Shown here: piece after piece, positions 1-64,000 of the stretch | How positions within the stretch are numbered: the stretch's first letter is position 1 | Layout of the letters: every line of letters begins with the position of its first letter | Assembly: GCA_017307375.1 (NCBI GenBank) | Contig: JAFKFH010000022.1 | Span: 62,001-126,000 of the forward strand | DNA: 64,000 nt | Direction of reading: 5' to 3' | DNA from: Alphaproteobacteria bacterium | Lineage (GTDB): Bacteria; Pseudomonadota; Alphaproteobacteria; Ferrovibrionales; Ferrovibrionaceae | Notes under the pieces: model-generated | The model's input: the letters and a program-made list of their open reading frames with translations, nothing else | Database searches by the model: none | What the model was told of the DNA's origin: nothing | Program-made: the position numbers and the translations under genes

Positions 1-774
1 GCCCGGGCGGCGGCGCAGCTCGGCGGCCTGTGCCTCGGTTCCGGCGACGAGGATGATGTCCGGGTCGGCCGCCAGCACCGCCTCGCCTGAAACCTGCGCG
101 AGCAGATTGCGGCCGGCAAAGACGCTGTCGCCGCCGGCGGCGCGCAGCGCGTCGCTGGTGTAGGTGCCGTCGCGCACGGTCTGGAAACCGCCACGGCCGC
201 TCGATGCGGTTTCGAGATAGACCCGCCGGCGCGGGCGATCGCCGAGACGGGCGGCGGCACGCGCCAGCCGTGCCTCCATGCCGGCAACGACGCCCTCGGC
301 CTCCGCCTCGGCCCCGATGGCGCGGCCGAGCAGCCGGAGATTGGCGAGGATCGAGCCGAGGTCACGGTGGTCGAGCACCAGGACCGGCACGCCGATCACC
401 GCCATCGGTCGGACCAGTTGGTGAGCCGCCTGGCGGGCGGCGGTCATGACGACGAAGTCGGGGTTCAGCCGGGCGATCGCCTCGGCCGAGAAGCCGAGGC
501 GGCCGCCGATCTGGGGCCGGTCGAGCACCTCTGGCGGGTAGCGGGTGTAGGCCTCGATGCCGACGATTCTCAGCGCCGCGCCGAGTGCCGCGAGCAGTTC
601 GACGTTCGAGGCGAAGATCGCCACGATCCGCTCGGGCCGTGCCGCCAGGGTGACGGCACGGCCTTGCGCATCGGTGAGGGTTTCGGGGTAGGCGAGGGCG
701 GGGCTGGCCGCCGATGACGCCATCATCGTCATCCCGGCGAAGGCCATGAACCAGGATGAGCGCCGCCCCGCCAT
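1..774 (-). CDS. Periplasmic cobalamin/metal-chelate binding protein (BtuF/FecB-like), C-terminus beyond window
   Basis: Solute-binding protein of the TroA/FecB helical-backbone superfamily, which delivers cobalamin, heme or siderophores to a periplasm-facing ABC importer. Reading from the ATG at 772-774, an N-terminal signal peptide (hydrophobic stretch ending ASPALA) is followed by the typical start of the fold: a short strand with RPERIVAIF, then NVELLAALG and LNPDFVVMT. The gene runs off the left edge after about 258 residues. It starts 2 nt after the TonB receptor stop and lies downstream of a cobalamin riboswitch, so vitamin B12 is the most likely ligand (inference from context). An alternative ATG is at 745-747; I prefer the upstream one because it sits in the coupled position. 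The family is clear; the substrate is inferred. Confidence 0.8.
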   Translation of the reverse strand, partial: MAGRRSSWFMAFAGMTMMASSAASPALAYPETLTDAQGRAVTLAARPERIVAIFASNVELLAALGAALRIVGIEAYTRYPPEVLDRPQIGGRLGFSAEAIARLNPDFVVMTAARQAAHQLVRPMAVIGVPVLVLDHRDLGSILANLRLLGRAIGAEAEAEGVVAGMEARLARAAARLGDRPRRRVYLETASSGRGGFQTVRDGTYTSDALRAAGGDSVFAGRNLLAQVSGEAVLAADPDIILVAGTEAQAAELRRRPG

Positions 775-776
775 TC

Positions 777-2915
777 TCAGAACTTGACCTGCAGACCGAC
801 GATGAACTCGCGGCCGCCCAGGCTGTTGCCGCGCCCGCCGTTCGACGAGACCGGGTTGGAGACATAGGGCTGCTTGTCGGTGGCGATGTAGAGCGGATGG
901 TCGTTCACGTCGAACAGGTTGTTGATCGCCCCGAACAGGGTGACGCCCTTCGTCGGATAGGTGTTGAGGCGCAGGTTGGTGATCCAGAAGGCACCCTTGC
1001 GATGGACATAGCGGTCGCTCGGCTCGCCCTGGGGAATCAGCAGCGCTTCCTCGGTGTCGTAATAGACCGGGCCGCGCAGGATGTTGAAGACCCAGAGGTC
1101 GAAGACCTCGCGCAGCCCGACCACGCCGCCGATCGCGGCCTGGTATTCATACATGCGTTGCGGCCTGGTCCGATAGGGGCCGGTGGCGCTGCGGTCCCAG
1201 CCGTCGTCGGTCATGTCGAAGTTCCATGACGCGTTCCCGAACAGCCGCAGGGTGCTTCCGGTCAGGCCGAACTGGCGGGCGGCGTCCCACTCGCTCTGCA
1301 GTTCCAGGCCGCGCACGGTCAGGTCGCCGGACGCGTTGACGTACTGGCTGCGCGTCGAGGTCAGCGCGCGGGTGGTGATGCGGTCGCTGATCCGGTTCTG
1401 GAACAGCGCCAGGTCGACGAAGGCGGTATCGATCGCCGCGGTCGCGCCGATTTCCTGCTGCACGTTGCTCTCGGGCTTCAGGTTGGGGTTGCCCAAGGTC
1501 TGGCTGCCGCCGACGGCGGTGAAATCCGCGCCGAGTTCGGAGCCGGTCGGGGCGCGAAAGCCCGAGGCGACGCCGCCGCGCAGCTTCAGCCAGGACAGGG
1601 CCTGATAGGCCGCGCCAGCCGAATAGGTGACCTTGTTGTAGGTCTGCGTATTGGCGATCAGCAGCGGCTGGTAGGGCGTGGCCTCGAGCGACTGGCGGCC
1701 ATAGGACCAGCGCAGGCCGCCGCGCAGGGTCAGCCGGTCGTCCAGCAGCCGCTGGACCGCCTCGCCGTAGAGCCCGAGCGAGTCGTTGTTCTCGTTGTTG
1801 TCGAAGGGCGCAACCTGGGTATTGGCGGCGCCCGGCATGGCGATGCGCAGCCGGGTCGAGCGCAGCTTGGCCTGTTCGGCGTCGAGGCCGAACAGGATGT
1901 CGGTCGTGCGGGTCGGGTGGAATTCCGGCAGCAGTCGTACGCCGACCGCCTGCAGGTCGCGGCGGTTGTGGTCCCAGCGGTAGCCCGGCGCGCCGGTGCG
2001 GAGGCGTTCGGAGCCCCAATGGAAATCGTCGACGTCGTTGAAGGCATAGCCCTGGGCCGACCAGTTGAACAAGCCGGACGGGGTCGTGCCCGACCAGACC
2101 ATTTCGATCGACTGGTTGTAGCGGGTGTCCTTGTTGTTGTAGTCCCATTGCGAGCCGCGGAAGCCGGCGTCGTAGATGCCGTCCGACCGGGCGGTCACGT
2201 CGACGCGGTTGTTCTGGCCGAGTTGCACGCCCAGCGCGGCCAGGCCGCCATGGCGGCTCCAGCCGGTATTGGTTTCCTTGGCCGACGGGGACGACATGTC
2301 GCCGCGACGGCCGTCATTGGCCCCGGCATACCAGTCGACGCCGTCCGCCTTGTCCGCGGTCGAGCCCACCGCCTGGGCCAGCGACCACGACCCGGTCTGG
2401 CCCATCAGCGAACTGCCGGCGGTGTTCTGCCCGTTGCGGGTGATGATGTTGATGACCCCGCCCATCGCCTGGCTGCCATAGACCACCGAGGCCGGGCCGC
2501 GCACGATCTCGATGCGCGAGACGTCCCACGGCGACAGCTTCTGCAGGTTGGCGGTGCCGGCACGGCGGCCGTTCATCAGGACCAGCACCTGGCTGCGGAA
2601 ATCGCGGCCCTGGCCGTCGGTCGCGCCGCCGCGGATGTTGAAGGCGGTCTGGGCCGTCGACCATTCGTTGAAGAATCCGACGGCGTTCTCGGCCAGGATG
2701 CCGGCGACCGACTGGGCCGACGAATTGCGGATTCGGTCTTCGGTGATCACCTGGATCGTCGAGGCGACCTGCGACAGCGGCTCGGGCCTGCCTGAGGCGG
2801 TGACGACGATCTCGTCCAGACGCTGTGGCTCGGCCACGCGCTGGACTTCGGCCTGCGCCCAGACGGTTTCCGGGGCCAGAGCCAGTGCGCAGGCGGCGAG
2901 GATGCGGGTCTTCAT
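777..2915 (-). CDS. btuB: TonB-dependent outer-membrane receptor, BtuB-like (712 aa)
   Basis: Outer-membrane gated channel taking up a scarce chelate, probably cobalamin, with energy from TonB-ExbBD. It shows a signal peptide (residues 1-21, ending VWAQ), a TonB-box-like segment (DEIVVTAS) near residue 35, a plug domain with the usual VYGSQAMGGVINIIT signature around residue 145-160, and a 22-strand barrel ending in the C-terminal aromatic residue F. Length is normal for the family (about 600-720). The start codon overlaps the methyltransferase stop in a 4-nt TCAT on the plus strand, and the periplasmic binding protein follows after 2 nt, so the three are one operon. The symbol rests on the upstream cobalamin riboswitch rather than on ligand-binding residues. 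Confidence 0.85.
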   Translation of the reverse strand: MKTRILAACALALAPETVWAQAEVQRVAEPQRLDEIVVTASGRPEPLSQVASTIQVITEDRIRNSSAQSVAGILAENAVGFFNEWSTAQTAFNIRGGATDGQGRDFRSQVLVLMNGRRAGTANLQKLSPWDVSRIEIVRGPASVVYGSQAMGGVINIITRNGQNTAGSSLMGQTGSWSLAQAVGSTADKADGVDWYAGANDGRRGDMSSPSAKETNTGWSRHGGLAALGVQLGQNNRVDVTARSDGIYDAGFRGSQWDYNNKDTRYNQSIEMVWSGTTPSGLFNWSAQGYAFNDVDDFHWGSERLRTGAPGYRWDHNRRDLQAVGVRLLPEFHPTRTTDILFGLDAEQAKLRSTRLRIAMPGAANTQVAPFDNNENNDSLGLYGEAVQRLLDDRLTLRGGLRWSYGRQSLEATPYQPLLIANTQTYNKVTYSAGAAYQALSWLKLRGGVASGFRAPTGSELGADFTAVGGSQTLGNPNLKPESNVQQEIGATAAIDTAFVDLALFQNRISDRITTRALTSTRSQYVNASGDLTVRGLELQSEWDAARQFGLTGSTLRLFGNASWNFDMTDDGWDRSATGPYRTRPQRMYEYQAAIGGVVGLREVFDLWVFNILRGPVYYDTEEALLIPQGEPSDRYVHRKGAFWITNLRLNTYPTKGVTLFGAINNLFDVNDHPLYIATDKQPYVSNPVSSNGGRGNSLGGREFIVGLQVKF

Positions 2916-3667
2916 CGGTCGGTCTCCCCCGAAGCGGTCCAGATCAGGATGGCGCTGCGCTTGCGCGCCTCGGCCTGCAGCCCCCCGGCCACGGCCTTCA
3001 GATGCGGTGCCAGCACCGCGTCGAGCGCACGGTCGTCGCCGAGGCGGTCGCCGTACTGGTCGGTGAAATAGCGCCGCGCCGCGGCCTGGTCGGCGAACAG
3101 CGCGCGGAACGTCCAGTCGACGTCGATGCGCTGGTCCGGCCGCTCGTCAGATGGTAGCGCGGCAAGCGTCAGGTCGACGCCCGGCGTCTCGTCTTCGCCG
3201 TGCAGATGCGCCGGCAGCAGGCCGGCGAGGCAGGGGCCGCGCGGGCCCGGCTGGGCCGGCACCACCCAGGCGACCGCACGCCGGGCCAGCGGCCGGCAGA
3301 CCTGCAGCAGCATCCGCGGCCGGTCGATCGGACCCGGGATGTTGGCGCAGAGCACGACGTCATGCCGCGCCAGTTGCGGCAAGGATTCCCAGGCGGCGTC
3401 GATCACCCGCGGGCGGACGACTCCGGCCGCGCCTGCGAGGCGGCCGCGCATGTGCGCATTCGGCTCGACCGCGGTCCAGCGGCCACCCGGTTGCAGCATC
3501 GCTCGGCCGAGCAGTCCCGAGCCTGCACCGATGTCGAGCAGCGTGGTGGCCGGCGCCAGCGCCTGGCGCAAGGCGCGTCCCACTGTCGCGGCGTAGTCGG
3601 AGCGGTCGAGGCATGCGGCATAGAACGCAGCTGCCGCATCGGGCCAGACCGCAGCTGGTCGGGTCAC
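2912..3667 (-). CDS. Class I SAM-dependent methyltransferase, first gene of the cobalamin operon
   Basis: Predicted soluble methyltransferase of about 251 aa. The Rossmann SAM-binding motif I reads LLDIGAGSGLLG at residues 43-54, followed by an acidic motif II (AVEPN) and a motif-IV-like HDVVLCANIPGP. I choose the GTG at 3665-3667 because AGGAGG lies 7 nt upstream; a longer reading from 3730 would run through a palindrome and lacks a ribosome site. Substrate unknown. Its stop overlaps the btuB start, and it is the first gene after the cobalamin riboswitch, so expression should fall when B12 is plentiful. The C-terminal half has no motif I recognise. It could modify an incoming corrinoid or be a housekeeping enzyme captured by the operon; the sequence does not decide. 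Confidence 0.75.
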   Translation of the reverse strand: MTRPAAVWPDAAAAFYAACLDRSDYAATVGRALRQALAPATTLLDIGAGSGLLGRAMLQPGGRWTAVEPNAHMRGRLAGAAGVVRPRVIDAAWESLPQLARHDVVLCANIPGPIDRPRMLLQVCRPLARRAVAWVVPAQPGPRGPCLAGLLPAHLHGEDETPGVDLTLAALPSDERPDQRIDVDWTFRALFADQAAARRYFTDQYGDRLGDDRALDAVLAPHLKAVAGGLQAEARKRSAILIWTASGETDR

Positions 3668-3695
3668 GCCGGTACCTCCTGGAGATCTGAAATTT

Positions 3696-3715
3696 TGTAA
3701 TGTTATAACGTTACA
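3696..3715. promoter_or_regulatory. 20-bp near-perfect palindrome upstream of the cobalamin operon (candidate operator)
   Basis: TGTAATGTTATAACGTTACA is an 18/20 palindrome centred on GTTATAAC, 29 nt upstream of the GTG of the methyltransferase gene and downstream of the riboswitch. The AT-rich core stands out in very GC-rich surroundings. The GTTATAAC core resembles Zur/Fur-family operators of proteobacteria (resemblance from memory, not a computed match). It may be a repressor site for an internal promoter, or a hairpin in the mRNA leader. Confidence 0.5.
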
Positions 3716-3927
3716 TATCATCATCCGCAACCCTCAGGCTCGAGCAACACGACGGACCGTGAGGGGATTGCCGGATACGGCGCCGCGACCCGCGCATCGC
3801 GGAGCGGACGGCACAATTCACTTCCGGGGAGGATGAACCTATTCACCTCCGGCGGACGGCAACCCACGCACAGCGCGCGTCACCGCACCGGAGAGTTCCG
3901 TCCCATCGGGGCACCCCGCCCGAGGAG

Positions 3928-4112
3928 AAGTGACGCCTGCCCGCCGGCAGGTCTCCTGGCTCGTGGGTCGTCGTGTCGGATCGGCCTTCCCGGATTGCTC
4001 CAGTGACCACTAGTGATCCGGCACTCGCCACTCACAGTTGCGGGGGCAGCCAGGGCCTCCGTCGATGACGGTCCCTGTTCCCTCTCTCGTCCCTTTCGGG
4101 AACCGGCGGTAA
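3928..4112 (-). promoter_or_regulatory. Cobalamin riboswitch (AdoCbl class)
   Basis: On the minus strand this leader has the hallmark order of a cobalamin riboswitch: a GGTTCCC/GGGAAC region, the core GCTGCCCCCGCAACTGT, CACTGGAGCAATCCGGGAAGG split across the junction, and a perfect B12 box AGCCAGGAGACCTGCC at 3946-3961 (complement). Between it and the methyltransferase gene lie about 260 nt of leader, including a small GC hairpin CGGGG-CA-CCCCG at 3907-3918 that could belong to the expression platform. I found no U-tract terminator, so control may be at translation or through anti-terminator folding further down. This element assigns the downstream operon to cobalamin uptake. The ends are approximate. 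Confidence 0.93.
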
Positions 4113-4187
4113 CGACATTGATAATGGTTCGCGCGGTGCTGTCAATCGCCGCGTGCTTGTAGGAGGATGTTCCTTGAGTGGGCCGGC

Positions 4188-5633
4188 TCAGCTGCCGGTG
4201 CGGATCAGGCGGTGGGGCATGTTGTCCGTGCCGACCGCGTCGGCCCCGACGATCCGGCCGGCCGCATCGGTCGAAAAGCGCCAGCGATAGGGCAGGTCGA
4301 ACCCCTCGGCCCGCATCGCGGCGCCCGGCCCGGCCGGCACGACGACGGCGCGGAAGCGGTTGGTGCCATCCGGCACCAGCTCCTGGTAGAGCCCGGTCGA
4401 TTCGAGCTTGAGACCCAGCCGGTCGGGCTGTGCCCAGATCGCGACCGGGCCGAGGGTCGGCGAGTCATAGCTGCCCGCGAAATCGCCGAGCGGGCGCTGG
4501 ATGTCGAGCAGGCGGTCGCGCAACCAGGCGATCAGGGCGTTGGGCACGCCTTCGTTGGTCAGGTTGGTCAGGATGCAGATGCCGAAACCCGCTTCGGGCG
4601 CGACCAGGATCGACGAGCCGTAGGTCGAGGTGCCGCCGTCATGGCTGAGCTGCCGCTGGCCTGCGACGGTCTCGACACCCCAGCCCAGCGCGCTGCCACC
4701 GCCGCCGATCAGCGGGTCGCCGCGCGGCTTCCAGGTTTCGGCGAGATTGTCGGGCGAGACGATGCGGCGGCCGTCGATTGCGCCGCGGCCGAGCTGCAGG
4801 CGGATCCAGCGGCCCATGTCGGTCGCGGTGGCGTTGAGCGCACCGGCACCGCCGATCGCCGGCGAATACCAGAATTGGGCGCTGTAGCCGACGGTGATGA
4901 CCTTGCCGCCGTCGTCGCGGCGATGGCCGACTGCGGCATTGGCGTTGCGCGGCATGCTGTCGGCTGCGGTCGAGCTGGACAGCATGCCCGCCGGGACCAG
5001 CAATCGTCGGCTGAGCGCCGCATCCCAGGAGGGCTGTGCCAGGGCGGTGGCGACGATCGCGCCGACCGCCGGGTGCATCGCGTTGTTGTAGGACACCGCA
5101 TGGCGAAACCGGCCGACCAGCGGCACCTGGGCCAGCGCGGCGCCGATCTGTTCGGCCGAATAGCCCATCGGTGCCATGTCCTCCAGCGCATGGCCGGGCA
5201 GGCCGACGACATGGGCCAGGATGTCGGGAATGGTGACCTGCGCCGCGATCGCCGAATCGGACAGGCGGAAGGTCGGATAGCGGCCGATCACCGGGTCGCT
5301 CCAGCCGAGAACGCCGTCGTCGACCGCGATCGCCGCCGTCGTCGCTAGGAATGCCTTGGTCAACGACCCGATATGGAACAGCGTCGCGCCATCGACGGCC
5401 GCGGCCTCGCCCAGCCGCCGGGTGCCGTATCCCTTCACATAAAGCGGCGCATCGGCGGTCGCGACCACGACCGCCAGGCCCGGAATGTCCGCTGCCGCCA
5501 TCTGGCGCCGGACCTCGGCTTCGAAAGCGGGCAACACGGCGGTCAGCCGCGTGGCGACGTCGATCGGTTGGGCGCGGGGGCCACCGGCGGTCAGCACGAG
5601 CATCGCGAGGCCGAGAACGAGGTTGCGGAGCAT
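4188..5633 (-). CDS. Serine beta-lactamase-like (class C/DD-peptidase fold) exported hydrolase
   Basis: Exported serine hydrolase of the beta-lactamase family (PF00144 type), 481 aa. After a signal peptide (residues 1-21, ending GGPRAQ) the three active-site motifs are in place: SxxK as S90-L-T-K93, YxN as Y182-N-N184, and HxG as H331-D-G333. This supports an active serine enzyme acting as an esterase, D-aminopeptidase or peptidase rather than a proven beta-lactamase. A C-terminal domain of about 100 residues follows, as in the larger family members. The start at 5631-5633 is chosen because the signal peptide begins there; the open frame continues upstream only as antisense to neighbours. It is separated by 47 nt from the unknown gene upstream, and the riboswitch leader of the btu operon lies beyond its stop. 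Confidence 0.85.
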   Translation of the reverse strand: MLRNLVLGLAMLVLTAGGPRAQPIDVATRLTAVLPAFEAEVRRQMAAADIPGLAVVVATADAPLYVKGYGTRRLGEAAAVDGATLFHIGSLTKAFLATTAAIAVDDGVLGWSDPVIGRYPTFRLSDSAIAAQVTIPDILAHVVGLPGHALEDMAPMGYSAEQIGAALAQVPLVGRFRHAVSYNNAMHPAVGAIVATALAQPSWDAALSRRLLVPAGMLSSSTAADSMPRNANAAVGHRRDDGGKVITVGYSAQFWYSPAIGGAGALNATATDMGRWIRLQLGRGAIDGRRIVSPDNLAETWKPRGDPLIGGGGSALGWGVETVAGQRQLSHDGGTSTYGSSILVAPEAGFGICILTNLTNEGVPNALIAWLRDRLLDIQRPLGDFAGSYDSPTLGPVAIWAQPDRLGLKLESTGLYQELVPDGTNRFRAVVVPAGPGAAMRAEGFDLPYRWRFSTDAAGRIVGADAVGTDNMPHRLIRTGS

Positions 5634-5680
5634 TGGCCGATCGCAACGTCTGCCGCGCTGGTTGTCAACAATCTCCGGCG

Positions 5681-6406
5681 CTAGAAAGCCAGGCTGGACG
5701 CGCGTGCCAGGCGCCGGGCCACGTCTTCGACCGGTGTCGGCGCCCCGTCGACGGCGTCGGCCAGCGTCGCGATGAGCGGTTCGATGGCGTGCATGGCGAG
5801 ATTGTCGCCGTGGATGTCGGCGCGATAGACCACCTCGTGCAGCCGCGTGCGGCCGGTGGCCGGGTGGTCGGCCGCCAGCATCAGCGCGACGGCCTCGCTG
5901 CGGGCCAGGCTCGAGACGACGCCGAAGCCGACATGCCAGGGACCGATGGCCACGAAGCGGCCGGCAAACAGGGCGCCGGCGGCGACGTTGGCCGCCAGCC
6001 CTTCGTCCATGATGTGCAAGTCGGGTCCGCCTGCGATCAGGTCGCGGGCGCGCACCCCGCCGGCTTCGTGGCCGTCCAGCACTTCGAAGACCGAGAAGAA
6101 CGCATGCGGCAGGCGTGCGGCGATGGCAGCGTCGACGGCATCGTCGTGCTTCGCCTCGCCGGCCAGCCGGTCGATCGCTCGGCTGCCGCTCGCATCGGCG
6201 GAAAACAGCGCGACGTCGATCAGCAGGGTCACCGTCTGCTCGTCGGTGCCCTGCAGGTCGGCGTCGTCGAGTTCGAGGATGTCCTGGGCCAGCGCGACAT
6301 CGTCGGCCGTCACCGCGCCGGCCAGGCGATGGAGCACGCGGTTGAAGGCCTGGCGGAGTGCCGGATAGCCGCCGCGCCCGATGTCGATGACGGTCGCGTC
6401 GCTCAC
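5681..6406 (-). CDS. Protein of unknown function, translationally coupled to smc
   Basis: A 241-aa protein that I do not recognise. The GTG start (6404-6406) shares GTGA with the smc stop, a 4-nt overlap that implies coupled translation; a longer ATG reading from 6583 would lie entirely inside smc in another frame and is rejected. No signal peptide or membrane segment is visible. The first third is helical and acidic; the middle (residues about 105-165) alternates hydrophobic residues like a small beta-barrel; the C-terminus is helical. The tight coupling to smc suggests co-expression with chromosome condensation, but could simply reflect gene packing. Confidence 0.75.
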   Translation of the reverse strand: MSDATVIDIGRGGYPALRQAFNRVLHRLAGAVTADDVALAQDILELDDADLQGTDEQTVTLLIDVALFSADASGSRAIDRLAGEAKHDDAVDAAIAARLPHAFFSVFEVLDGHEAGGVRARDLIAGGPDLHIMDEGLAANVAAGALFAGRFVAIGPWHVGFGVVSSLARSEAVALMLAADHPATGRTRLHEVVYRADIHGDNLAMHAIEPLIATLADAVDGAPTPVEDVARRLARASSLAF

Positions 6407-9400
6407 GCGATCGCTTTGAGCGCTGCGGCACCGGCCAGGTCGACCGAGACGAGGTGACTGACACCACGTTCGGCCATGGTGACGCCGAACAGGCGGTCCA
6501 TGCGCGCCATCGTCACCGGATGGTGGGTGACCACGAGATAGCGCGTGTCGCCCGCCTTGGCCATTTCGTCGAGCAGGTCGCACATGCGCTCGACATTCGC
6601 ATCGTCGAGCGGCGCGTCGACCTCGTCCAGCACGCAGATCGGCGACGGGTTGGTCCGGAAGACCGCGAACAGCAGCGACAGCGCGGTCAGCGCCTGCTCG
6701 CCGCCGGACAGCAGCGACATCACCTGCAGCTTCTTGCCGGGTGGCGAGGCCATGATCTCGAGGCCGGCTTCGAGCGGGTCGTCGGATTCGACCAGCTGCA
6801 GATGGGCGCTGCCGCCGCCGAACACCTTGGTGAACAGTTCCTGGAAATGGCGATCGACCTGCTTGAAGGCGTCCAGCAGGCGTTCGCGGCCTTCCTTGTT
6901 CAGGCTGGAGATGCCCTGGCGCAGCCGGTCGATCGCCGCGATCAGGTCTTCCTTCTCGGTGGTCAGCGTGGTGAACTGTTCCTCAACTTCCTGCGCCTCG
7001 ATATCGGCGCGCAGGTTGACCGGCCCCATCCCGTCGCGCTCGCGCTTCAGCCGGTCCAGACGCTGTTCGACCGCCGGAATCTCCGGCAGGGCCTGGTCGG
7101 GCTCGATCTCGGCCATCGCGTAGGTTTCTTCCGGCGCGACGTCGAGTGCCTCGCGAATCCGGCCGACCAGCTCGGTCAGCACTTCGGCGGCGTGGGTCGC
7201 ATCCGATTCGCGCCGGGCGCGCAGCTCACGGGCGGTCGACAGGGCCTCGGCGGTCTGGCGCGCCTCGCGCTGGCAGCGGGCCAGCGTCTCCTCGGCTTCG
7301 GCCAGGGTCCGCGCGGCCGCGCTGCGCTCGGCTTCGGCCGTGGCGATCGATTCGGCCAGCGTCTCGCGCTTGCGCGCCAGCTCGGCGGGCAGCGCGGCAT
7401 TGTCGGTCCGCTCGGCATGGGCCAGTGCCCGGCGCTGCTCCAGCTCCCGGATCTGGCGCTCGGCATTGTCAGAACGGTTGGCCCAGGACCGGCGCTCGAT
7501 CACGATCGCCTCGGCGCGGCGGGCGCGGTTCATGGCCTCGCGGCGCAGCGTTTCCAGCATGCCGCGCGCTTCGGCCAGCAACTGCCGCTGCTGCTCGAGC
7601 TTGGGGCGCTGGGCCGCCAGCAGGCCGGCGACTTCCTCCGGATGCGGCAGGCGGTCGAGCGCCTCGCGATCGGCATTGAAGCGCGCCTCGGCCTCGTCGA
7701 GGTCGCGGCGGGCCTGGCCGGCGGCCTGGTTCAGGGCTTCGAGGCGGGAGGCGCGGGCGGCAGCCTCGCGCACGACGTTGGCATGATGATCGCGGGCCTG
7801 GCCCAGCGCGCTTTCGGCGAGACGCAGCGCGTCGCGCCGGCGGCCCAGCGCCGCTTCGGCGGCCCCGCGTGCCTCGGTCTGCATCGACTGGGCGCGGTTG
7901 CGCGCCTCGGCCTGCTGCGACTGGGTGCGGCCGCGGGTATCGTCGACGGTGGCCTGGGCGTGGGCGCGCGTCTCTTCCAGCAACTGGCGGGCGGTATGCC
8001 GGGCCTCGTCCAGCGCGGCCTGCGCCTCGCGGCGGGCGGCGTCGCGCGCGGTCTGCGCGGCCTGGCGGGCCTGGGCCAGCAGACCCTGCGCGGCATGGCG
8101 CGCCTCGGCTTCGGCGGCGCGCGCGGTCTCGGTCGCGCCGGCGGCGGCGCGATAGGCGGCCTCGGCGGTTTCACGGGCCGCGCGGGCGCGGTCGAGTTCC
8201 TCGCGCAGTTCGGCCAGGCGGTTCCGCTGTTCAAGGCGTGCCGCGGCCGCGGTCGGGGCGCCGGCGGCCATCGTGTAGCCATCCCAGCGCCACAGCGCGC
8301 CGCTGCGGCTGACCAGCCGCTGGCCCTGGGCGAGGCTTGCGCGCAGGCGTGGGCCGGCGGCATCCTCGACCACCCCGATCTGGCCGAGGCGGCGGGCCAG
8401 CGCGGCAGGACCGGTCACATAGGCCGACAGCGGTTCGACGCCGGCCGGCAAGGCCGGCGCATTGTCCAGCGGCGGCAACTGGTCCCAGTGGGTTGGCGCC
8501 GCCTCGTCCGTGCCGGCGGTCAGATCGTCGCCGAGCGCGGCGCCAAGCGCATGTTCGAAGCCCGGCGTCACCGTCACCGCATCGATCAGCGGCGGCCACA
8601 GATCGCCGTCCTTGGTGGCGAGCAGCTTGGCCAGGCCCGCTTCCTCGGCGGCCAGGCGGGTGACTTCGGCCACCCCGGCGTTCATCGCCTCGCGCGCTTC
8701 CTGCAGCCGGCTCTCCGCCGCGATCCGCGCCTCTTCGGCGCCTTCCAGGGCTTCCTGGCCCTGCAACTCGGCCAGTTCGATGGTGGCCGCGGCCTCGGCG
8801 TCGGCGGCCTCGATCCGCTCGCGCGAGCGGGCTTCCGCCTGCTCGGTCGTCGCGGCCGCTTCGCGTTCGGCCGACTGCACGGCGGCGCGTGCCGCCCCTT
8901 CGGCGGCAGCCAGCGCCGCGCGCCCTTCCGCCTCGGCGGTCTCGATCAGCGTGCGGGCTGCGGCATCCGCCTCCTGCACGGCATCGCGGGTCTCGCCCTC
9001 GACTTCGTCGAGCATGACCCGCGCCTCTTCGGCGGCAAGCGACAGCCGCTCGATCTCCTCGCCCAGCGCTTCCGCGCCGGCCCCGTCGGCGGCACCGCCG
9101 AGCGCGGCGATCTCGGTTTCGAGTTCGGCCAGGCGGGCGCGCAGCCGGCTTACGCGGTCCTCGGTATCGGCGACCAGGCGGGACAGCCGCTGGCGCTCCG
9201 CCCCTTCCTCGGCCGCGCGGCGGGTCAGCGCGTCGAGTTCGGCCTGCGCCGTCTCGGCCGCCTGCTGGCGTTCGGCCACCAGGTCCTCGACCGTCGCCTG
9301 CTCGGCGCCCTCGTCGTCGCGGGCGATCGCGATTTCCTCTGCTTCGGCATCAAGGCGCTCCAGCGCCTCGGCCGAATCGCGGTGCAGCGCCTTCTCGCGC

Positions 9401-10386
9401 GCCAGGTCGGCTTCGGCCTGGTTGATGCGATAGCCGATTTCCTCGAGCTTCTCGATCGCGCGCCGTTCCTCGGCATCGATGCCGTCGCGGGCGACGGTCA
9501 GCCGGTGCAGGCGGGCCGATGCCTCGGCCTCGGCCATGCGGGGGCCGGGCACGGCCTCGGCGGCATTGGCCTCGGCGACCGTGGCCGACGACGCCGCCTC
9601 GGTCAGCTGTGCGACGGCCATCGTCGATTCGTTCAGCCGCGCTTCCGCCTCGGCCTGGGCGGTTTCGGCGGCCTTGTAGCGCAGGTGGAACAGCAGCGCT
9701 TCGTTCTTGCGGATCTGTTCCTGCAGGTTGCGGTAGCGGCTGGACTGGCGCGCCTGGCGCTTCAGGTTGCCCAGCTGGACCTCGAGTTGGGCCAGCACGT
9801 CGGAGACGCGCTCCAGGTTGGTTTCGGCAGCCTTCAGCCGCAGCTCGGCCTCGTGGCGGCGCGAATGCAGCCCGGCGATGCCGGCCGCTTCCTCGAGCAG
9901 CGCGCGCCGTTCCTGCGGCTTGGCGTTGATCAGCGCGCCGATGCGGCCCTGGCTGACCAGCGCGGTCGAATGGGCGCCGGTCGCCAGGTCGGCGAACAGC
10001 AACTGGACGTCGCGGGCGCGCACGTCGCGTCCGTTGATACGATAGTTCGAGCCCGATTCGCGCTCGATCCGCCGGACGATCTCCAGTTCCTCGGCATCGT
10101 TGAAACCGACCGGCGCGCGGCGCGACGAGTTGTCGAGGTGAAGGGTCACCTCGGCCAGGTTGCGCGCCGCGCGCGTCGTGGTTCCGGCGAAGATGACGTC
10201 ATCCATCGCCGAGCCGCGCATCTTCTTGGGGCTGTTCTCGCCCATGACCCAGCGCAGCGCCTCGACCAGATTCGACTTGCCGCAGCCGTTCGGACCCACC
10301 ACCCCGGTCAGGCCGGGATTGATGAGGAACTCGGTCGGTTCGACAAACGATTTGAAGCCGGACAGGCGCAGGCGGGTGAACTGCAC
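6403..10386 (-). CDS. smc: Chromosome segregation ATPase SMC (1327 aa, long arms)
   Basis: Condensin-type ATPase that dimerises at its hinge and compacts the chromosome with ScpA/ScpB. Walker A GPNGCGKS is at residues 31-38, the ABC signature LLSGGEQ near 1225 and Walker B CVLDEVDAPLDD near 1255. The hinge lies at about 595-705. At 1327 aa it is about 130-170 residues longer than typical bacterial SMC; the excess is Ala/Glu/Arg-rich helix on both sides of the hinge (about 460-590 and 740-850), so both arms seem lengthened together. The start is GTG with GGGGAG 10 nt upstream. It lies 39 nt downstream of the dsbA-like gene with no clear promoter between, so it is probably transcribed from the promoter at 11059-11088. 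Confidence 0.95.
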   Translation of the reverse strand: MQFTRLRLSGFKSFVEPTEFLINPGLTGVVGPNGCGKSNLVEALRWVMGENSPKKMRGSAMDDVIFAGTTTRAARNLAEVTLHLDNSSRRAPVGFNDAEELEIVRRIERESGSNYRINGRDVRARDVQLLFADLATGAHSTALVSQGRIGALINAKPQERRALLEEAAGIAGLHSRRHEAELRLKAAETNLERVSDVLAQLEVQLGNLKRQARQSSRYRNLQEQIRKNEALLFHLRYKAAETAQAEAEARLNESTMAVAQLTEAASSATVAEANAAEAVPGPRMAEAEASARLHRLTVARDGIDAEERRAIEKLEEIGYRINQAEADLAREKALHRDSAEALERLDAEAEEIAIARDDEGAEQATVEDLVAERQQAAETAQAELDALTRRAAEEGAERQRLSRLVADTEDRVSRLRARLAELETEIAALGGAADGAGAEALGEEIERLSLAAEEARVMLDEVEGETRDAVQEADAAARTLIETAEAEGRAALAAAEGAARAAVQSAEREAAATTEQAEARSRERIEAADAEAAATIELAELQGQEALEGAEEARIAAESRLQEAREAMNAGVAEVTRLAAEEAGLAKLLATKDGDLWPPLIDAVTVTPGFEHALGAALGDDLTAGTDEAAPTHWDQLPPLDNAPALPAGVEPLSAYVTGPAALARRLGQIGVVEDAAGPRLRASLAQGQRLVSRSGALWRWDGYTMAAGAPTAAAARLEQRNRLAELREELDRARAARETAEAAYRAAAGATETARAAEAEARHAAQGLLAQARQAAQTARDAARREAQAALDEARHTARQLLEETRAHAQATVDDTRGRTQSQQAEARNRAQSMQTEARGAAEAALGRRRDALRLAESALGQARDHHANVVREAAARASRLEALNQAAGQARRDLDEAEARFNADREALDRLPHPEEVAGLLAAQRPKLEQQRQLLAEARGMLETLRREAMNRARRAEAIVIERRSWANRSDNAERQIRELEQRRALAHAERTDNAALPAELARKRETLAESIATAEAERSAAARTLAEAEETLARCQREARQTAEALSTARELRARRESDATHAAEVLTELVGRIREALDVAPEETYAMAEIEPDQALPEIPAVEQRLDRLKRERDGMGPVNLRADIEAQEVEEQFTTLTTEKEDLIAAIDRLRQGISSLNKEGRERLLDAFKQVDRHFQELFTKVFGGGSAHLQLVESDDPLEAGLEIMASPPGKKLQVMSLLSGGEQALTALSLLFAVFRTNPSPICVLDEVDAPLDDANVERMCDLLDEMAKAGDTRYLVVTHHPVTMARMDRLFGVTMAERGVSHLVSVDLAGAAALKAIA

Positions 10387-10425
10387 GGTCGATCTACTCC
10401 CCGAAAATGGCGGACGCCGATCCGC

Positions 10426-11028
10426 TTACTTGATCAGCGGATCGACGATCTTCTTCAGATCGGCCAGCGACGCCGCGCCCGGATAGTTCTTGTCGTTGAT
10501 GATCAGGGTCGGGGTCGAGTTGACCTTGTACTTGGTCTGACCTTCCATGCGCGAGTTCAGCACGGCTTCCTCCAGCGCCTTGTCGGCCAGGCACGCATCC
10601 ATCTGCGCGTCCGACAGGCCGCCGAACTTGCCGATCTGCTTCAGCGCCGCCAGCGGATCCTTGGCGGCCGCCCACTGCGCCTGCTGGCGGAAGAAGACGT
10701 CGACGAAGCCGGCGGCGCGGTCCGGACCGCCACAGCGCGCGATCTGCGAGGCGCGCAGCGCAATGCCATCCAGCGGGAAGTCGCGGTAGACGATCTTGAC
10801 CTTGCCGGTCTCGATGTACTCCTTCTTGAACTCGGGCAGCGTGCCGGTCTGGAACGTCGCGCAATGCGGGCAGGTCAGCGACGCGTATTCGATGATGGTG
10901 ACCGGCGCCTCGGGCTTGCCGACGACGATATCGCCGGTGAAAGCCTGGGCGCTGGCGGTGCCGGCGCTCGCGGCGAAGCCGACGAAGGCAAGCAGCATAA
11001 GAGCAACAGTGCTCAACATGCGCGACAT
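10426..11028 (-). CDS. DsbA-family thiol:disulfide oxidoreductase, periplasmic
   Basis: Periplasmic thioredoxin-fold oxidoreductase of 200 aa. A signal peptide ends at AGTASA (cleavage near residue 27), the redox motif C53-P-H-C56 follows the first strand, and a cis-proline loop STPTLII lies in the C-terminal half; this order fits the DsbA/DSBA-like thioredoxin family (PF13462 type). It would oxidise or isomerise exported proteins. The ATG at 11026-11028 has GAGG 6 nt upstream, better than the TTG at 11040. It is the first gene after a good promoter and is followed closely by smc. Neighbours dciA and mutY match the usual alphaproteobacterial order. I do not assign dsbA itself because several paralogues are common. 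Confidence 0.88.
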   Translation of the reverse strand: MSRMLSTVALMLLAFVGFAASAGTASAQAFTGDIVVGKPEAPVTIIEYASLTCPHCATFQTGTLPEFKKEYIETGKVKIVYRDFPLDGIALRASQIARCGGPDRAAGFVDVFFRQQAQWAAAKDPLAALKQIGKFGGLSDAQMDACLADKALEEAVLNSRMEGQTKYKVNSTPTLIINDKNYPGAASLADLKKIVDPLIK

Positions 11029-11058
11029 GATTAACCTCAACCTACAAGATGTAGGGGC

Positions 11059-11088
11059 AGTATAGGGGCTGCCCCGCTACCCCTTCAA
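11059..11088 (-). promoter_or_regulatory. Sigma-70-type promoter for dsbA-like gene and probably smc
   Basis: On the minus strand TTGAAG (11083-11088) and TATACT (11059-11064) are separated by 18 nt, about 30 nt before the dsbA-like start codon. Two DnaA boxes lie just upstream (from 11104), close enough for DnaA to contact RNA polymerase. There is no better promoter between this gene and smc. Confidence 0.6.
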
Positions 11089-11103
11089 CGCGACTCCCGG
11101 GCC

Positions 11104-11138
11104 TTATCCACAGGAATCAGCGCTTATCCACAGGATTC
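11104..11138. promoter_or_regulatory. Tandem DnaA box plus GANTC modules
   Basis: Two perfect DnaA boxes TTATCCACA at 11104-11112 and 11124-11132, exactly 20 nt apart in the same direction. Each is followed after one G by a CcrM site: GAATC at 11114-11118 and GATTC at 11134-11138. The 13-mer CTTATCCACAGGA is thus repeated. The second copy begins at the dciA stop codon and runs into its coding end; the first starts 16 nt upstream of the -35 of the dsbA/smc promoter. Sites seen directly; regulatory role inferred. Confidence 0.8.
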
Positions 11139-11633
11139 TCGGGCCTCTTTGCGGCGTGACAATGACCGGCCCAGCCGTTGCATCTGCGCGCGCAGCCCGG
11201 GGTCGGCGATGCCAGCGGTCATCGCGATCAATCGTTCCTCCGCCGCCGAATCGAGCGGCACGGACGACGAGACCGGCTTGGGCGGCGGCACCGGCAGCGG
11301 GCCATGCACGAGCTTCAGCCGGCCGACCGCATGGAAACCGTAGAAGACGTTGATCCGCTCGACGATCAGCGGCTCGAGATGCTGGATGTCCGGCGCGTAG
11401 CCCGGCGCGACCCGTAGGGTCAGGGTGGCATTGGCCGCGGCGCCCTTGGGAAAATGCAGCCGCTCGGGTGCCGACATCCGCGCCAGTTCGGCCCCCACCA
11501 CCTCGGGCCAACGGGTCAGGACCGCGCCGGCGAAAAAGCCGCGCGCCTTGAACGCCGGCTTGGTCAGCCGGGTCAGGAACCGGGCCAGCTTGCGGCCGCC
11601 GGGCGCGCGGGGTATGGAGTCGTCCTCGTCCAT
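11124..11633 (-). CDS. dciA: DciA-like DUF721 protein (replicative helicase operator)
   Basis: 169-aa protein of the DUF721 family. In bacteria lacking DnaC/DnaI, DciA loads or assists the DnaB helicase. The family core spans about residues 12-110: basic helices (KLARFLTRLTKPAFKARG) then WPEVVGAELARMSAPERL and a beta segment ATLTLRVAPGYAPDIQH. The C-terminal third is proline/serine rich and basic, as in alphaproteobacterial relatives. It is divergent from mutY and upstream of the dsbA-like gene, the usual arrangement in this class. The -10 box TATAAT sits only 7 nt before the ATG, so the transcript may be leaderless. Its last codons overlap the second DnaA box. Confidence 0.85.
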   Translation of the reverse strand: MDEDDSIPRAPGGRKLARFLTRLTKPAFKARGFFAGAVLTRWPEVVGAELARMSAPERLHFPKGAAANATLTLRVAPGYAPDIQHLEPLIVERINVFYGFHAVGRLKLVHGPLPVPPPKPVSSSVPLDSAAEERLIAMTAGIADPGLRAQMQRLGRSLSRRKEARESCG

Positions 11634-11640
11634 GCGCGCG

Positions 11641-11646
11641 ATTATA
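11641..11646 (-). promoter_or_regulatory. Consensus -10 box of dciA, 7 nt before its ATG
   Basis: A perfect TATAAT reads on the minus strand at 11641-11646. With the ATG of dciA only 7 nt further, transcription would start at or next to the start codon, giving a leaderless mRNA. No convincing -35 is present in the GC-rich sequence upstream. The same AT island could also provide a -10 (TATAGA) for mutY on the plus strand. Confidence 0.45.
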
Positions 11647-11681
11647 GACGACCGCGCCCCGGCCCCCTAGTTTGCCGGGCG

Positions 11682-12764
11682 ATGACCCTGTCACATCCCC
11701 GCGAGATCGCCCCGCTGCTCCTGGACTGGTACGACCGGCACCGCCGCGACCTGCCCTGGCGCTCAGGCCCCGGCCTGCCGGCCGACCCCTACCGGGTCTG
11801 GCTGTCGGAAGTCATGCTGCAGCAGACCACGGTGGCGACCGTCGGTCCCTATTTCGCCCGCTTCCTGGCCCGCTGGCCGACCGTGAAGGCGCTGGCCGCC
11901 GCCCCGCTCGACGACGTGCTGGCCGAATGGGCGGGGCTTGGCTACTACGCGCGCGCCCGCAACCTGCATGCCTGTGCCAGGGCGGTGGCCGAGGTGCACG
12001 ACGGCGTCTTCCCCGATACCGAGGACGGGTTGCGCGACCTGCCGGGCATCGGTGCCTACACGGCGGCAGCGGTCGCGGCGATCGCCTTCGACCGGGTCGC
12101 GACCGTCGTCGACGGCAATGTCGAACGGGTGGTCGCGCGGCTGTTCGCGGTCGAGGAACCGATGCCGGGTGCCAAGCCGCGGCTCAAGGAGCTGGCCGCG
12201 ACCCTGACCCCCGATCGGCGGCCCGGCGATTTCGCGCAGGCGATGATGGATCTGGGGGCGACCGTCTGCGTGCCGCGCAATCCGCGCTGCCTGGCCTGTC
12301 CGCTGAGGCCGCATTGCCGGGCCAGTGCGATGGGCATCGCCGAGGATCTGCCGGCCAGGTCGCCCAAGAAGGCGCGGCCGACCCGGCACGGCCTGGCCTT
12401 CGTGCTGGCGCGCCCGGACGGCGCGGCGCTGATCCGTCGCCGGCCGCCGGAAGGCCTGCTGGGCGGGATGGGCGAATTCCCCTCGACGCCCTGGCGCGAA
12501 GGGTTGGGCTGGACACTCGACGAGGCGCTGGCCCATGCCCCGGCGCCCGGCGACTGGACGCTGCTTCAGTCACAGGTCGAGCATGTCTTCACGCATTTCC
12601 GGCTGCTGCTGGCCGTTGCCGTGGCCGAGACCACATCACCGCCGCCCGGCATCTGGGCACGCCCCGCCGAACTCGACGATCACGCCCTGCCCACGGTGAT
12701 GCGCAAGGTGGCGGCGACCGCGCTGGGGCTGTCCCCGAAGCGCGGCCGGCCACGCAAGGCCTGA
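11682..12764 (+). CDS. mutY: A/G-specific adenine DNA glycosylase MutY
   Basis: Removes adenine mispaired with 8-oxoguanine, preventing G:C to T:A changes. 360 aa. The catalytic pair is present: E43 in LSEVMLQQT and D144 in VDGNVERV. The helix-hairpin-helix LPGIGAYTAAAV is at about 120-131. The 4Fe-4S cluster ligands have the exact MutY spacing C196-X6-C203-X2-C206-X5-C212. The C-terminal NUDIX-like 8-oxoG recognition domain follows (about 230-350, QVEHVFTHF). The start at 11682 gives the family N-terminus; the longer open frame upstream is antisense to dciA. Its stop is 3 nt from the stop of convergent ccrM. Confidence 0.96.
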   Translation: MTLSHPREIAPLLLDWYDRHRRDLPWRSGPGLPADPYRVWLSEVMLQQTTVATVGPYFARFLARWPTVKALAAAPLDDVLAEWAGLGYYARARNLHACARAVAEVHDGVFPDTEDGLRDLPGIGAYTAAAVAAIAFDRVATVVDGNVERVVARLFAVEEPMPGAKPRLKELAATLTPDRRPGDFAQAMMDLGATVCVPRNPRCLACPLRPHCRASAMGIAEDLPARSPKKARPTRHGLAFVLARPDGAALIRRRPPEGLLGGMGEFPSTPWREGLGWTLDEALAHAPAPGDWTLLQSQVEHVFTHFRLLLAVAVAETTSPPPGIWARPAELDDHALPTVMRKVAATALGLSPKRGRPRKA

Positions 12765-12767
12765 AGG

Positions 12768-13898
<1,131 letters not shown>

Positions 13899-13918
13899 TT
13901 AAGGAACGATTACCAGCG

Positions 13919-13941
13919 GAATCAATCTGTTAGCCCGAGTC
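13919..13941. promoter_or_regulatory. GANTC pair upstream of ccrM
   Basis: GAATC at 13919-13923 and GAGTC at 13937-13941 lie 45-67 nt upstream of the ccrM ATG, the second inside the end of rnhB. In Caulobacter, methylation of GANTC sites in the ccrM leader controls its transcription; a similar role here is inference. Confidence 0.5.
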
Positions 13942-14565
13942 GTCCACAGATCGCTTTAACGGTGCGAAGCTCAACCGGTGGTGTGGCCCGGGCCCATGCA
14001 CCACTAGGGATTCCAAATGGCCGGGGGTGCCGTACCCCTTGTGCTGGGCAAAACCGTAGCGGGGGTCCTCGGCATGCAGGGCCACCATCAGCCGGTCGCG
14101 GGTAACTTTTGCCACGATCGAGGCCGCGGCGATCGACGGCTCCAGGCCGTCGCCGCCGACGATGGTTTCGACCGGGCAGGGCAGGCGGGGCGCCCGGTTG
14201 CCGTCGATCAGGGCCAGGGCGGGCGGCTGGGCCAGCGCGCTGAAGGCCCGCTGCATCGCCAGGAACGTGGCCTGCAGGATGTTGATGCGGTCGATTTCGT
14301 CGACCGAGGCCTGGCCGACGCCGATGATCGCGCAGGATTGCAGGGCGGCGAACAGGGTCTCGCGCTGCCCCTCGTCGAGTTTCTTCGAATCGTTGAGCGG
14401 CAGGTGACGGGCCTCGGGCAGCAGGATCACGGCGGCCGCGACCACCGGACCGGCTAGCGGGCCGCGCCCCGCCTCGTCGATACCGCAGATGATGCCGTCG
14501 CGCCGCGCGGCGGTCGCGAACAGGTCCGGCACCCTGATTGTCTTCGTCGCTCTTCCCCGTGCCAT
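13930..14565 (-). CDS. rnhB: Ribonuclease HII
   Basis: Cleaves the RNA strand of RNA-DNA hybrids and single ribonucleotides in DNA. 211 aa, normal length. The signature GIDEAGRGPLAGPV places the metal-binding D30 and E31; LIDGN supplies the third acidic residue (about D123), and the family segment IAAASIVAKVTRDR follows, then the helix with GYGTPGH. The ATG at 14565 is used; other upstream starts are in different frames. It stands directly upstream of ccrM on the same strand, an order I associate with alphaproteobacteria, and divergent from the DUF599 gene. Confidence 0.95.
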   Translation of the reverse strand: MARGRATKTIRVPDLFATAARRDGIICGIDEAGRGPLAGPVVAAAVILLPEARHLPLNDSKKLDEGQRETLFAALQSCAIIGVGQASVDEIDRINILQATFLAMQRAFSALAQPPALALIDGNRAPRLPCPVETIVGGDGLEPSIAAASIVAKVTRDRLMVALHAEDPRYGFAQHKGYGTPGHLESLVVHGPGPHHRLSFAPLKRSVDDSG

Positions 14566-14604
14566 GCCGCTTCCTTAACATGGCCCGAGGGAGACGAGGA
14601 GAGC

Positions 14605-15303
14605 ATGATTCCCAAGGAACTGACGGGGCCGGATATCGCCGCTTTCGCGACCCTGGCCGGCGGCTGGATCGGCTATGCGATCGTGATCGACCGCATCGTC
14701 TCCTACCGTGCCGGCATCAACTTCATGATGCGCGGCATCAGGGTTGCCTGGATGCGCCAGATGATGACGCGGGGAATGACCCGCAACGGCGACGCGATCC
14801 TGATCGGCCATGCCATCCATTCGGTCACCTTCTTCGCCTCGACGACCGTGCTTGTGCTGGCCGGGCTGATCGGCGGCTTCGCCGCGCTCGATGCCGCGCA
14901 TGCGACGGTGGTGAAGCTCGAATTCGTGACCGCGCAGAGCCGCGAGGTTTTCCAGTGGAAGCTGCTGCTCCTGATCGCGACCTTCGTCTGGGCGTTGCTG
15001 CAGTTCACCTGGTCGCTCCGGCAATGCAACTATACCATCGCGCTGATGGGATCGGCGCCCGACGAGACGGCGACGCCGGACCGCATCGAGGCGCGCGCCC
15101 AGGTGATGGCGCGGATGCTGACCCTGGCGCTCGGCCGCTTCAATGCCGGCATGCGCGCCTATTATTTCGCGCTGGCGGTCATCGCCTGGTTCCTCAGCCC
15201 CTGGGCCTCGATCGTCATGACCGTCCTGATCGTCGCCATGCTGGCCCATCGCCAGCTCGCCTCGCAGGCTTACCGCACGCTCAAGGAGGGTTTTGAGCCA
15301 TGA
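14605..15303 (+). CDS. DUF599 family integral membrane protein
   Basis: 232-aa inner-membrane protein of the uncharacterised DUF599 family (PF04654). There are about four to five hydrophobic segments: residues about 10-30, 80-100, 122-142, and two close together at 190-220. The polar loop SPxE/ER-type stretch around 155-175 is typical of the family. GAGGAG lies 6-8 nt before the ATG, giving a strong start. The stop overlaps the ATG of the crotonase gene in ATGA, so the two are translated together. No biochemical role is established for the family, and I infer none. Confidence 0.8.
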   Translation: MIPKELTGPDIAAFATLAGGWIGYAIVIDRIVSYRAGINFMMRGIRVAWMRQMMTRGMTRNGDAILIGHAIHSVTFFASTTVLVLAGLIGGFAALDAAHATVVKLEFVTAQSREVFQWKLLLLIATFVWALLQFTWSLRQCNYTIALMGSAPDETATPDRIEARAQVMARMLTLALGRFNAGMRAYYFALAVIAWFLSPWASIVMTVLIVAMLAHRQLASQAYRTLKEGFEP

Positions 15304-16088
15304 CCACGCCCCACGGCCGCGTCTACCTGGAGCGCCACGGCGAAGTCGCCGAAATCATCATCGACCGGCCGGCCAAGCTGAACGGCTTCACGCCGCAGAT
15401 GCTGGGCGACATCGCCCGGGCCTATACCGAATACGAGCATGATCCGGGTTTGCGCTGCGCCGTGCTCGCCGCAGCCGGGCCGCATTTCACCGCGGGCCTC
15501 GACCTGCCGGCGATGGCGCCGGTGATGGCCGAGAACGGCCTGCTGATTCCTGACGGCATGGTCGATCCATTGATGACCCGGCCGCCGTTCCGGACCAAGC
15601 CGGTGGTGGCGGCGGTCAAGGGCATCACCTACACGATCGGCATGGAATTGATGCTGGCCGCCGATATCGTGATCGCGGCCGACGACTGCCGCTTCTCGCA
15701 GCTCGAGGTGAAGCGCGGCCTGATGCCGACCGGCGGCGCGACCTTGCGCTTCGTCGAGCGTGCCGGCTGGGGCAATGCGATGCTGCATCTCCTCACCGGT
15801 GACGAGTTCGGACCGGCCGAGGCCTATCGCTGCAACTTCATCCAGGAAATCGTTCCCAGCGGGTCCGAGCGTGACCGGGCAATGGCCGTCGCCCGGGTGA
15901 TCGCTGCCCAGGCCCCGCTTGCCGTGGCCGCGACCCTTGCCAACGCCCGCAAGGCGGTGTGGGAGGGGCAGGCGGCCGCGGTCGCCGATTTCACCCCCGT
16001 TCAGGCCGGGCTGCTCGCCTCCGACGACTTGAAGGAAGGCGTCCGCAGCTTCGTCGAGAAGCGGCCGGCGCGCTTCAGCGGCCGCTGA
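15300..16088 (+). CDS. Enoyl-CoA hydratase/isomerase (crotonase) family protein
   Basis: 262-aa member of the crotonase fold, acting on acyl-CoA thioesters. The first oxyanion-hole segment reads HFTAGLDLPAM (about residues 61-71) and the second KGITYTIGMELMLAADIV (about 104-121). At the catalytic position the motif is QLEVKRGLMPTGG (about 138-150), with a Glu in the first acid position but Thr rather than Glu near the second, so hydratase activity is uncertain; it could be an isomerase, hydrolase or a degenerate hydratase. It starts in an ATGA overlap with DUF599 and ends in a TGATG overlap with an ABC_sub_bind gene, suggesting a three-gene operon. Confidence 0.85.
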   Translation: MTTPHGRVYLERHGEVAEIIIDRPAKLNGFTPQMLGDIARAYTEYEHDPGLRCAVLAAAGPHFTAGLDLPAMAPVMAENGLLIPDGMVDPLMTRPPFRTKPVVAAVKGITYTIGMELMLAADIVIAADDCRFSQLEVKRGLMPTGGATLRFVERAGWGNAMLHLLTGDEFGPAEAYRCNFIQEIVPSGSERDRAMAVARVIAAQAPLAVAATLANARKAVWEGQAAAVADFTPVQAGLLASDDLKEGVRSFVEKRPARFSGR

Positions 16089-17107
16089 TGCCCGCCGGCG
16101 ACGTGACCGGCCCGGACCTGCCGACCAGCCGCCGCCGCATTCTGGCGGCTGCCGCACTGCTGCTGTCGGGTGCTGCCTGGCCGGCGCGGGCGCAGGCCGC
16201 GCCGCGGCGGGTCGGCGTCATCCTGGCCTATGCCGAAACCGATCCGGAGGCGCAGGACCGGGTCGCCGCCCTGCTGCAGAGCCTGCCGGAAAACGGCTTG
16301 CAGCCCGGGCGCAACATCCTGCTCGACGTCCGGTATTCGGCCAGCGACCTCGCCAGGACCGAGCAATACGTCGCCGATTTCATCGCCGCCCCGGTCGACC
16401 TGATGATCGTCAACGGCACGCAGGCTTCGACCGTCGCCAGCCGGGCCACCCGGCAGATACCTATCCTGTTCGTCGGGCTTGCCAATCCCGTCGGCGGCGG
16501 CTTCGTTCCCAATCTGGCCCATCCCGGCGGCAACCTCACCGGTTTCAGCACGTTCGAGCCCGAGATCGGCGGCAAGTGGTTCGAACTGCTGCGCGAGGCG
16601 GTGCCGGCCTTGCGCAAGGTCGGGCTGGTGACCGATCCCGTGCTGCGCGGCTTCGAAGACCTGCGCGACGCGGCGGCCGAGGCCGCGCGAAAGAACGGCG
16701 TCCTGCCGGTCCTGATCGAGGGATCGACCCGGACCGAGATCGGCCAAGTCCTCGCCGGGCCCGCGGCGGCGGATGTCGACGGCCTGATCGTCATGCCGGC
16801 ATCGACCAATGGCACCGCACGCGATCTGATCATCGGCTGGGCGAACCAGCGCAAGATTCCGGCGATCTATCCGTTTTCCTTCTATGGCGACAGCGGCGGG
16901 CTGTTGTCCTACGGCTTTGATTCGCGCGATCTGTTCCGCCGCGCCGCAAGCTACGCGGCCCGCATCCTGGCCGGGGCGGCCCCCGGCACCTTGCCGGTGC
17001 AGGCGCCGGTCAAATACGACCTGACCATCAATCTCGCGACCGCGCGCGCCATGGGGCTGACCATCCCCCAGTCGCTGCTGCAGCGGGCGTCCGACATCAT
17101 CGAGTAG
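16088..17107 (+). CDS. ABC transporter substrate-binding protein, ABC_sub_bind/TrpX type (copy 1)
   Basis: 339-aa exported binding protein of the PF04392 family. It has an Arg-rich start (SRRRILAAAALL) that could serve Tat or Sec, then signal cleavage after ARAQ. Family landmarks are VGVILAY, GRNILLDVRYS, FVGLANPVGGGFVPNLAHPGGNLTGF and the terminal segment TINLATARAMGLTIPQSLL. The ATG overlaps the crotonase stop (TGATG); starts further upstream lie inside the crotonase gene. No permease or ATPase is nearby, so its transporter partner and ligand are unknown. It is convergent with two further paralogues (17114-19102). Confidence 0.88.
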   Translation: MPAGDVTGPDLPTSRRRILAAAALLLSGAAWPARAQAAPRRVGVILAYAETDPEAQDRVAALLQSLPENGLQPGRNILLDVRYSASDLARTEQYVADFIAAPVDLMIVNGTQASTVASRATRQIPILFVGLANPVGGGFVPNLAHPGGNLTGFSTFEPEIGGKWFELLREAVPALRKVGLVTDPVLRGFEDLRDAAAEAARKNGVLPVLIEGSTRTEIGQVLAGPAAADVDGLIVMPASTNGTARDLIIGWANQRKIPAIYPFSFYGDSGGLLSYGFDSRDLFRRAASYAARILAGAAPGTLPVQAPVKYDLTINLATARAMGLTIPQSLLQRASDIIE

Positions 17108-17113
17108 CCTTTT

Positions 17114-18112
17114 TCAGTCGATGATCTCGTCGGCGCGGGCCATCAGCCCCATCGGCACCGTTAGGCCGATCTGGCGTGCCGCCCCGGTATTGATGATGGT
17201 TTCGAACCGCGTCGCTTCCTGGACGGGCAGGTTGGCCGGATCGGCGCCGCGCAGGATCTTGTCGAGATAGGTGGTCGACTGCCGGTGCAGGGCCAGCCCG
17301 CTCGGCCCGTAGGAGGCCAGGGCGCCCTGGTCGGGAAAGAAGCGCGACCAGTAGACCGCGGGCAGCTTCATTTCGGTGCACAGCGACAAGATCCGGCGGT
17401 GATGGATCAGCGAAAACTGGGCGGCGGAAATGATCGCACCGGCGCTGCCACCGGCGGCGAGTGCGCGCAGGGTGACGTCGATCGAGTCTGCATCTCCGAC
17501 GGGCAACTGGGAGGGTGTCACGCCGTACGCCCCGGCCGCCGCGTCGAAATAGCGGCCGAAGCCATTGAAGTTGTGATTGGTCGGATCGCCGACCATGCCC
17601 ACGCGCTTGAGGCCCGGCGACAGTTCCATCAACAGGTCCAGCCATTTTCCCGCCACCGGATACTCGAAAGGCGTGAACCCGGTCATGTTGCCGCCCGGAC
17701 GCGACAGGCTGGTCACGAAGCCGCCGGCGACCGGGTCGGTCACATTGACGAAGACCACGGGGATCGACCTGGTCGCACCATGCATCGCCTCGGTCTGGAT
17801 GGTGCCCAGGCTGATGACGACGTCGGGCTTGCTGGCGACGATCGCCGCCGCGGTCTCGCGCGCCTTCGCGAGGCTATTGCCGGCGAAGTAGTAGTCGTAG
17901 CGGATATTGCGGCCTTCCTCCCAACCCAGGTCGCGCATGCCTTCCTTGATGACTCGGATGCGGTCCTGTGCGTCGATGTCGGTACCGTTTCCGCCCGACG
18001 CGATTGCCAGGACCCTGGGGCGCGGTGTCGTCTGGGCCATCGCACGGACAGCCGGCAAGGTGGCGAGGCATCCCAGCAGGAATCGGCGGCGATTCTGTCC
18101 CATCGCTAGCAT
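17114..18112 (-). CDS. ABC transporter substrate-binding protein, ABC_sub_bind type (copy 2, Tat-like signal)
   Basis: 332-aa paralogue of the genes on both sides. The N-terminus carries NRRRFLLG, a good twin-arginine motif, and cleavage is expected near RAMAQ. Landmarks: VLAIASGG, GRNIRYDYYFAGNS, VFVNVTDPVAGGFVTSLSRPGGNMTGF, and the C-terminal TIINTGAARQIGLTVP. The start may be ATG at 18112 or at 18103; both precede the signal. It lies 6 nt downstream of copy 3, so the two form an operon. Ligand unknown; members of this family have been linked to aromatic amino acids and tricarboxylate-type solutes. Confidence 0.88.
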   Translation of the reverse strand: MLAMGQNRRRFLLGCLATLPAVRAMAQTTPRPRVLAIASGGNGTDIDAQDRIRVIKEGMRDLGWEEGRNIRYDYYFAGNSLAKARETAAAIVASKPDVVISLGTIQTEAMHGATRSIPVVFVNVTDPVAGGFVTSLSRPGGNMTGFTPFEYPVAGKWLDLLMELSPGLKRVGMVGDPTNHNFNGFGRYFDAAAGAYGVTPSQLPVGDADSIDVTLRALAAGGSAGAIISAAQFSLIHHRRILSLCTEMKLPAVYWSRFFPDQGALASYGPSGLALHRQSTTYLDKILRGADPANLPVQEATRFETIINTGAARQIGLTVPMGLMARADEIID

Positions 18113-18118
18113 CCCGAC

Positions 18119-19102
18119 CTAGTCGATGACCTCGGTGGCGCGACCGACGATCGACAGCGGAAAGGTCACGCCCAGCATCGCCGCCGTCTTCTGGTTCAGG
18201 ACCAGTTCAAACTTGGTTGCCTGTTCGACCGGGATGTCTTCCGGCCTGGCCCCCTTGAAGATCTTGTCGACGAAGATCGCCGCGCGCCGCCACATCTCGA
18301 CGAAATCGATGCCGTAGGCCATCATGCCGCCGGCCCCGGCGAATTCGGAGACGCCGCATGACCCGAGCCGATTGTCGAGCGCCAGCCGGGCGATTGCCTG
18401 GGAATTGTAGATCAGCATCGGATCTTCCGGCACGATGATGCCGCCTGCGCCTTCCGCGGCAAGTTCGGCAAAGGCCTTTTGCAGTCCGCCGGCGTCGGCC
18501 ACGCCGCGGTCGACCAGTGACAATCCGAGGGGCGGCGCAGCCTGGCGCAGGGCGGCAAGAATGTTTTCCGCCGACTTGTTGCCGCTGTTGAACAGGATCC
18601 CGGCGCGCGTCAGGCCTGGCATCGCTTCCTTGAGCAGGGCCAGCCGCATGGCCACCAGCTCGTTGATGAAATAGGACGTGCCGGTGACGTTCCCGCCGGG
18701 GCGGCCCAGGCTTGCGACCAGGCCGCCTGCGACCGCATCCCCGACGGTCGCGAAGACGATTGGGATCGTCGTGGTCGCCTGTTTGGCCGCGGTGACGCCC
18801 GGCGTCGCGTAGGTCACGATCACGTCCACCGCCATCGCCGCCAGTTCGCGTGCCGCGGCCTGGAGACGGTCGTATTTGCCGCCGTCGAGCCAGCGGCTCT
18901 CGATCGTCAGGTTCCGGCCTTCGACATAGCCGAGCGAGGCGAGCTGTGCGCGGAACGCGTCGAACCGCGTGGCCTCGGCCGTCGGCGATCCGAGGCTGAG
19001 ATAGCCGAGCCGCCAATGGCGCCCCGTGCCCTGGGCGCGAACCAGTCCCGGAAGCGCGACCAGCCCCGCACCGAGCATCGCGCCGAACCGCCGCCGTTCC
19101 AT
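18119..19102 (-). CDS. ABC transporter substrate-binding protein, ABC_sub_bind type (copy 3)
   Basis: 327-aa member of the same family. N-terminus [24 protein letters not shown] (residues 1-24) is a Tat- or Sec-type signal. Landmarks: GYLSLGSPTAEATR, EGRNLTIESRW, VFATVGDAVAGGLVASLGRPGGNVTGTS, and the C-terminal VLNQKTAAMLGVTFPLSIV. The start is supported by a GGGGGGA ribosome site 4 nt upstream. First gene of a two-gene operon with copy 2. As with the others, no membrane or ATPase component is encoded here. Confidence 0.88.
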   Translation of the reverse strand: MERRRFGAMLGAGLVALPGLVRAQGTGRHWRLGYLSLGSPTAEATRFDAFRAQLASLGYVEGRNLTIESRWLDGGKYDRLQAAARELAAMAVDVIVTYATPGVTAAKQATTTIPIVFATVGDAVAGGLVASLGRPGGNVTGTSYFINELVAMRLALLKEAMPGLTRAGILFNSGNKSAENILAALRQAAPPLGLSLVDRGVADAGGLQKAFAELAAEGAGGIIVPEDPMLIYNSQAIARLALDNRLGSCGVSEFAGAGGMMAYGIDFVEMWRRAAIFVDKIFKGARPEDIPVEQATKFELVLNQKTAAMLGVTFPLSIVGRATEVID

Positions 19103-19403
19103 ATCGTCCCCCCGCCGTTCTCGTCGTAATCGAGACTACCCGGTCGGAAGGGGCCGGGCCAGCATGGTCCCGACGATTACGGATTCTGTCATCGTGTCGC
19201 GGGCAAGGACGTAGGAAGTTTGTCGGATTGCATCTTGAAGATGGGCGCGGCTTCGGCTTTGGTCATGCGCGGCCGTGATCTGTCGAATCCGGGGAGGCGC
19301 GCTTGTCGGCTGAGATGATCGACCGGGGTCAGCCACGTCATGTCGGGGCGGAATTGATACTCATTCGCGTATTGTGGTCGGATGACAGCGAAAGCCTGGC
19401 CGG
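19103..19403. other. 301-nt intergenic region between divergent SBP and histidine kinase genes
   Basis: No convincing gene. It must hold the promoters of the SBP operon (minus) and the kinase operon (plus). An 8-bp inverted repeat CGTAATCG (19125-19132) and CGATTACG (19174-19181) with a 41-nt spacer is seen on the SBP side. A locally AT-richer segment at 19350-19376 precedes the kinase, but I see no well-spaced -35/-10 pair. Short open frames here look random. Confidence 0.5.
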
Positions 19404-21953
19404 ATGAGCCAGGCCGACGCCGCGCCCGATCCCCCCGTCCCCCCGTCCAGGCCGCGCCGGATCGCCCTGGCTGTCAAGCTGGCGGCCGCGCTGGTCGGGC
19501 TGGTCGTGCTGGTCCTGGCCGTCAACGGCGTCGTCAACGTCTGGCTCTCCTATGGCCAGGGCACCCGGTCCGCCCTGGAGGTGCAGCACGAGAAAGCACT
19601 GGCCGCGGCCGAGCGCGTCTCGCAGTTCGTCACCGAAATCGAGAACCAGATCGGCTGGACCACCCGCATCGAATGGAGCCGGATCGGGGCCGAGCAGCAG
19701 CGCTACGATTTCATCCGGTTGCTGCGCCAGGTGCCCGCCATCACCGAGCTTGTCTATATCGACGGCACCGGGCGCGAGCGCCTGAAGGTCTCGCGCCTCG
19801 AGCCCGACGCGGTCGACAGCGGCCGCGACTTCTCGGCCGATCCGCGCTTCACCCAGGCCGTGGCCGACAAGGTCTGGTTCGGCCCGGTCTATCTGCGCCG
19901 GGGGTCCGAGCCGTACATGACGATCGCGATCGCCCATGCCGGCCGCAAGCCCGGCGTGACGGTCGCCGAGGTCAATCTCAAGCTGATCTGGGACGTGATC
20001 ACCGAGATCCGCGTCGGCCAGAGCGGCTATGCCTTCGTCATCGACAAGACCGGCCGGCTGATTGCCCATCCCGACCTCAGCCTCGTGCTGCGCGATACCG
20101 ATCTGTCAGGCCTGCCCCAGGTGCGCGAAGCCCTGGCAAGGCCCGCCGACGGGGCGGTCGCCAAGGCCGAGATCGCCACCGCCTATGAGGGCGGGTCCGT
20201 GCTGACCTCGCATGCCGCGGTGCCGCGGCTCGACTGGATCGTCTTCGTCCAGCTGCCCTTGGCCGAGGCGATGGCGCCGGTGCGCGCCGCCGTCACCCAG
20301 ACCTTGATGCTGCTGGGCCTCGGGCTGTTGCTGGCGCTGATCATCGGCGGCCTGCTGGCCCGCAGGCTGGTGGTGCCGATCGGCAGGCTGCAGCAGGGGG
20401 CCGAGCGCTTCGGCGCGGGCGATCTCTCGCAGCGCATCCATATCCGCACCGGCGACGAGATCGAGACGCTGGCCGATCGCTTCAACCAGATGGCCGGCCG
20501 CATCCAGGAAAGCTACGAGACACTGGAAGCCAAGGTCGATGAACGCACCCGCGATCTCAACGAGGCGCTGGTGCACCAGACCGCGACCGGCGAAATCCTC
20601 CGCGTCATCGCCTCGTCGCCGACCGATGTCGGCCCGGTCCTGGATGCGGTGGCCGAAAACGCCGCCGAACTGTGCCAGGCCAGCGACGTCGCCGTGCTGT
20701 TGCGCAAGGGCGAGGATCTCCATTTCAGCGCCCATCGCGGCACCATCCCGATCGGACTGGACAAATGGCCGCTGAACCGGCACTGGACCGCCGGCCGCGC
20801 CGTGCTCGAAGCCCGGGTCGTCCACGTCGAGGATCTGGCCGGGCCCGAGGGCGAGGACTATCCGGAAGGGCGCGAACTGTCGCAGCGCATGGGGCATCGC
20901 GCCATCCTCAGCGTCCCGATGCTGCGCGAGGGCAGCAGCATCGGGGCGATCGTCGTTCGCCGCACCGAACCGCGTGCCTTCTCGGACAAGCAGATCGCGT
21001 TGCTGCGCACCTTTGCCGACCAGGCGGTGATCGCGATCGACAATGTCCGGCTGTTCGAGGAGGCGCAGGAGCGGACGCGCGAGCTGGCCGCCTCGCTGGC
21101 CGAGCTTCGTACCGCCCAGGACCGGCTGATCCAGTCGGAGAAGATGGCCTCGCTCGGCCAGCTCACGGCCGGCATCGCGCATGAGATCAAGAATCCGCTC
21201 AACTTCGTCAACAATTTCGCCGGCCTTTCCGGCGACCTGCTGGCCGAGCTGAAGGAGATTCTGGCCGGCCTCGTCGGGACCGCGGATGCCGACACCGCCG
21301 CCGATATCGAGGATCTGATCACGACCCTCGAGGGGAACCTGGAGAAGATCGCCAGCCACGGGCGGCGGGCCGACGGCATCGTCAAGAGCATGCTGATGCA
21401 TTCGCGCGGCGTCAGCGACGATGTCCGCCAGGTCGAGGTCAATGCGCTGGTCGAGGAGGCGCTGACACTCAGCTATCACGGCCTGCGCGCGCAGGACCGC
21501 AATTTCAACATCACCCTCGATCGGCAATACGATCCCGCCGCCGGGGCGATCGAGGCGGTGCAGCAGGACCTGTCACGTGTGCTGATCAACATCATCGGCA
21601 ACGGCTTCTATGCGGCCGGCAAGCGTGCCCAGGCGGCGGGTGCCGCATTTTCGCCGACCCTCTCCGTGGCGACACGCGACAGGGGCGACGGCGTCGAGAT
21701 CCGCATTCGCGACAACGGTACCGGCATTCCCGAGGCTGCGCGCTCGAAACTGTTCACGCCCTTCTTCACCACCAAGCCGACCGGCGAGGGCACCGGCCTC
21801 GGCCTGTCGATCAGTTTCGAGATCATCACCCGCCAGCATGGCGGCAGCATCGACGTCGACAGCGAGGTCGATGCCTATACCGAGTTCGTCATTCGCCTGC
21901 CCAGGCGGCAGGCCGCCAAGGCGACAATCAGGCGTACGGAGGCCCAGGGATGA
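19404..21953 (+). CDS. Membrane sensor histidine kinase (Cache-HAMP-GAF-HisKA-HATPase)
   Basis: 849-aa transmembrane kinase. TM1 is at about residues 20-45, followed by a periplasmic double-Cache-like sensor (about 50-285, with VYIDGTGRERLKVSR and SGYAFVIDKTGRLIAHP), TM2 at about 295-318, HAMP (318-372), a coiled linker, a GAF domain (about 415-545), then the dimerisation helix with H593 in GIAHEIKNPLNF. The HATPase domain shows the N box (INIIGNGF), DNGTGIP and GTGLGLS. It phosphorylates a partner receiver; the two receiver genes that follow are coupled by ATGA overlaps and are the obvious partners. No good ribosome site is visible, but the start fits the TM1 position. Ligand unknown; Cache domains usually bind small organic molecules. 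Confidence 0.92.
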   Translation: MSQADAAPDPPVPPSRPRRIALAVKLAAALVGLVVLVLAVNGVVNVWLSYGQGTRSALEVQHEKALAAAERVSQFVTEIENQIGWTTRIEWSRIGAEQQRYDFIRLLRQVPAITELVYIDGTGRERLKVSRLEPDAVDSGRDFSADPRFTQAVADKVWFGPVYLRRGSEPYMTIAIAHAGRKPGVTVAEVNLKLIWDVITEIRVGQSGYAFVIDKTGRLIAHPDLSLVLRDTDLSGLPQVREALARPADGAVAKAEIATAYEGGSVLTSHAAVPRLDWIVFVQLPLAEAMAPVRAAVTQTLMLLGLGLLLALIIGGLLARRLVVPIGRLQQGAERFGAGDLSQRIHIRTGDEIETLADRFNQMAGRIQESYETLEAKVDERTRDLNEALVHQTATGEILRVIASSPTDVGPVLDAVAENAAELCQASDVAVLLRKGEDLHFSAHRGTIPIGLDKWPLNRHWTAGRAVLEARVVHVEDLAGPEGEDYPEGRELSQRMGHRAILSVPMLREGSSIGAIVVRRTEPRAFSDKQIALLRTFADQAVIAIDNVRLFEEAQERTRELAASLAELRTAQDRLIQSEKMASLGQLTAGIAHEIKNPLNFVNNFAGLSGDLLAELKEILAGLVGTADADTAADIEDLITTLEGNLEKIASHGRRADGIVKSMLMHSRGVSDDVRQVEVNALVEEALTLSYHGLRAQDRNFNITLDRQYDPAAGAIEAVQQDLSRVLINIIGNGFYAAGKRAQAAGAAFSPTLSVATRDRGDGVEIRIRDNGTGIPEAARSKLFTPFFTTKPTGEGTGLGLSISFEIITRQHGGSIDVDSEVDAYTEFVIRLPRRQAAKATIRRTEAQG

Positions 21954-22345
21954 GTATCGGGATTTTGGTGGTCGACGACGAACCCGACGTGGTCGAGCTG
22001 TTCCGGCAACGCTTTCGCCGCGAAGTCCGCGGCGGCGACTACACCCTTCATTTCGCCGGTTCCGGCCGGCAGGCGCTCGACCTGATGTCGGCCGGGGTCG
22101 AGCCGGAGGTGCTGATGATCCTGAGCGACATCAACATGCCCGAAATGGACGGGCTGGAACTGCTGCAGGAGGTCAAGCGCCGGCGCCCCGATCTCAGCGT
22201 GGTGATGGTCACCGCCTACGAGGATGAAGAACGCCGGCGCGCGGCCGACCGCTATGGGGCCACGGACTTCCTGAGCAAGCCGATCGACTTCGAGCACCTG
22301 AAGGCGCGCATCAGGTCGATCGCCTCGGGGGCGAACCCCGGATGA
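21950..22345 (+). CDS. Single-domain response regulator (CheY-like)
   Basis: 131-aa stand-alone receiver. Acidic pocket D9-D10, phospho-acceptor D60 in LSDINMP, T/S in VTAY (T88) and K110 in FLSKPID. It has no output domain. It starts in an ATGA overlap with the kinase and ends in another with the receiver-cyclase, so it is probably a phosphorelay shuttle or a phosphate sink between the kinase H593 and the cyclase receiver. The segment REVRGGDYTLHFA also occurs in similar form in the next protein (RQIRGGSLSFRFA), suggesting the two receivers arose by duplication. Confidence 0.92.
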   Translation: MSIGILVVDDEPDVVELFRQRFRREVRGGDYTLHFAGSGRQALDLMSAGVEPEVLMILSDINMPEMDGLELLQEVKRRRPDLSVVMVTAYEDEERRRAADRYGATDFLSKPIDFEHLKARIRSIASGANPG

Positions 22346-23448
22346 CGCCGACCAAGATCCTCGTCGTCGACGACGAGCCCGATATCGAGCCGCTGGTCAC
22401 CCAGCATTTCCGGCGCCAGATCCGGGGCGGCAGCCTGAGCTTCCGCTTCGCCCGCGACGGTCGCCAAGCCCTCGACGTGCTGGCCGCGGATCGCGAGATC
22501 GGAGTCGTCCTCTCCGACATCAACATGCCGGTGATGGACGGGCTGACGCTGTTGTCGGAAATCGCGGCCCAGGCCCTGCCGGTTCGCGCCATCATCGTGT
22601 CGGCCTATGGCGACATGGGCAACATCCGCATTGCGATGAACCGGGGCGCCTTCGATTTCCTGGTCAAGCCGATCGACATGACCGATCTCGACCTGACCAT
22701 CAGGAAGACGCTGGACGACATCGAGCGCGTCGCCGCGATGCGGCGCGAGCGTGACGAGGCCCAGCGGATGCGGTCGAACCTGGCGCGCTATTTCTCGCCC
22801 AAGATCGTCGACATCCTGGCCGCGCGCAACGAACCGCTCGGCCCGATCCGTCGCCAGGACGTCGCCGTGCTGTTTTCCGATATCGTCGGCTTCACCGGCC
22901 TGGCCGAGGGGCTGGCGCCCGAGCGCATCATGGAAATCCTGCGCGACTATCACGCCCGGATGTCGGCGGTGATCTTCGATTGCGGCGGGACGCTCGAGAA
23001 ATTCATCGGCGATGCGCTGATGGCGACGTTCGGCGTTCCCGATCCGTCGGCCGACGATGCCCCCAACGCGCTGCGCTGCGCCTTCGCGATGCGCCAGGCG
23101 CTGCGCGACTGGAATCGTGACCGCGCCGCCCTCGGCGAGGCGCCGATCGAGATGGGCATCGGCGTTCATTTCGGCCCGGTGGTGCTGGGCGACCTGGGCG
23201 GCGAGCACGGCATGGCCTTCACGGTGATCGGCGATACGGTCAATACCGCCAGCCGCCTGCAGGACATGACCCGCAGCCTCCGCGCCCCGATCGTGGCAAG
23301 CGAGGCGGTGGTCGGCATTGCGCGGGCGTCGGCCGAGCCGGCGATGGGCGGCTTGCTGGGCCGGCTGAAGCCGGCAGGCGACCATCCGGTACGCGGGCGG
23401 GCCGGTACCGTGACGGTCTGGACTGCAAGCGACCTGTCGTCCGCCTAG
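22342..23448 (+). CDS. Response regulator with class III adenylate cyclase output
   Basis: 368-aa fusion of a receiver domain (residues 1-120; D59 phospho-acceptor, K109) and a class III nucleotide cyclase (about 165-345) joined by a helical linker. The cyclase has all main catalytic residues: metal-binding D180 (LFSDIVGFT) and D224 (KFIGDALMATFG), purine-selecting K220 and D298, and transition-state N301 and R305 (GDTVNTASR). The K/D pair predicts ATP, so cAMP is the expected product. Third gene of the kinase-receiver-cyclase operon; phosphorylation likely gates cAMP synthesis. Its stop overlaps by 3 nt the stop of the convergent acyl-CoA synthetase gene. Confidence 0.92.
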   Translation: MTPTKILVVDDEPDIEPLVTQHFRRQIRGGSLSFRFARDGRQALDVLAADREIGVVLSDINMPVMDGLTLLSEIAAQALPVRAIIVSAYGDMGNIRIAMNRGAFDFLVKPIDMTDLDLTIRKTLDDIERVAAMRRERDEAQRMRSNLARYFSPKIVDILAARNEPLGPIRRQDVAVLFSDIVGFTGLAEGLAPERIMEILRDYHARMSAVIFDCGGTLEKFIGDALMATFGVPDPSADDAPNALRCAFAMRQALRDWNRDRAALGEAPIEMGIGVHFGPVVLGDLGGEHGMAFTVIGDTVNTASRLQDMTRSLRAPIVASEAVVGIARASAEPAMGGLLGRLKPAGDHPVRGRAGTVTVWTASDLSSA

Positions 23449-25091
23449 CCGCGGCCGGCCATCGCCGCCAGCTCGATTTCCTTGTTGCGCAGGATAAAGC
23501 GCTGCAGCTTGCCCGACGGGGTCTTGGGCAGTTCGCTGACGAATTCGATCTCGCGCGGATAGGCGTGGGCCGACAGGCGCCGCCGGACCAGCTGCTGCAG
23601 GTCCTCGGCCAGGGCGGCGCTGCCCTCGATGCCCGGGCGCAGCACCACGAAGGCCTTCACCAGCTCGGTCCGTTCGGGATCGGGCTTGCCGACCACGGCG
23701 CTTTCGACCACGGCGTCATGTTCGAGCAGCGCGCTCTCGACGTCGAACGGCCCGATGCGATATCCGGCCGAGGTGATGATGTCGTCGGAACGGCCGACAA
23801 AATCGATCGCTCCGTCGGCGTTGAGCGCGACGGTATCGCCGGTCCGGTACCAGTCGGCCGTCAGCGAAGGGGTCTGCTGGCGCCAGTAGCCCTGGAACCA
23901 GAACAGCGGCGAGCGCCTGACGTCGACGGCAAGGATGCCGGGCTCGCCCGGCGGCAGTTCGTTGTTGTCGGGATCGAGCACGGCGACGCGGTAGCCCGGC
24001 ATCGCATAGCCGGCCGACCCCGCGCGAACCGGGTGGCGCAGGCCATGATGGTTGTTGACGACCATGCCGGTCTCGGTCTGGCCGTAATGATCGTTGATCG
24101 GGCAGGCGAGGTTATCGGCAAACCAGCGGATCACCTCGGGGTTGAGCGGCTCGCCCGCCGAGGAAACGACCCGCAGGGCGCCGCGGACCTCGGCCGCCGC
24201 CTCGGACCCGGCGGCGATCAGCAGGCGATAGGCGGTCGGCGCGCCGGCCAGGTTGGTGATGCCGAGCTTGCGGATCAGGCGATAGGTGCTCTCGACCGTG
24301 AACGCACCCTCGTAGAACGTGGTGGCATGGCCCATCAGCAGCGGCCCGGTGACGGCGTAGTAGAGGCCGTAGGCCCAGCCGGGATCGGCGATGTTCCAGA
24401 ACCTGTCGTCGGGCCGCAGGTCGACGGCGTCGCGCATGTAGCCGTAAAACGACAGCAGCGCCTTCAGCGGCACCATCACGCCCTTGGCCGGGCCGGTGGT
24501 GCCCGAGGTGAACATCATCAGGAAGGCGTCGTCGCCGCGCCGCATCACCGGTGCGAACTCGGCCGGCTGGGCGTCGACCGCCGTGGCGAAGTCGATATCG
24601 CCGGCCCGGTCGGCACCGATGGTGGCGATGGGCGGGCAGTTTGCGACATCGTCGAGCTTGGACCGGTTTGCCGGGTCGGTCACCACCAGCCGGGTCTCGG
24701 CCGCGGCCAGACGGTATTCGATCGCCTTGGGACCGAAGGCGGTGAACAGCGGCTGATAGACCGCGCCGGCCCGCCAGGTGCCGAGGATGGTGACCAGCAG
24801 TTCCGGACAGCGCGGCAGCAGTCCGGCGACGCGGTCGCCCGGCTGCACGCCCTGGCTGCGCAGGAAGTTGGCGAAGCGGGCGGAGCGGTCGCGCAGTTCG
24901 GCGAAGGTGAAGCTGCGCCCGACGCCGTCGCGCGATTCGTGACGGAGGGCGATACGGTCCCCTTCGGCGTAACGGTCGCAGCATTCGACGCAGGCATTGA
25001 GCCCGCTTGCCAGGTCGCCGCTCAGGATCTTCGCGGCTTGGGCCAGGTCGAAACTGGCGGCGGCGGTCCGGTAGTCTGGCAGGTGGGTCAT
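23445..25091 (-). CDS. AMP-dependent acyl-CoA synthetase
   Basis: 548-aa acyl-activating enzyme of the ANL superfamily, converting a carboxylic acid with ATP and CoA to acyl-CoA. Phosphate loop MFTSGTTGPAKGV, adenine motif YGQTETG, ribose-binding WYRTGD, hinge region SAGYRIGPFDVES and the catalytic lysine in KTPSGKLQRF. The pattern is that of the acetyl/medium-chain branch (AcsA/ACSM-like), not long-chain FadD; the substrate cannot be read from sequence. The ATG at 25091 has AAGGAG 7 nt upstream. It is 53 nt downstream of the hybrid kinase gene on the same strand. Confidence 0.9.
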   Translation of the reverse strand: MTHLPDYRTAAASFDLAQAAKILSGDLASGLNACVECCDRYAEGDRIALRHESRDGVGRSFTFAELRDRSARFANFLRSQGVQPGDRVAGLLPRCPELLVTILGTWRAGAVYQPLFTAFGPKAIEYRLAAAETRLVVTDPANRSKLDDVANCPPIATIGADRAGDIDFATAVDAQPAEFAPVMRRGDDAFLMMFTSGTTGPAKGVMVPLKALLSFYGYMRDAVDLRPDDRFWNIADPGWAYGLYYAVTGPLLMGHATTFYEGAFTVESTYRLIRKLGITNLAGAPTAYRLLIAAGSEAAAEVRGALRVVSSAGEPLNPEVIRWFADNLACPINDHYGQTETGMVVNNHHGLRHPVRAGSAGYAMPGYRVAVLDPDNNELPPGEPGILAVDVRRSPLFWFQGYWRQQTPSLTADWYRTGDTVALNADGAIDFVGRSDDIITSAGYRIGPFDVESALLEHDAVVESAVVGKPDPERTELVKAFVVLRPGIEGSAALAEDLQQLVRRRLSAHAYPREIEFVSELPKTPSGKLQRFILRNKEIELAAMAGRG

Positions 25092-25144
25092 GCTTATGCT
25101 CCTTAAGTATCGGGCAATGCTATAGCAAGCCTTGACCCGCCGGC

Positions 25145-27085
25145 CTAGCCGCCGCGTCGTTCGAGAGCCGTCCGCAGGGCCTGCGACAGGTTGGCGCGAT
25201 GGAACGGCTTGTCGATCAGGATCGCGTCGGCCTCGGGTGCGATATCGCCCGACAGCAATTCCGGCGCGAAGCCCGACATGTAGGCGACGGCAAGGTCGGG
25301 CCGCAGCAACCTGGCCTGGCGCACGATGTCGGGGCCGCGCAGGCCGCGCGGCAGCACCACGTCGGTCAGCAGGATGGCGATGTCGCCGATCCGGTCCAGC
25401 GCCTCCAGCGCCGCGTGTCCGTCGCCGACGGCATGGACGCGATAGCCGAGGCTTTCGACCATCGCGACCGCCATGTCGCGCACCGCGGCATCGTCCTCGA
25501 CGATCAGGACCAGATCCGGCGGCGGCGTCGGGGTGGGGGCGGCCCCCGCCTGGCCCGCGGCAGCATCCTGCGCCCGCGCCGTGTCACGGTTGAAATAGAG
25601 CTTCACCGTCGTCCCGCGCCCGACCTCCGAATAGATCTTCACCTGGCCGCCGGACTGGGTGACGAAGCCGTAGACCATCGAGAGGCCGAGACCGGTGCCC
25701 CGCCCGGTCTCCTTGGTCGTGAAGAACGGTTCGAAGGCATGGGCGATCATGTTGGCGGTCATGCCGGTGCCGGTGTCGCCGACGGCGATCTCGACATAGT
25801 CGCCGGCCGGCAGCCGCCAGATGCCGTCGCGCATGTCCTCGGCCAGCGACAGGTTGCGGGTGACGATCAGCAACTCGCCCCCGCCCGGCATCGCATCGCG
25901 CGAGTTCAGCGCGAGATTGAGCAGCGCGTTCTCCATCTGGCCGCGGTCTATCACCGCAGGCCACAGGTCGGGCGCCAGCCGCAGATGGATCGCGATCATC
26001 TCGCTGAGCGAGCGGCGCAGCAGGTCGCCCATGCCGCGGATGATCTCGTTGACGTCGACGGCGGCCGGCTTCAGCGCCTGGCGGCGGGCGAAGGTCAGCA
26101 GCCGGCGGGTCAGGTCGGCGCCGCGCTCGGTGGCGCGCAGGGCGGCGTCCGCCAGGCCGCGGGCATCGTTGCCGAGGTCGCGTTTCAGCGTCATCAATTC
26201 GAGATTGCCGGAAATCACGGCGAGGAGATTGTTGAAGTCGTGGGCGATCCCGCCCGTCAGCTGGCCGACCGCTTCCATCTTCTGAGCCTGCCGCAGCTGT
26301 TCCTCGGTGGTCAGCCGGTCGGAAATGTCGCGGATCACCCCGACGAACAGTTTCTCCGTGCCGCGCCTCGCCTCGCCGACCGAAAGGTCCATCGGGAAGG
26401 TCGTGCCGTCCTGCCGGCGGCCGACGACGGTGCGGCCGATGCCGATGATGCGGCGTTCCCCGGTATGGTGGTAATGGGCGAGATAGCCGTCGTGCTCGTC
26501 GTGATAGGGTTCCGGCATCAGCATCTTGACGTTGTGGCCGGTCACCTCGGCCGCCTCATAGCCGAACAGCCGCTCGCAGGCCGGATTGAACAGCTCGATC
26601 AGGCCGGTCTCGTCGATGACGATGACGCCGTCGACCGCGGTATCGACGACGGCGCGCAGCATCGCTGCCGATTCCTGCAGCGCGGCTTCGTCCGCCTTGC
26701 GCCGGGAAATGTCGCGGATGATGCCGATGAACAGGCTGTTGGCGCCTTCGCGCGTCTCGCCGACCGACAGATCCATCGGAAAGGTGCTGCCGTCCTTGCG
26801 CCGGCCCACCACCTCTCGGCCGATGCCGATGATCTTGGCCTCGCCGGTCCGGCGATAGTTCGCCAGATAGCCGTCATGCTCGCCGTGATAGGGCTCCGGC
26901 ATCAGGATCCTGACGTTCTGCCCGATCACCTCGGCGGCGCCATAGCCGAACAACCGCTCGCAGGCCGGGTTGAACAGCTCGATCCGTCCGGTGGCATCGA
27001 TGATCACCATGCCGTCGACGGCGGTGTCGATGACCGTGCGCAGCTGCGCTTCGATCGACGGTCGGGTGGCGCTCTTGTCTGACAT
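25145..27085 (-). CDS. Hybrid histidine kinase with two FixL-type heme PAS domains
   Basis: 646-aa soluble kinase: PAS (about 10-128), PAS (about 138-256), HisKA with H282 in GGIAHDFNNLL, HATPase (DTGTGMT, GRGTGLGLS), and a C-terminal receiver with D575 in LLTDVVLP. Both PAS domains follow the FixL oxygen-sensor pattern LMPEPYHxEHDGYL...GIGR: the heme-ligand histidine of FixL (H200 in B. japonicum) aligns with H70 and H198, and the distal Arg (R220) with R90 and R218. FixL proteins bind heme and switch off kinase activity on O2 binding. Having two such domains, and its own receiver instead of an adjacent fixJ, is unusual. No membrane segments, so it senses in the cytoplasm. Confidence 0.9.
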   Translation of the reverse strand: MSDKSATRPSIEAQLRTVIDTAVDGMVIIDATGRIELFNPACERLFGYGAAEVIGQNVRILMPEPYHGEHDGYLANYRRTGEAKIIGIGREVVGRRKDGSTFPMDLSVGETREGANSLFIGIIRDISRRKADEAALQESAAMLRAVVDTAVDGVIVIDETGLIELFNPACERLFGYEAAEVTGHNVKMLMPEPYHDEHDGYLAHYHHTGERRIIGIGRTVVGRRQDGTTFPMDLSVGEARRGTEKLFVGVIRDISDRLTTEEQLRQAQKMEAVGQLTGGIAHDFNNLLAVISGNLELMTLKRDLGNDARGLADAALRATERGADLTRRLLTFARRQALKPAAVDVNEIIRGMGDLLRRSLSEMIAIHLRLAPDLWPAVIDRGQMENALLNLALNSRDAMPGGGELLIVTRNLSLAEDMRDGIWRLPAGDYVEIAVGDTGTGMTANMIAHAFEPFFTTKETGRGTGLGLSMVYGFVTQSGGQVKIYSEVGRGTTVKLYFNRDTARAQDAAAGQAGAAPTPTPPPDLVLIVEDDAAVRDMAVAMVESLGYRVHAVGDGHAALEALDRIGDIAILLTDVVLPRGLRGPDIVRQARLLRPDLAVAYMSGFAPELLSGDIAPEADAILIDKPFHRANLSQALRTALERRGG

Positions 27086-27155
27086 GGCGTGTTGCCCCGC
27101 GAGGTCGCCACGCCACGCTACAGCAGCCGCCGGCCCCCGCCAATCGGCCCTAAGG

Positions 27156-27722
27156 TCAGGGGCGGCCGGTTGCCTGCCGCGCGCGGAAGCGGCGTACCTT
27201 GGTCAGGGTGCCGCAATCGGCCATCGTGCACCAGCGGCGCGACCGGTTCTTGGAATGGTCGAGGAACAGCCAGCCGCAGTTCTCGCCGGCGCAGAGCTTG
27301 AGCCGGTCCAGCCCGTCGCCGCCGAACAGCCGGACGGCATCCTCGACGATACGATGGTACAGGCGACGCCAGTCGGCGCGCGTTTCGTCGATGACCGTGA
27401 CGCGGCCGCCCTCCAGCACCACGCGCTTGGCGGCCTGTGCCTCGGTCCAGGCGGCAGCGAGCACCGCGACCGCGTCGGCCGGCAGCGGGGCATCGCCGGC
27501 CCGGGCATCACCCAGCCGATGCAGCGCGTCGCGCAACCGGCGGATGGCGGCGAGCCCGTCTTCGTCCGGCCGGTCGCCGGCCGGCAGCCCGCGCGCCGCC
27601 GCCCAGGCCTGGAACCCGGCGGGCGCGGCCAGCCGGTCGCGCGGCGCCGGATCGAACCGGCCGGCAACCGTGTTGCACAGATCCAGTCCCAGGTTGCCGG
27701 CGAGGAATTCAGGGGCAGTCAT
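27156..27722 (-). CDS. ABATE/CGNR zinc-finger putative transcription regulator (variant motif)
   Basis: 188-aa protein: an N-terminal ABATE-like domain (about 1-130; FLAGNLGLDLCNTV at the start) and a C-terminal zinc finger with C144, C149, C165 and C170. In the family the last cysteine begins the motif CGNR; here it reads CGTL (170-173), followed by the usual basic KVRRFRAR. The finger should still bind zinc, but the name-giving residues are lost. The family is regarded as stress-related DNA-binding regulators. It is divergent from an EamA exporter with back-to-back promoters, so it may regulate that gene and itself. The -10 box lies 6 nt before the ATG, so its mRNA may be leaderless. Confidence 0.82.
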   Translation of the reverse strand: MTAPEFLAGNLGLDLCNTVAGRFDPAPRDRLAAPAGFQAWAAARGLPAGDRPDEDGLAAIRRLRDALHRLGDARAGDAPLPADAVAVLAAAWTEAQAAKRVVLEGGRVTVIDETRADWRRLYHRIVEDAVRLFGGDGLDRLKLCAGENCGWLFLDHSKNRSRRWCTMADCGTLTKVRRFRARQATGRP

Positions 27723-27728
27723 TCGCGT

Positions 27729-27798
27729 AGTGTAGCATCGAAACCGGCATAATCAATTTGACTGGTTCCACGATATGCCGTTATGTAACCGGTATAAC
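27729..27798. promoter_or_regulatory. Back-to-back promoters of the CGNR regulator and EamA gene, with inverted repeat
   Basis: Minus strand: TTGATT (27751-27756) and TACACT (27729-27734), spacer 16, toward the regulator. Plus strand: TTGACT (27758-27763) and TTATGT (27781-27786), spacer 17, toward the exporter. The two -35 boxes are 1 nt apart. An inverted repeat GTTAT-N9-ATAAC (27780-27798) covers the exporter -10 and its start site, a good place for a repressor. The AT-rich patch contrasts with its surroundings. Confidence 0.6.
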
Positions 27799-27817
27799 AA
27801 ATAATGATGGTGACGCG

Positions 27818-28699
27818 ATGGAACGGCATCCCTACCTTCTGCTGGCGATCGCCACGCTCTGCTCGGGCGTCGCCCCGGTGCTGGTCCGCTACACCGGGAT
27901 GGACGCCTCCGCCATCGCGTTCTGGCGCCTCGCCCTGACCTTGCCGGCGGCCTGGCTGCTGATCCGGCGGCTGCCGCCGCTGCCGCGGCGCGATGTCGGG
28001 CTGGCGCTGCTTGCCGGGGTCATGCTGGCCCTCGACCTCGTGCTCTGGTTCGGCGCGATCCGCCGCACCACGATGCTGGAGGCGACGCTGCTCGTGATGC
28101 TCTACCCGCTGCTGGTCGCCGCCGCCGCGGTGATCTGGGAGGGGCAGAAGCTCGGTCTGTCGCTGGTCGGCGGTTTCGCGCTGTGCTTTGCCGGCATGGT
28201 GGCAATGTCGGGGATCACGCCGTCGGCCGGGTCGGACGCGGTGGGCAACGGCATGGCGCTCGCCGCCGCCGCGGCCTATGCCGTCTGCTTCATGCTGCTG
28301 GCCCGGCTCAGCCGCCAGCACAATGTCATGCTGGTCACCTTCTGGCTGCTGGTGGGGGCCTCGATCGGCGCGCTGCCGGCGGCGCTGGTCTTCTCGACGA
28401 CTTTCCTGCCGCCGACCGGGGCCGATTGGGGCCTGCTGGCGGTGCAGGCGGCCTTGTCGCTCGCCTCCTACAACGCGTCGAACCTCGCTTTCCGACGGCT
28501 GCCGACCGCGCTTGCCGCCGTCACCGGCTATGGCCAGCCGATCATCGCCACCGGCATTGCCTGGATCGCCTTTGCCGAGCGGCCGGGCCTGATGGCGGTG
28601 ACCGGCGCGGTCGTCATCGCCCTGGGCGTGTGGCTGACCAGCCGCCCTGGACCGGCGCGGACGGCACCGGCATCGGCCGCCGGCGGCACCGCCGAATGA
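27818..28699 (+). CDS. EamA/DMT-family transporter
   Basis: 293-aa inner-membrane protein with ten hydrophobic helices in two homologous EamA halves, the drug/metabolite exporter layout. The first half opens LLAIATLCSGVAPVLVRYTG, and the second half ends ITGYGQP-type motif (VTGYGQPIIATGIAWIAFAE). The ATG at 27818-27820 starts the first helix correctly and follows GGTG at about 8 nt; longer starts lie in the promoter. Substrate unknown. It is divergent from the CGNR regulator with an inverted repeat over its promoter, and is followed after 76 nt by an MFS transporter. Confidence 0.87.
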   Translation: MERHPYLLLAIATLCSGVAPVLVRYTGMDASAIAFWRLALTLPAAWLLIRRLPPLPRRDVGLALLAGVMLALDLVLWFGAIRRTTMLEATLLVMLYPLLVAAAAVIWEGQKLGLSLVGGFALCFAGMVAMSGITPSAGSDAVGNGMALAAAAAYAVCFMLLARLSRQHNVMLVTFWLLVGASIGALPAALVFSTTFLPPTGADWGLLAVQAALSLASYNASNLAFRRLPTALAAVTGYGQPIIATGIAWIAFAERPGLMAVTGAVVIALGVWLTSRPGPARTAPASAAGGTAE

Positions 28700-28775
28700 G
28701 GCCGTGTCGGCCCATGGGCTGACAGCCGCGGCCCGCTGCGGCATGGTGGCCGGCGGGCAGCATCGGTGGAGTCGC

Positions 28776-30005
28776 ATGGCGGTCGAGCGGGATGGGCGGT
28801 CGGATTGGCTGGTGGTCGGTCTGGCGCTGGTGGCGGGCGTCGTCGGCGCGATGCATCTGGGCAAGATGGGACCGGCACTGCCGTCGCTGCGCGAAAGCCT
28901 CGGCCTCGACTACGTCGCCGGCGGCCGCATCGCCTCGGCCATCACCGTGCTGGCCTTGTGCACCGGCCTGTTCGCCGGCCTTGTCGCCGCCCGGCTGGGC
29001 GCCGGGCGCAGCGTCGTTCTCGGGCTGCTCGTCATGGCGGCGGGCGGCACGCTCGGCGCGCTGGCCGGCGGCGACGGTCTGCTGCTGGTCGCCCGGGTGA
29101 TCGAGGGGGCGGGCTACCTCGCTTCGGGTACCGCGGCGCCGGTGCTGGTCGCTGCCGGCGTCGCCCCGCGCCAGCGCACGCTGGCGCTAAGCCTTTGGGG
29201 CACGACCGTGCCGCTCGGCAGCGCCCTGGCACTGATGATCGCGCCACCGGTCATCGGTCTGGGTGGCTGGCGCGACCTCTGGCTCGTCGTCGCCGGTCTT
29301 GCCGTCGTCACGGCGCTGGCGGTGATCCTGGCGCGCCGCCGCGTGGCGGCGGTGGCGCAGGCGGCGCGTGGCCCGGCCGGGTCCGCGCCCGCCCGCGGCC
29401 CGCTGATCGCGCTGCGCAGCCCGGCCGGCTGGATCGGTGCGCTGATCTTCAGCGCCTATTCGCTGCAGTTCTGGGCCTTGCTGAACTGGCTGCCCACCGC
29501 GCTGGGCGAGGTGGGCGGGCTGTCGCTCGGCATTGCGGCGATGGTCACCGCGGCGGTCGTCGCGATGAACGCGCTGGGCAATCTGGCCGGCGGCACGCTG
29601 CTGCGCCGCGGCTGGCAGCGCCCGGTACTGATCGGTGCGGCCAGCCTGGTCATGGGCCTTGCCGGCATCGCGATGAACCAGCATGCCCTGCCGGACGGGG
29701 TTCGCCTCGCCGCCTGCTTCGTGCTTTCGGGCGTGGGTGGCGTGATTCCCGCCGCCCTGGTCTCGTCGGCGCCGCTGCTGGTCGAGCGGCAGTCGGAAAC
29801 CGGCTATTTCCAGGGTTTCTTCATGCAGGGCGCGGCGCTGGGCCAGTTCGCCGGGCCGATCGCCGCGGCCGCCGCGGTCGCGGCCGCCGGCGGCGACTGG
29901 GCCGCCACGGTCTGGGTGACGGCGGGGGCGGCGGCGATCGCCATCCTGCTCGCCGCGCTGCTGTCGCGTACGGTGCTGGGCCGCGCCGCGCTCAGAACAG
30001 GCTGA
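28776..30005 (+). CDS. Major facilitator superfamily transporter
   Basis: 409-aa membrane protein with 12 predicted helices and the MFS layout: an inner loop with a motif-A-like stretch (GLVAARLGAGRSVVLG) between helices 2 and 3, and a longer central loop near residues 190-210 rich in Arg and Ala. Helix 1 begins DWLVVGLALVAGVVGAMHLGKMGP. The ATG at 28776 follows GGTGGAG by 5 nt; ATGs at 28704 and 28743 would add a non-membrane tail with no ribosome site. CynX/NimT-type or nitrate-like relatives are possible, but I cannot assign a substrate. Its last 14 nt overlap the convergent radical SAM gene. Confidence 0.85.
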   Translation: MAVERDGRSDWLVVGLALVAGVVGAMHLGKMGPALPSLRESLGLDYVAGGRIASAITVLALCTGLFAGLVAARLGAGRSVVLGLLVMAAGGTLGALAGGDGLLLVARVIEGAGYLASGTAAPVLVAAGVAPRQRTLALSLWGTTVPLGSALALMIAPPVIGLGGWRDLWLVVAGLAVVTALAVILARRRVAAVAQAARGPAGSAPARGPLIALRSPAGWIGALIFSAYSLQFWALLNWLPTALGEVGGLSLGIAAMVTAAVVAMNALGNLAGGTLLRRGWQRPVLIGAASLVMGLAGIAMNQHALPDGVRLAACFVLSGVGGVIPAALVSSAPLLVERQSETGYFQGFFMQGAALGQFAGPIAAAAAVAAAGGDWAATVWVTAGAAAIAILLAALLSRTVLGRAALRTG

Positions 30006-31161
30006 GCTGCGCGCTGGGCAGCACCGGCGCCTTGAACTGGCTGGTGTCCAGCGGGGTCTTGCGCTCGCGATACCCGTTGCGCTTGGCCGACAGGCGGAAG
30101 CGGGTGCCGATCAGTTCGGCGAAGGTGCCTTCGCCGGTCATCCGCTTGCCCCAGGCCGGGTCGTAGTCGCGGCCGCCGCGCATCTCGCGCAGCAGTTTCA
30201 TCACGCGGCCGGCGGCGTCGGGGCGATGTTCGCGCAGCCAGTCCTGCCACATGTCCTTTAGTTCCAGCGGCAGGCGCAGCACGATATAGCTGGCGTCGCG
30301 CGCTCCTGCCTCGTAGGCGCGGCGCAGGATGCGCTCCATCTCATGGTCGTTCAGCCCCGGAATGACCGGCGCGAGGTTGACGCCGACCGTCACCCCGGCC
30401 TCGGCCAGCAGCGAGATCGCCTCGAGCCGGCGTTCCGGCGTCGAGGCCCGCGGCTCCATCGCGCGCGCCAGGCCGCGGTCGAGGGTGGTGACCGAGATAT
30501 GCACCCGCGCCAGGTTGCGGCGGGCCATGTCGGCCAGGATGTCGATGTCCCGGGTGATCCTGGCCGACTTGGTGACGATGCCGACCGGATGATTGTGTTC
30601 GTTCAGCACCTCGAGGATGCCGCGGGTGATGCGCCAGTCGCCCTCGATCGGCTGGTAGGGATCGGTATTGGTGCCGAGCGCCATGGTGCGGCAGCGATAG
30701 CCGGGCTTGGCCAGTTCCTTGCGCAGCAGCGCCGCGGCTTCGGGCTTGGCGAACAGCCGCGCTTCGAAATCGAGGCCGGGCGACAGGCCGAGATAGGCGT
30801 GGGTGGGGCGCGCAAAGCAGTAGATGCAGCCGTGCTCGCAGCCGCGATAGGGGTTGATCGAGCGGTCGAAGGGAATGTCGGGCGACTCGTTGCGGGCGAT
30901 GATCGTGCGGGTGGCATCGACCTGCACGGTGGTCTTGAGCGGCGCCGGCTCGGCGTCGGCCGAACCCCAGCCGTCGTCGATCAGGCTGCGCCTTTCCTTT
31001 TCGAACCGCCCGGAAATGTTGGTCGCCGCCCCGCGCCCGCGGCGGGCATCGGGCTGGACGGCCACCTCGTCGAGGGCTGCGGCCGAAAACGGGTCGATGC
31101 CCGGCGGCGGGGGCGGGGCAGGGGGCTTCTGACGGGGCGAGGTCGCAGCGCGGGGTGCCAT
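29992..31161 (-). CDS. PA0069-family radical SAM protein (SplB-like)
   Basis: 389-aa radical SAM enzyme. The cluster motif is C108-X3-C112-X2-C115 (RGCEHGCIYCFARPTH), typical of the PA0069/Rv2578c group related to spore photoproduct lyase. An Arg-rich segment RRGRGAATNISGRFEKERR near residues 40-58 and a Pro-rich N-terminus precede it; VTLGTNTDPYQP-like MALGTNTDPYQP and SVTTLDRGLAR follow. The reaction is not established; DNA repair or nucleic acid modification has been suggested for the group. It is convergent with and overlaps the MFS gene end, and moaB lies 41 nt upstream on the same strand. Confidence 0.9.
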   Translation of the reverse strand: MAPRAATSPRQKPPAPPPPPGIDPFSAAALDEVAVQPDARRGRGAATNISGRFEKERRSLIDDGWGSADAEPAPLKTTVQVDATRTIIARNESPDIPFDRSINPYRGCEHGCIYCFARPTHAYLGLSPGLDFEARLFAKPEAAALLRKELAKPGYRCRTMALGTNTDPYQPIEGDWRITRGILEVLNEHNHPVGIVTKSARITRDIDILADMARRNLARVHISVTTLDRGLARAMEPRASTPERRLEAISLLAEAGVTVGVNLAPVIPGLNDHEMERILRRAYEAGARDASYIVLRLPLELKDMWQDWLREHRPDAAGRVMKLLREMRGGRDYDPAWGKRMTGEGTFAELIGTRFRLSAKRNGYRERKTPLDTSQFKAPVLPSAQLSLF

Positions 31162-31202
31162 GCCCCGATCCTCGCGCCATCATGAGAACAATTCAAGAAC
31201 TT

Positions 31203-31751
31203 TCAGGAGGCCGGGCGGCGTTCGTGCTCGCGCAGCCGCGGCAGCAGCTCGACGAAATTGCAGGGGCGGAAGCGGTAGTCGAGCTGGTCCTTGAGGATCA
31301 TGTCCCAGGCATCGCGGCAGGCGCCGGTCGAGCCGGGCAGGGCGAAGATATAGGTGCCGCGCGCCACGCCCGCGGTGGCGCGGGACTGGATCGTCGAGGT
31401 GCCGATGGTTTTGTAGGACAGCATCCGGAACAGCTCGCCGAAGCCGGGAATCGGCTTCTCGAACAAGGCCTCGACCGCCTCGGGGGTCACGTCGCGCCCG
31501 GTGACCCCGGTGCCGCCCGTGGTCAGGATGACGTCGATGCGCTCGTCGGCGATCCAGGCATCGAGGAGGGCCTGGATCTGGGCGACCTCGTCCTTGACGA
31601 TCGAACGGGCGGCCAGTTCGTGGCCGGCCGCGGTCAGCCGGTCGACCAGCGTGTCGCCGGAACGGTCGGCCGCGAGGTCGCGGGTGTCGGAGACCGCGAG
31701 CACCGCGATGCGCACGGGGATGAAACGGCGGCTTTCGTCAATTCCGGGCAT
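31203..31751 (-). CDS. moaB: Molybdenum cofactor biosynthesis protein MoaB
   Basis: 182-aa MogA/MoaB-family protein, which adenylylates molybdopterin or assists metal insertion. The N-terminus [23 protein letters not shown] is split as family-typical, the MPT-binding [16 protein letters not shown] is at about residues 83-98, and [18 protein letters not shown] and [13 protein letters not shown] follow. I choose the ATG at 31749-31751 because it gives the usual MoaB N-terminus; an ATG at 31787 would add 12 atypical residues. It overlaps the end of the lytic transglycosylase gene by 14 nt, so it is translated after it. No other moa genes are nearby. Confidence 0.93.
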
Positions 31752-33636
31752 TCTGGACCACACGATTCGGATCGGGGCCGCCATCATAGATGGGCCAGCT
31801 GCCCCCCGCCATCGCGTCGAGCGACCCGGTCGGCAGGCCGAGCCGGATGCGATAGACCCAGTAGTTCAGCAGGATGCGCTCGACGAAGCCGCGGGTTTCG
31901 GCGACCGGAATCGCCTCGACGAAGATCAGCGGGTCGTTGTTGTGGACGACCTGTTGCTGCCAGCGCTGCAGGTTGCCCGGCCCGGCATTGTAGGCGGCGG
32001 CGAGATGCACGAGGTTGCCGCGCACGATCCCGTTGTCACGCAGATGCATCAGATAGCGCTGGCCGAGTTCGAGGTTGTATTCGGGGGCCAGCAGGCGCTT
32101 CTCGCCGCCGCGGCCGTGGCTGCCGTCGGCCATCAGGCTCGCCGTCTTCGGCATCAGCTGCATCAGACCGGTGGCACCGACCGGCGACAGGGCCCGGGCA
32201 TTGAAGCCGGACTCCTGGCGCATGAAGGCGAACATCAGCGCCCGGTCGATCTGATAGCCGCTTTCCGGCTCCCACGGCGGCACCGGATAGAGCGCGGCGT
32301 CGTAGATCGGGCCCTTGACCTCGCGCCAGACATGGCCCAGCCGCAGCTGGGCGGCGGGGATTTCCAGCCGTGCCGACAGCCCGAGCAATGCGCCGCCGAG
32401 GTCCGAACGGGCGACCGCCTGCAGCCGCGCGATCTCGCGCTCGGCCAGCACGTATTCGCCGACTTCCGTCAGCGCGATGGCGCGGCGGGCGCCCGGCAGC
32501 TGCATCAGCCGGCGGACCTCGTCCTCGCTCAGCGGCGGCAGCTCCCAGCTGTAGGGGTGGTTGATGCCGAGGGCGCGGGTGGCGAGCAGGCCGTAGAAGG
32601 TGCGCGGTTCCTGGGCCGCGATCTTCCACTGCTTCACGGCCTCGCGCGGCTGGCGCAGCTTGGCGGCGACCCGCCCGGCCCAGAAGCCGCCGGCGGCACG
32701 GTCCCAGTTGATCGCGTTGCGGTTCTGGCCCAGCTCGCCGAAATGATGGGCGGCGTTGTCGAAGCGGTTCAGGCGCCAGGCGGCCAGCCCGGCCACCCAG
32801 TCCGCCAGCGGTACCACGCTGCGCGACCGCTGGGCCGCCCCGGCGGCGAGCCGCAGGGCGTTTTCGTCGTCGCCTTCGAGGAAATAGCCCCAGGCCACCC
32901 TGCGCCGCCAATCGTCCAGTTCGCCGGTCGACAGCAGGTCGCGCATTTCCGGGCGGTCGAGCCGCTTTTCGGCCTCGGCGCTCTGCCCCGCACGGATGGC
33001 GCGGGTGATGGCGATGCCGTGCTTCTCGACCGCGATGTCCTGCGCGGCGGAACGGGGCTTCCTGGGCGGGGCGACCCGGCTCGGCGGCAGCACCAGCTTG
33101 TCGCCGCCGCCGAAATCGCCGGGATCGGTACCGATCGGCGTCGGGATGACCGGCGCGTTCTTCTTCGGCTTGCCGCGCAGCTTGACCGCCATCTGGTAGA
33201 GCTGGCTGGCGTCGGGCAGGTCCTTGTTGGCGGCAAGCCAGTGCGAGAGTTCGCCGACGGAGGGCCGATAGCTGGCTTCGAGATAGCGCCGTGCCATCGC
33301 CACCCCGACCAGCAGGCGGTCTTCGAGCTTGGCGATTTCGCGATCTGCGTCGGCATAGCGGCCCGCCCGCTGCAGGTCGAAGATGCGCTGATAGCGCTCG
33401 ACATCGCGAGGCGAGAGTACTGCCGGCAACGTGGCATTCCGCGTAGCCTCGGCCGTCCGACCTACCGCTTTGCTCTCGCTAGCAGGCCTTACGCCCGGTG
33501 CCTCGTCCGCCGCCCGAACCTGGGGGGCAGCGGCAAAGCACGCCGCCGTAAACACCAGTCCTGAAACAAAACCCTTGAAAGACCAGCGTCGCCGGCGAGG
33601 CCATAAACAGTTGGCCGCGCACATGGGGTGACGCAT
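31738..33636 (-). CDS. Soluble lytic transglycosylase (Slt70-like)
   Basis: 632-aa periplasmic muramidase that cleaves the glycan strand of peptidoglycan with formation of a 1,6-anhydro product. After a signal peptide (ending APQVRA) a long superhelical, TPR-like domain spans about residues 60-450, and the C-terminal GH23 domain has the catalytic E475 in [10 protein letters not shown], then [10 protein letters not shown] and the AAYNAGPG motif. The ATG at 33634-33636 is preferred to the TTG at 33648. It is the first gene of a pair with moaB, and probably starts from the AT-rich region 33637-33835. Confidence 0.92.
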
Positions 33637-33835
33637 ATAGCCGGACAAAGAGGGTTAGGCAAGCCGAAATCTACAAGGCTGTATTTCCGTCCGGTAACAG
33701 GAATAACTGCCTATTCTTGCTATTCGCTGATGTTTATTTTGTAGTTGTGGCGAATATTTTTGCTTTTCAATAACTGAAGGATGGCGCAATCAAGGCGAAA
33801 GTATTGGGGTTCGCCACAAACTTGACGCAAACTTT
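33637..33835. other. AT-rich intergenic region upstream of the lytic transglycosylase
   Basis: About 200 nt of clearly lower GC than the rest of the window, with runs such as TTTATTTTGTAG and AATATTTTTGC. It follows the uracil-DNA glycosylase stop region and precedes the transglycosylase gene, both on the minus strand. It probably holds the transglycosylase promoter, but I see no single well-spaced -35/-10 pair, and no hairpin with a T tract strong enough to call. No gene is supported here. Confidence 0.5.
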
Positions 33836-34657
33836 TCAGATCTTGAGCTCGTTCAACCGCGCTTCGAGACTCAGGAGGTCGCGCCAGGCTTCGCGCTTGG
33901 CGCCGGGCTGGCGCAGCAGGAAGGCGGGATGATAGGTCGCCATCGCCGGAATCACCTGATCGGCAATGGCGATCTCGCGCCACTTGCCGCGCATCCGGGT
34001 GATGCCCTCGGTGGTGTCGAACAGCGTCTTTGCCGAGATGTTGCCCAGCAGCAGCAATACTTTCGGGCGGATCAGCGCGATGTGGTGGCGCACGAACGGC
34101 AGGAACAGAGCAATTTCCTCCTGCGTCGGGTTGCGGTTGCCGGGCGGTCGCCAGGGCAGAACGTTGGTGATGTAGAAGCTGCTGCGGTCGCGACCGATCG
34201 CGGCCATCATCCGGTCGAGCAGCTTGCCGCTCTCGCCGACGAAGGGCAGGCCCTTCAGGTCTTCCTCGCGCCCCGGCGCCTCGCCGACCAGCATCAGCCG
34301 CGATTCCGGGTTGCCGTCGGCGAACACGATGTTTGAGGCGGTGGCCTTGAGCCCCGATCCCTCGAAACCCGCGATCGCGGCCTTCAAGGCGTCGAGGTCG
34401 CCGGCCGCGCGGGCCAGCCGCTCGGCCTCGGCCAGGGCGATGTCGCCGCCGACGGCCACGGCGGGCCGGGCCGGGCCGGGCGCGGGGGCGCGCGGCTCGG
34501 CGGCAACCGCTTGAAGCCGTTGCGTCATCGGCGGGGGCGGCGGCGCGGTGGTGCGGTCGAGCGGCATCTCGTCGATCGCCTCGTCGACGCCGGCATCGAG
34601 ATAGAAGCGCAGCGCCGCCAGCGCCGAACCGGGATTTTCGCCCACCGGGTTGTGCAT
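33836..34657 (-). CDS. Uracil-DNA glycosylase, family-4-like, without cysteines
   Basis: 273-aa member of the UDG superfamily, which removes uracil from DNA. Motif A is GEAPGREEDLKGLPFVG (about residues 125-141), followed by ITNVLPWRPPGNRNPT and motif B YHPAFLLR near the C-terminus. Family 4 enzymes bind a 4Fe-4S cluster with four cysteines; this protein has no cysteine at all: the usual Cys before RPPGNR is W, and the N-terminal Cys region reads GSGLK. It therefore cannot carry that cluster. The first about 80 residues are proline/alanine-rich and poorly conserved. The ATG at 34657 is used; longer frames are shadows. Active or divergent function is open. Confidence 0.85.
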   Translation of the reverse strand: MHNPVGENPGSALAALRFYLDAGVDEAIDEMPLDRTTAPPPPPMTQRLQAVAAEPRAPAPGPARPAVAVGGDIALAEAERLARAAGDLDALKAAIAGFEGSGLKATASNIVFADGNPESRLMLVGEAPGREEDLKGLPFVGESGKLLDRMMAAIGRDRSSFYITNVLPWRPPGNRNPTQEEIALFLPFVRHHIALIRPKVLLLLGNISAKTLFDTTEGITRMRGKWREIAIADQVIPAMATYHPAFLLRQPGAKREAWRDLLSLEARLNELKI

Positions 34658-34803
34658 GGAGGCGGACCTTAGCAGCCGCGCTAGGTGTTGTCACAGGGCC
34701 TGCATTGCCGCTATGAACGGCGGGCCCTGTGCCAAAACAAGGCTTTGGTGCAGCGGCCACAGGCAGCCGCGGTAGAATTGAGAGAGCCACCAGGGGGAGA
34801 GTG

Positions 34804-36462
34804 ATGGAACGCGAATCGATGGAGTACGATGTCGTCGTCGTCGGTGCCGGCCCGGCCGGACTGTCGGCGGCGATTCGCTTCAAGCAGCTCTGCGCCGAAC
34901 ACGGCAAGGACTATTCGGTTTGCGTGATCGAGAAGGGTTCGGAAGTCGGCGCCCATATCCTGTCGGGCGCGGTGATGGATCCGATCGCGATGGACGAGCT
35001 GTTTCCCGACTGGCAGGAGCGCGGCGCGCCGCTGAAGGTGCCGGTCACCGAAGACCGCTTCTACGTGCTGACCGAAGCCAACCATATCAGCCTGCCGAAC
35101 TTCGCGATGCCGCCGCTGATGAACAATCACGGCAACTACATCATCTCGCTGGGCAATGTCTGCCGCTGGCTGGCCGAGCAGGCCGAGGCGCTGGGCGTCG
35201 AGATCTTCCCGGGCTTCGCCGCCGCCGAGGTGCTCTATAACGAGGACGGCTCGGTCAAGGGCGTCGCCACCGGCGACATGGGCGTCGGCCGCGACGGCGA
35301 GCACAAGTCGTCCTACACCCCGGGCATGGAACTGCACGCCAAGTACACGCTGGTCGCCGAGGGCGTGCGCGGTTCGCTGGCCAAGGAGATCCAGGCAAAG
35401 TTCAAGCTGCGCGACGGCGTCGACCCGCAGAAGTTCGGCATCGGCATCAAGGAGCTGTGGAAGGTCGACCCGGCGGTGCACCAGGAAGGCCTAGTCGTGC
35501 ACACGATGGGCTGGCCGCTCGATTCCGCCACCGGCGGCGGTTCGTTCCTCTATCACCTCGAGGACAACCAGATCGCGGTCGGCTTCGTCGTCCACCTGAA
35601 CTACGAAAATCCGCATCTCTCGCCGTTCGACGAGTTCCAGCGGATGAAGACGCATCCGTCGATCCGCCACTTCTTCGAAGGCGGCAAGCGCATCGCCTAT
35701 GGCGCGCGCGCGATCAACGAGGGCGGCCTGCAATCGGTGCCCAAGCTGACCTTCCCCGGCGGCGCGCTGATCGGCTGCTCGGCCGGCTTCGTCAACGTGC
35801 CGCGCATCAAGGGCAGCCACAATGCGATGAAGACCGGGATGCTGGCGGCCGAGGCGGCGTTCGAGGCGCTGGACGAGGGCCGCGCCGGCGACGAACTCGT
35901 CGCCTATGGCCAGGGCTGGAAGGACTCCTGGGTCTACCAGGACCTCTACAAGGTGCGGAACGTCAAGCCGGCGCTGAAGCACGGCATGTGGCTGGGTACC
36001 GCCATCGGCGGGGCGCATATGTGGCTGAACGACCTCGGCCTCGGCTTCCTGGCGCCGTGGACGACCCGCCACGGCAAGGCCGATCACGAAAGCTTGAAGC
36101 CCGCCGCCGAGTGCAAGAAAATCGCCTATCCGAAGCCGGATGGCCGGATCAGCTTTGACAAGCTGTCGTCGGTCTTTATCTCCAATACCAACCACGAGGA
36201 AGACCAGCCGGTGCATTTGCGCTTGGCCGATCCCTCGATTCCGATCGAATATAACCTGAAGGTGTTCGACGAGCCGGCGCAGCGCTATTGTCCGGCGGGA
36301 GTGTACGAAGTCGTGCGAGACGACGCGGGCAACAATCCGAGGTTCCAGATCAACGCGCAGAACTGCGTGCACTGCAAGACCTGCGACATCAAGGATCCGC
36401 GGCAGAATATTACCTGGACGGTACCGGAAGGTGGTGGTGGTCCAAATTATCCCAACATGTAA
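34804..36462 (+). CDS. Electron transfer flavoprotein-ubiquinone oxidoreductase
   Basis: Inner-membrane-associated flavoprotein passing electrons from reduced ETF (fatty acid and amino acid oxidation) to ubiquinone. 552 aa. FAD-binding [12 protein letters not shown] starts at about residue 11; the family segments [22 protein letters not shown] and [18 protein letters not shown] are present. The 4Fe-4S ligands are C496 and C521-X2-C524-X2-C527 ([13 protein letters not shown]), and the C-terminus [10 protein letters not shown] is the classic ending. The ATG at 34804 follows GGGGGAG; another ATG is 15 nt later. The lipoprotein gene starts inside its last 32 nt. Confidence 0.96.
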
Positions 36463-38245
36463 CGATTGGCGTCGCCGCTTGGCGCGGCCTGTCGTCCGGC
36501 AGGCCGCCCGCCTCGCGGCCTTGGCTCTTGCAACCAGCCTGGTCGCCGCCTGCGCGGCCAATGGCGGGGCGCGCAGCGCCGCGCTCCAGCCCGACGATCC
36601 GGACAGCGGGCCGATCGTCACCGAATCCGATCTCGGTAACTATCTCGCCGGGCGCTATGCGCTGGCCGAGCTCGACGTCGACATCGCCGCCGACCTGCTG
36701 ACCGCGGCGGCCCGGGCCGATTCCGACCAGGTCCAGCTGTTGCAGCGCGCGCTGATCGCCAACGTGGCGGCCGGGCGGATGAACGAGGCGGCCGAGTTCT
36801 CCAGGCGCCTCCAGCAGGCCAATCCCGGCGACCCGGTCAGCCAGTTCGTGCTGACCGCGATCGACCTCAAGGCCGGGCGTTATGCCGAGGCCGCCGCGCG
36901 GGCCGACCGGCAGAATCGCGACGACCAGTCGGGCATGATCAGCATCCTGACCGTCGCCTGGGCGCGCGCCGGCCAGGGGCAGGGCCAGCAGGCCGTCGCC
37001 GCGGCGCAGACGCTTGCCAGCAAGCAGAATTTCGGCGGTTTCGGCCTGTTCCACCTCGCCCTGCTGAACGACTATCTCGGCAATGCGATGGCGGCCGACC
37101 GCGCCTATAAGGACGTCATGCAGCAGACCCAGGGCGGCACGCCCCGGGTGATCGACGCCTATGCCCGCTTCCTGGCGCGCAACAATGCCACCGGCGACGC
37201 CCAGGTCCTGCTGATGAACGGCATGGCGCTGCCCGGTGCGGTGACGCTCGAGGCCGATCTGGAAACCCTGCGCGGCGGCGGCACGCTGGCTCCGCTGGTG
37301 CCGACCCCGCAGGCCGGCGTGGCCGAGGCGCTGTTCAACGCCGCCACCGCGATGGAGCGCGATACCGGCCCCTGGGGCATGGTCTACCTCCAGCTCGCGC
37401 TCTACCTGCGCCCCGATTTCGACGTGGCCCAGCTGACGCTCGCCTCGCAGCTCGAATCGCGCAGCCGCTTCCAGGAAGCCAAGGCGATCTACGAGGGGAT
37501 CGAGCGCTCGTCCCCGCTCTACGAGGCGGCGCAGGTCCGTGCGGCCTGGTGCCTCTACGAGCTGAAGGACTACGACAAGGCTTCCGCCCGGCTCAAGGCG
37601 CTGGCCGCCAGCTACCCGAAGTCGTCGTCGCCGCTGGTGGCGCTGGCCGACCAGCTGCGCTCCAAGGACCGCTTCGCCGAGGCCGCCGACATCTACAGCC
37701 AGGCGATCGACCGCTACGACCGCGAAGGCGGGCGCAGCTGGAACCTCTACTACGCCCGCGGCATCGCCTATGAGCGGTCCAAGCAGTGGCCCAAGGCCGA
37801 GGCCGATTTCGTCAAGGCGCTCGAATTGTCGCCCGACCAGCCGGAAGTCCTCAATTACCTCGGCTACAGCTGGGTCGAGCGCGGCGAGCATCTGGTCCGC
37901 GCCCAGCAGATGATCGAGAAGGCGGTCGAGCTGCGCCCGCGCGACGGCTACATCGCCGACAGCCTGGGCTGGGTGTTCTACAAGCTCGGCAAATACAACG
38001 ACGCGGTCACCTGGCTGGAGCGGGCGGTCGAACTGTCGCCCACCGACCCGGTGATCAACGACCATCTCGGCGACGCGCTGTGGCGCGTCGGGCGGCAGAC
38101 CGAGGCGCGTTTCCAGTGGTCGCGCGCCCTGAACCTGAAGCCCGAGGCCGAGCAGGAGCCGATCATCCGCGCCAAGCTCGAACGGGGCCTGACGACGGAT
38201 GCGACAGCGGTGTCCAAGGCCGGCGCGACGAATGGCGGTGGCTGA
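36431..38245 (+). CDS. TPR-repeat lipoprotein
   Basis: 604-aa exported protein. A basic N-terminus and hydrophobic stretch lead to a lipobox-like LVAAC with the lipidation Cys at about residue 41. The remainder is helical with tetratricopeptide repeats, most regular between about 340 and 580 (for example [34 protein letters not shown], here quoted only in part: [19 protein letters not shown]). TPR lipoproteins serve as scaffolds in envelope assembly; no specific partner can be read. The start is one of several consecutive GTG codons from 36431, with GGAAG just upstream; it overlaps the ETF-QO end by 32 nt. Its own end overlaps ispE by 14 nt. Confidence 0.85.
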
Positions 38246-39101
38246 GCGCCTGGCCGGCCCGGTGACGGCGCCGGCCAAGCTCAATCTCTATCTCCACGTC
38301 ACCGGGCGGCGGGCGGACGGCTACCATCTGCTCGACAGCCTGTTCGTCTTCGCCGATATCGGCGACCGCGTCAGCGCAGCACCGGCCGACGACCTGTCGC
38401 TGACGGTGACCGGCCCATTCGCCGGCGCGCTGGCGGGTGAGGGCGACAACCTCGTGCTGCGGGCCGCGCGCGCCCTGGCGGCCGCGGCCGGCATCGCGCC
38501 GAAGGCCAAGCTGACGCTGGAAAAGAACCTGCCGGTGGCCGCCGGGCTCGGCGGCGGCTCGGCCGATGCCGCGGCCGCCCTGCGGGCGCTGTCCGACCTG
38601 TGGGGGCTCGACCTGCCGCTTGCCGACATCGCGCTGCAGCTCGGTGCCGACGTGCCGGCCTGCCTGCACGGCCGGCCCTGCCTCGTCTCCGGCATCGGCG
38701 AGACGATCGCGCCGGCCCCGTCGCTCGGCGGGCCGCTGCATGTCGTGCTGGTCAATCCCGGCCTGCCGCTGGCGACAGCCAGCGTGTTCGCCGCCCGCGC
38801 CGGCGCCTTTTCGGCTGCCGCGCCGCTCGACCGGCCCTGCGCCAATGCCTTCGATCTCGCTCTGGCGCTCAGGCCGCGACGCAACGACCTGGAGCCGGCG
38901 GCGCGTTTCCTGGTGCCGGAGATCGACGATGTGCTGGCCGCGCTGGCCGATCGCAGCGGCTGCCTGCTCGCGCGGCTTTCCGGTTCGGGACCGACCTGTT
39001 TCGGCCTGTTCGCCGACGCCCGTTCGGCCGACCTGGCCATCCGGCGCCTGAGCATGGGCGAGACCGGCTGGTGGGTGGCCGGGGCCACGATCCCGGGCTG
39101 A
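38232..39101 (+). CDS. ispE: 4-diphosphocytidyl-2-C-methyl-D-erythritol kinase
   Basis: GHMP kinase of the non-mevalonate (MEP) isoprenoid pathway, phosphorylating CDP-ME at the 2-hydroxyl. 289 aa. The N-terminal APAKLNLYLHVTGRRADGYH contains the catalytic-site K16; the ATP-binding glycine loop PVAAGLGGGSADAAA is at 101-115; D140 in LGADVPACL is the catalytic Asp; GSGPTCFGLF closes the C-terminal motif. The ATG at 38232 places these motifs at family positions; the upstream ATG at 38199 is in the lipoprotein gene. Overlap with the TPR gene implies coupling. Confidence 0.95.
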   Translation: MAVAERLAGPVTAPAKLNLYLHVTGRRADGYHLLDSLFVFADIGDRVSAAPADDLSLTVTGPFAGALAGEGDNLVLRAARALAAAAGIAPKAKLTLEKNLPVAAGLGGGSADAAAALRALSDLWGLDLPLADIALQLGADVPACLHGRPCLVSGIGETIAPAPSLGGPLHVVLVNPGLPLATASVFAARAGAFSAAAPLDRPCANAFDLALALRPRRNDLEPAARFLVPEIDDVLAALADRSGCLLARLSGSGPTCFGLFADARSADLAIRRLSMGETGWWVAGATIPG

Positions 39102-39151
39102 AATCGCTGGATTAACCGGACGGTTTGCCCTATATCCGGCCGCGCTCGTGT

Positions 39152-39226
39152 TGGGGCGTCGCCAAGCGGTAAGGCACCGGATTTTGATTCCGGCATGCGG
39201 AGGTTCGAATCCTCCCGCCCCAGCCA
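39152..39226 (+). tRNA. tRNA-Gln(UUG)
   Basis: 75-nt tRNA with encoded CCA. Acceptor stem TGGGGCG/CGCCCCA, D-arm GCCAAGCGGTAAGGC, anticodon stem CCGGA/TCCGG around the loop TTTTGAT (anticodon TTG), T-arm GGAGG-TTCGAAT-CCTCC, then G and CCA. The anticodon reads CAA and by wobble CAG. It lies 50 nt after ispE; a TATATC at 39131-39136 may be its -10 box. The convergent EamA gene ends at 39245. Confidence 0.97.
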
Positions 39227-39244
39227 GTATCCCGGCAATGACGG

Positions 39245-40177
39245 CTACGGGGGCGGGCTTCTCAGCCGCGCTGCTAGGCGCCCGTCGATCGCCACCAGTC
39301 CCGCCCCGATCAGCGCCATGCCGGCGAAGTGCCCGGCATCGAGCCGTTCGCCCAGCACCAGCCAGCCCAGCAGGATCGCGCTGACCGGCAGCAGGAAGGT
39401 GACCAGCAGCAGGTTGGTCGCGCCCGCCGTCGCCAGCAGGCGGAAATAGATCGCATAGGCCAGCGCGGTCGACAGCGCGGCCAGCCCGACGATCGCGGCC
39501 CAGGCAGTGGCCGGCGGCGCAGCCAGCGTCCAGGGCTGGTCGACGAGTGCGACCAGCGGGACCAGCATGATGGTCGAGGCGGTGACCTGGCCGGTGGCGG
39601 TCGCCAGCGGCGCGATGCCTATCCGGCGGAAGCGACGCCCGAACACCCCGGCGAAGGCATAGGAGAGGGCGGCGGCAAGGCAGGCGCCCTGGGCCGCGAC
39701 GTCGAGACCCAGCCCGGCGAGCGCCGTCGGCCCGATCATCACGGCGACGCCGGCGAGGCCGAGCAGCACGCCCGCCAGCCGCCCGCCCGTCATCTTCTCG
39801 TCGCCGGTCAGCAGATGGGCGACGATCACGGTGAACAGCGGAGCGGTCGCGTTCAGGATCGAGGCGAGGCCCGAGGCGATATGGGTCTGGCCCCAGACGA
39901 TCAGCCCGAACGGGACGACGTTGTTGAGCAGGCCCATGCCGGAGAAGGCGAGCCAACTGGCGCGGTCGCGCGGCATGGCGACGCCTGCTGCCCGGATTAC
40001 CGCCCACAGGATCACTGCGGCGAGCCCGACGCGCAACAGCACCAGCGTCAGTGGCGGAAACGCACGCAGGCCGAGCCCGTTGAAGAAGAACGATCCGCCC
40101 CACAGCACCGAGAGGACCAGCAGCAGGCCCCACTGGCCTGCCGTCATCGCGCGGTTGATCGGATCGGGCGGCGTCAT
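39245..40177 (-). CDS. EamA/DMT-family transporter (second)
   Basis: About 310-aa inner-membrane exporter with ten hydrophobic helices in two EamA halves. Helix 1 LLLVLSVLWGGSFFFNG and the half-2 LSTALAYAIYFRLLATAGATN / LLPVSAILLGWLVLGERL are family landmarks. AGGAG lies 6 nt before the ATG at 40175-40177, which I prefer to the ATG two codons upstream that follows the ribosome site without a gap. Substrate unknown; relatives are annotated as amino acid or metabolite exporters. It sits between tRNA-Gln (convergent) and the EAL genes (same strand). Confidence 0.87.
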   Translation of the reverse strand: MTPPDPINRAMTAGQWGLLLVLSVLWGGSFFFNGLGLRAFPPLTLVLLRVGLAAVILWAVIRAAGVAMPRDRASWLAFSGMGLLNNVVPFGLIVWGQTHIASGLASILNATAPLFTVIVAHLLTGDEKMTGGRLAGVLLGLAGVAVMIGPTALAGLGLDVAAQGACLAAALSYAFAGVFGRRFRRIGIAPLATATGQVTASTIMLVPLVALVDQPWTLAAPPATAWAAIVGLAALSTALAYAIYFRLLATAGATNLLLVTFLLPVSAILLGWLVLGERLDAGHFAGMALIGAGLVAIDGRLAARLRSPPP

Positions 40178-40256
40178 CGGCATCTCCTGGCGGCGGAGGT
40201 GCGATCATGGCGGGGGCGGCGGCCTGCCGCCGCCCGCTTCGTGCCGCCCAATTGCC

Positions 40257-41027
40257 TCAGGGCCAGTTGATGTCGGCGGCCGCGGCGAGGGTGTTGAAGC
40301 CCGGTCGGGCGAACAGGAAACCCTGATAGCGGTCGATGCCCATATCCTCGAGCACCGCGAATTCCGCCGCGGTCTCGACCCCCTCGGCGATCAGCTTGAT
40401 GCCGAGTTCGCGGGCGGTGCTGACGATGCCGGCGACGATGGCCCGGCGGACCGGGTCGGTATCGATGCCGCGTAATATGGTCATGTCGATCTTGATCTTG
40501 TCCGGCTGGAATTCCACCAGCAGGCCGAGCCCGGCATAGCCGGAGCCGAAGTCGTCGATCGCCGTGCGGAAACCCAGGGCGCGATAGGTGGCGACGATGC
40601 GCCGCAGATGCTCGTGCTGGGTCACCCGCTCGTTCTCGGTCATCTCGAAGGTGATGCGCTCGATCGCCAGGCCGTGCCGGCGCGCGGCGCTCAGGCTGGT
40701 GCGGATGCAGGTCTCGGCGTCGTAGACGGCGTTCGGCATGAAGTTGATGTGCAGCTTGGCCGCGCCGTCGCCCTGGCCCAGCAGGCAGAAGGTCTCGATC
40801 GCCTTGACCCGGCAGGCCTGGTCGAAGGCATAGCGGTTCGTATCGTCGACCCGCGCCAGCATGCCGCGGGCCGGTTCGCCATTGGGCCCGCGCACCAGCG
40901 CCTCGTAGGCGACGATGGTCCGCCGTGCCGGCTCGACGATCGGCTGGTAGGCCATGGCAATGGGAAAATCGAGGCCATTGCCGTCACGGCAGGCGCCGCA
41001 GGCTTGGCCCGATGTCGAAACGGTCAT
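40257..41027 (-). CDS. EAL-domain cyclic-di-GMP phosphodiesterase (copy A)
   Basis: 256-aa stand-alone EAL protein that should hydrolyse c-di-GMP to pGpG. The catalytic set is complete: E42-A-L44, N97, E129, D159-D160, K180, E216 and Q236. A CxxC (C10, C13) lies before the domain. The ATG at 41027 is chosen because it matches the start of copy B and has GGAAA before it; the frame stays open to an ATG at 41066. It is about 85-90% identical to copy B by eye, differing mainly by conservative changes. No sensor or GGDEF domain is attached. A decayed porin tail lies directly upstream (41070-41163). Confidence 0.9.
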   Translation of the reverse strand: MTVSTSGQACGACRDGNGLDFPIAMAYQPIVEPARRTIVAYEALVRGPNGEPARGMLARVDDTNRYAFDQACRVKAIETFCLLGQGDGAAKLHINFMPNAVYDAETCIRTSLSAARRHGLAIERITFEMTENERVTQHEHLRRIVATYRALGFRTAIDDFGSGYAGLGLLVEFQPDKIKIDMTILRGIDTDPVRRAIVAGIVSTARELGIKLIAEGVETAAEFAVLEDMGIDRYQGFLFARPGFNTLAAAADINWP

Positions 41028-41069
41028 GGGTTTCCGGAAGCTCGGCATCGCTATTGAATGATTCAAATA

Positions 41070-41163
41070 TCAGAATAAAAGACTGGTTCCCAGCACGAAA
41101 TTCCGGCGGCGATTCTGGTTGGCCGGCTGCCCGGCATAGCAGGCTGACTTGACCGCCTGGAGG
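41070..41163 (-). pseudogene. Porin C-terminal fragment left by tandem duplication
   Basis: Translating the minus strand in frame with the TGA at 41070-41072 gives LQAVKSACYAGQPANQ and then NRRRNFVLGTSLLF followed by stop, matching the last 31 residues of the porin at 42034 (IQAFKATSYTGQPANQ, NRGWNFVLGTNLSF). The nucleotide match to 42034-42125 is obvious by eye. There is no start or signal, so it is a remnant, not a gene. It marks the junction of the duplicated unit that also contains the EAL gene. Confidence 0.9.
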
Positions 41164-41217
41164 GCATGGCGGCGCTTGCGGCGCGGATCACCGCCCGCTT
41201 CGTGCCGCCCGATTGCC

Positions 41218-41988
41218 TCAGGGCCAGTTGATGTCGGCGGCGGTGGCGAGGGTGTTGAAGCCCGGTCGGGCGAACAGGAAGCCCTGGTAGCGGTCGATGC
41301 CCATGCCCGACAGCACCGCGAATTCCGCCGTGGTCTCGACCCCCTCGGCGATCAGCCTGATGCCGAGTTCGCGGGCGGTGGTGACGATGCCGGCGACCAC
41401 GGCCCGCCGCACCGGGTCGGCGTCGATGCCGCGCAGCAGCGTCATGTCGATCTTGATCTCGTCCGGCTGGAATTCCACCAGCAGGCCCAGCCCGGCATAG
41501 CCGGAGCCGAAGTCGTCGATCGCGGTGCCGAAACCCTGGGCGCGATAGGCGGTGACGATGCGCCGCAGATGCTCGTGCTGGGTCACCCGTTCGTTCTCGG
41601 TCAGTTCGAAGGTGATGCGCTCGATCGCCAGGCCGTGCCGGCGCGCGGCGGTCAGGCTGGTGCGGATGCAGGTATCGGGGTCGTAGACGGCATTCGGCAT
41701 GAAGTTGATGTGCAGCTTCGCCGCGCCGTCGCCCTGGCCCAGGGTGCAGAAGGTCTCGATCGCCTTGACCCGGCAGGCCTGGTCGAAGGCGTAGCGATTG
41801 GCTTCGTCGACCCGCGCCAGCACGCTGCCCGCCGGCTCGCCGTTCGGCCCGCGCACCAGCGCCTCGTAGGCGACGATGGCGCGTCGTGTTGGCTCGACGA
41901 TCGGCTGGAAGGCCATCGCGATCGGGAAGTCGAGGGCCCGGCCGTCGCGGCAGGCGCCGCAGGCCTGGCCAGGTGTCGAAGCGGTCAT
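41218..41988 (-). CDS. EAL-domain cyclic-di-GMP phosphodiesterase (copy B)
   Basis: 256-aa paralogue of copy A and the copy next to the intact porin. All EAL catalytic residues found in copy A are conserved (E-A-L near 42-44, N97, E129 within FELTEN, DDFGSGYAG at 159-167, K180, E216, Q236), so it should be an active phosphodiesterase. CGAC near the N-terminus is also kept. It starts 46 nt after the porin stop on the same strand and may be co-transcribed with it. Keeping both copies intact suggests a dosage role or recent origin. Confidence 0.9.
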   Translation of the reverse strand: MTASTPGQACGACRDGRALDFPIAMAFQPIVEPTRRAIVAYEALVRGPNGEPAGSVLARVDEANRYAFDQACRVKAIETFCTLGQGDGAAKLHINFMPNAVYDPDTCIRTSLTAARRHGLAIERITFELTENERVTQHEHLRRIVTAYRAQGFGTAIDDFGSGYAGLGLLVEFQPDEIKIDMTLLRGIDADPVRRAVVAGIVTTARELGIRLIAEGVETTAEFAVLSGMGIDRYQGFLFARPGFNTLATAADINWP

Positions 41989-42033
41989 CGGTGTTCTCGG
42001 ACTCTCGTCGTCACTGTCTGGCGGTGCATACGA

Positions 42034-43287
42034 TCAGAATGAAAGATTGGTTCCCAGCACGAAGTTCCAGCCCCGGTTCTGGTTGGCCGGCTGGCCGGTA
42101 TAGGACGTCGCCTTGAACGCCTGGATACCCGAGGCGAGCTGGATGCCCGGTCCGAGCGCATAGGTACCGCCGACCGAGAGCATACGCAATCGATCGTCGC
42201 CGGCCGCGGTATTGGCGGCTGTCCTCACATTGGCGGTCGTGTCGTGGTACTGGAAGCCGAGCACCCAGCTGCCGAAGCCGTAGGTCGCGCCGACCTGCCA
42301 GTCCGTCTGGGTCTTGGGCAGGTCGATGGCGGCGCCGGTCGCGTCTATGCCGCCGTACTTGTTGCCGAGATTGTTGAGGCGATAGTCGGCGCCGAAGGTC
42401 CAGCCGGCCCAGGTGACGCTGGCACCCAGGCCGATCTGGCTCTGGTTGCGCATGTTCGCATTGGCATATTGCTGGGCGGAAAGCCTGGCCATGCCGCCAC
42501 CGACATAGGCGCCGACCGTGGTGCCGCCGCCGTAGTCGCGCACGTAGTTCACGCCGGCCTCGACGATATCCTGCTGTCCGCCCGGCAGGTCGGCGCGGGC
42601 CAGGCTGTTGCCGATGCTGCAGTAATACTGGCTGTTCGGGTTGCCGGCCGGGACCGAGCCGATCATGCAGTTGTTCGGGGTGTAGGAGGCGCCGAACTGG
42701 AAGCCGGCCACGCGCGGCGAGAAATAGCTGACCTTCTCCATCCGGTCGTACATGAAGCCGGGGCCGAAATTGATGTAGGAGACCGGCGAGGAAGCGAAAT
42801 TCCCGCTGGGCAGCACCGCCGTCATCATGTTGGGCGAATTGGCGCCGAGGCCCGGAATCGGCGTCGGCGCGCCGTAGAACATCTTGTAGGCTGCCGAAAA
42901 GGTCTTGCCGATCTCGGCGCGGCCGAAATCGCCGGTGAAATGCGCGAAGGCACCTTCGATCTGGTCGGTCGTGTGGGCCTCGCCGCGCAACTGCACGGTG
43001 AACCCGGCCTTCAGGCCGTTGTCGAGTTCGGCCAGGGCCGCGAATTCGATGCGCGAGCGGCGGAAGATCGCGTAGTTGCGCAGGCCGTAGCCCGGCTGCG
43101 CCTGGCCGTTGACGATGCCGTCCTGGTCGCTGTTGGTGACGAAGTAGCCCTGGAAATAGCCGCCGATCGCGATGCTGGAGGAACCGGCGCGCGCCGGTGG
43201 CGGCGCCGCCATCACGCCCGCGACCAGCGCGCTCGACGTCAGCAATGCGATGCGAAAACGGCGCCTGCCGCCTTGTCCAGCGCTCAT
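42034..43287 (-). CDS. Gram-negative porin (Porin_4 type)
   Basis: 417-aa outer-membrane beta-barrel. A signal peptide ends PPPARA (about residue 34), then IAIGGYFQGYF opens the first strands, with glycine/aromatic alternation throughout and the closing FVLGTNLSF with terminal F needed for barrel assembly. Segments such as RRSRIEFAALAELDNGLKAGFTVQ and AEIGKTFSAAYKMFYG fit general-diffusion porins of alphaproteobacteria. The ATG at 43285-43287 follows GGGGGG; the upstream ATG at 43308 lacks one. The same operon may include the EAL genes. Pore specificity cannot be read. Confidence 0.88.
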   Translation of the reverse strand: MSAGQGGRRRFRIALLTSSALVAGVMAAPPPARAGSSSIAIGGYFQGYFVTNSDQDGIVNGQAQPGYGLRNYAIFRRSRIEFAALAELDNGLKAGFTVQLRGEAHTTDQIEGAFAHFTGDFGRAEIGKTFSAAYKMFYGAPTPIPGLGANSPNMMTAVLPSGNFASSPVSYINFGPGFMYDRMEKVSYFSPRVAGFQFGASYTPNNCMIGSVPAGNPNSQYYCSIGNSLARADLPGGQQDIVEAGVNYVRDYGGGTTVGAYVGGGMARLSAQQYANANMRNQSQIGLGASVTWAGWTFGADYRLNNLGNKYGGIDATGAAIDLPKTQTDWQVGATYGFGSWVLGFQYHDTTANVRTAANTAAGDDRLRMLSVGGTYALGPGIQLASGIQAFKATSYTGQPANQNRGWNFVLGTNLSF

Positions 43288-43501
43288 GCAATCCCCCCTG
43301 CGGCGCATGCCGGAGTCAACCCCTGGCGGTCATTCTTAACCGATCGCTCCGGTCCGGCCAAGCGATCCGGCGGCAAGCCGCAAGGCTCACCCCTGCGACA
43401 ACGTCACGCGTACGACCGCGGCGGAATGGCCACTATGGTGACTTGGGGGTAATATCGGTTTGGATGCTGATTATCCGCCGTCTGCAACCCCTGGGGGAAG
43501 C

Positions 43502-44872
43502 ATGGAACGATCTGCGGTGTCAGTCACGGCCGAGCCGGTGGCCGAGCGATCGCTCGGCGTCATCGCCTGCACCGCGCTCGTCATCGGCAACGTCGTCGGT
43601 TCCGGCTTCTTCCTGTCGCCGGCGGCGCTCGCCCCATACGGTACCGTGGCGCTGATCGGCTGGGGGCTGATGTCGGTCGCGGCGATGTGCCTGGGCCTGG
43701 TCTTTGCCCGGCTCGCACGCATCGCGCCCGAGGCGGGCGGACCATATGCCTATACCCGGCTCGGCTTCGGCGACTTCGCCGGCTTCCTGATCGCCTGGGG
43801 CTACTGGATCTCGATGTGGGTGTCGCAGCCGGCGATGGCGCTGGCCTTCGTCGGCTATCTGCGTGTCTTCATGCCCTCGCTCGCCTCGCACCCGCTCGCC
43901 AGTCTCGGGCTGGCGCTTGCGGCGATGTGGGGCGTGGCGGCGGTCAACCTGCGCGGCGTCGGCGAGGCCGGACGGCTGCAGGTGCTGATGGTCTCGGTCA
44001 AGCTGGTGCCGTTCCTGGCCGTCGCCATCCTCGGGCTGTTCTGGGTCGACTGGCATCGCTTCACCCCGGTCAATCCGACCGCCGATCCGTTCCTCGTCGC
44101 GCTGTCGGCGACGATGCCGCTGACCATGTTCGCCTTCCTCGGCATCGAATCGGCGACCGTGCCGGCCGGCAACGTCCGCGATCCGCGGCGCACGATCCCG
44201 CTCTCGACCATGCTGGGCACCGGCATCTCGGCGCTCGTCTTCATCCTCGGCACGCTGTCGGTGATGGGGGTGATGACGGCTGCCGAACTGGGCCAGTCGG
44301 CGGCCCCCTTCGCCGATGCCGCCACCAAGATGTGGGGCGGCTGGGCCGGCTATCTGATCGCCTTTGCCGCGATGCTCTCCTCGCTCTGCGCGTTGAACGG
44401 CTGGACCTTGCTGATGTCGCAGGTGCCGATGGCGGCGGCGCGCGACGGCACGCTGCCGGCGGTGTTCGCCCGGCTGAATTCGCGCGGTGTGCCGGCATGC
44501 GGCATCTACATTTCGGTCGGGCTGTCCTCGGTGCTGCTGATCCTGCAATCGACCGGGGTCTCGCGGCTGATCGCGATCTATGACTTCGTCGTCGAACTGT
44601 CGACGGTCGCCGAGATGGTGCCCTATGTCTTCTGCTCGCTGGTCGAGGGGGTGCTGCTGGTCACGCTCGGCCGCCGCGAGGGGCTGGGCAGCCCGCGCAC
44701 CTACGTGCCGCTCGCCACCGTCGCCTTCATCTTCTCGCTATGGACAATCTTCGGCTCGGGGCCACAGGCCGGCATGTGGGGGCTGCTGCTGCTGCTCGCC
44801 GGCCTGCCGCTCTATGTCCTGCTGCAACGCAACAAGACCCGGGCCCAACATCGGAGGAGCGACCTGCCATGA
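43502..44872 (+). CDS. APC-family amino acid permease/antiporter (AdiC-like), first of two
   Basis: 456-aa permease with 12 helices. It has the APC signature VIGNVVGSGFFLSPAAL in helix 1 and, as in AdiC, a Tyr in YWISMWVSQ, FLGIESATVPAGN (Glu equivalent of AdiC E208) and LNGWTLLMSQVPMAA (Trp equivalent of W293). This suggests arginine:agmatine or lysine/ornithine-type exchange, but it is more distant from AdiC than the second permease. The ATG at 43502 follows GGGGGAAGC. Its TGA overlaps the decarboxylase ATG, so both are translated together. Confidence 0.88.
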   Translation: MERSAVSVTAEPVAERSLGVIACTALVIGNVVGSGFFLSPAALAPYGTVALIGWGLMSVAAMCLGLVFARLARIAPEAGGPYAYTRLGFGDFAGFLIAWGYWISMWVSQPAMALAFVGYLRVFMPSLASHPLASLGLALAAMWGVAAVNLRGVGEAGRLQVLMVSVKLVPFLAVAILGLFWVDWHRFTPVNPTADPFLVALSATMPLTMFAFLGIESATVPAGNVRDPRRTIPLSTMLGTGISALVFILGTLSVMGVMTAAELGQSAAPFADAATKMWGGWAGYLIAFAAMLSSLCALNGWTLLMSQVPMAAARDGTLPAVFARLNSRGVPACGIYISVGLSSVLLILQSTGVSRLIAIYDFVVELSTVAEMVPYVFCSLVEGVLLVTLGRREGLGSPRTYVPLATVAFIFSLWTIFGSGPQAGMWGLLLLLAGLPLYVLLQRNKTRAQHRRSDLP

Positions 44873-47190
44873 CCCCGTCCATCGAAGCCCGCCTGGGCAT
44901 GCGGATCCTGATCGTCGACGACGAACTGGCCGCCAGCAGCGCGAACGGCCGTGCCGTCCGGGCGATCTGCGCCGACCTCGCCGGCCGCGGCGTCGACGTG
45001 GTCGAGGCGCTGGCCCCCGCCGATGCCCGCGCCATCGTCAATTCGGATTCCTCGATCCAGTGCGTGATCCTCGACTGGGATCTGGTCGACGATGTCGACC
45101 ACCAGGGCGAGAAGGCATTGCTGGGCGAGATCCGCCGCCGCAATGCCGCGCTGCCGGTATTCCTGCTGACCACCCGTTCGGCCGCTTCGGAAATCCCGGC
45201 CGAGGTGATGCAGCAGGCCGACGATTTCATCTGGCTTCTGGAAGATACCCCGACCTTCATCGGCGGCCGGATCGTGGCGGCGATGCAGCGCTATCGCCAG
45301 CAGGTGCTGCCCCCGTTCTTCGGCGCGCTGGCGCGCTTCTCGCAGGTCCACGAATATTCCTGGCATACGCCTGGGCATACCGGCGGCACCGCCTTCCTCA
45401 AGCATCCGGCCGGCCGCGCCTTCTTCGAATTCTTCGGCGAGGAACTGTTCCGTTCGGACCTGTCGATCTCGGTCGGCGAGCTGGGCTCGCTGCTCGACCA
45501 TTCAGGGCCGATCGGAGCGGCCGAGCGCTACGCCGCCCGGGTGTTCGGCGCCCATCGGACCTATTTCGTCACCAACGGGTCGTCGACCTCGAACCGCGTG
45601 ATCCTGATGGCGAGCGTGACGCGCAACCAGATCGCGCTGTGCGACCGCAACTGCCACAAGTCGGTCGAGCATGCGATGACGCTGTCCGGCGCGATTCCGA
45701 CCTACCTGACGCCGTCGCGCAACCGCTATGGCATCATCGGGCCGATCCTGCCCGAGCGTCTCGACGCCGCTGCGATCGGCCGGGCCATCGCCGACAATCC
45801 GCTGGCGCGCGGCAAGGGCATCGACCAGACGCCGGTGCATGCGGTGATCACCAACTCGACCTATGACGGCCTCTGCTACAACGTCACGCGGGTCGAGCAG
45901 TTGCTGGGGCAGACGGTGGACCGGCTGCATTTCGACGAGGCGTGGTACGGCTATGCCCGCTTCAATCCGCTCTATCGCGACCGCCACGCGATGCATGGCG
46001 ACCCGAAGGCCCATGATCCGAAAGGGCCGACGGTCTTCGCCACCCAGTCGACCCACAAGCTGCTGGCCGCCCTGTCGCAGGCCTCCTACATCCATGTCCG
46101 CGACGGGCGCCGCCCGATCGACCATGGCCGCTTCAACGAGGCGTTCATGATGCATGCCTCGACCTCGCCGCAATACGCGATCATGGCGTCCAACGACGTC
46201 AGCGCGGCGATGATGGATGGCAATTCGGGCGAGGTGCTGACGACCGAATCGATCCGCGAGGCCGTCGGATTCCGCCAGATGATGGCGCGGCTGTCGGCCG
46301 ATTTCGCCGATCGCGGCGAATGGTTCTTCACGCCCTGGCAGCCCGACCGGGTCAAGGACCCCGCGGCCCGCAAGCCGGTGCGCTTCCACCTGGCGCCCGA
46401 GGATCTGCTGGTGCGCGATCCCGCCGCCTGGGTGCTGCGCCCGAACGAGACCTGGCACGGCTTCGGCGCGATCGAGGACGACTACTGCATGCTCGACCCG
46501 ATCAAGGTCTCGATCGTGACACCGGGCGTGGCCGACAAGGGCGGGCTGGCCGCGACCGGCATTCCGGCGGCGCTGGTGACGGCCTATCTGGACCAGCAGG
46601 GCATCGTCGTCGAGAAGACGACCGACTTCACCATCCTGTTCCTGTTCTCGCTCGGCATCACCAAGGGCAAATGGGGCACGCTGGTCAATGCGCTGCTCGA
46701 CTTCAAGCGCGACTACGATGCCAACGCGCCGCTCGAACATGTGCTGCCGGCGCTGGTGGCGGCCTATCCCGACCGCTATGGCCCGATGGGGCTGAAGGAT
46801 CTGGCCGGCGAGATGTTTGCGGCAATGGCGCGCTTCCGCACCACCGACTTCCTGTCGCAGGCCTTTTCGATCCTGCCGCGGCCCGATCACAGCCCGGTCG
46901 AGGCCTATGAGCATCTGGTCCGCGGCGAGGTCGAGAAGGTCGGGCTGGCCGCGATGGCCGGCCGCACCGTCGCGACCGGGGTCGTGCCCTATCCGCCGGG
47001 CATCCCGCTGCTGATGCCGGGCGAGAATGCCGGGCCGGCCGACGGCCCGCTGCTCGGCTATCTCAAGTCGCTCGAAGCCTACGACCGGCTGTTTCCCGGC
47101 TTCACCCACGATACCCACGGCGTCGAGGTCGAGGGGGGCGAGTACCGGGTGCTCTGCCTGCGGCCGAAGGCCGCGGCGCGTCGGCGCTGA
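44869..47190 (+). CDS. adiA: Inducible arginine decarboxylase (AdiA-type, PLP-dependent)
   Basis: 773-aa fold-type I decarboxylase consuming a proton per arginine to form agmatine and CO2. The N-terminal wing domain (about 10-130, MRILIVDDE) resembles a receiver fold, as in AdiA/LdcI. The core has HTPGHTGGTAFLKHP, the PLP lysine K397 in QSTHKLLAALSQAS, and the C-terminal IVVEKTTDFTILFLFSLG followed by TKGKWGTLVNALLDFKRDYD, closer to AdiA than to LdcI. The neighbouring adiC strongly supports arginine. Such enzymes are decamers active at low pH. Start in an ATGA overlap with the first permease; adiC follows after 24 nt. Confidence 0.9.
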   Translation: MTPSIEARLGMRILIVDDELAASSANGRAVRAICADLAGRGVDVVEALAPADARAIVNSDSSIQCVILDWDLVDDVDHQGEKALLGEIRRRNAALPVFLLTTRSAASEIPAEVMQQADDFIWLLEDTPTFIGGRIVAAMQRYRQQVLPPFFGALARFSQVHEYSWHTPGHTGGTAFLKHPAGRAFFEFFGEELFRSDLSISVGELGSLLDHSGPIGAAERYAARVFGAHRTYFVTNGSSTSNRVILMASVTRNQIALCDRNCHKSVEHAMTLSGAIPTYLTPSRNRYGIIGPILPERLDAAAIGRAIADNPLARGKGIDQTPVHAVITNSTYDGLCYNVTRVEQLLGQTVDRLHFDEAWYGYARFNPLYRDRHAMHGDPKAHDPKGPTVFATQSTHKLLAALSQASYIHVRDGRRPIDHGRFNEAFMMHASTSPQYAIMASNDVSAAMMDGNSGEVLTTESIREAVGFRQMMARLSADFADRGEWFFTPWQPDRVKDPAARKPVRFHLAPEDLLVRDPAAWVLRPNETWHGFGAIEDDYCMLDPIKVSIVTPGVADKGGLAATGIPAALVTAYLDQQGIVVEKTTDFTILFLFSLGITKGKWGTLVNALLDFKRDYDANAPLEHVLPALVAAYPDRYGPMGLKDLAGEMFAAMARFRTTDFLSQAFSILPRPDHSPVEAYEHLVRGEVEKVGLAAMAGRTVATGVVPYPPGIPLLMPGENAGPADGPLLGYLKSLEAYDRLFPGFTHDTHGVEVEGGEYRVLCLRPKAAARRR

Positions 47191-47214
47191 TCGCGGCGGA
47201 AGGGGGACAGGAAC

Positions 47215-48687
47215 ATGGCAAGCGGCAACAAGATCGGACTGGTGCCGGCAACGCTGATGGTCGCGGGCAACATGATGGGCTCGGGCGTGTTCATGCTGCC
47301 CGCCAATCTCGCGGCGATCGGCGGGATCGCCATCTTCGGCTGGGTGATCACCGTGGTCGGCGCGCTGGCCCTGGCCCTGACCTTCGCCAAGCTCGCCGCC
47401 ATCGACCCGGCGGCCGGCGGCCCCTATGCCTACGCCCGCAAGGCCTATGGCGACTACATGGGCTACCAGACCAACCTGATCTACTGGCTGGCCAATGTCG
47501 TCGGCAATGTCGGGCTGGCGGTCGCGGGGCTCGGCTACCTGACCAATTTCTTTCCAGTGCTGAAGGAACCGCTGGTCGCGGCGCTGGCCCAGGTCGCGGT
47601 GGTGTGGTTCCTGATCTATGCCAACATCCTGGGGCCGAAATTCGTCGGCCGGCTGCAGTCGTTCACCACCGTCTTCGCGCTGGTCCCGATCATCGGCATG
47701 GCGCTGCTCGGCTGGTTCTGGTTCTCGGGCGGCACTTATGCCCAGGGCTGGAACGTGTCGGGGCATGACAGCATGGGGGCGATCGGCGCCACGCTGAACT
47801 TCACTCTCTGGGCCTTCATCGGGGTCGAAAGCGCCTCGGTCTCGGCCGGGGTGGTCGAGAATCCGCAGCGCAACGTGCCGATCGCGACCGTGGTCGGCGT
47901 CGTCCTGGCCGCGGTCTGCTACATCCTGTCCTCCAGCGCGATCATGGGCATGATCCCGAACGCCGAACTGGTGAAGTCGTCGGCGCCGTTCGCCGATGCG
48001 GCACGGGTGGCGCTGGGGCCGGTCGCGGGCAACATCGTGGCGCTATGCGCCGCGGTCGGCTGCCTCGGCTCGCTCGGTGGCTGGACCTTGCTGGTCGGGC
48101 AGACGGCCAAGGCTGCCGCCGACGACGGGCTGTTTCCCAACATCTTCGCCAAGGTCAATTCCAAGGACGTGCCGTCGGTCGGGCTGGCGCTGGTCGGCGT
48201 CATCATGACGGTCCAGATCATCCTGACGATGTCGCCCACCGCCTCCGAGCAGTTCGGCAAGATCGCCTCGATCGCCGTGATCATGACCTTGCTGCCCTAT
48301 ATCTACTCGGCGATCGCGATCAAGGTGCTCGGCTACAAGAAGCTGCCGCCGAACGAATATGGCCTCTATGTCGTCATCGGGCTGGTCGCGGCGGTCTACA
48401 GCCTGTGGGCGATGGTCGGGTCCGACGGCCAGCAGACCCGCTGGTCGCTGATCTTCGTGGTCGCCACCATCGTGTTCTATGCCCTGGCCCTGACCCACAA
48501 GCGCGAGGTCGAGGAAGCCAAGGTGGCGGTCGGCGGCCATGCGCCACGCTGGATCCGCTATGCCACGCTCGTCATCACGATCGTCGCGTTGGCCTTGATG
48601 TTCTGGGAATCGGTCGGTAAGCATCGTGGCCTGAATCTGTTGAACCGGGCACCGCCGCCGGCGGTGACGGCATCCCCAACCGGCTAG
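47215..48687 (+). CDS. adiC: Arginine:agmatine antiporter AdiC
   Basis: 490-aa, 12-helix APC antiporter exchanging external arginine for internal agmatine. It is very close to enteric AdiC through long stretches: NKIGLVPATLMVAGNMMGSG, GGPYAYARKAYGDYMGYQTN, NFTLWAFIGVESASVSAGVV and CLGSLGGWTLLVGQTAKAAA. Residues known to matter in AdiC are kept: GSG in helix 1, the Tyr of YWLANVVGN, Trp/Glu in LWAFIGVES (W202, E208) and the Trp of GGWTLL (W293). A ribosome site GGAAGGGGGACAGGAAC precedes the ATG. With adiA it forms a proton-consuming acid-resistance pair. Confidence 0.92.
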   Translation: MASGNKIGLVPATLMVAGNMMGSGVFMLPANLAAIGGIAIFGWVITVVGALALALTFAKLAAIDPAAGGPYAYARKAYGDYMGYQTNLIYWLANVVGNVGLAVAGLGYLTNFFPVLKEPLVAALAQVAVVWFLIYANILGPKFVGRLQSFTTVFALVPIIGMALLGWFWFSGGTYAQGWNVSGHDSMGAIGATLNFTLWAFIGVESASVSAGVVENPQRNVPIATVVGVVLAAVCYILSSSAIMGMIPNAELVKSSAPFADAARVALGPVAGNIVALCAAVGCLGSLGGWTLLVGQTAKAAADDGLFPNIFAKVNSKDVPSVGLALVGVIMTVQIILTMSPTASEQFGKIASIAVIMTLLPYIYSAIAIKVLGYKKLPPNEYGLYVVIGLVAAVYSLWAMVGSDGQQTRWSLIFVVATIVFYALALTHKREVEEAKVAVGGHAPRWIRYATLVITIVALALMFWESVGKHRGLNLLNRAPPPAVTASPTG

Positions 48688-48706
48688 AGGCCATCCAGCC
48701 AGCTTC

Positions 48707-49747
48707 ATGCGCAAGAAGACCGACCCGAAGCTGATCGGCGCCGCGATCCTGGGGACGCTGGCCCTGGTGATCGCGGCCATCGTGCTGTTCGGCTCGGGCC
48801 GGGTCGTCGATGACCGGCCGCGCGCCGTGATCTTCTTCGATGGTTCGGTCAACGGCCTGGCGCGCGGCGCGGCGGTGACGCTGCGCGGTGTCCAGATCGG
48901 CGAGGTCGTCGATGTCCGCCTGCGTGCCGATTTCGGCGAGCGGCTGGTGACGATCCCGGTCTATGTCGCCTTCGATCGTGGCCGGGCCGACGTGGTCGGC
49001 AGCAACGGCCGGCCGTTCGCGATGGCGCTCGACACGGCAATCCAGCGCGGCCTGCGGGCCCAGCTGCTGCCGCAATCGGTGATCACCGGGCAACTCTACG
49101 TCGAATTGAGCTTCCTGCCGGACGTGCCGATCCGCCTGGTCGGCGCCGATCGCCAGACGCCGGAAATACCGGCGGCGCCGCGCATCCTCGACCAGTTGAA
49201 GAACGAGCTGGCGAGCCTGCCGCTGCAACAGATCGGAAACGGCGCGCTGCGCGTGCTCGGGCTGCTCGACGGGTTGCTCAACACGCCCGAGCTGTCGCGC
49301 ACCCTGGCCGACGCCGCGCAATCCTCGGCCGAGCTGCGCGACCTGCTGGGCGAGGTCCGCGGCCAGGTCGCGCCGGTCGGCGACAGCGTCAACCAGGCCA
49401 CCGTCGCGGCCGCCCAGGCGATGGCCGATACCGATGCCGTCGCCCATGAATTGAAGTCGGAACTGGTGACGACACTGGCCCAGATCCGCCAGACGCTGAA
49501 GGTCTACGAGACGCAGGGCCAGGCGGTCGGGCGCGACATCCTGGGCCTGCTGCGCTCGGCCGATCGCAGCCTGATGCTCATCGACAACGTGGCGCTCGGC
49601 ATGGCCGGCACGGTCGGCGAGGGCAATGCGCCGCGCGCCGACCTCGACCAGACCATCCGCAACCTCGCCGCCGCGACGCGGGCGCTGCGCGGCCTTGCCG
49701 AAACGCTCGAACGCAATCCCAACGCCCTGATCACCGGGCGACGTTGA
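48707..49747 (+). CDS. MCE/MlaD-family membrane-anchored protein, orphan
   Basis: 346-aa protein: one N-terminal membrane segment (about residues 10-28), an MCE domain (about 38-140; FFDGSVNGLARGAAVTLRGVQIGEVV), then a long helical C-terminal region. MCE proteins form hexameric rings that move lipids between membranes, usually with an MlaE permease and MlaF ATPase. Neither is next to it here, so it must work with components elsewhere or independently. It begins 19 nt after adiC and its stop is just upstream of the aldolase ribosome site. The similarity is to PqiB/MlaD-like proteins with one MCE domain. Confidence 0.87.
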   Translation: MRKKTDPKLIGAAILGTLALVIAAIVLFGSGRVVDDRPRAVIFFDGSVNGLARGAAVTLRGVQIGEVVDVRLRADFGERLVTIPVYVAFDRGRADVVGSNGRPFAMALDTAIQRGLRAQLLPQSVITGQLYVELSFLPDVPIRLVGADRQTPEIPAAPRILDQLKNELASLPLQQIGNGALRVLGLLDGLLNTPELSRTLADAAQSSAELRDLLGEVRGQVAPVGDSVNQATVAAAQAMADTDAVAHELKSELVTTLAQIRQTLKVYETQGQAVGRDILGLLRSADRSLMLIDNVALGMAGTVGEGNAPRADLDQTIRNLAAATRALRGLAETLERNPNALITGRR

Positions 49748-49761
49748 AAGGTAGTTCCACG

Positions 49762-50523
49762 ATGTCCGCCAGCCGTCTTCGCCAATCCTTCGCGTCGGGC
49801 GCCGCCGTGGTCAACGGCTGGCTGGCCGTGCCCAGCCTGTTTTCGGCCGAGATCATGGCCCGCGCCGGCTGGGACGCCATCACCATCGACATGCAGCACG
49901 GCGCCGTCGATTACGGCGATGCGCTGGCCATGCTGACCGCGATCACCGCCGGCGGCCAGGCGGCGCCGATGGTGCGGGTGCCTTGGAACGAGCCGGGTGC
50001 GATCATGCGCATGCTCGATGCCGGGGCACTCGGCATCATCTGCCCGATGATCGAATCGGCCGAGCAGGCGCGCGCCTTCGTGCGGTCCTGCTGCTACCCG
50101 CCGCGCGGGGCGCGCAGCTTCGGCCCGATCCGGGCCCGGCTGGTCTATGGCGACGGCTATGCCGCCACCGCCAATGACGACGTCATGCCGTTCGCGATGA
50201 TCGAAACGGCCGAGGCGCTGGCGCGAGTCGACGAAATCCTCGATGTCGAGGGGCTGGCCGGCGTCTATATCGGACCGGCCGATCTCGCCTTCTCGCTGGG
50301 CGAGACGCCGCGCTTCGATCCGGTGGCGCCGCGGGTCGTCGAGGCGATCGATCGCGTGCTGGCGGCGGCCAAGGCCCGCGGCCTGGTCGCCGGCATCCAC
50401 AACGGCACGCCCGCCTACGCCCGGGCGATGATCGCCAAGGGTTTCCAGCTGGTCACCGTGGGCAGCGACGCGCGTTTCATCGAGACGGGCGCCAAGGCGA
50501 TGCTGGCGGAGATGCGGGCCTAA
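49762..50523 (+). CDS. HpcH/HpaI-family class II aldolase
   Basis: 253-aa TIM-barrel aldolase of the 4-hydroxy-2-oxovalerate/2-keto-3-deoxy acid type, making pyruvate and an aldehyde. Active-site residues: H46 in DMQHG, R72 in VRVPW, metal-binding E148 in MIETAEAL and D174 in IGPADLAFSLG. The second metal ligand segment is normal. The ATG at 49762 follows GAAAGG by about 10 nt; the TTG at 49744 is within that ribosome site. No catabolic cluster surrounds it, so its substrate is unknown. It is convergent with a NUDIX gene; the stops overlap. Confidence 0.9.
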   Translation: MSASRLRQSFASGAAVVNGWLAVPSLFSAEIMARAGWDAITIDMQHGAVDYGDALAMLTAITAGGQAAPMVRVPWNEPGAIMRMLDAGALGIICPMIESAEQARAFVRSCCYPPRGARSFGPIRARLVYGDGYAATANDDVMPFAMIETAEALARVDEILDVEGLAGVYIGPADLAFSLGETPRFDPVAPRVVEAIDRVLAAAKARGLVAGIHNGTPAYARAMIAKGFQLVTVGSDARFIETGAKAMLAEMRA

Positions 50524-51320
50524 CGCGAGACGCGGTCCAGCGGCACCTCGGTGATGCCATAGCCGGCCTCGGCCGGAATGCGCAGCACCGCGCCGCCGGG
50601 CGCGTCGTTGTCCAGCTCGGGCATCACCGTGACCACCTTGCGGGCCTGGGCCGACGACAGCGCCTCGGTCACGGTGGCGCTGTCGGCCAGCATCTTCAGG
50701 TTCATCCGGGTGGCGAAGACGATGGTCGCCTTGCCGTCCTCGGCGTCGGCCAGCGCCTTGGCCGGATTGACCCACAGCGAATCGACCGATTCGCTGCCGT
50801 CGTGGCGGGCGATCTGGTCGGCCGGCGCGGCGGCGGCGAAGAAATGGGTGTCGAAGCGCTTGGGCATCACGTTCGGCGTGACCCAGTGGGCGAACGGCAC
50901 CAGCCGGTCCAGCGCCAGTTCAAGCCCCTCGGCGGCGAGGAAGGCGCGCATCGTGATGTCGCCGCGGTCGAGCAGCTTGCGATAGCGGTCGAGATGGGCC
51001 AGCCGCTCCGGCCCGACCATCCGGCCCTCGGCCCGGCGGTCATAGGCCAGCAGCAGCCCCGATTCCTCGAAGGCCTCGCGCACCGCCGCGACGGCAAAGC
51101 CCAGCGCCGCGGGCGGCAGCAGGTTTAGCCCGTGGCAGAGTTCCGACAGCACCGGCTCGTCGTCGCCGGCGGCCAGCTTGCCGCCGGGGAACACCAGCGC
51201 GCCCGAGGCGAAGTCGATGGCGTGGTGGCGCTTGACCATCAGCACCTCGAGGCCGTCGGCGCCGTCGCGCAGCATCAGGATGGTGGCGGCGGGAATGATC
51301 TTCTGGTCGGTATCGGACAT
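50520..51320 (-). CDS. NUDIX hydrolase
   Basis: 266-aa NUDIX-fold hydrolase (cleaves nucleoside diphosphates linked to another moiety). The catalytic helix reads AAVREAFEESGLLL (R81, E82, E85, E86), but the upstream glycines (PGGK, 46-47) are much further away than the 13-residue NUDIX-box spacing, so an insertion of about 20 residues splits the box, as in the NUDT19/RppH-unlike long NUDIX proteins. N-terminal ATILMLRDGADGLEVLMVKR is the first strand pair. Substrate unknown. The end overlaps the convergent aldolase stop by 4 nt. Confidence 0.85.
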   Translation of the reverse strand: MSDTDQKIIPAATILMLRDGADGLEVLMVKRHHAIDFASGALVFPGGKLAAGDDEPVLSELCHGLNLLPPAALGFAVAAVREAFEESGLLLAYDRRAEGRMVGPERLAHLDRYRKLLDRGDITMRAFLAAEGLELALDRLVPFAHWVTPNVMPKRFDTHFFAAAAPADQIARHDGSESVDSLWVNPAKALADAEDGKATIVFATRMNLKMLADSATVTEALSSAQARKVVTVMPELDNDAPGGAVLRIPAEAGYGITEVPLDRVSR

Positions 51321-51389
51321 GATCTCAGGGACTGTTGGGTCGACGAACGATCCTGCCCCGTATCGCGGTGCGGCAGCAAGCCCCGCGCC

Positions 51390-52124
51390 TCATTCCACCT
51401 TCATCGCGCCGAGAATGGCGCCGCCATGGCCGTTGTAGCCGGCCTGGACCAGCAGGACGGCGGGCCGCGGCAGGTCGTCGGGCAGGGCGACGGTCAGCGC
51501 CTCGCCGCTCCATTGGCCAAGCTTGGTCCAGCCGCGGACTACCCATTCATAGGTGAGCGTCTTGCCTGCATTCTCGCCGCGTTCGATGGCGACTTCGGCG
51601 CGCGCCTGCAGCGGGCAGAGCCAGACGGTCGCCGGCATGCCCTGGTAGGGGCCTTCGCCGATGTCGAGCACCCGACCGTCCGGGGTGTCGCGCAGGGCCA
51701 GGCGCAGATGGGGCAGGGTGGCGGCCTTGGCGATCAGCCGCTCGATCGCCGGGCGGTCCGATCCGACGGTCTGGCTGGTCCCCTGGATCACCGCCTGGGG
51801 GGTGTAGAGGTAACCGGTGCCCATCGTCTTCTGGTAGGCCTTCTGCCGCCGCGTGTGGCCGGGCAGGCCCAGCGTATCCTTCCAGCCGAGATGGTCCCAG
51901 TAATCGACATGCAGCGACATGGCGATGACGTCGGGCCGCCTGGCCAGGTCGGCCAGGACCGCATCGGCCGACGGGCAGGAGGCGCAGCCTTCGCTGGTGA
52001 ACAGTTCTACCACCACGGGTCCCTGCGCGGCGCCTTCCTCGGGCGAGCCGGCACGCAAGCCGGTGCCGGGAACGGCACAAAGCAAGGCGGCAAGCGCCAC
52101 GAAGGCGGACAGGGTCGATCGCAT
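51390..52124 (-). CDS. DUF1223 family, secreted thioredoxin-like protein
   Basis: 244-aa protein of the DUF1223 family, common in alphaproteobacteria. A signal peptide ends TGLRAGS; the family begins VVELFTSEGCASCPSADAVL with a CxxC (CASC), in a thioredoxin-like strand-helix setting, followed by HVDYWDHLGWKD and TPQAVIQG. The role is not established; the redox pair suggests periplasmic disulfide chemistry. The ATG at 52122-52124 gives the signal peptide and has AAGG 9 nt upstream; the frame stays open further upstream only through the operator of the divergent operon. Confidence 0.87.
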   Translation of the reverse strand: MRSTLSAFVALAALLCAVPGTGLRAGSPEEGAAQGPVVVELFTSEGCASCPSADAVLADLARRPDVIAMSLHVDYWDHLGWKDTLGLPGHTRRQKAYQKTMGTGYLYTPQAVIQGTSQTVGSDRPAIERLIAKAATLPHLRLALRDTPDGRVLDIGEGPYQGMPATVWLCPLQARAEVAIERGENAGKTLTYEWVVRGWTKLGQWSGEALTVALPDDLPRPAVLLVQAGYNGHGGAILGAMKVE

Positions 52125-52206
52125 GGTCGCAACCTTACGGCCGGGGCGGCCGCTGCTGCATCTCACGAGCGGGTGATGCCCGTCAACTCGGCGTGACGCG
52201 CGACCT

Positions 52207-52248
52207 TTGACTTTCGCATCCATATTGTTATCTTGGTACATAGATAAC
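52207..52248 (+). promoter_or_regulatory. Promoter and perfect inverted-repeat operator of the RHH operon
   Basis: TTGACT (52207-52212), 16-nt spacer, TATCTT (52229-52234). A perfect 7-bp inverted repeat GTTATCT-N8-AGATAAC (52227-52248) covers the -10 and start site, the usual position for an autorepressor. It lies 8-29 nt upstream of the ribbon-helix-helix gene. Confidence 0.7.
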
Positions 52249-52255
52249 GGGATTG

Positions 52256-52522
52256 ATGATGGCAAACCACGAGATCGAGCGGGTCCAGACCGGGGTGCGG
52301 CTGGAGAAGCGGCTGCTGAAAGTGCTGAAGGCGCTGGCCGAGCTGAAAGACATCAGCCTGGGCGACCTGATCGAGGGGATCGTCTTGCATGCCTTCGAGG
52401 GCCGGGCGCCGTTCGGCACCGAGACGCTGGCGCAGATCGCCGCGCTGAAGGCGGTCTACGGCCTCGATCTCGACGCCGGGGCCAGCCATCGGCTGATCGA
52501 GACGGGAAAGGACGGGCGATGA
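52256..52522 (+). CDS. Small ribbon-helix-helix-like protein, putative repressor
   Basis: 88-aa (or 87-aa from the next ATG) protein. The central part VQTGVRLEKRLLKVLKALAE-LKDISLGDLIEGIVLHAF fits a ribbon-helix-helix: a short strand (VQTGVRL), then two helices with a turn at DISLGD. RHH proteins are dimeric DNA-binding repressors, often autoregulated; a perfect inverted repeat covers its promoter. The stop overlaps the next gene in ATGA. The C-terminal third (LAQIAALKAVYGLDL) is helical and of unknown role. The arrangement resembles an antitoxin-first toxin-antitoxin pair, but the partner is not a known toxin. Confidence 0.7.
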   Translation: MMANHEIERVQTGVRLEKRLLKVLKALAELKDISLGDLIEGIVLHAFEGRAPFGTETLAQIAALKAVYGLDLDAGASHRLIETGKDGR

Positions 52523-52920
52523 CCGACGATGAGTTCCTGGCGCGGCTCGAGGACGGCAGCCTGCCGGCCGAGGCCTTCCGCCATCGCGACCACCTGCGGG
52601 CCGGCTATCTCTACGTCCATCGCCTGGGCTTCGCCGGCGCGATCGCGGCGATGTCGCAGGCGTTGCGCGGCTTTGCCGCGGCCAAGGGCAAGCCCGGGCT
52701 TTATCACGAGACTATCACCGTCGCCTTCATCGCGCTGATCCACCGGCATTATGCCGAGGATGGCTGCGGCGGCGATTTTGCGGCTTTCACCAGCCGTCAT
52801 CCCGACCTGTTCAGGCCTGGATTGCTCGAGCGTTTCTATCCGCCCGGCCAGCTTACAACGACGGAAGCAAAGGCGGTGTTCGTTCTGCCGGATCGCGAAA
52901 GATTATTAAATACACGATGA
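52519..52920 (+). CDS. Conserved protein of unknown function with His-rich motifs, coupled to RHH gene
   Basis: 133-aa cytosolic protein. It has [18 protein letters not shown] near the N-terminus and [17 protein letters not shown] in the middle: several His/Asp/Glu residues on helices (H22, D24, H25; H62-E63) that could form a metal or catalytic site. I recall similar hypothetical proteins in proteobacteria but know no function. The ATG shares ATGA with the RHH stop, so the two are co-translated; the start is chosen on that basis. No signal peptide or membrane helix. Confidence 0.7.
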
Positions 52921-53020
52921 GATACCTCGAACATATATAAAAATTTACCAGAAAAGACGCAGCAACATTACCTGCCTCGCCATAATCTATCCGTCGTGGC
53001 TTCAACGGGTGGGGAAAATC

Positions 53021-54877
53021 ATGGGTTTCATCAATCAGCTGAAGATTTACCAGAAGGTGCTGGTCGCCTTTCTGCTGGTGGTATTGGCGGGTGCCATCGC
53101 CAATGCCGTGGTCTGGCGCCAGGTCGCCGACATGGACAACGCGGGCGACTTCGCCAATCTGACCAACGAAATCATCATGGCGGCCGAAGGCGCCTATACC
53201 GCGGTGGTGGCCCAGCAGGCCGGCCAGCGCGGCTACGCCCTGGCCGGCAAGGAAGAATACCTCGCACCCTACCGCGACGGCGATACGGCCTATCGTGCGC
53301 AGATGGACAAGCTGCGCCGGCTGGTCAAGATGCCGGAAGTGCGCCGGATGCTGGACGAACTGGACGTGCTGGTCGCCGCCTGGCGCACCGACATCGCCGA
53401 GAAGCAGAATGCGATGATCCGCCGCAACGACATCGACGCGGTGCGCGCCCATGTCGCGACCGGCGAGGGCAAGATCGCGATGGACAAGATCAAGGCCAAG
53501 GCGCGTGAGATCCTCGACTTCGAATACAAGCTGCTCGCCGAGCGCCAGGCCCAGGCCGATGCGGCGACCGAAACGGCCAAGCAGGCGATCATCGGCGGCG
53601 CCGTCGTCACCGCGGTGCTGGCGGTGCTGCTGGGCTGGATGCTCACCCGGATGACCGCGACGCCGATCGGCGCGATCACCGGGCTGATGGGCCGGCTGGC
53701 CCAGGGCGACAAGGCGATCGACGTGCGCGGCACCGAGCGCGGCGACGAGGTCGGCGCCCTGGCCCGCGCGCTGGAAGTCTTCAAGCAGAACGCGATCGAG
53801 GCCGAGCGGCTGGCCGCCGAGGCCGAGGCCAATCGCCAGCGCGAGATCGAGCGCCAGCGGGCCGAGGAACAGCGCGAGCGGGCATTGGCCGAGGAGCGGC
53901 GCGAGCGCGAGGAGACCGAGCGCCGGGCCGAGGAGAAGCGCCGCCACGACGCCGAGGAGGCCGAGCGCCGCCAGGCCGCCGAGCGCCAGGCGCAGGAGGA
54001 GCGGGCGCGGATCGAGGCCGAGCAGCAGCGCAAGGCGGCGTTGCGCAAGATGGCCGACGATTTCGAGGCGGCGGTAGGCGGCGTGGTCAACGCCGTGGCC
54101 GCGGCGGCGACCGAGATGCAGTCGACGGCAGGCTCGATGACCGGCATCGCCAATTCGACGACGCAGCAGTCGCTGACCGCGGCCGCGGCGACCGAGCAGG
54201 CGGCGGCCAACGTGCAGACGGTGGCGTCGGCGTCGGAGGAACTGGCCGCGTCGATCCGCGAGATCTCGACCCAGGTGACCAGCGCCAGCCGGATCGCCCA
54301 GGGCGCGGTCGATCAGGCGCAGGCGACCGACGCGATCGTCCAGGGCCTGTCGGCGGCGGCCGACAAGATCGGGGCGGTCGTGGCGCTGATCACCAACATC
54401 GCCGGCCAGACCAACCTGCTGGCGCTGAACGCGACGATCGAGGCGGCCCGCGCCGGCGAGGCCGGCAAGGGCTTCGCGGTCGTGGCGTCCGAGGTCAAGT
54501 CGCTGGCCAACCAGACGACCAAGGCGACCGACGAGATCGGCCAGCAGATCGCCGAGGTCCAGGAGGCGACGCGCAAGGCGGTCGAGGCGATCCGGACCAT
54601 CGGCGGTACCATCGGCCAGATCAGCGAGATCAACGGCTCGATCGCCTCGGCGGTGGAGGAGCAGGGGGCGGCGACCAACGAGATCGCCCGCAATGTCGAG
54701 CAGGCGGCATCCGGCACGCAGGAGGCGTCGTCGAGCGTCACCAGCGTCAACCGCTCGGCTGGCGAGGCCGGCGCGGCGGCCAACCAGGTGCTGACGGCGT
54801 CGTCCGAACTGTCGCTGCTGGCCGAGCGCCTGCGCGGCGAGGTCGGCAACTTCCTGGCCCAGGTCCGGGCCGGCTGA
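53021..54877 (+). CDS. Methyl-accepting chemotaxis protein with CHASE3 sensor and long charged helix
   Basis: 618-aa chemoreceptor. TM1 about 8-28, CHASE3-type periplasmic helices ([21 protein letters not shown]), TM2 about 188-210, HAMP, then an uninterrupted Glu/Arg/Ala-rich helix at about 260-340, and the signalling hairpin with tip [20 protein letters not shown] near 455-475. It should signal to CheA/CheW encoded elsewhere. The ATG at 53021 follows GGGGA; the GTG at 53009 would be less well placed. The AT-rich upstream region (52921-53020) holds a CATAAT box at 52981. The charged helix between HAMP and the hairpin is unusual in length. No che genes are nearby. Confidence 0.92.
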
Positions 54878-54904
54878 CGCCGCCCCGCGATCCCCGGCGG
54901 CCAC

Positions 54905-54940
54905 AAAAAAACGGCGGGGCCAAAGCCCCGCCGTTCTTCG
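54905..54940. terminator. Bidirectional rho-independent terminator
   Basis: Perfect 10-bp stem ACGGCGGGGC (54911-54920) and GCCCCGCCGT (54925-54934) with a 4-nt CAAA loop. An A7 run on the left side acts as a U tract for the minus strand (acnA), and the sequence TTCTTCGTTT on the right is a weaker U tract for the plus strand (chemoreceptor). It lies between the convergent genes. Confidence 0.92.
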
Positions 54941-54957
54941 TTTCAGGCCCTTGCAGA

Positions 54958-57870
<2,913 letters not shown>

Positions 57871-58082
57871 GTCGTATCTCCTTGACGCAATCGCCGCCGC
57901 GAGGGACGGTCGAAATTCCTAGTGGGTCGAGGCGTCGGCGGGCGCGCAATGCCCGCGCCCCGCAACTTCTGGATTAGTGCCGCAAAATCTGTGGCTTGCC
58001 AAGGCGAATCGCGGTCACATAGGCAGGACTAAGCCGCGCTTAAGCGGCACTTTCATGGCCATCGCTGGGGAGGGCTGCGCCA

Positions 58083-58853
58083 ATGACCGTCAGGACCGAA
58101 AAAACCGGGCCGGTGACCACGGTGATCCTGGACCGGCCGGATGTCCGCAATGCCGTCGACCGGCCGACCGCCGAGGCGCTGGCCGGCGCCTTCGCCGCCT
58201 TCGAGGCCGACGACGAGGCCCGGGTCGCGGTGTTCTGGGGCGCCGGCGGCACCTTCTGCGCCGGGGCCGACCTCAAGGCGATGGCCGATCCCGTCCGGCG
58301 CAACAACGTCGATCCCGGCGGCCAGGGGCCGATGGGGCCGAGCCGGATGATGCTGTCGAAGCCGGTCGTCGCCGCCATCGCCGGCCATGCCGTCGCCGGC
58401 GGCCTCGAACTGGCACTGTGGTGCGACCTGCGCGTCGTCGAGGCGGACGCGGTGATGGGGGTGTTCTGCCGCCGCTGGGGCGTGCCGCTGATCGACGGCG
58501 GCACCATCCGCCTGCCGCGGCTGATCGGGCTGTCGCGCGCCCTCGACCTGATCCTGACGGGGCGGCCGGTCGACGCGGACGAGGCCCTGGCGATCGGCCT
58601 GGCCAACCGGGTCGTCCCCCGCGGCGAGGCCCGTGCGGCGGCCGAGGCGCTGGCCGCCGAGATCGCGCGTTTCCCCCAGGCCTGCATGCGCGCCGACCGC
58701 CTGTCGGCCTATGCCCAGTTCGATCTCGACCTGCCTGCGGCCCTGCGTGCCGAGGGCGCCGGCGGGGTGGCCGTGCTGGCCGACGAGGCGATCCCCGGGG
58801 CGGCGCGTTTCGCCGCCGGAAGGGGGCGCCACGGCCGCTTCGACGAGATCTGA
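58083..58853 (+). CDS. Enoyl-CoA hydratase/isomerase (crotonase) family protein
   Basis: 256-aa crotonase-fold protein. First oxyanion segment GGTFCAGADLKAM and second AIAGHAVAGGLELALWCDLRV are canonical. At the catalytic positions the loop reads VFCRRWGVPLIDGGTIRLPRL, lacking the two glutamates of true hydratases, so it is more likely an isomerase, hydrolase or lyase of the superfamily. The ATG follows GGGAGG by about 10 nt. It stands alone between acnA (divergent) and the DUF2946 operon 49 nt downstream. Confidence 0.87.
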   Translation: MTVRTEKTGPVTTVILDRPDVRNAVDRPTAEALAGAFAAFEADDEARVAVFWGAGGTFCAGADLKAMADPVRRNNVDPGGQGPMGPSRMMLSKPVVAAIAGHAVAGGLELALWCDLRVVEADAVMGVFCRRWGVPLIDGGTIRLPRLIGLSRALDLILTGRPVDADEALAIGLANRVVPRGEARAAAEALAAEIARFPQACMRADRLSAYAQFDLDLPAALRAEGAGGVAVLADEAIPGAARFAAGRGRHGRFDEI

Positions 58854-58867
58854 TCGCGGCGGGGCGG

Positions 58868-58896
58868 TTGACACCCGCCGCCGCAGCCGCCATACC
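58868..58896 (+). promoter_or_regulatory. Consensus-like promoter of the DUF2946/TonB operon
   Basis: TTGACA (58868-58873), 17-nt spacer, CATACC (58891-58896). The -35 is perfect and the spacing ideal. The DUF2946 ATG lies only 6 nt after the -10, so the transcript would begin at or next to the start codon (leaderless). Confidence 0.55.
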
Positions 58897-58902
58897 GGAA
58901 CG

Positions 58903-59295
58903 ATGACGGGGGACTGGACATCGGGGCTGCGGCGGGCCGGCGCGTGGATCGCGCTCATCGGCATGCTTGTCGCCCTGGTCCTGCCGCTGGTGCCGCGTGC
59001 TGCGCTCGCCGCGGCGGCCGGGCTCGATGCCACCGTCATCTGCACCCCCTACGGCATCAAGGTGGTCGCCCTCGACCAGGACGGCAAGGCGACCCCCGAC
59101 CAGTCCGGCGGCGTGCACTGCCCGCTCTGCGTCGGGCCGGGCGGTGGCTGGGCCATGCCCGCGCCGCTGCCGCTGCCGTTCCGCCTGCCGCTGGTGAGCA
59201 CCCGCCTGCTGGCCGTGCTGGCGCCGGCCGACCTGCCGCCGCCGCTCGATATCGGCGGCGCCCCCAACGCGCCGAGACCGCCACCCGTCCTCTGA
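58903..59295 (+). CDS. DUF2946 family protein
   Basis: 130-aa protein with one N-terminal hydrophobic segment (about 12-38, anchor or signal), a short exported part with HCPLC (H72-C73-C76), typical of the DUF2946 family, and a proline-rich C-terminus. DUF2946 genes often lie near copper-handling genes, and the Cys/His motif suggests metal binding; neither is proven here. First gene of the five-gene operon up to the TonB receptor at 60842. I chose the ATG at 58903; longer frames overlap the crotonase gene. Confidence 0.8.
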   Translation: MTGDWTSGLRRAGAWIALIGMLVALVLPLVPRAALAAAAGLDATVICTPYGIKVVALDQDGKATPDQSGGVHCPLCVGPGGGWAMPAPLPLPFRLPLVSTRLLAVLAPADLPPPLDIGGAPNAPRPPPVL

Positions 59296-59366
59296 TCCGC
59301 GACTGACCGCGCCAGCCTCGCCGCGCACCGGCGGGGCATGCCGTTCCCCCGGAACAGAGGATATCC

Positions 59367-60140
59367 ATGACATCGTCGTTGACACGACGTGCGTTCGCCG
59401 CGCTGGCGGCGGGCGCCGCCGCGGCATCGGTCGCCGGCCCGGCGGCCGCGTCGCCCGGAATCGAAGTCGCCATGCTGGTCCATCCGGACATGGTGGCGCT
59501 CGACCTGATCGGGCCGCAGACCGTGCTGGGCCTGCTGCCCGGCGCCCGCATCCACCTCGTCGGCCGCAGTCGCGATCCCGTCTCGACCGATATCGGCATC
59601 GCCGTCGCCCCGACCACCGATTTCGCCGGCTGCCCGGCGGCGCCCGACATCCTGTTCGTGCCGGGCGGGCTGAAGGGCTCGATCGCGGCGATGCAGGACG
59701 CGGCGACGGTCGCCTTTCTGGCCGACCGCGGCAGCCGGGCCGGCCATGTCACCAGCGTCTGCACCGGCGCGCTGGTGTTGGGGGCCGCGGGCCTCTTGCG
59801 CGGCTATGGCGCCACCACCCACTGGTACGTGCGCGACCTGCTGCCGCTGTTCGGGGCGATGCCGGCCGGGGGGCGCGTCGTCGCCGACCGTAACCGGATG
59901 ACCGCCGGCGGGGTCACCGCCGGCGTCGATTTCGGCCTGGCCCTGGTCGCCCGGCTGCAGGGCGAGGAAACCGCCCGCCGGCTGCAGCTCGTCCTCGAAT
60001 ATGCCCCCGCCCCCCCATTCCAGGCCGGCACCCCGGAGGAGGCCGGACCGGCGCTGACCGCCGAGGTGCTCGGCCGCCGCCAGGCCGTGCTCGCCGCGGC
60101 GCGCGCCGCCGCCGTCGATGCCGCGAGGAAGATGCCATGA
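59367..60140 (+). CDS. Exported DJ-1/PfpI-family protein (isonitrile hydratase-like), Tat-type signal
   Basis: 257-aa protein of the DJ-1/PfpI/GATase1 fold. The signal LTRRAFAALAAG has twin arginines and cleaves near GPAAAS; most family members are cytosolic, so export is unusual. The nucleophile is C132 in SVCTGALVLGAAGLL, with PDILFVPGG and THWYVRDLL nearby, as in isonitrile hydratase and AraC-linked DJ-1 domains. The upstream palindrome GTTCC-CCC-GGAAC (59343-59355) and AGAGGA ribosome site precede the ATG. Its stop overlaps the next ATG (ATGA). Role in a metal-uptake operon is unclear. Confidence 0.85.
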   Translation: MTSSLTRRAFAALAAGAAAASVAGPAAASPGIEVAMLVHPDMVALDLIGPQTVLGLLPGARIHLVGRSRDPVSTDIGIAVAPTTDFAGCPAAPDILFVPGGLKGSIAAMQDAATVAFLADRGSRAGHVTSVCTGALVLGAAGLLRGYGATTHWYVRDLLPLFGAMPAGGRVVADRNRMTAGGVTAGVDFGLALVARLQGEETARRLQLVLEYAPAPPFQAGTPEEAGPALTAEVLGRRQAVLAAARAAAVDAARKMP

Positions 60141-60577
60141 ACCGTCGCAGCCTGCTGCTGGCCGCCGCGGCGCTTGGCCTGGCCGTGCCCGGCGCCAGCG
60201 CGGCAGCGCCGGATGACGCCGCCGCGATCCGCCACCGGATGCTGGCGCTGTTCGACAAGCCCGACCAGCCGCTGGTCGTCGATCCGATCGCGGTATCGGG
60301 CGACTACGCCGTCGCGTCCTGGACCCAGGGCGAGATCGGCGGCCGGGCGCTGCTGCGCCGCGATGCCGGGGCCTGGCGCATCATCCTGTGCAGCGGCGAC
60401 GGGCTGACGACCGCCCCGCTGATCCGCCAGGCCGGCGCGGCCGACGCGGTCGCAGCCGACCTGGTCGGGCGTCTCGCCGCCGCCGAGGCCGCGATCGATC
60501 CCGCGCGCCGGGCCCGCTTCTCGCTGTTCCAGGGCGTCGTCCCGGTCGATGACGGGGGGCATCACCATGGCGGCTGA
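60137..60577 (+). CDS. Copper uptake system-associated protein family
   Basis: 146-aa periplasmic protein. A signal peptide (RRSLLLAAAALGLAVPGASA) is followed by a compact domain with DDAAAIRHRMLALFDKPDQPL, GDYAVASWTQGEIGGRALLRR and IILCSGDGL, the pattern I know from the small family annotated as copper-uptake-associated in proteobacteria. The C-terminus ends HHHGG, a likely metal-binding tail. It is coupled by ATGA to the PfpI gene and overlaps the next small gene. The family assignment is from memory; a copper role is inferred. Confidence 0.72.
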   Translation: MNRRSLLLAAAALGLAVPGASAAAPDDAAAIRHRMLALFDKPDQPLVVDPIAVSGDYAVASWTQGEIGGRALLRRDAGAWRIILCSGDGLTTAPLIRQAGAADAVAADLVGRLAAAEAAIDPARRARFSLFQGVVPVDDGGHHHGG

Positions 60578-60830
60578 AAACCGGCGGGCCGCCGGCTGGC
60601 GACACATGCCGCTCGACGGCGTCAGCCTCAGCCCGCGCATCTCGCGCCGGCTGGTCGCCGCCGGCATCCGCACCCTGGGCGACCTCGCGGAATGGTCGCC
60701 GCAGGCCCTGCGCACCCTGCGCGGCATCCACGCCGTTTCGGTCCTTGAAATCGAGCTGTGCCTGATCCGGGCACAGAACGCGAAGCGCCCGCCTGCCGGG
60801 CAGACCAACCGCCGGCTCGGCCCGGCTTGA
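60567..60830 (+). CDS. Small protein resembling the RNA polymerase alpha C-terminal domain (HhH type)
   Basis: 87-aa protein. Residues about 15-65 (SLSPRISRRLVAAGIRTLGD, then LAEWSPQALRTLRG and VSVLEIELCL) follow the helix pattern of the alpha-subunit CTD (hydrophobic, IxTxGDL, S-x-x-x-L, L-x-x-hairpin, S-x-x-EI). The alpha CTD binds DNA upstream elements and activators. The protein is stand-alone and basic at its end. The ATG at 60567 follows GGGGGGC at about 7 nt; 60549 is an alternative. It overlaps the copper-associated gene and precedes the TonB receptor by 11 nt. The similarity is pattern-based, not computed. Confidence 0.7.
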   Translation: MAAENRRAAGWRHMPLDGVSLSPRISRRLVAAGIRTLGDLAEWSPQALRTLRGIHAVSVLEIELCLIRAQNAKRPPAGQTNRRLGPA

Positions 60831-60841
60831 AGGAGGGGAAC

Positions 60842-62917
60842 ATGTCACTCATGCGTATCATCGGCGGCGGGGCGGCGGCATTGGCCGCCGCGGCGCTCGC
60901 CAGCGGCGCGGCCGCCCAGTCGGCGACCGGCATCAAGCTGCCGGCCGTCACCGTCGAGGGGCAGGCCGGCGGCTCGCTGACCGTGCCCGGCGTCGACCAG
61001 CAGCGCGAGATCCTCGACGAGACGGTCGGCTCGGTCGGGTTCGTCGACAGCGAATCCTACAAGGGCCGCTATTCGAACACGCTGCGCGAGGTTCTCGACA
61101 ATTCGCCGGGCGTCTATGTCCAGAACCGCTACGGCCAGGAAATGCGGATCTCGATCCGCGGTTCCGGCATCGCCCGCGGTTTCCACCTGCGCGGTCTCGA
61201 ACTGCTGCAGGACGGGATTCCGCTCAACCTCGCCGACGGCTCGGGCGATCTCTACCAGATCGACCCGCTGGCCCTGCGCTCGGCCGAGATCTACAAGGGC
61301 GGCAACGGGCTCGCCTACGGGTCCTCGACGCTGGGCGGCGCGATCAATTTCGTCACCCCGACCGCCTATACCGCGATCGCACCCAACGTGCTGCGGCTGG
61401 AAGGCGGGTCGTTCGATACCTTCCGCGGCAATGCCCAGCTGTCGCGCAAGGTCGGCGACCTCGATTTCCTGGTCAACCTGACCGGTACCTATTCGGACGG
61501 CTATCGCAACCATTCCGACCAGCGCTCGACCCAGAACAACGTCAACATCGGCTATCGCTTCAACCCGTCGGTCGAGACGCGCTTCTACGGCGGGCTCTAT
61601 ATCGTCAAGCAGAAGCTGCCGGGGTCGCTGACGCTGTCGCAGGCGCTGAATACCCCGACGATGGCGACGCCGGCGGTACTGATCGGCGACCAGGCGCGCA
61701 ACACCACGGTCCAGCGCATCGCCAACCGGACGTCGTTCCGCCTCGACGTCGGCCAGCTCGACGTCGACTCCTGGGCGATCCACAAGAAGCTGTTCCATCC
61801 GATCTTCCAGGTGATCTCGCAGGACGGCTGGACCTACGGCTTCGGCCCGCGCTATTCGGCGACGATGTCGATCGGCGGCTTCACCAACGAACTGCTGGTC
61901 GGCGGCCGGATCTTTGCCGGCAACAACGACGCCCGCCAGTTCGTCAACGTCAACGGCCACAGCGGCACCCAGACGGTGAACGCCAACCAGAAGGCGACCA
62001 ACTACGAGGCCTATGCCGAGAACCGCTTCTGGGTGAATTCGAGCGTCGCGCTGATGCTCGGCGCCAAGGCGTTCTCGTCGGATCGCGACTACACCGACTA
62101 CTGGCGCCCGCAGAATTCGGCCAGCAAGACCTATAACGGCGTCAACCCGAAGGTCGGCGTGCTGTGGCAGCCGAAGCCCGACATCCAGGTCTTCGCCGAC
62201 GTCACCCGCTCGCAGGACGTGCCGGACTTCTCCGACCTCGTCCAGACCCAGGTCAACGGCGCCACCGGCTTCGTGCCGCTCGATGCCCAGAAGGCGGTGA
62301 CCTTCGAGGTCGGCAGCCGCGGCAGCTACGGCCGCTTCGGCTGGGATGCGACGGTGTTCCGTTCGCAGATCGACGGCCAGATGCTGCAATACACCACCTC
62401 GCCGAACTCGATCCCGGCGGCGACCTTCAATGCCGGCCGCACCGTCAACCAGGGCTTCGAGCTGGGGCTGAAGGCCGATGTCGTGCGCGACATCCTGGGC
62501 AAGGGCGACGGCATCTCGGTCTACCAGCTCTGGAACTACAACAACTTCCGCTTCAAGAACGATCCGCAGTACGGCAACAACAAGATCGCCGGCCTGCCGA
62601 CCAACGTGCTGCGCACCGCGGTCACCTACAGCCGGCCGGACGGCTTCTACCTGACCCCGACGCTGGACTGGGTGCCCCAGGGCGCCTATGCCGACTACGC
62701 CAACACCCTGCGCTCGCCGGGTTATGCGCTGCTCGGCCTGCAGACCGGGATGCAGTTCCAGAACGGCGTGCTGGTCTATCTCGATGCCCGCAACCTGACC
62801 GACGAGCGCTACGTCTCCGACGTCGGCACGATCACCAATGCGCAGAAGGTCTCGACCTCGATCTTCTATCCGGGCGACGGGCGCTCGGTGTTCGCGGGCG
62901 TCCGCGTCGCGTTCTGA
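60842..62917 (+). CDS. TonB-dependent outer-membrane receptor (FecA-like)
   Basis: 691-aa TonB receptor. Signal peptide to about residue 25 (GAAAQ), TonB-box-like ITLPAVTVEG-type segment (KLPAVTVEG), plug domain with IRGSGIARGFHLRGLELLQD and GNGLAYGSSTLGGAINFVTP, and a 22-strand barrel ending FAGVRVAF. The plug is closer to FecA/ferric-chelate receptors than to the Met-rich copper receptor OprC. Context (copper-uptake-associated protein, DUF2946) suggests a copper or other metal chelate. GGAGGGGAAC precedes the ATG. Last gene of the operon; the LysR gene follows convergently. Confidence 0.92.
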   Translation: MSLMRIIGGGAAALAAAALASGAAAQSATGIKLPAVTVEGQAGGSLTVPGVDQQREILDETVGSVGFVDSESYKGRYSNTLREVLDNSPGVYVQNRYGQEMRISIRGSGIARGFHLRGLELLQDGIPLNLADGSGDLYQIDPLALRSAEIYKGGNGLAYGSSTLGGAINFVTPTAYTAIAPNVLRLEGGSFDTFRGNAQLSRKVGDLDFLVNLTGTYSDGYRNHSDQRSTQNNVNIGYRFNPSVETRFYGGLYIVKQKLPGSLTLSQALNTPTMATPAVLIGDQARNTTVQRIANRTSFRLDVGQLDVDSWAIHKKLFHPIFQVISQDGWTYGFGPRYSATMSIGGFTNELLVGGRIFAGNNDARQFVNVNGHSGTQTVNANQKATNYEAYAENRFWVNSSVALMLGAKAFSSDRDYTDYWRPQNSASKTYNGVNPKVGVLWQPKPDIQVFADVTRSQDVPDFSDLVQTQVNGATGFVPLDAQKAVTFEVGSRGSYGRFGWDATVFRSQIDGQMLQYTTSPNSIPAATFNAGRTVNQGFELGLKADVVRDILGKGDGISVYQLWNYNNFRFKNDPQYGNNKIAGLPTNVLRTAVTYSRPDGFYLTPTLDWVPQGAYADYANTLRSPGYALLGLQTGMQFQNGVLVYLDARNLTDERYVSDVGTITNAQKVSTSIFYPGDGRSVFAGVRVAF

Positions 62918-62956
62918 GTGCCTGAAGGCATGGGCGGTCGCGCGCCGCCCATGCCG

Positions 62957-63862
62957 TCATTTCCGATTGGCCGGCACCACCATCTGGCGTGCTGCCCGCT
63001 TCAGTTCCTCGATGCAGTCGGCGACGATGCGCGACGGCTTGCGGTTCGGCGGCAGAATCAACAGCGTCCGCGCATGGATGCCCGGTTCGAGCCGCCGCCA
63101 GGTCAGGTTGCGGCCGAGATACGGCTCGGCGGTCAGCGGGCTGATCATGCCGCAGCCCAGCCCGGCCTGGACCATCGCGCAGACCGTGGTCGAATAGGGC
63201 GTCTCCAGCACGATCTTGGGCTTGACCCCCCGTTCGGCCAGCACCCGTTCGAGCTGCTGGCGCGAGGTATCCTCCGGGGCCAGCGTGATGAAGTTCCGGC
63301 CGTGCAGGTCCTCGGGCCTGACGACGTCGAGGGCGGCCAGCGGATGGTCTTCCGGCATCGCGATCACCAGGCGCTGGCGATAGAACAGGCTGGCGTCGAC
63401 GCCGGTCAGGTCGATCTCGTCGGCGGCGAGGCCGATGTCGAACTGTCCCGACGCGACCAGGTCCTTGACCAGCGACGACATCCGGGCCTGGAAGGTGATC
63501 GTCACGTCGGGATGGCGCAGCTGAAAGGCGCGCAGCGCGCGCGGAACCAGGTTGGTACTCAGCGCCGACAGGCTGACCAGGCGGATTTCGCCCGATCCGA
63601 AGTCGCGGATCCGCGCCGCGGCGGCACGCAGGTGGATCAGGCCCGCGAAGGAGGCCTGCACCTCCTGGAAGAACAGCCGGGCTTCGGCGGTCGGGATCAT
63701 CCGCCGCTTTTCGCGATGGAACAGCGCAAAGCCGATCTGCCGCTCCAGTTCCTGGATCGCCTTGCTGACCGCGGGCTGCGAGATCCGCAACACCTCCGCC
63801 GCCCGCGAGGCGGTGCCGTTTGCCATCAATGCCTGGAAGACCTCGACCTGCCGCAGGTTCAT
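62957..63862 (-). CDS. LysR-family transcriptional regulator
   Basis: 301-aa regulator. N-terminal winged HTH (1-60; ASRAAEVLRISQPAVSKAIQELE) and a C-terminal substrate-binding domain (about 90-295, with IRLVSLSALSTNLVPRAL and PLTAEPYLG). It binds an inducer and controls a divergent promoter. The gene starting at 63968 on the plus strand is its likely target, with a 105-nt intergenic region containing an AT-rich ATAATCTACCCC segment. Convergent with the TonB receptor gene end (39 nt apart). Confidence 0.93.
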   Translation of the reverse strand: MNLRQVEVFQALMANGTASRAAEVLRISQPAVSKAIQELERQIGFALFHREKRRMIPTAEARLFFQEVQASFAGLIHLRAAAARIRDFGSGEIRLVSLSALSTNLVPRALRAFQLRHPDVTITFQARMSSLVKDLVASGQFDIGLAADEIDLTGVDASLFYRQRLVIAMPEDHPLAALDVVRPEDLHGRNFITLAPEDTSRQQLERVLAERGVKPKIVLETPYSTTVCAMVQAGLGCGMISPLTAEPYLGRNLTWRRLEPGIHARTLLILPPNRKPSRIVADCIEELKRAARQMVVPANRK

Positions 63863-63967
63863 CGTCGCCTCGTCATAACCCAGGCGAATAATCTACCCCG
63901 ATTTCGACATTGGACGGAATAGATGGCCGGGCGGCATAAACGAGGGGTCCAGTACGAGGGTTGCCCC

Positions 63968-64000
63968 ATGCAAGATGCCACCAGGATCGTCGTCAACCCG
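63968..64000 (+). CDS. Start of a gene divergent from LysR, cut by the window end
   Basis: An ATG at 63968 opens a frame MQDATRIVVNP that runs to the window end (11 codons). It has a weak GAGGG upstream (63951-63956). Too short to identify; its divergent position suggests a LysR-regulated metabolic gene. Confidence 0.45.
   Translation, partial: MQDATRIVVNP

Follow-up and report, generated by a model that had tools for sequence, protein, structure and literature searches.

We analyzed a 64-kb stretch of DNA (64,000 nt; the window) from a draft genome of 7.54 Mb in 41 contigs. It carries, all on the minus strand, genes for the methyltransferase CcrM, the helicase loader DciA, a DsbA-like protein, and SMC (Table 1), and Pfam also confirmed MutY in this neighborhood. 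The ccrM product closely matches Caulobacter CcrM (6pbd; E=1.1e-165), and its gene lies 1.6 kb from the DnaA boxes that concern us here. Besides encoding CcrM, the host genome contains GcrA and a protein with the C-terminal domain of DnaA. A consensus scan found a promoter upstream of dsbA and none in the 39-bp spacer between dsbA and smc, so these two genes probably form a single transcript.

Table 1. Features around the dsbA-smc promoter (positions in the window)
Feature	Position	Strand	Remarks
smc	6403..10386	-	Pfam SMC; 39 bp after dsbA
dsbA-like gene	10426..11028	-	Pfam Thioredoxin_4/DSBA; probable ATG at 11028 by sequence inspection
Weak second NrdR-like half-site	11011..11026	-	31 bp downstream of the palindrome, over the dsbA start
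NrdR-box-like palindrome, CCCCTACATCTTGTAG	11042..11057	-	At the inferred transcription start
-10 hexamer of dsbA-smc, TATACT	11059..11064	-	Consensus scan
-35 hexamer of dsbA-smc, TTGAAG	11083..11088	-	Consensus scan; 15 bp from box 1
Third GANTC site	11092..11096		Just upstream of the -35 hexamer; not mentioned in the initial annotation
DnaA box 1, TTATCCACA (TGTGGATAA read towards dsbA)	11104..11112	+	Perfect; intergenic
GANTC (CcrM) site, GAATC	11114..11118		One base from box 1
DnaA box 2, TTATCCACA	11124..11132	+	Perfect; overlaps the dciA stop codon; window lineage only
GANTC site, GATTC	11134..11138		One base from box 2; within the last dciA codons
dciA (helicase loader/operator family)	11124..11633	-	Pfam DciA; ends in box 2
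ccrM (GANTC adenine methyltransferase)	12768..13883	-	Pfam N6_N4_Mtase and RAMA

Read towards dsbA, the minus strand runs ...GAATCC TGTGGATAA GCGCT GATTCC TGTGGATAA GGCCCG GGAGTC GCG TTGAAG (-35) N18 TATACT (-10), and then GCCC CTACATCTTGTAG G TTGAGGTTAATC ATG, where the ATG is that of dsbA. The initial annotation described two perfect DnaA boxes 20 nt apart, each with a GANTC site one base later, and the coordinates bear this out: the boxes point in the same direction and are spaced by 20 bp. It also placed both of them between dciA and the promoter. That is correct for box 1, whose center is at about -56 relative to the inferred transcription start, but not for box 2, which together with its GANTC forms the last codons of dciA (GAA TCC TGT GGA TAA) and supplies the stop codon. 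With the third site, there are three GANTC sites within 47 bp, all of them within 80 bp of the -10 hexamer.

Both elements are scarce. The window has three-fold fewer GANTC sites than expected (91 versus 276), so that finding three of them in 47 bp is the more notable. Perfect DnaA boxes number just 10 in the 7.54 Mb of the host genome, and boxes 1 and 2 are the sole doublet among them; the 64-kb window has no further box with up to one mismatch. Similarly, TTATCCACA-N0..4-GANTC occurs in the host genome at these two sites only. Given 10 sites, simple arithmetic yields an expectation of ~4e-4 pairs within 30 bp. The two copies are not independent, since a single tandem duplication of 20 bp would produce the pair, and as sequence evidence the conservation of box 1 is stronger than the doublet.

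The initial annotation had named a lack of conservation in close relatives among the findings that would refute it, and the relatives do not show such a lack. We located and oriented the dciA-dsbA loci of relatives with tblastn, in a sample of the order that comprised 18 genomes from 7 genera (Ferrovibrio is genus g5). Thirteen genomes have a perfect box between dciA and dsbA: that of the window, those of genera g2 and g3, and each of the 10 from Ferrovibrio. The conserved box corresponds to box 1, and it always has the same direction and lies 13-15 bp upstream of the dsbA-smc -35 hexamer. When we searched for this promoter pattern (TGTGGATAA-N12..17-TTG-N16..19-TANNNT), it was found in 13 of the 18 genomes, with 0 matches for the controls, and every one of these 13 genomes has one match in the dciA-dsbA gap. 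In the alignment of the gap, the box is the best-conserved window of 9 columns, with an identity of 1.00; the GANTC-bearing hexamer beside it has 0.87, and identity elsewhere is 0.54-0.71.

The GANTC beside the box (GATTC) is kept in 11 of the 13 genomes (the window and 10/10 Ferrovibrio), and most Ferrovibrio have GAGTC at the place equivalent to the third site. Genera g2 and g3 retain the box without an adjacent GANTC, and genus g7 has no box in the gap, so the pairing of box and GANTC is not universal. In genus g6, we either reached the end of the contig or did not find dciA. In genus g4 (Desertibaculum; L016 and L017), dciA is followed by an apparent CDP-alcohol phosphatidyltransferase gene instead of dsbA-smc. 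Box 2 has no counterpart among the relatives in the order, all of which are from other genera. By these comparisons, box 1 is under constraint and is probably an ancestral element; box 2 looks like a duplication of 20 bp, private to the window lineage, that reaches into the end of dciA.

We then considered 92 distinct dciA-dsbA gaps, including 77 from outside the order. Perfect boxes are present in 18 of the 92, versus 0.09 expected, and there are none in the mutY-dciA gaps, the dciA coding regions, or the dsbA coding regions of those loci. GANTC is enriched in the 92 gaps (101 seen and 48 expected) and depleted in coding sequence. Outside the order, a perfect box occurs in 6 of the 77 gaps, versus 0.07 expected. 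The distance from the box to the -10 is 37-41 bp for forward boxes (39 in the window) and 53 bp for reversed boxes, which were seen in Magnetovibrio and three other loci. One locus (L067) was scored at 76 bp because a later -10 was picked, and the distance by eye is 38 bp; another (L114), with a forward box at 52 bp, stands apart from both groups. Boxes with one mismatch are also in excess outside the order (17 versus 2.25 expected), and at least 4 loci, where the start-site palindrome overlaps with TGTGGATGA or TATGGATAA, inflate this count; we therefore relied on the perfect boxes. Overall, the genome counts, the conservation, and the shuffles all reject chance, which the initial annotation had already judged to be an unlikely origin.

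A search for the rigid promoter pattern across the class was uninformative outside the order: 43 of 289 genomes matched, the matches did not greatly exceed those of the reversed control, and AT-rich genomes were common among them. In other Rhodospirillales, we noticed a double GANTC (GAKTCGACTC) upstream of the dsbA -10 or a GANTC that touches it (GATTCTATA); these loci are L061, L067, L070, L082, L093, L095, L105, and L114.

The combination of box and GANTC is not limited to dsbA-smc. Across the 18 genomes of the order, TTATCCACA-N0..4-GANTC has 25 matches, versus 1 for the reversed pattern. Twelve of these are at dsbA-smc (in 11 genomes), 6 are at gcrA (in Ferrovibrio), 4 are at uvrC (in G002, G015, and G016, plus G001 by the same flanking sequence), and 3 are at other places. 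In several species of Ferrovibrio, the gcrA promoter reads GATTC-T-TGTGGATAA-N5/6-GAGTC-YgRTTGACC, with the box, GANTC, and -35 in the same order and at the same spacing as at dsbA-smc. The gcrA promoter of the host genome has a one-mismatch box, TGGGGATAA, 13 bp from TTGACC, with no adjoining GANTC. Other perfect boxes in the host genome lie upstream of dnaB, uvrC, and a ribonucleotide reductase gene.

Inspection of individual loci gave further detail. Besides one or two DnaA boxes, the gcrA promoters of Ferrovibrio (L223-L230 and L232-L234) contain several GANTC sites, in some species 12 bp apart. Several genera share a uvrC promoter of the form TTATCCACA-(G)GANTC-(C)GTGGATA, in which a box is followed by a GANTC and then by a partial box in inverted orientation (L254, L267, L268, L269, and L008). 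The region upstream of the host's dnaB (L004, G000:C3:179131) has one perfect and two one-mismatch boxes, and the perfect box near the ribonucleotide reductase reading frame is ~145 bp upstream (L007/L213, G000:C18:142738). In another genome, a box and GANTC lie inside the end of the upstream gene, ~200 bp before an apparent lexA (L255, G002:C24:2766).

Unexpectedly, the dsbA-smc promoter also has candidate NrdR sites, which hint at sensing of dNTPs. In nearly all of the 92 loci, a palindrome (CNACATCTWGTRG) lies at the inferred transcription start, and it resembles the NrdR consensus, acaCwAtATaTwGtg(t) (PMC4009431). NrdR requires two boxes (PMC12051234), so we first doubted a single NrdR box, and the spacing profile then revealed a phased second site. 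Taking the first box as the anchor in 58 non-redundant loci, we obtained 29 counts of good second sites at 30-33 bp and 24 counts at 41-42 bp, where spacings were counted separately and one locus may count twice. Good second sites at other spacings are rare, except for 19 and 44. Pairs in helical phase beat pairs shifted by a half-turn in 77 of the 92 loci, and the reverse is true in 9. In each of the 17 gcrA promoters that we examined, an in-phase pair exceeds the 95th percentile of shuffles. Of the two boxes in the window, the first is good, and the second is a weak half-site only; the second is stronger in most relatives.

Tandem NrdR-like palindromes span the start of dsbA-smc (L055-L134) and of gcrA (L223-L239) in many alphaproteobacteria, and in the same genomes some promoters of ribonucleotide reductase genes have similar boxes. 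The same palindrome (CAACATCTGGTAG) is present at the start of an apparent parE, for topoisomerase IV, in a Ferrovibrio (L163, G014:C1:3777908). Like NrdR operators, which are tandem 16-bp sites in helical phase, these putative boxes are repeated at a distance of 30-33 or 41-42 bp at most dsbA-smc loci and at gcrA promoters; unlike them, their targets are not nrd genes, and the second box of the window is only a half-site. The pattern was found post hoc and many of the loci are related, and the locus stretches that we examined do not include an NrdR gene. As operators, the NrdR-like boxes are a strong lead and not a result. We did not find any paper that proposes NrdR boxes at dsbA-smc or gcrA.

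The module of DnaA box and GANTC at this promoter is, as a matter of sequence, real and conserved. We think it likely that the dsbA-smc promoter is DnaA responsive, linked to CcrM and GcrA, of the gcrA type, and that it times dsbA-smc to replication. The initial annotation had proposed that expression of smc and dsbA is tied to replication, and this proposal gains comparative support from the conservation, from the recurrence of the module at gcrA and uvrC, and from the presence of ccrM and GcrA. DnaA would bind box 1, ~56 bp upstream of the transcription start and directly behind the -35, and box 2, about two helical turns upstream of box 1, would provide another site. Bound DnaA would modulate RNA polymerase at dsbA-smc, most likely as an activator, as it does at the gcrA promoter of Caulobacter. 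The GANTC sites beside the boxes would be fully methylated before the fork passes and hemimethylated afterwards, and they may gate DnaA, recruit GcrA, or both. As gcrA of the relatives has the same module, the result would be a feed-forward loop, in which DnaA acts on gcrA, and DnaA together with GcrA/CcrM acts on dsbA-smc. SMC would then be made when chromosomes start replicating. We infer DnaA binding, GANTC methylation, and the sign and timing of regulation from these sequence patterns.

This proposal has precedents. In Caulobacter, DnaA directly activates gcrA, ftsZ, mipZ, and hdaA, its regulon includes nrdB, and the gcrA and mipZ promoters have a single DnaA box each (PMC3193534). GcrA binds methylated GANTC promoters and recruits RNA polymerase, by a mechanism that is conserved in alphaproteobacteria (PMC3667746). 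Like the gcrA promoter of Caulobacter crescentus, the dsbA-smc promoter serves an S-phase gene and has a DnaA box upstream, and the Ferrovibrio gcrA promoters provide a link, with the order box-GANTC-GANTC-(-35) as at dsbA-smc. As in DnaA-activated promoters, a perfect box lies in the promoter region, at a fixed position in the relatives. It differs from the Caulobacter gcrA promoter in its target, in the GANTC that abuts the box with a fixed spacing of one base, and, in the species of the window, in having two tandem boxes. It resembles the GcrA-CcrM promoters of alphaproteobacteria in that GANTC is enriched in the promoter and both CcrM and GcrA are present; unlike at those promoters, a DnaA box is combined with GANTC in one module, and the GANTC sites here are candidates from sequence. 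DnaA-regulated promoters of nrd genes, such as E. coli nrdAB and Caulobacter nrdB, are also similar in that the boxes are at replication-linked genes, including the host's ribonucleotide reductase gene, but they differ from dsbA-smc in target and architecture.

Whether DnaA activates or represses cannot be read from the position of a box alone. DnaA represses some promoters in other bacteria, and ATP-bound DnaA might hold dsbA-smc off until initiation consumes or inactivates ATP-DnaA. At four other Rhodospirillales loci, the box is inverted and 14 bp further up, so a single simple activating contact does not suit every locus. However, the boxes are upstream of the -35 and not over the core promoter, and their geometry is shared with gcrA, which is activated by DnaA in Caulobacter (PMC3193534); we consider repression to be unlikely. 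It is improbable that DnaA is uninvolved, with a different factor binding the 9-mer or an unrelated cause behind its conservation: the 9-mer is the exact DnaA consensus, the genome encodes a protein with the DnaA C-terminal domain, and the targets (dnaB, uvrC, ribonucleotide reductase, and gcrA) resemble a DnaA regulon. A coding constraint on the tail of dciA was ruled out as the cause of conservation, because the DciA tail is not conserved.

The boxes might instead titrate DnaA, as datA or DARS sites do, with the promoter being incidental. Strong boxes are rare enough in this genome for a pair to bind an appreciable part of the DnaA, but there are just two, with no further near-matches in 64 kb; what is conserved is a single box at a fixed position relative to a promoter, a geometry that titration leaves unexplained, and the module recurs at the gcrA and uvrC promoters. 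We find this quite improbable. The initial annotation also raised a secondary origin-like element. DnaA boxes adjoining dciA and ccrM might suggest a secondary or even the main origin, but there is no cluster of boxes in the window and the surroundings are GC-rich. In the one complete relative, a Ferrovibrio (G014, in 20-kb samples), the cumulative GC skew has its minimum at ~1.2 Mb, whereas the orthologous locus is at 2.16 Mb, ~0.9 Mb away. We ruled out the origin reading on the number of boxes and the GC skew, and give it next to no probability.

We return to the activating, replication-timed promoter as our preferred reading. It is known in kind from Caulobacter; it is new as a control element of dsbA-smc and in its fixed combination with GANTC, and our literature searches on smc with DnaA boxes, GANTC, or CcrM did not return a paper on the dsbA-smc promoter, or one connecting smc with control by DnaA or GANTC. 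Possibly, sensing of dNTPs is layered on top of the DnaA/GANTC module. More speculatively, and with somewhat less than even confidence, dsbA-smc and gcrA of these alphaproteobacteria may form one class of promoter with three inputs: the DnaA box, the adjoining GANTC, and tandem NrdR boxes. If so, the box and GANTC behind the -35 would read replication initiation and fork passage, and the NrdR boxes, which cover the transcription start and the start codon, would read the level of dATP/ATP. A condensin gene and a master regulator of S phase would then be on only with active DnaA, correct methylation, and no excess of dNTPs. In Caulobacter, high dNTP levels were reported in 2025 to delay S phase, by an undefined mechanism (PMC12186491); the NrdR-like boxes, if they are real operators, would offer one possible route. 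It is poorly understood how bacterial cells adjust their condensin supply to replication, and the module that is common to dsbA-smc, gcrA, and uvrC would define, by sequence, a testable DnaA/CcrM regulon outside Caulobacter.
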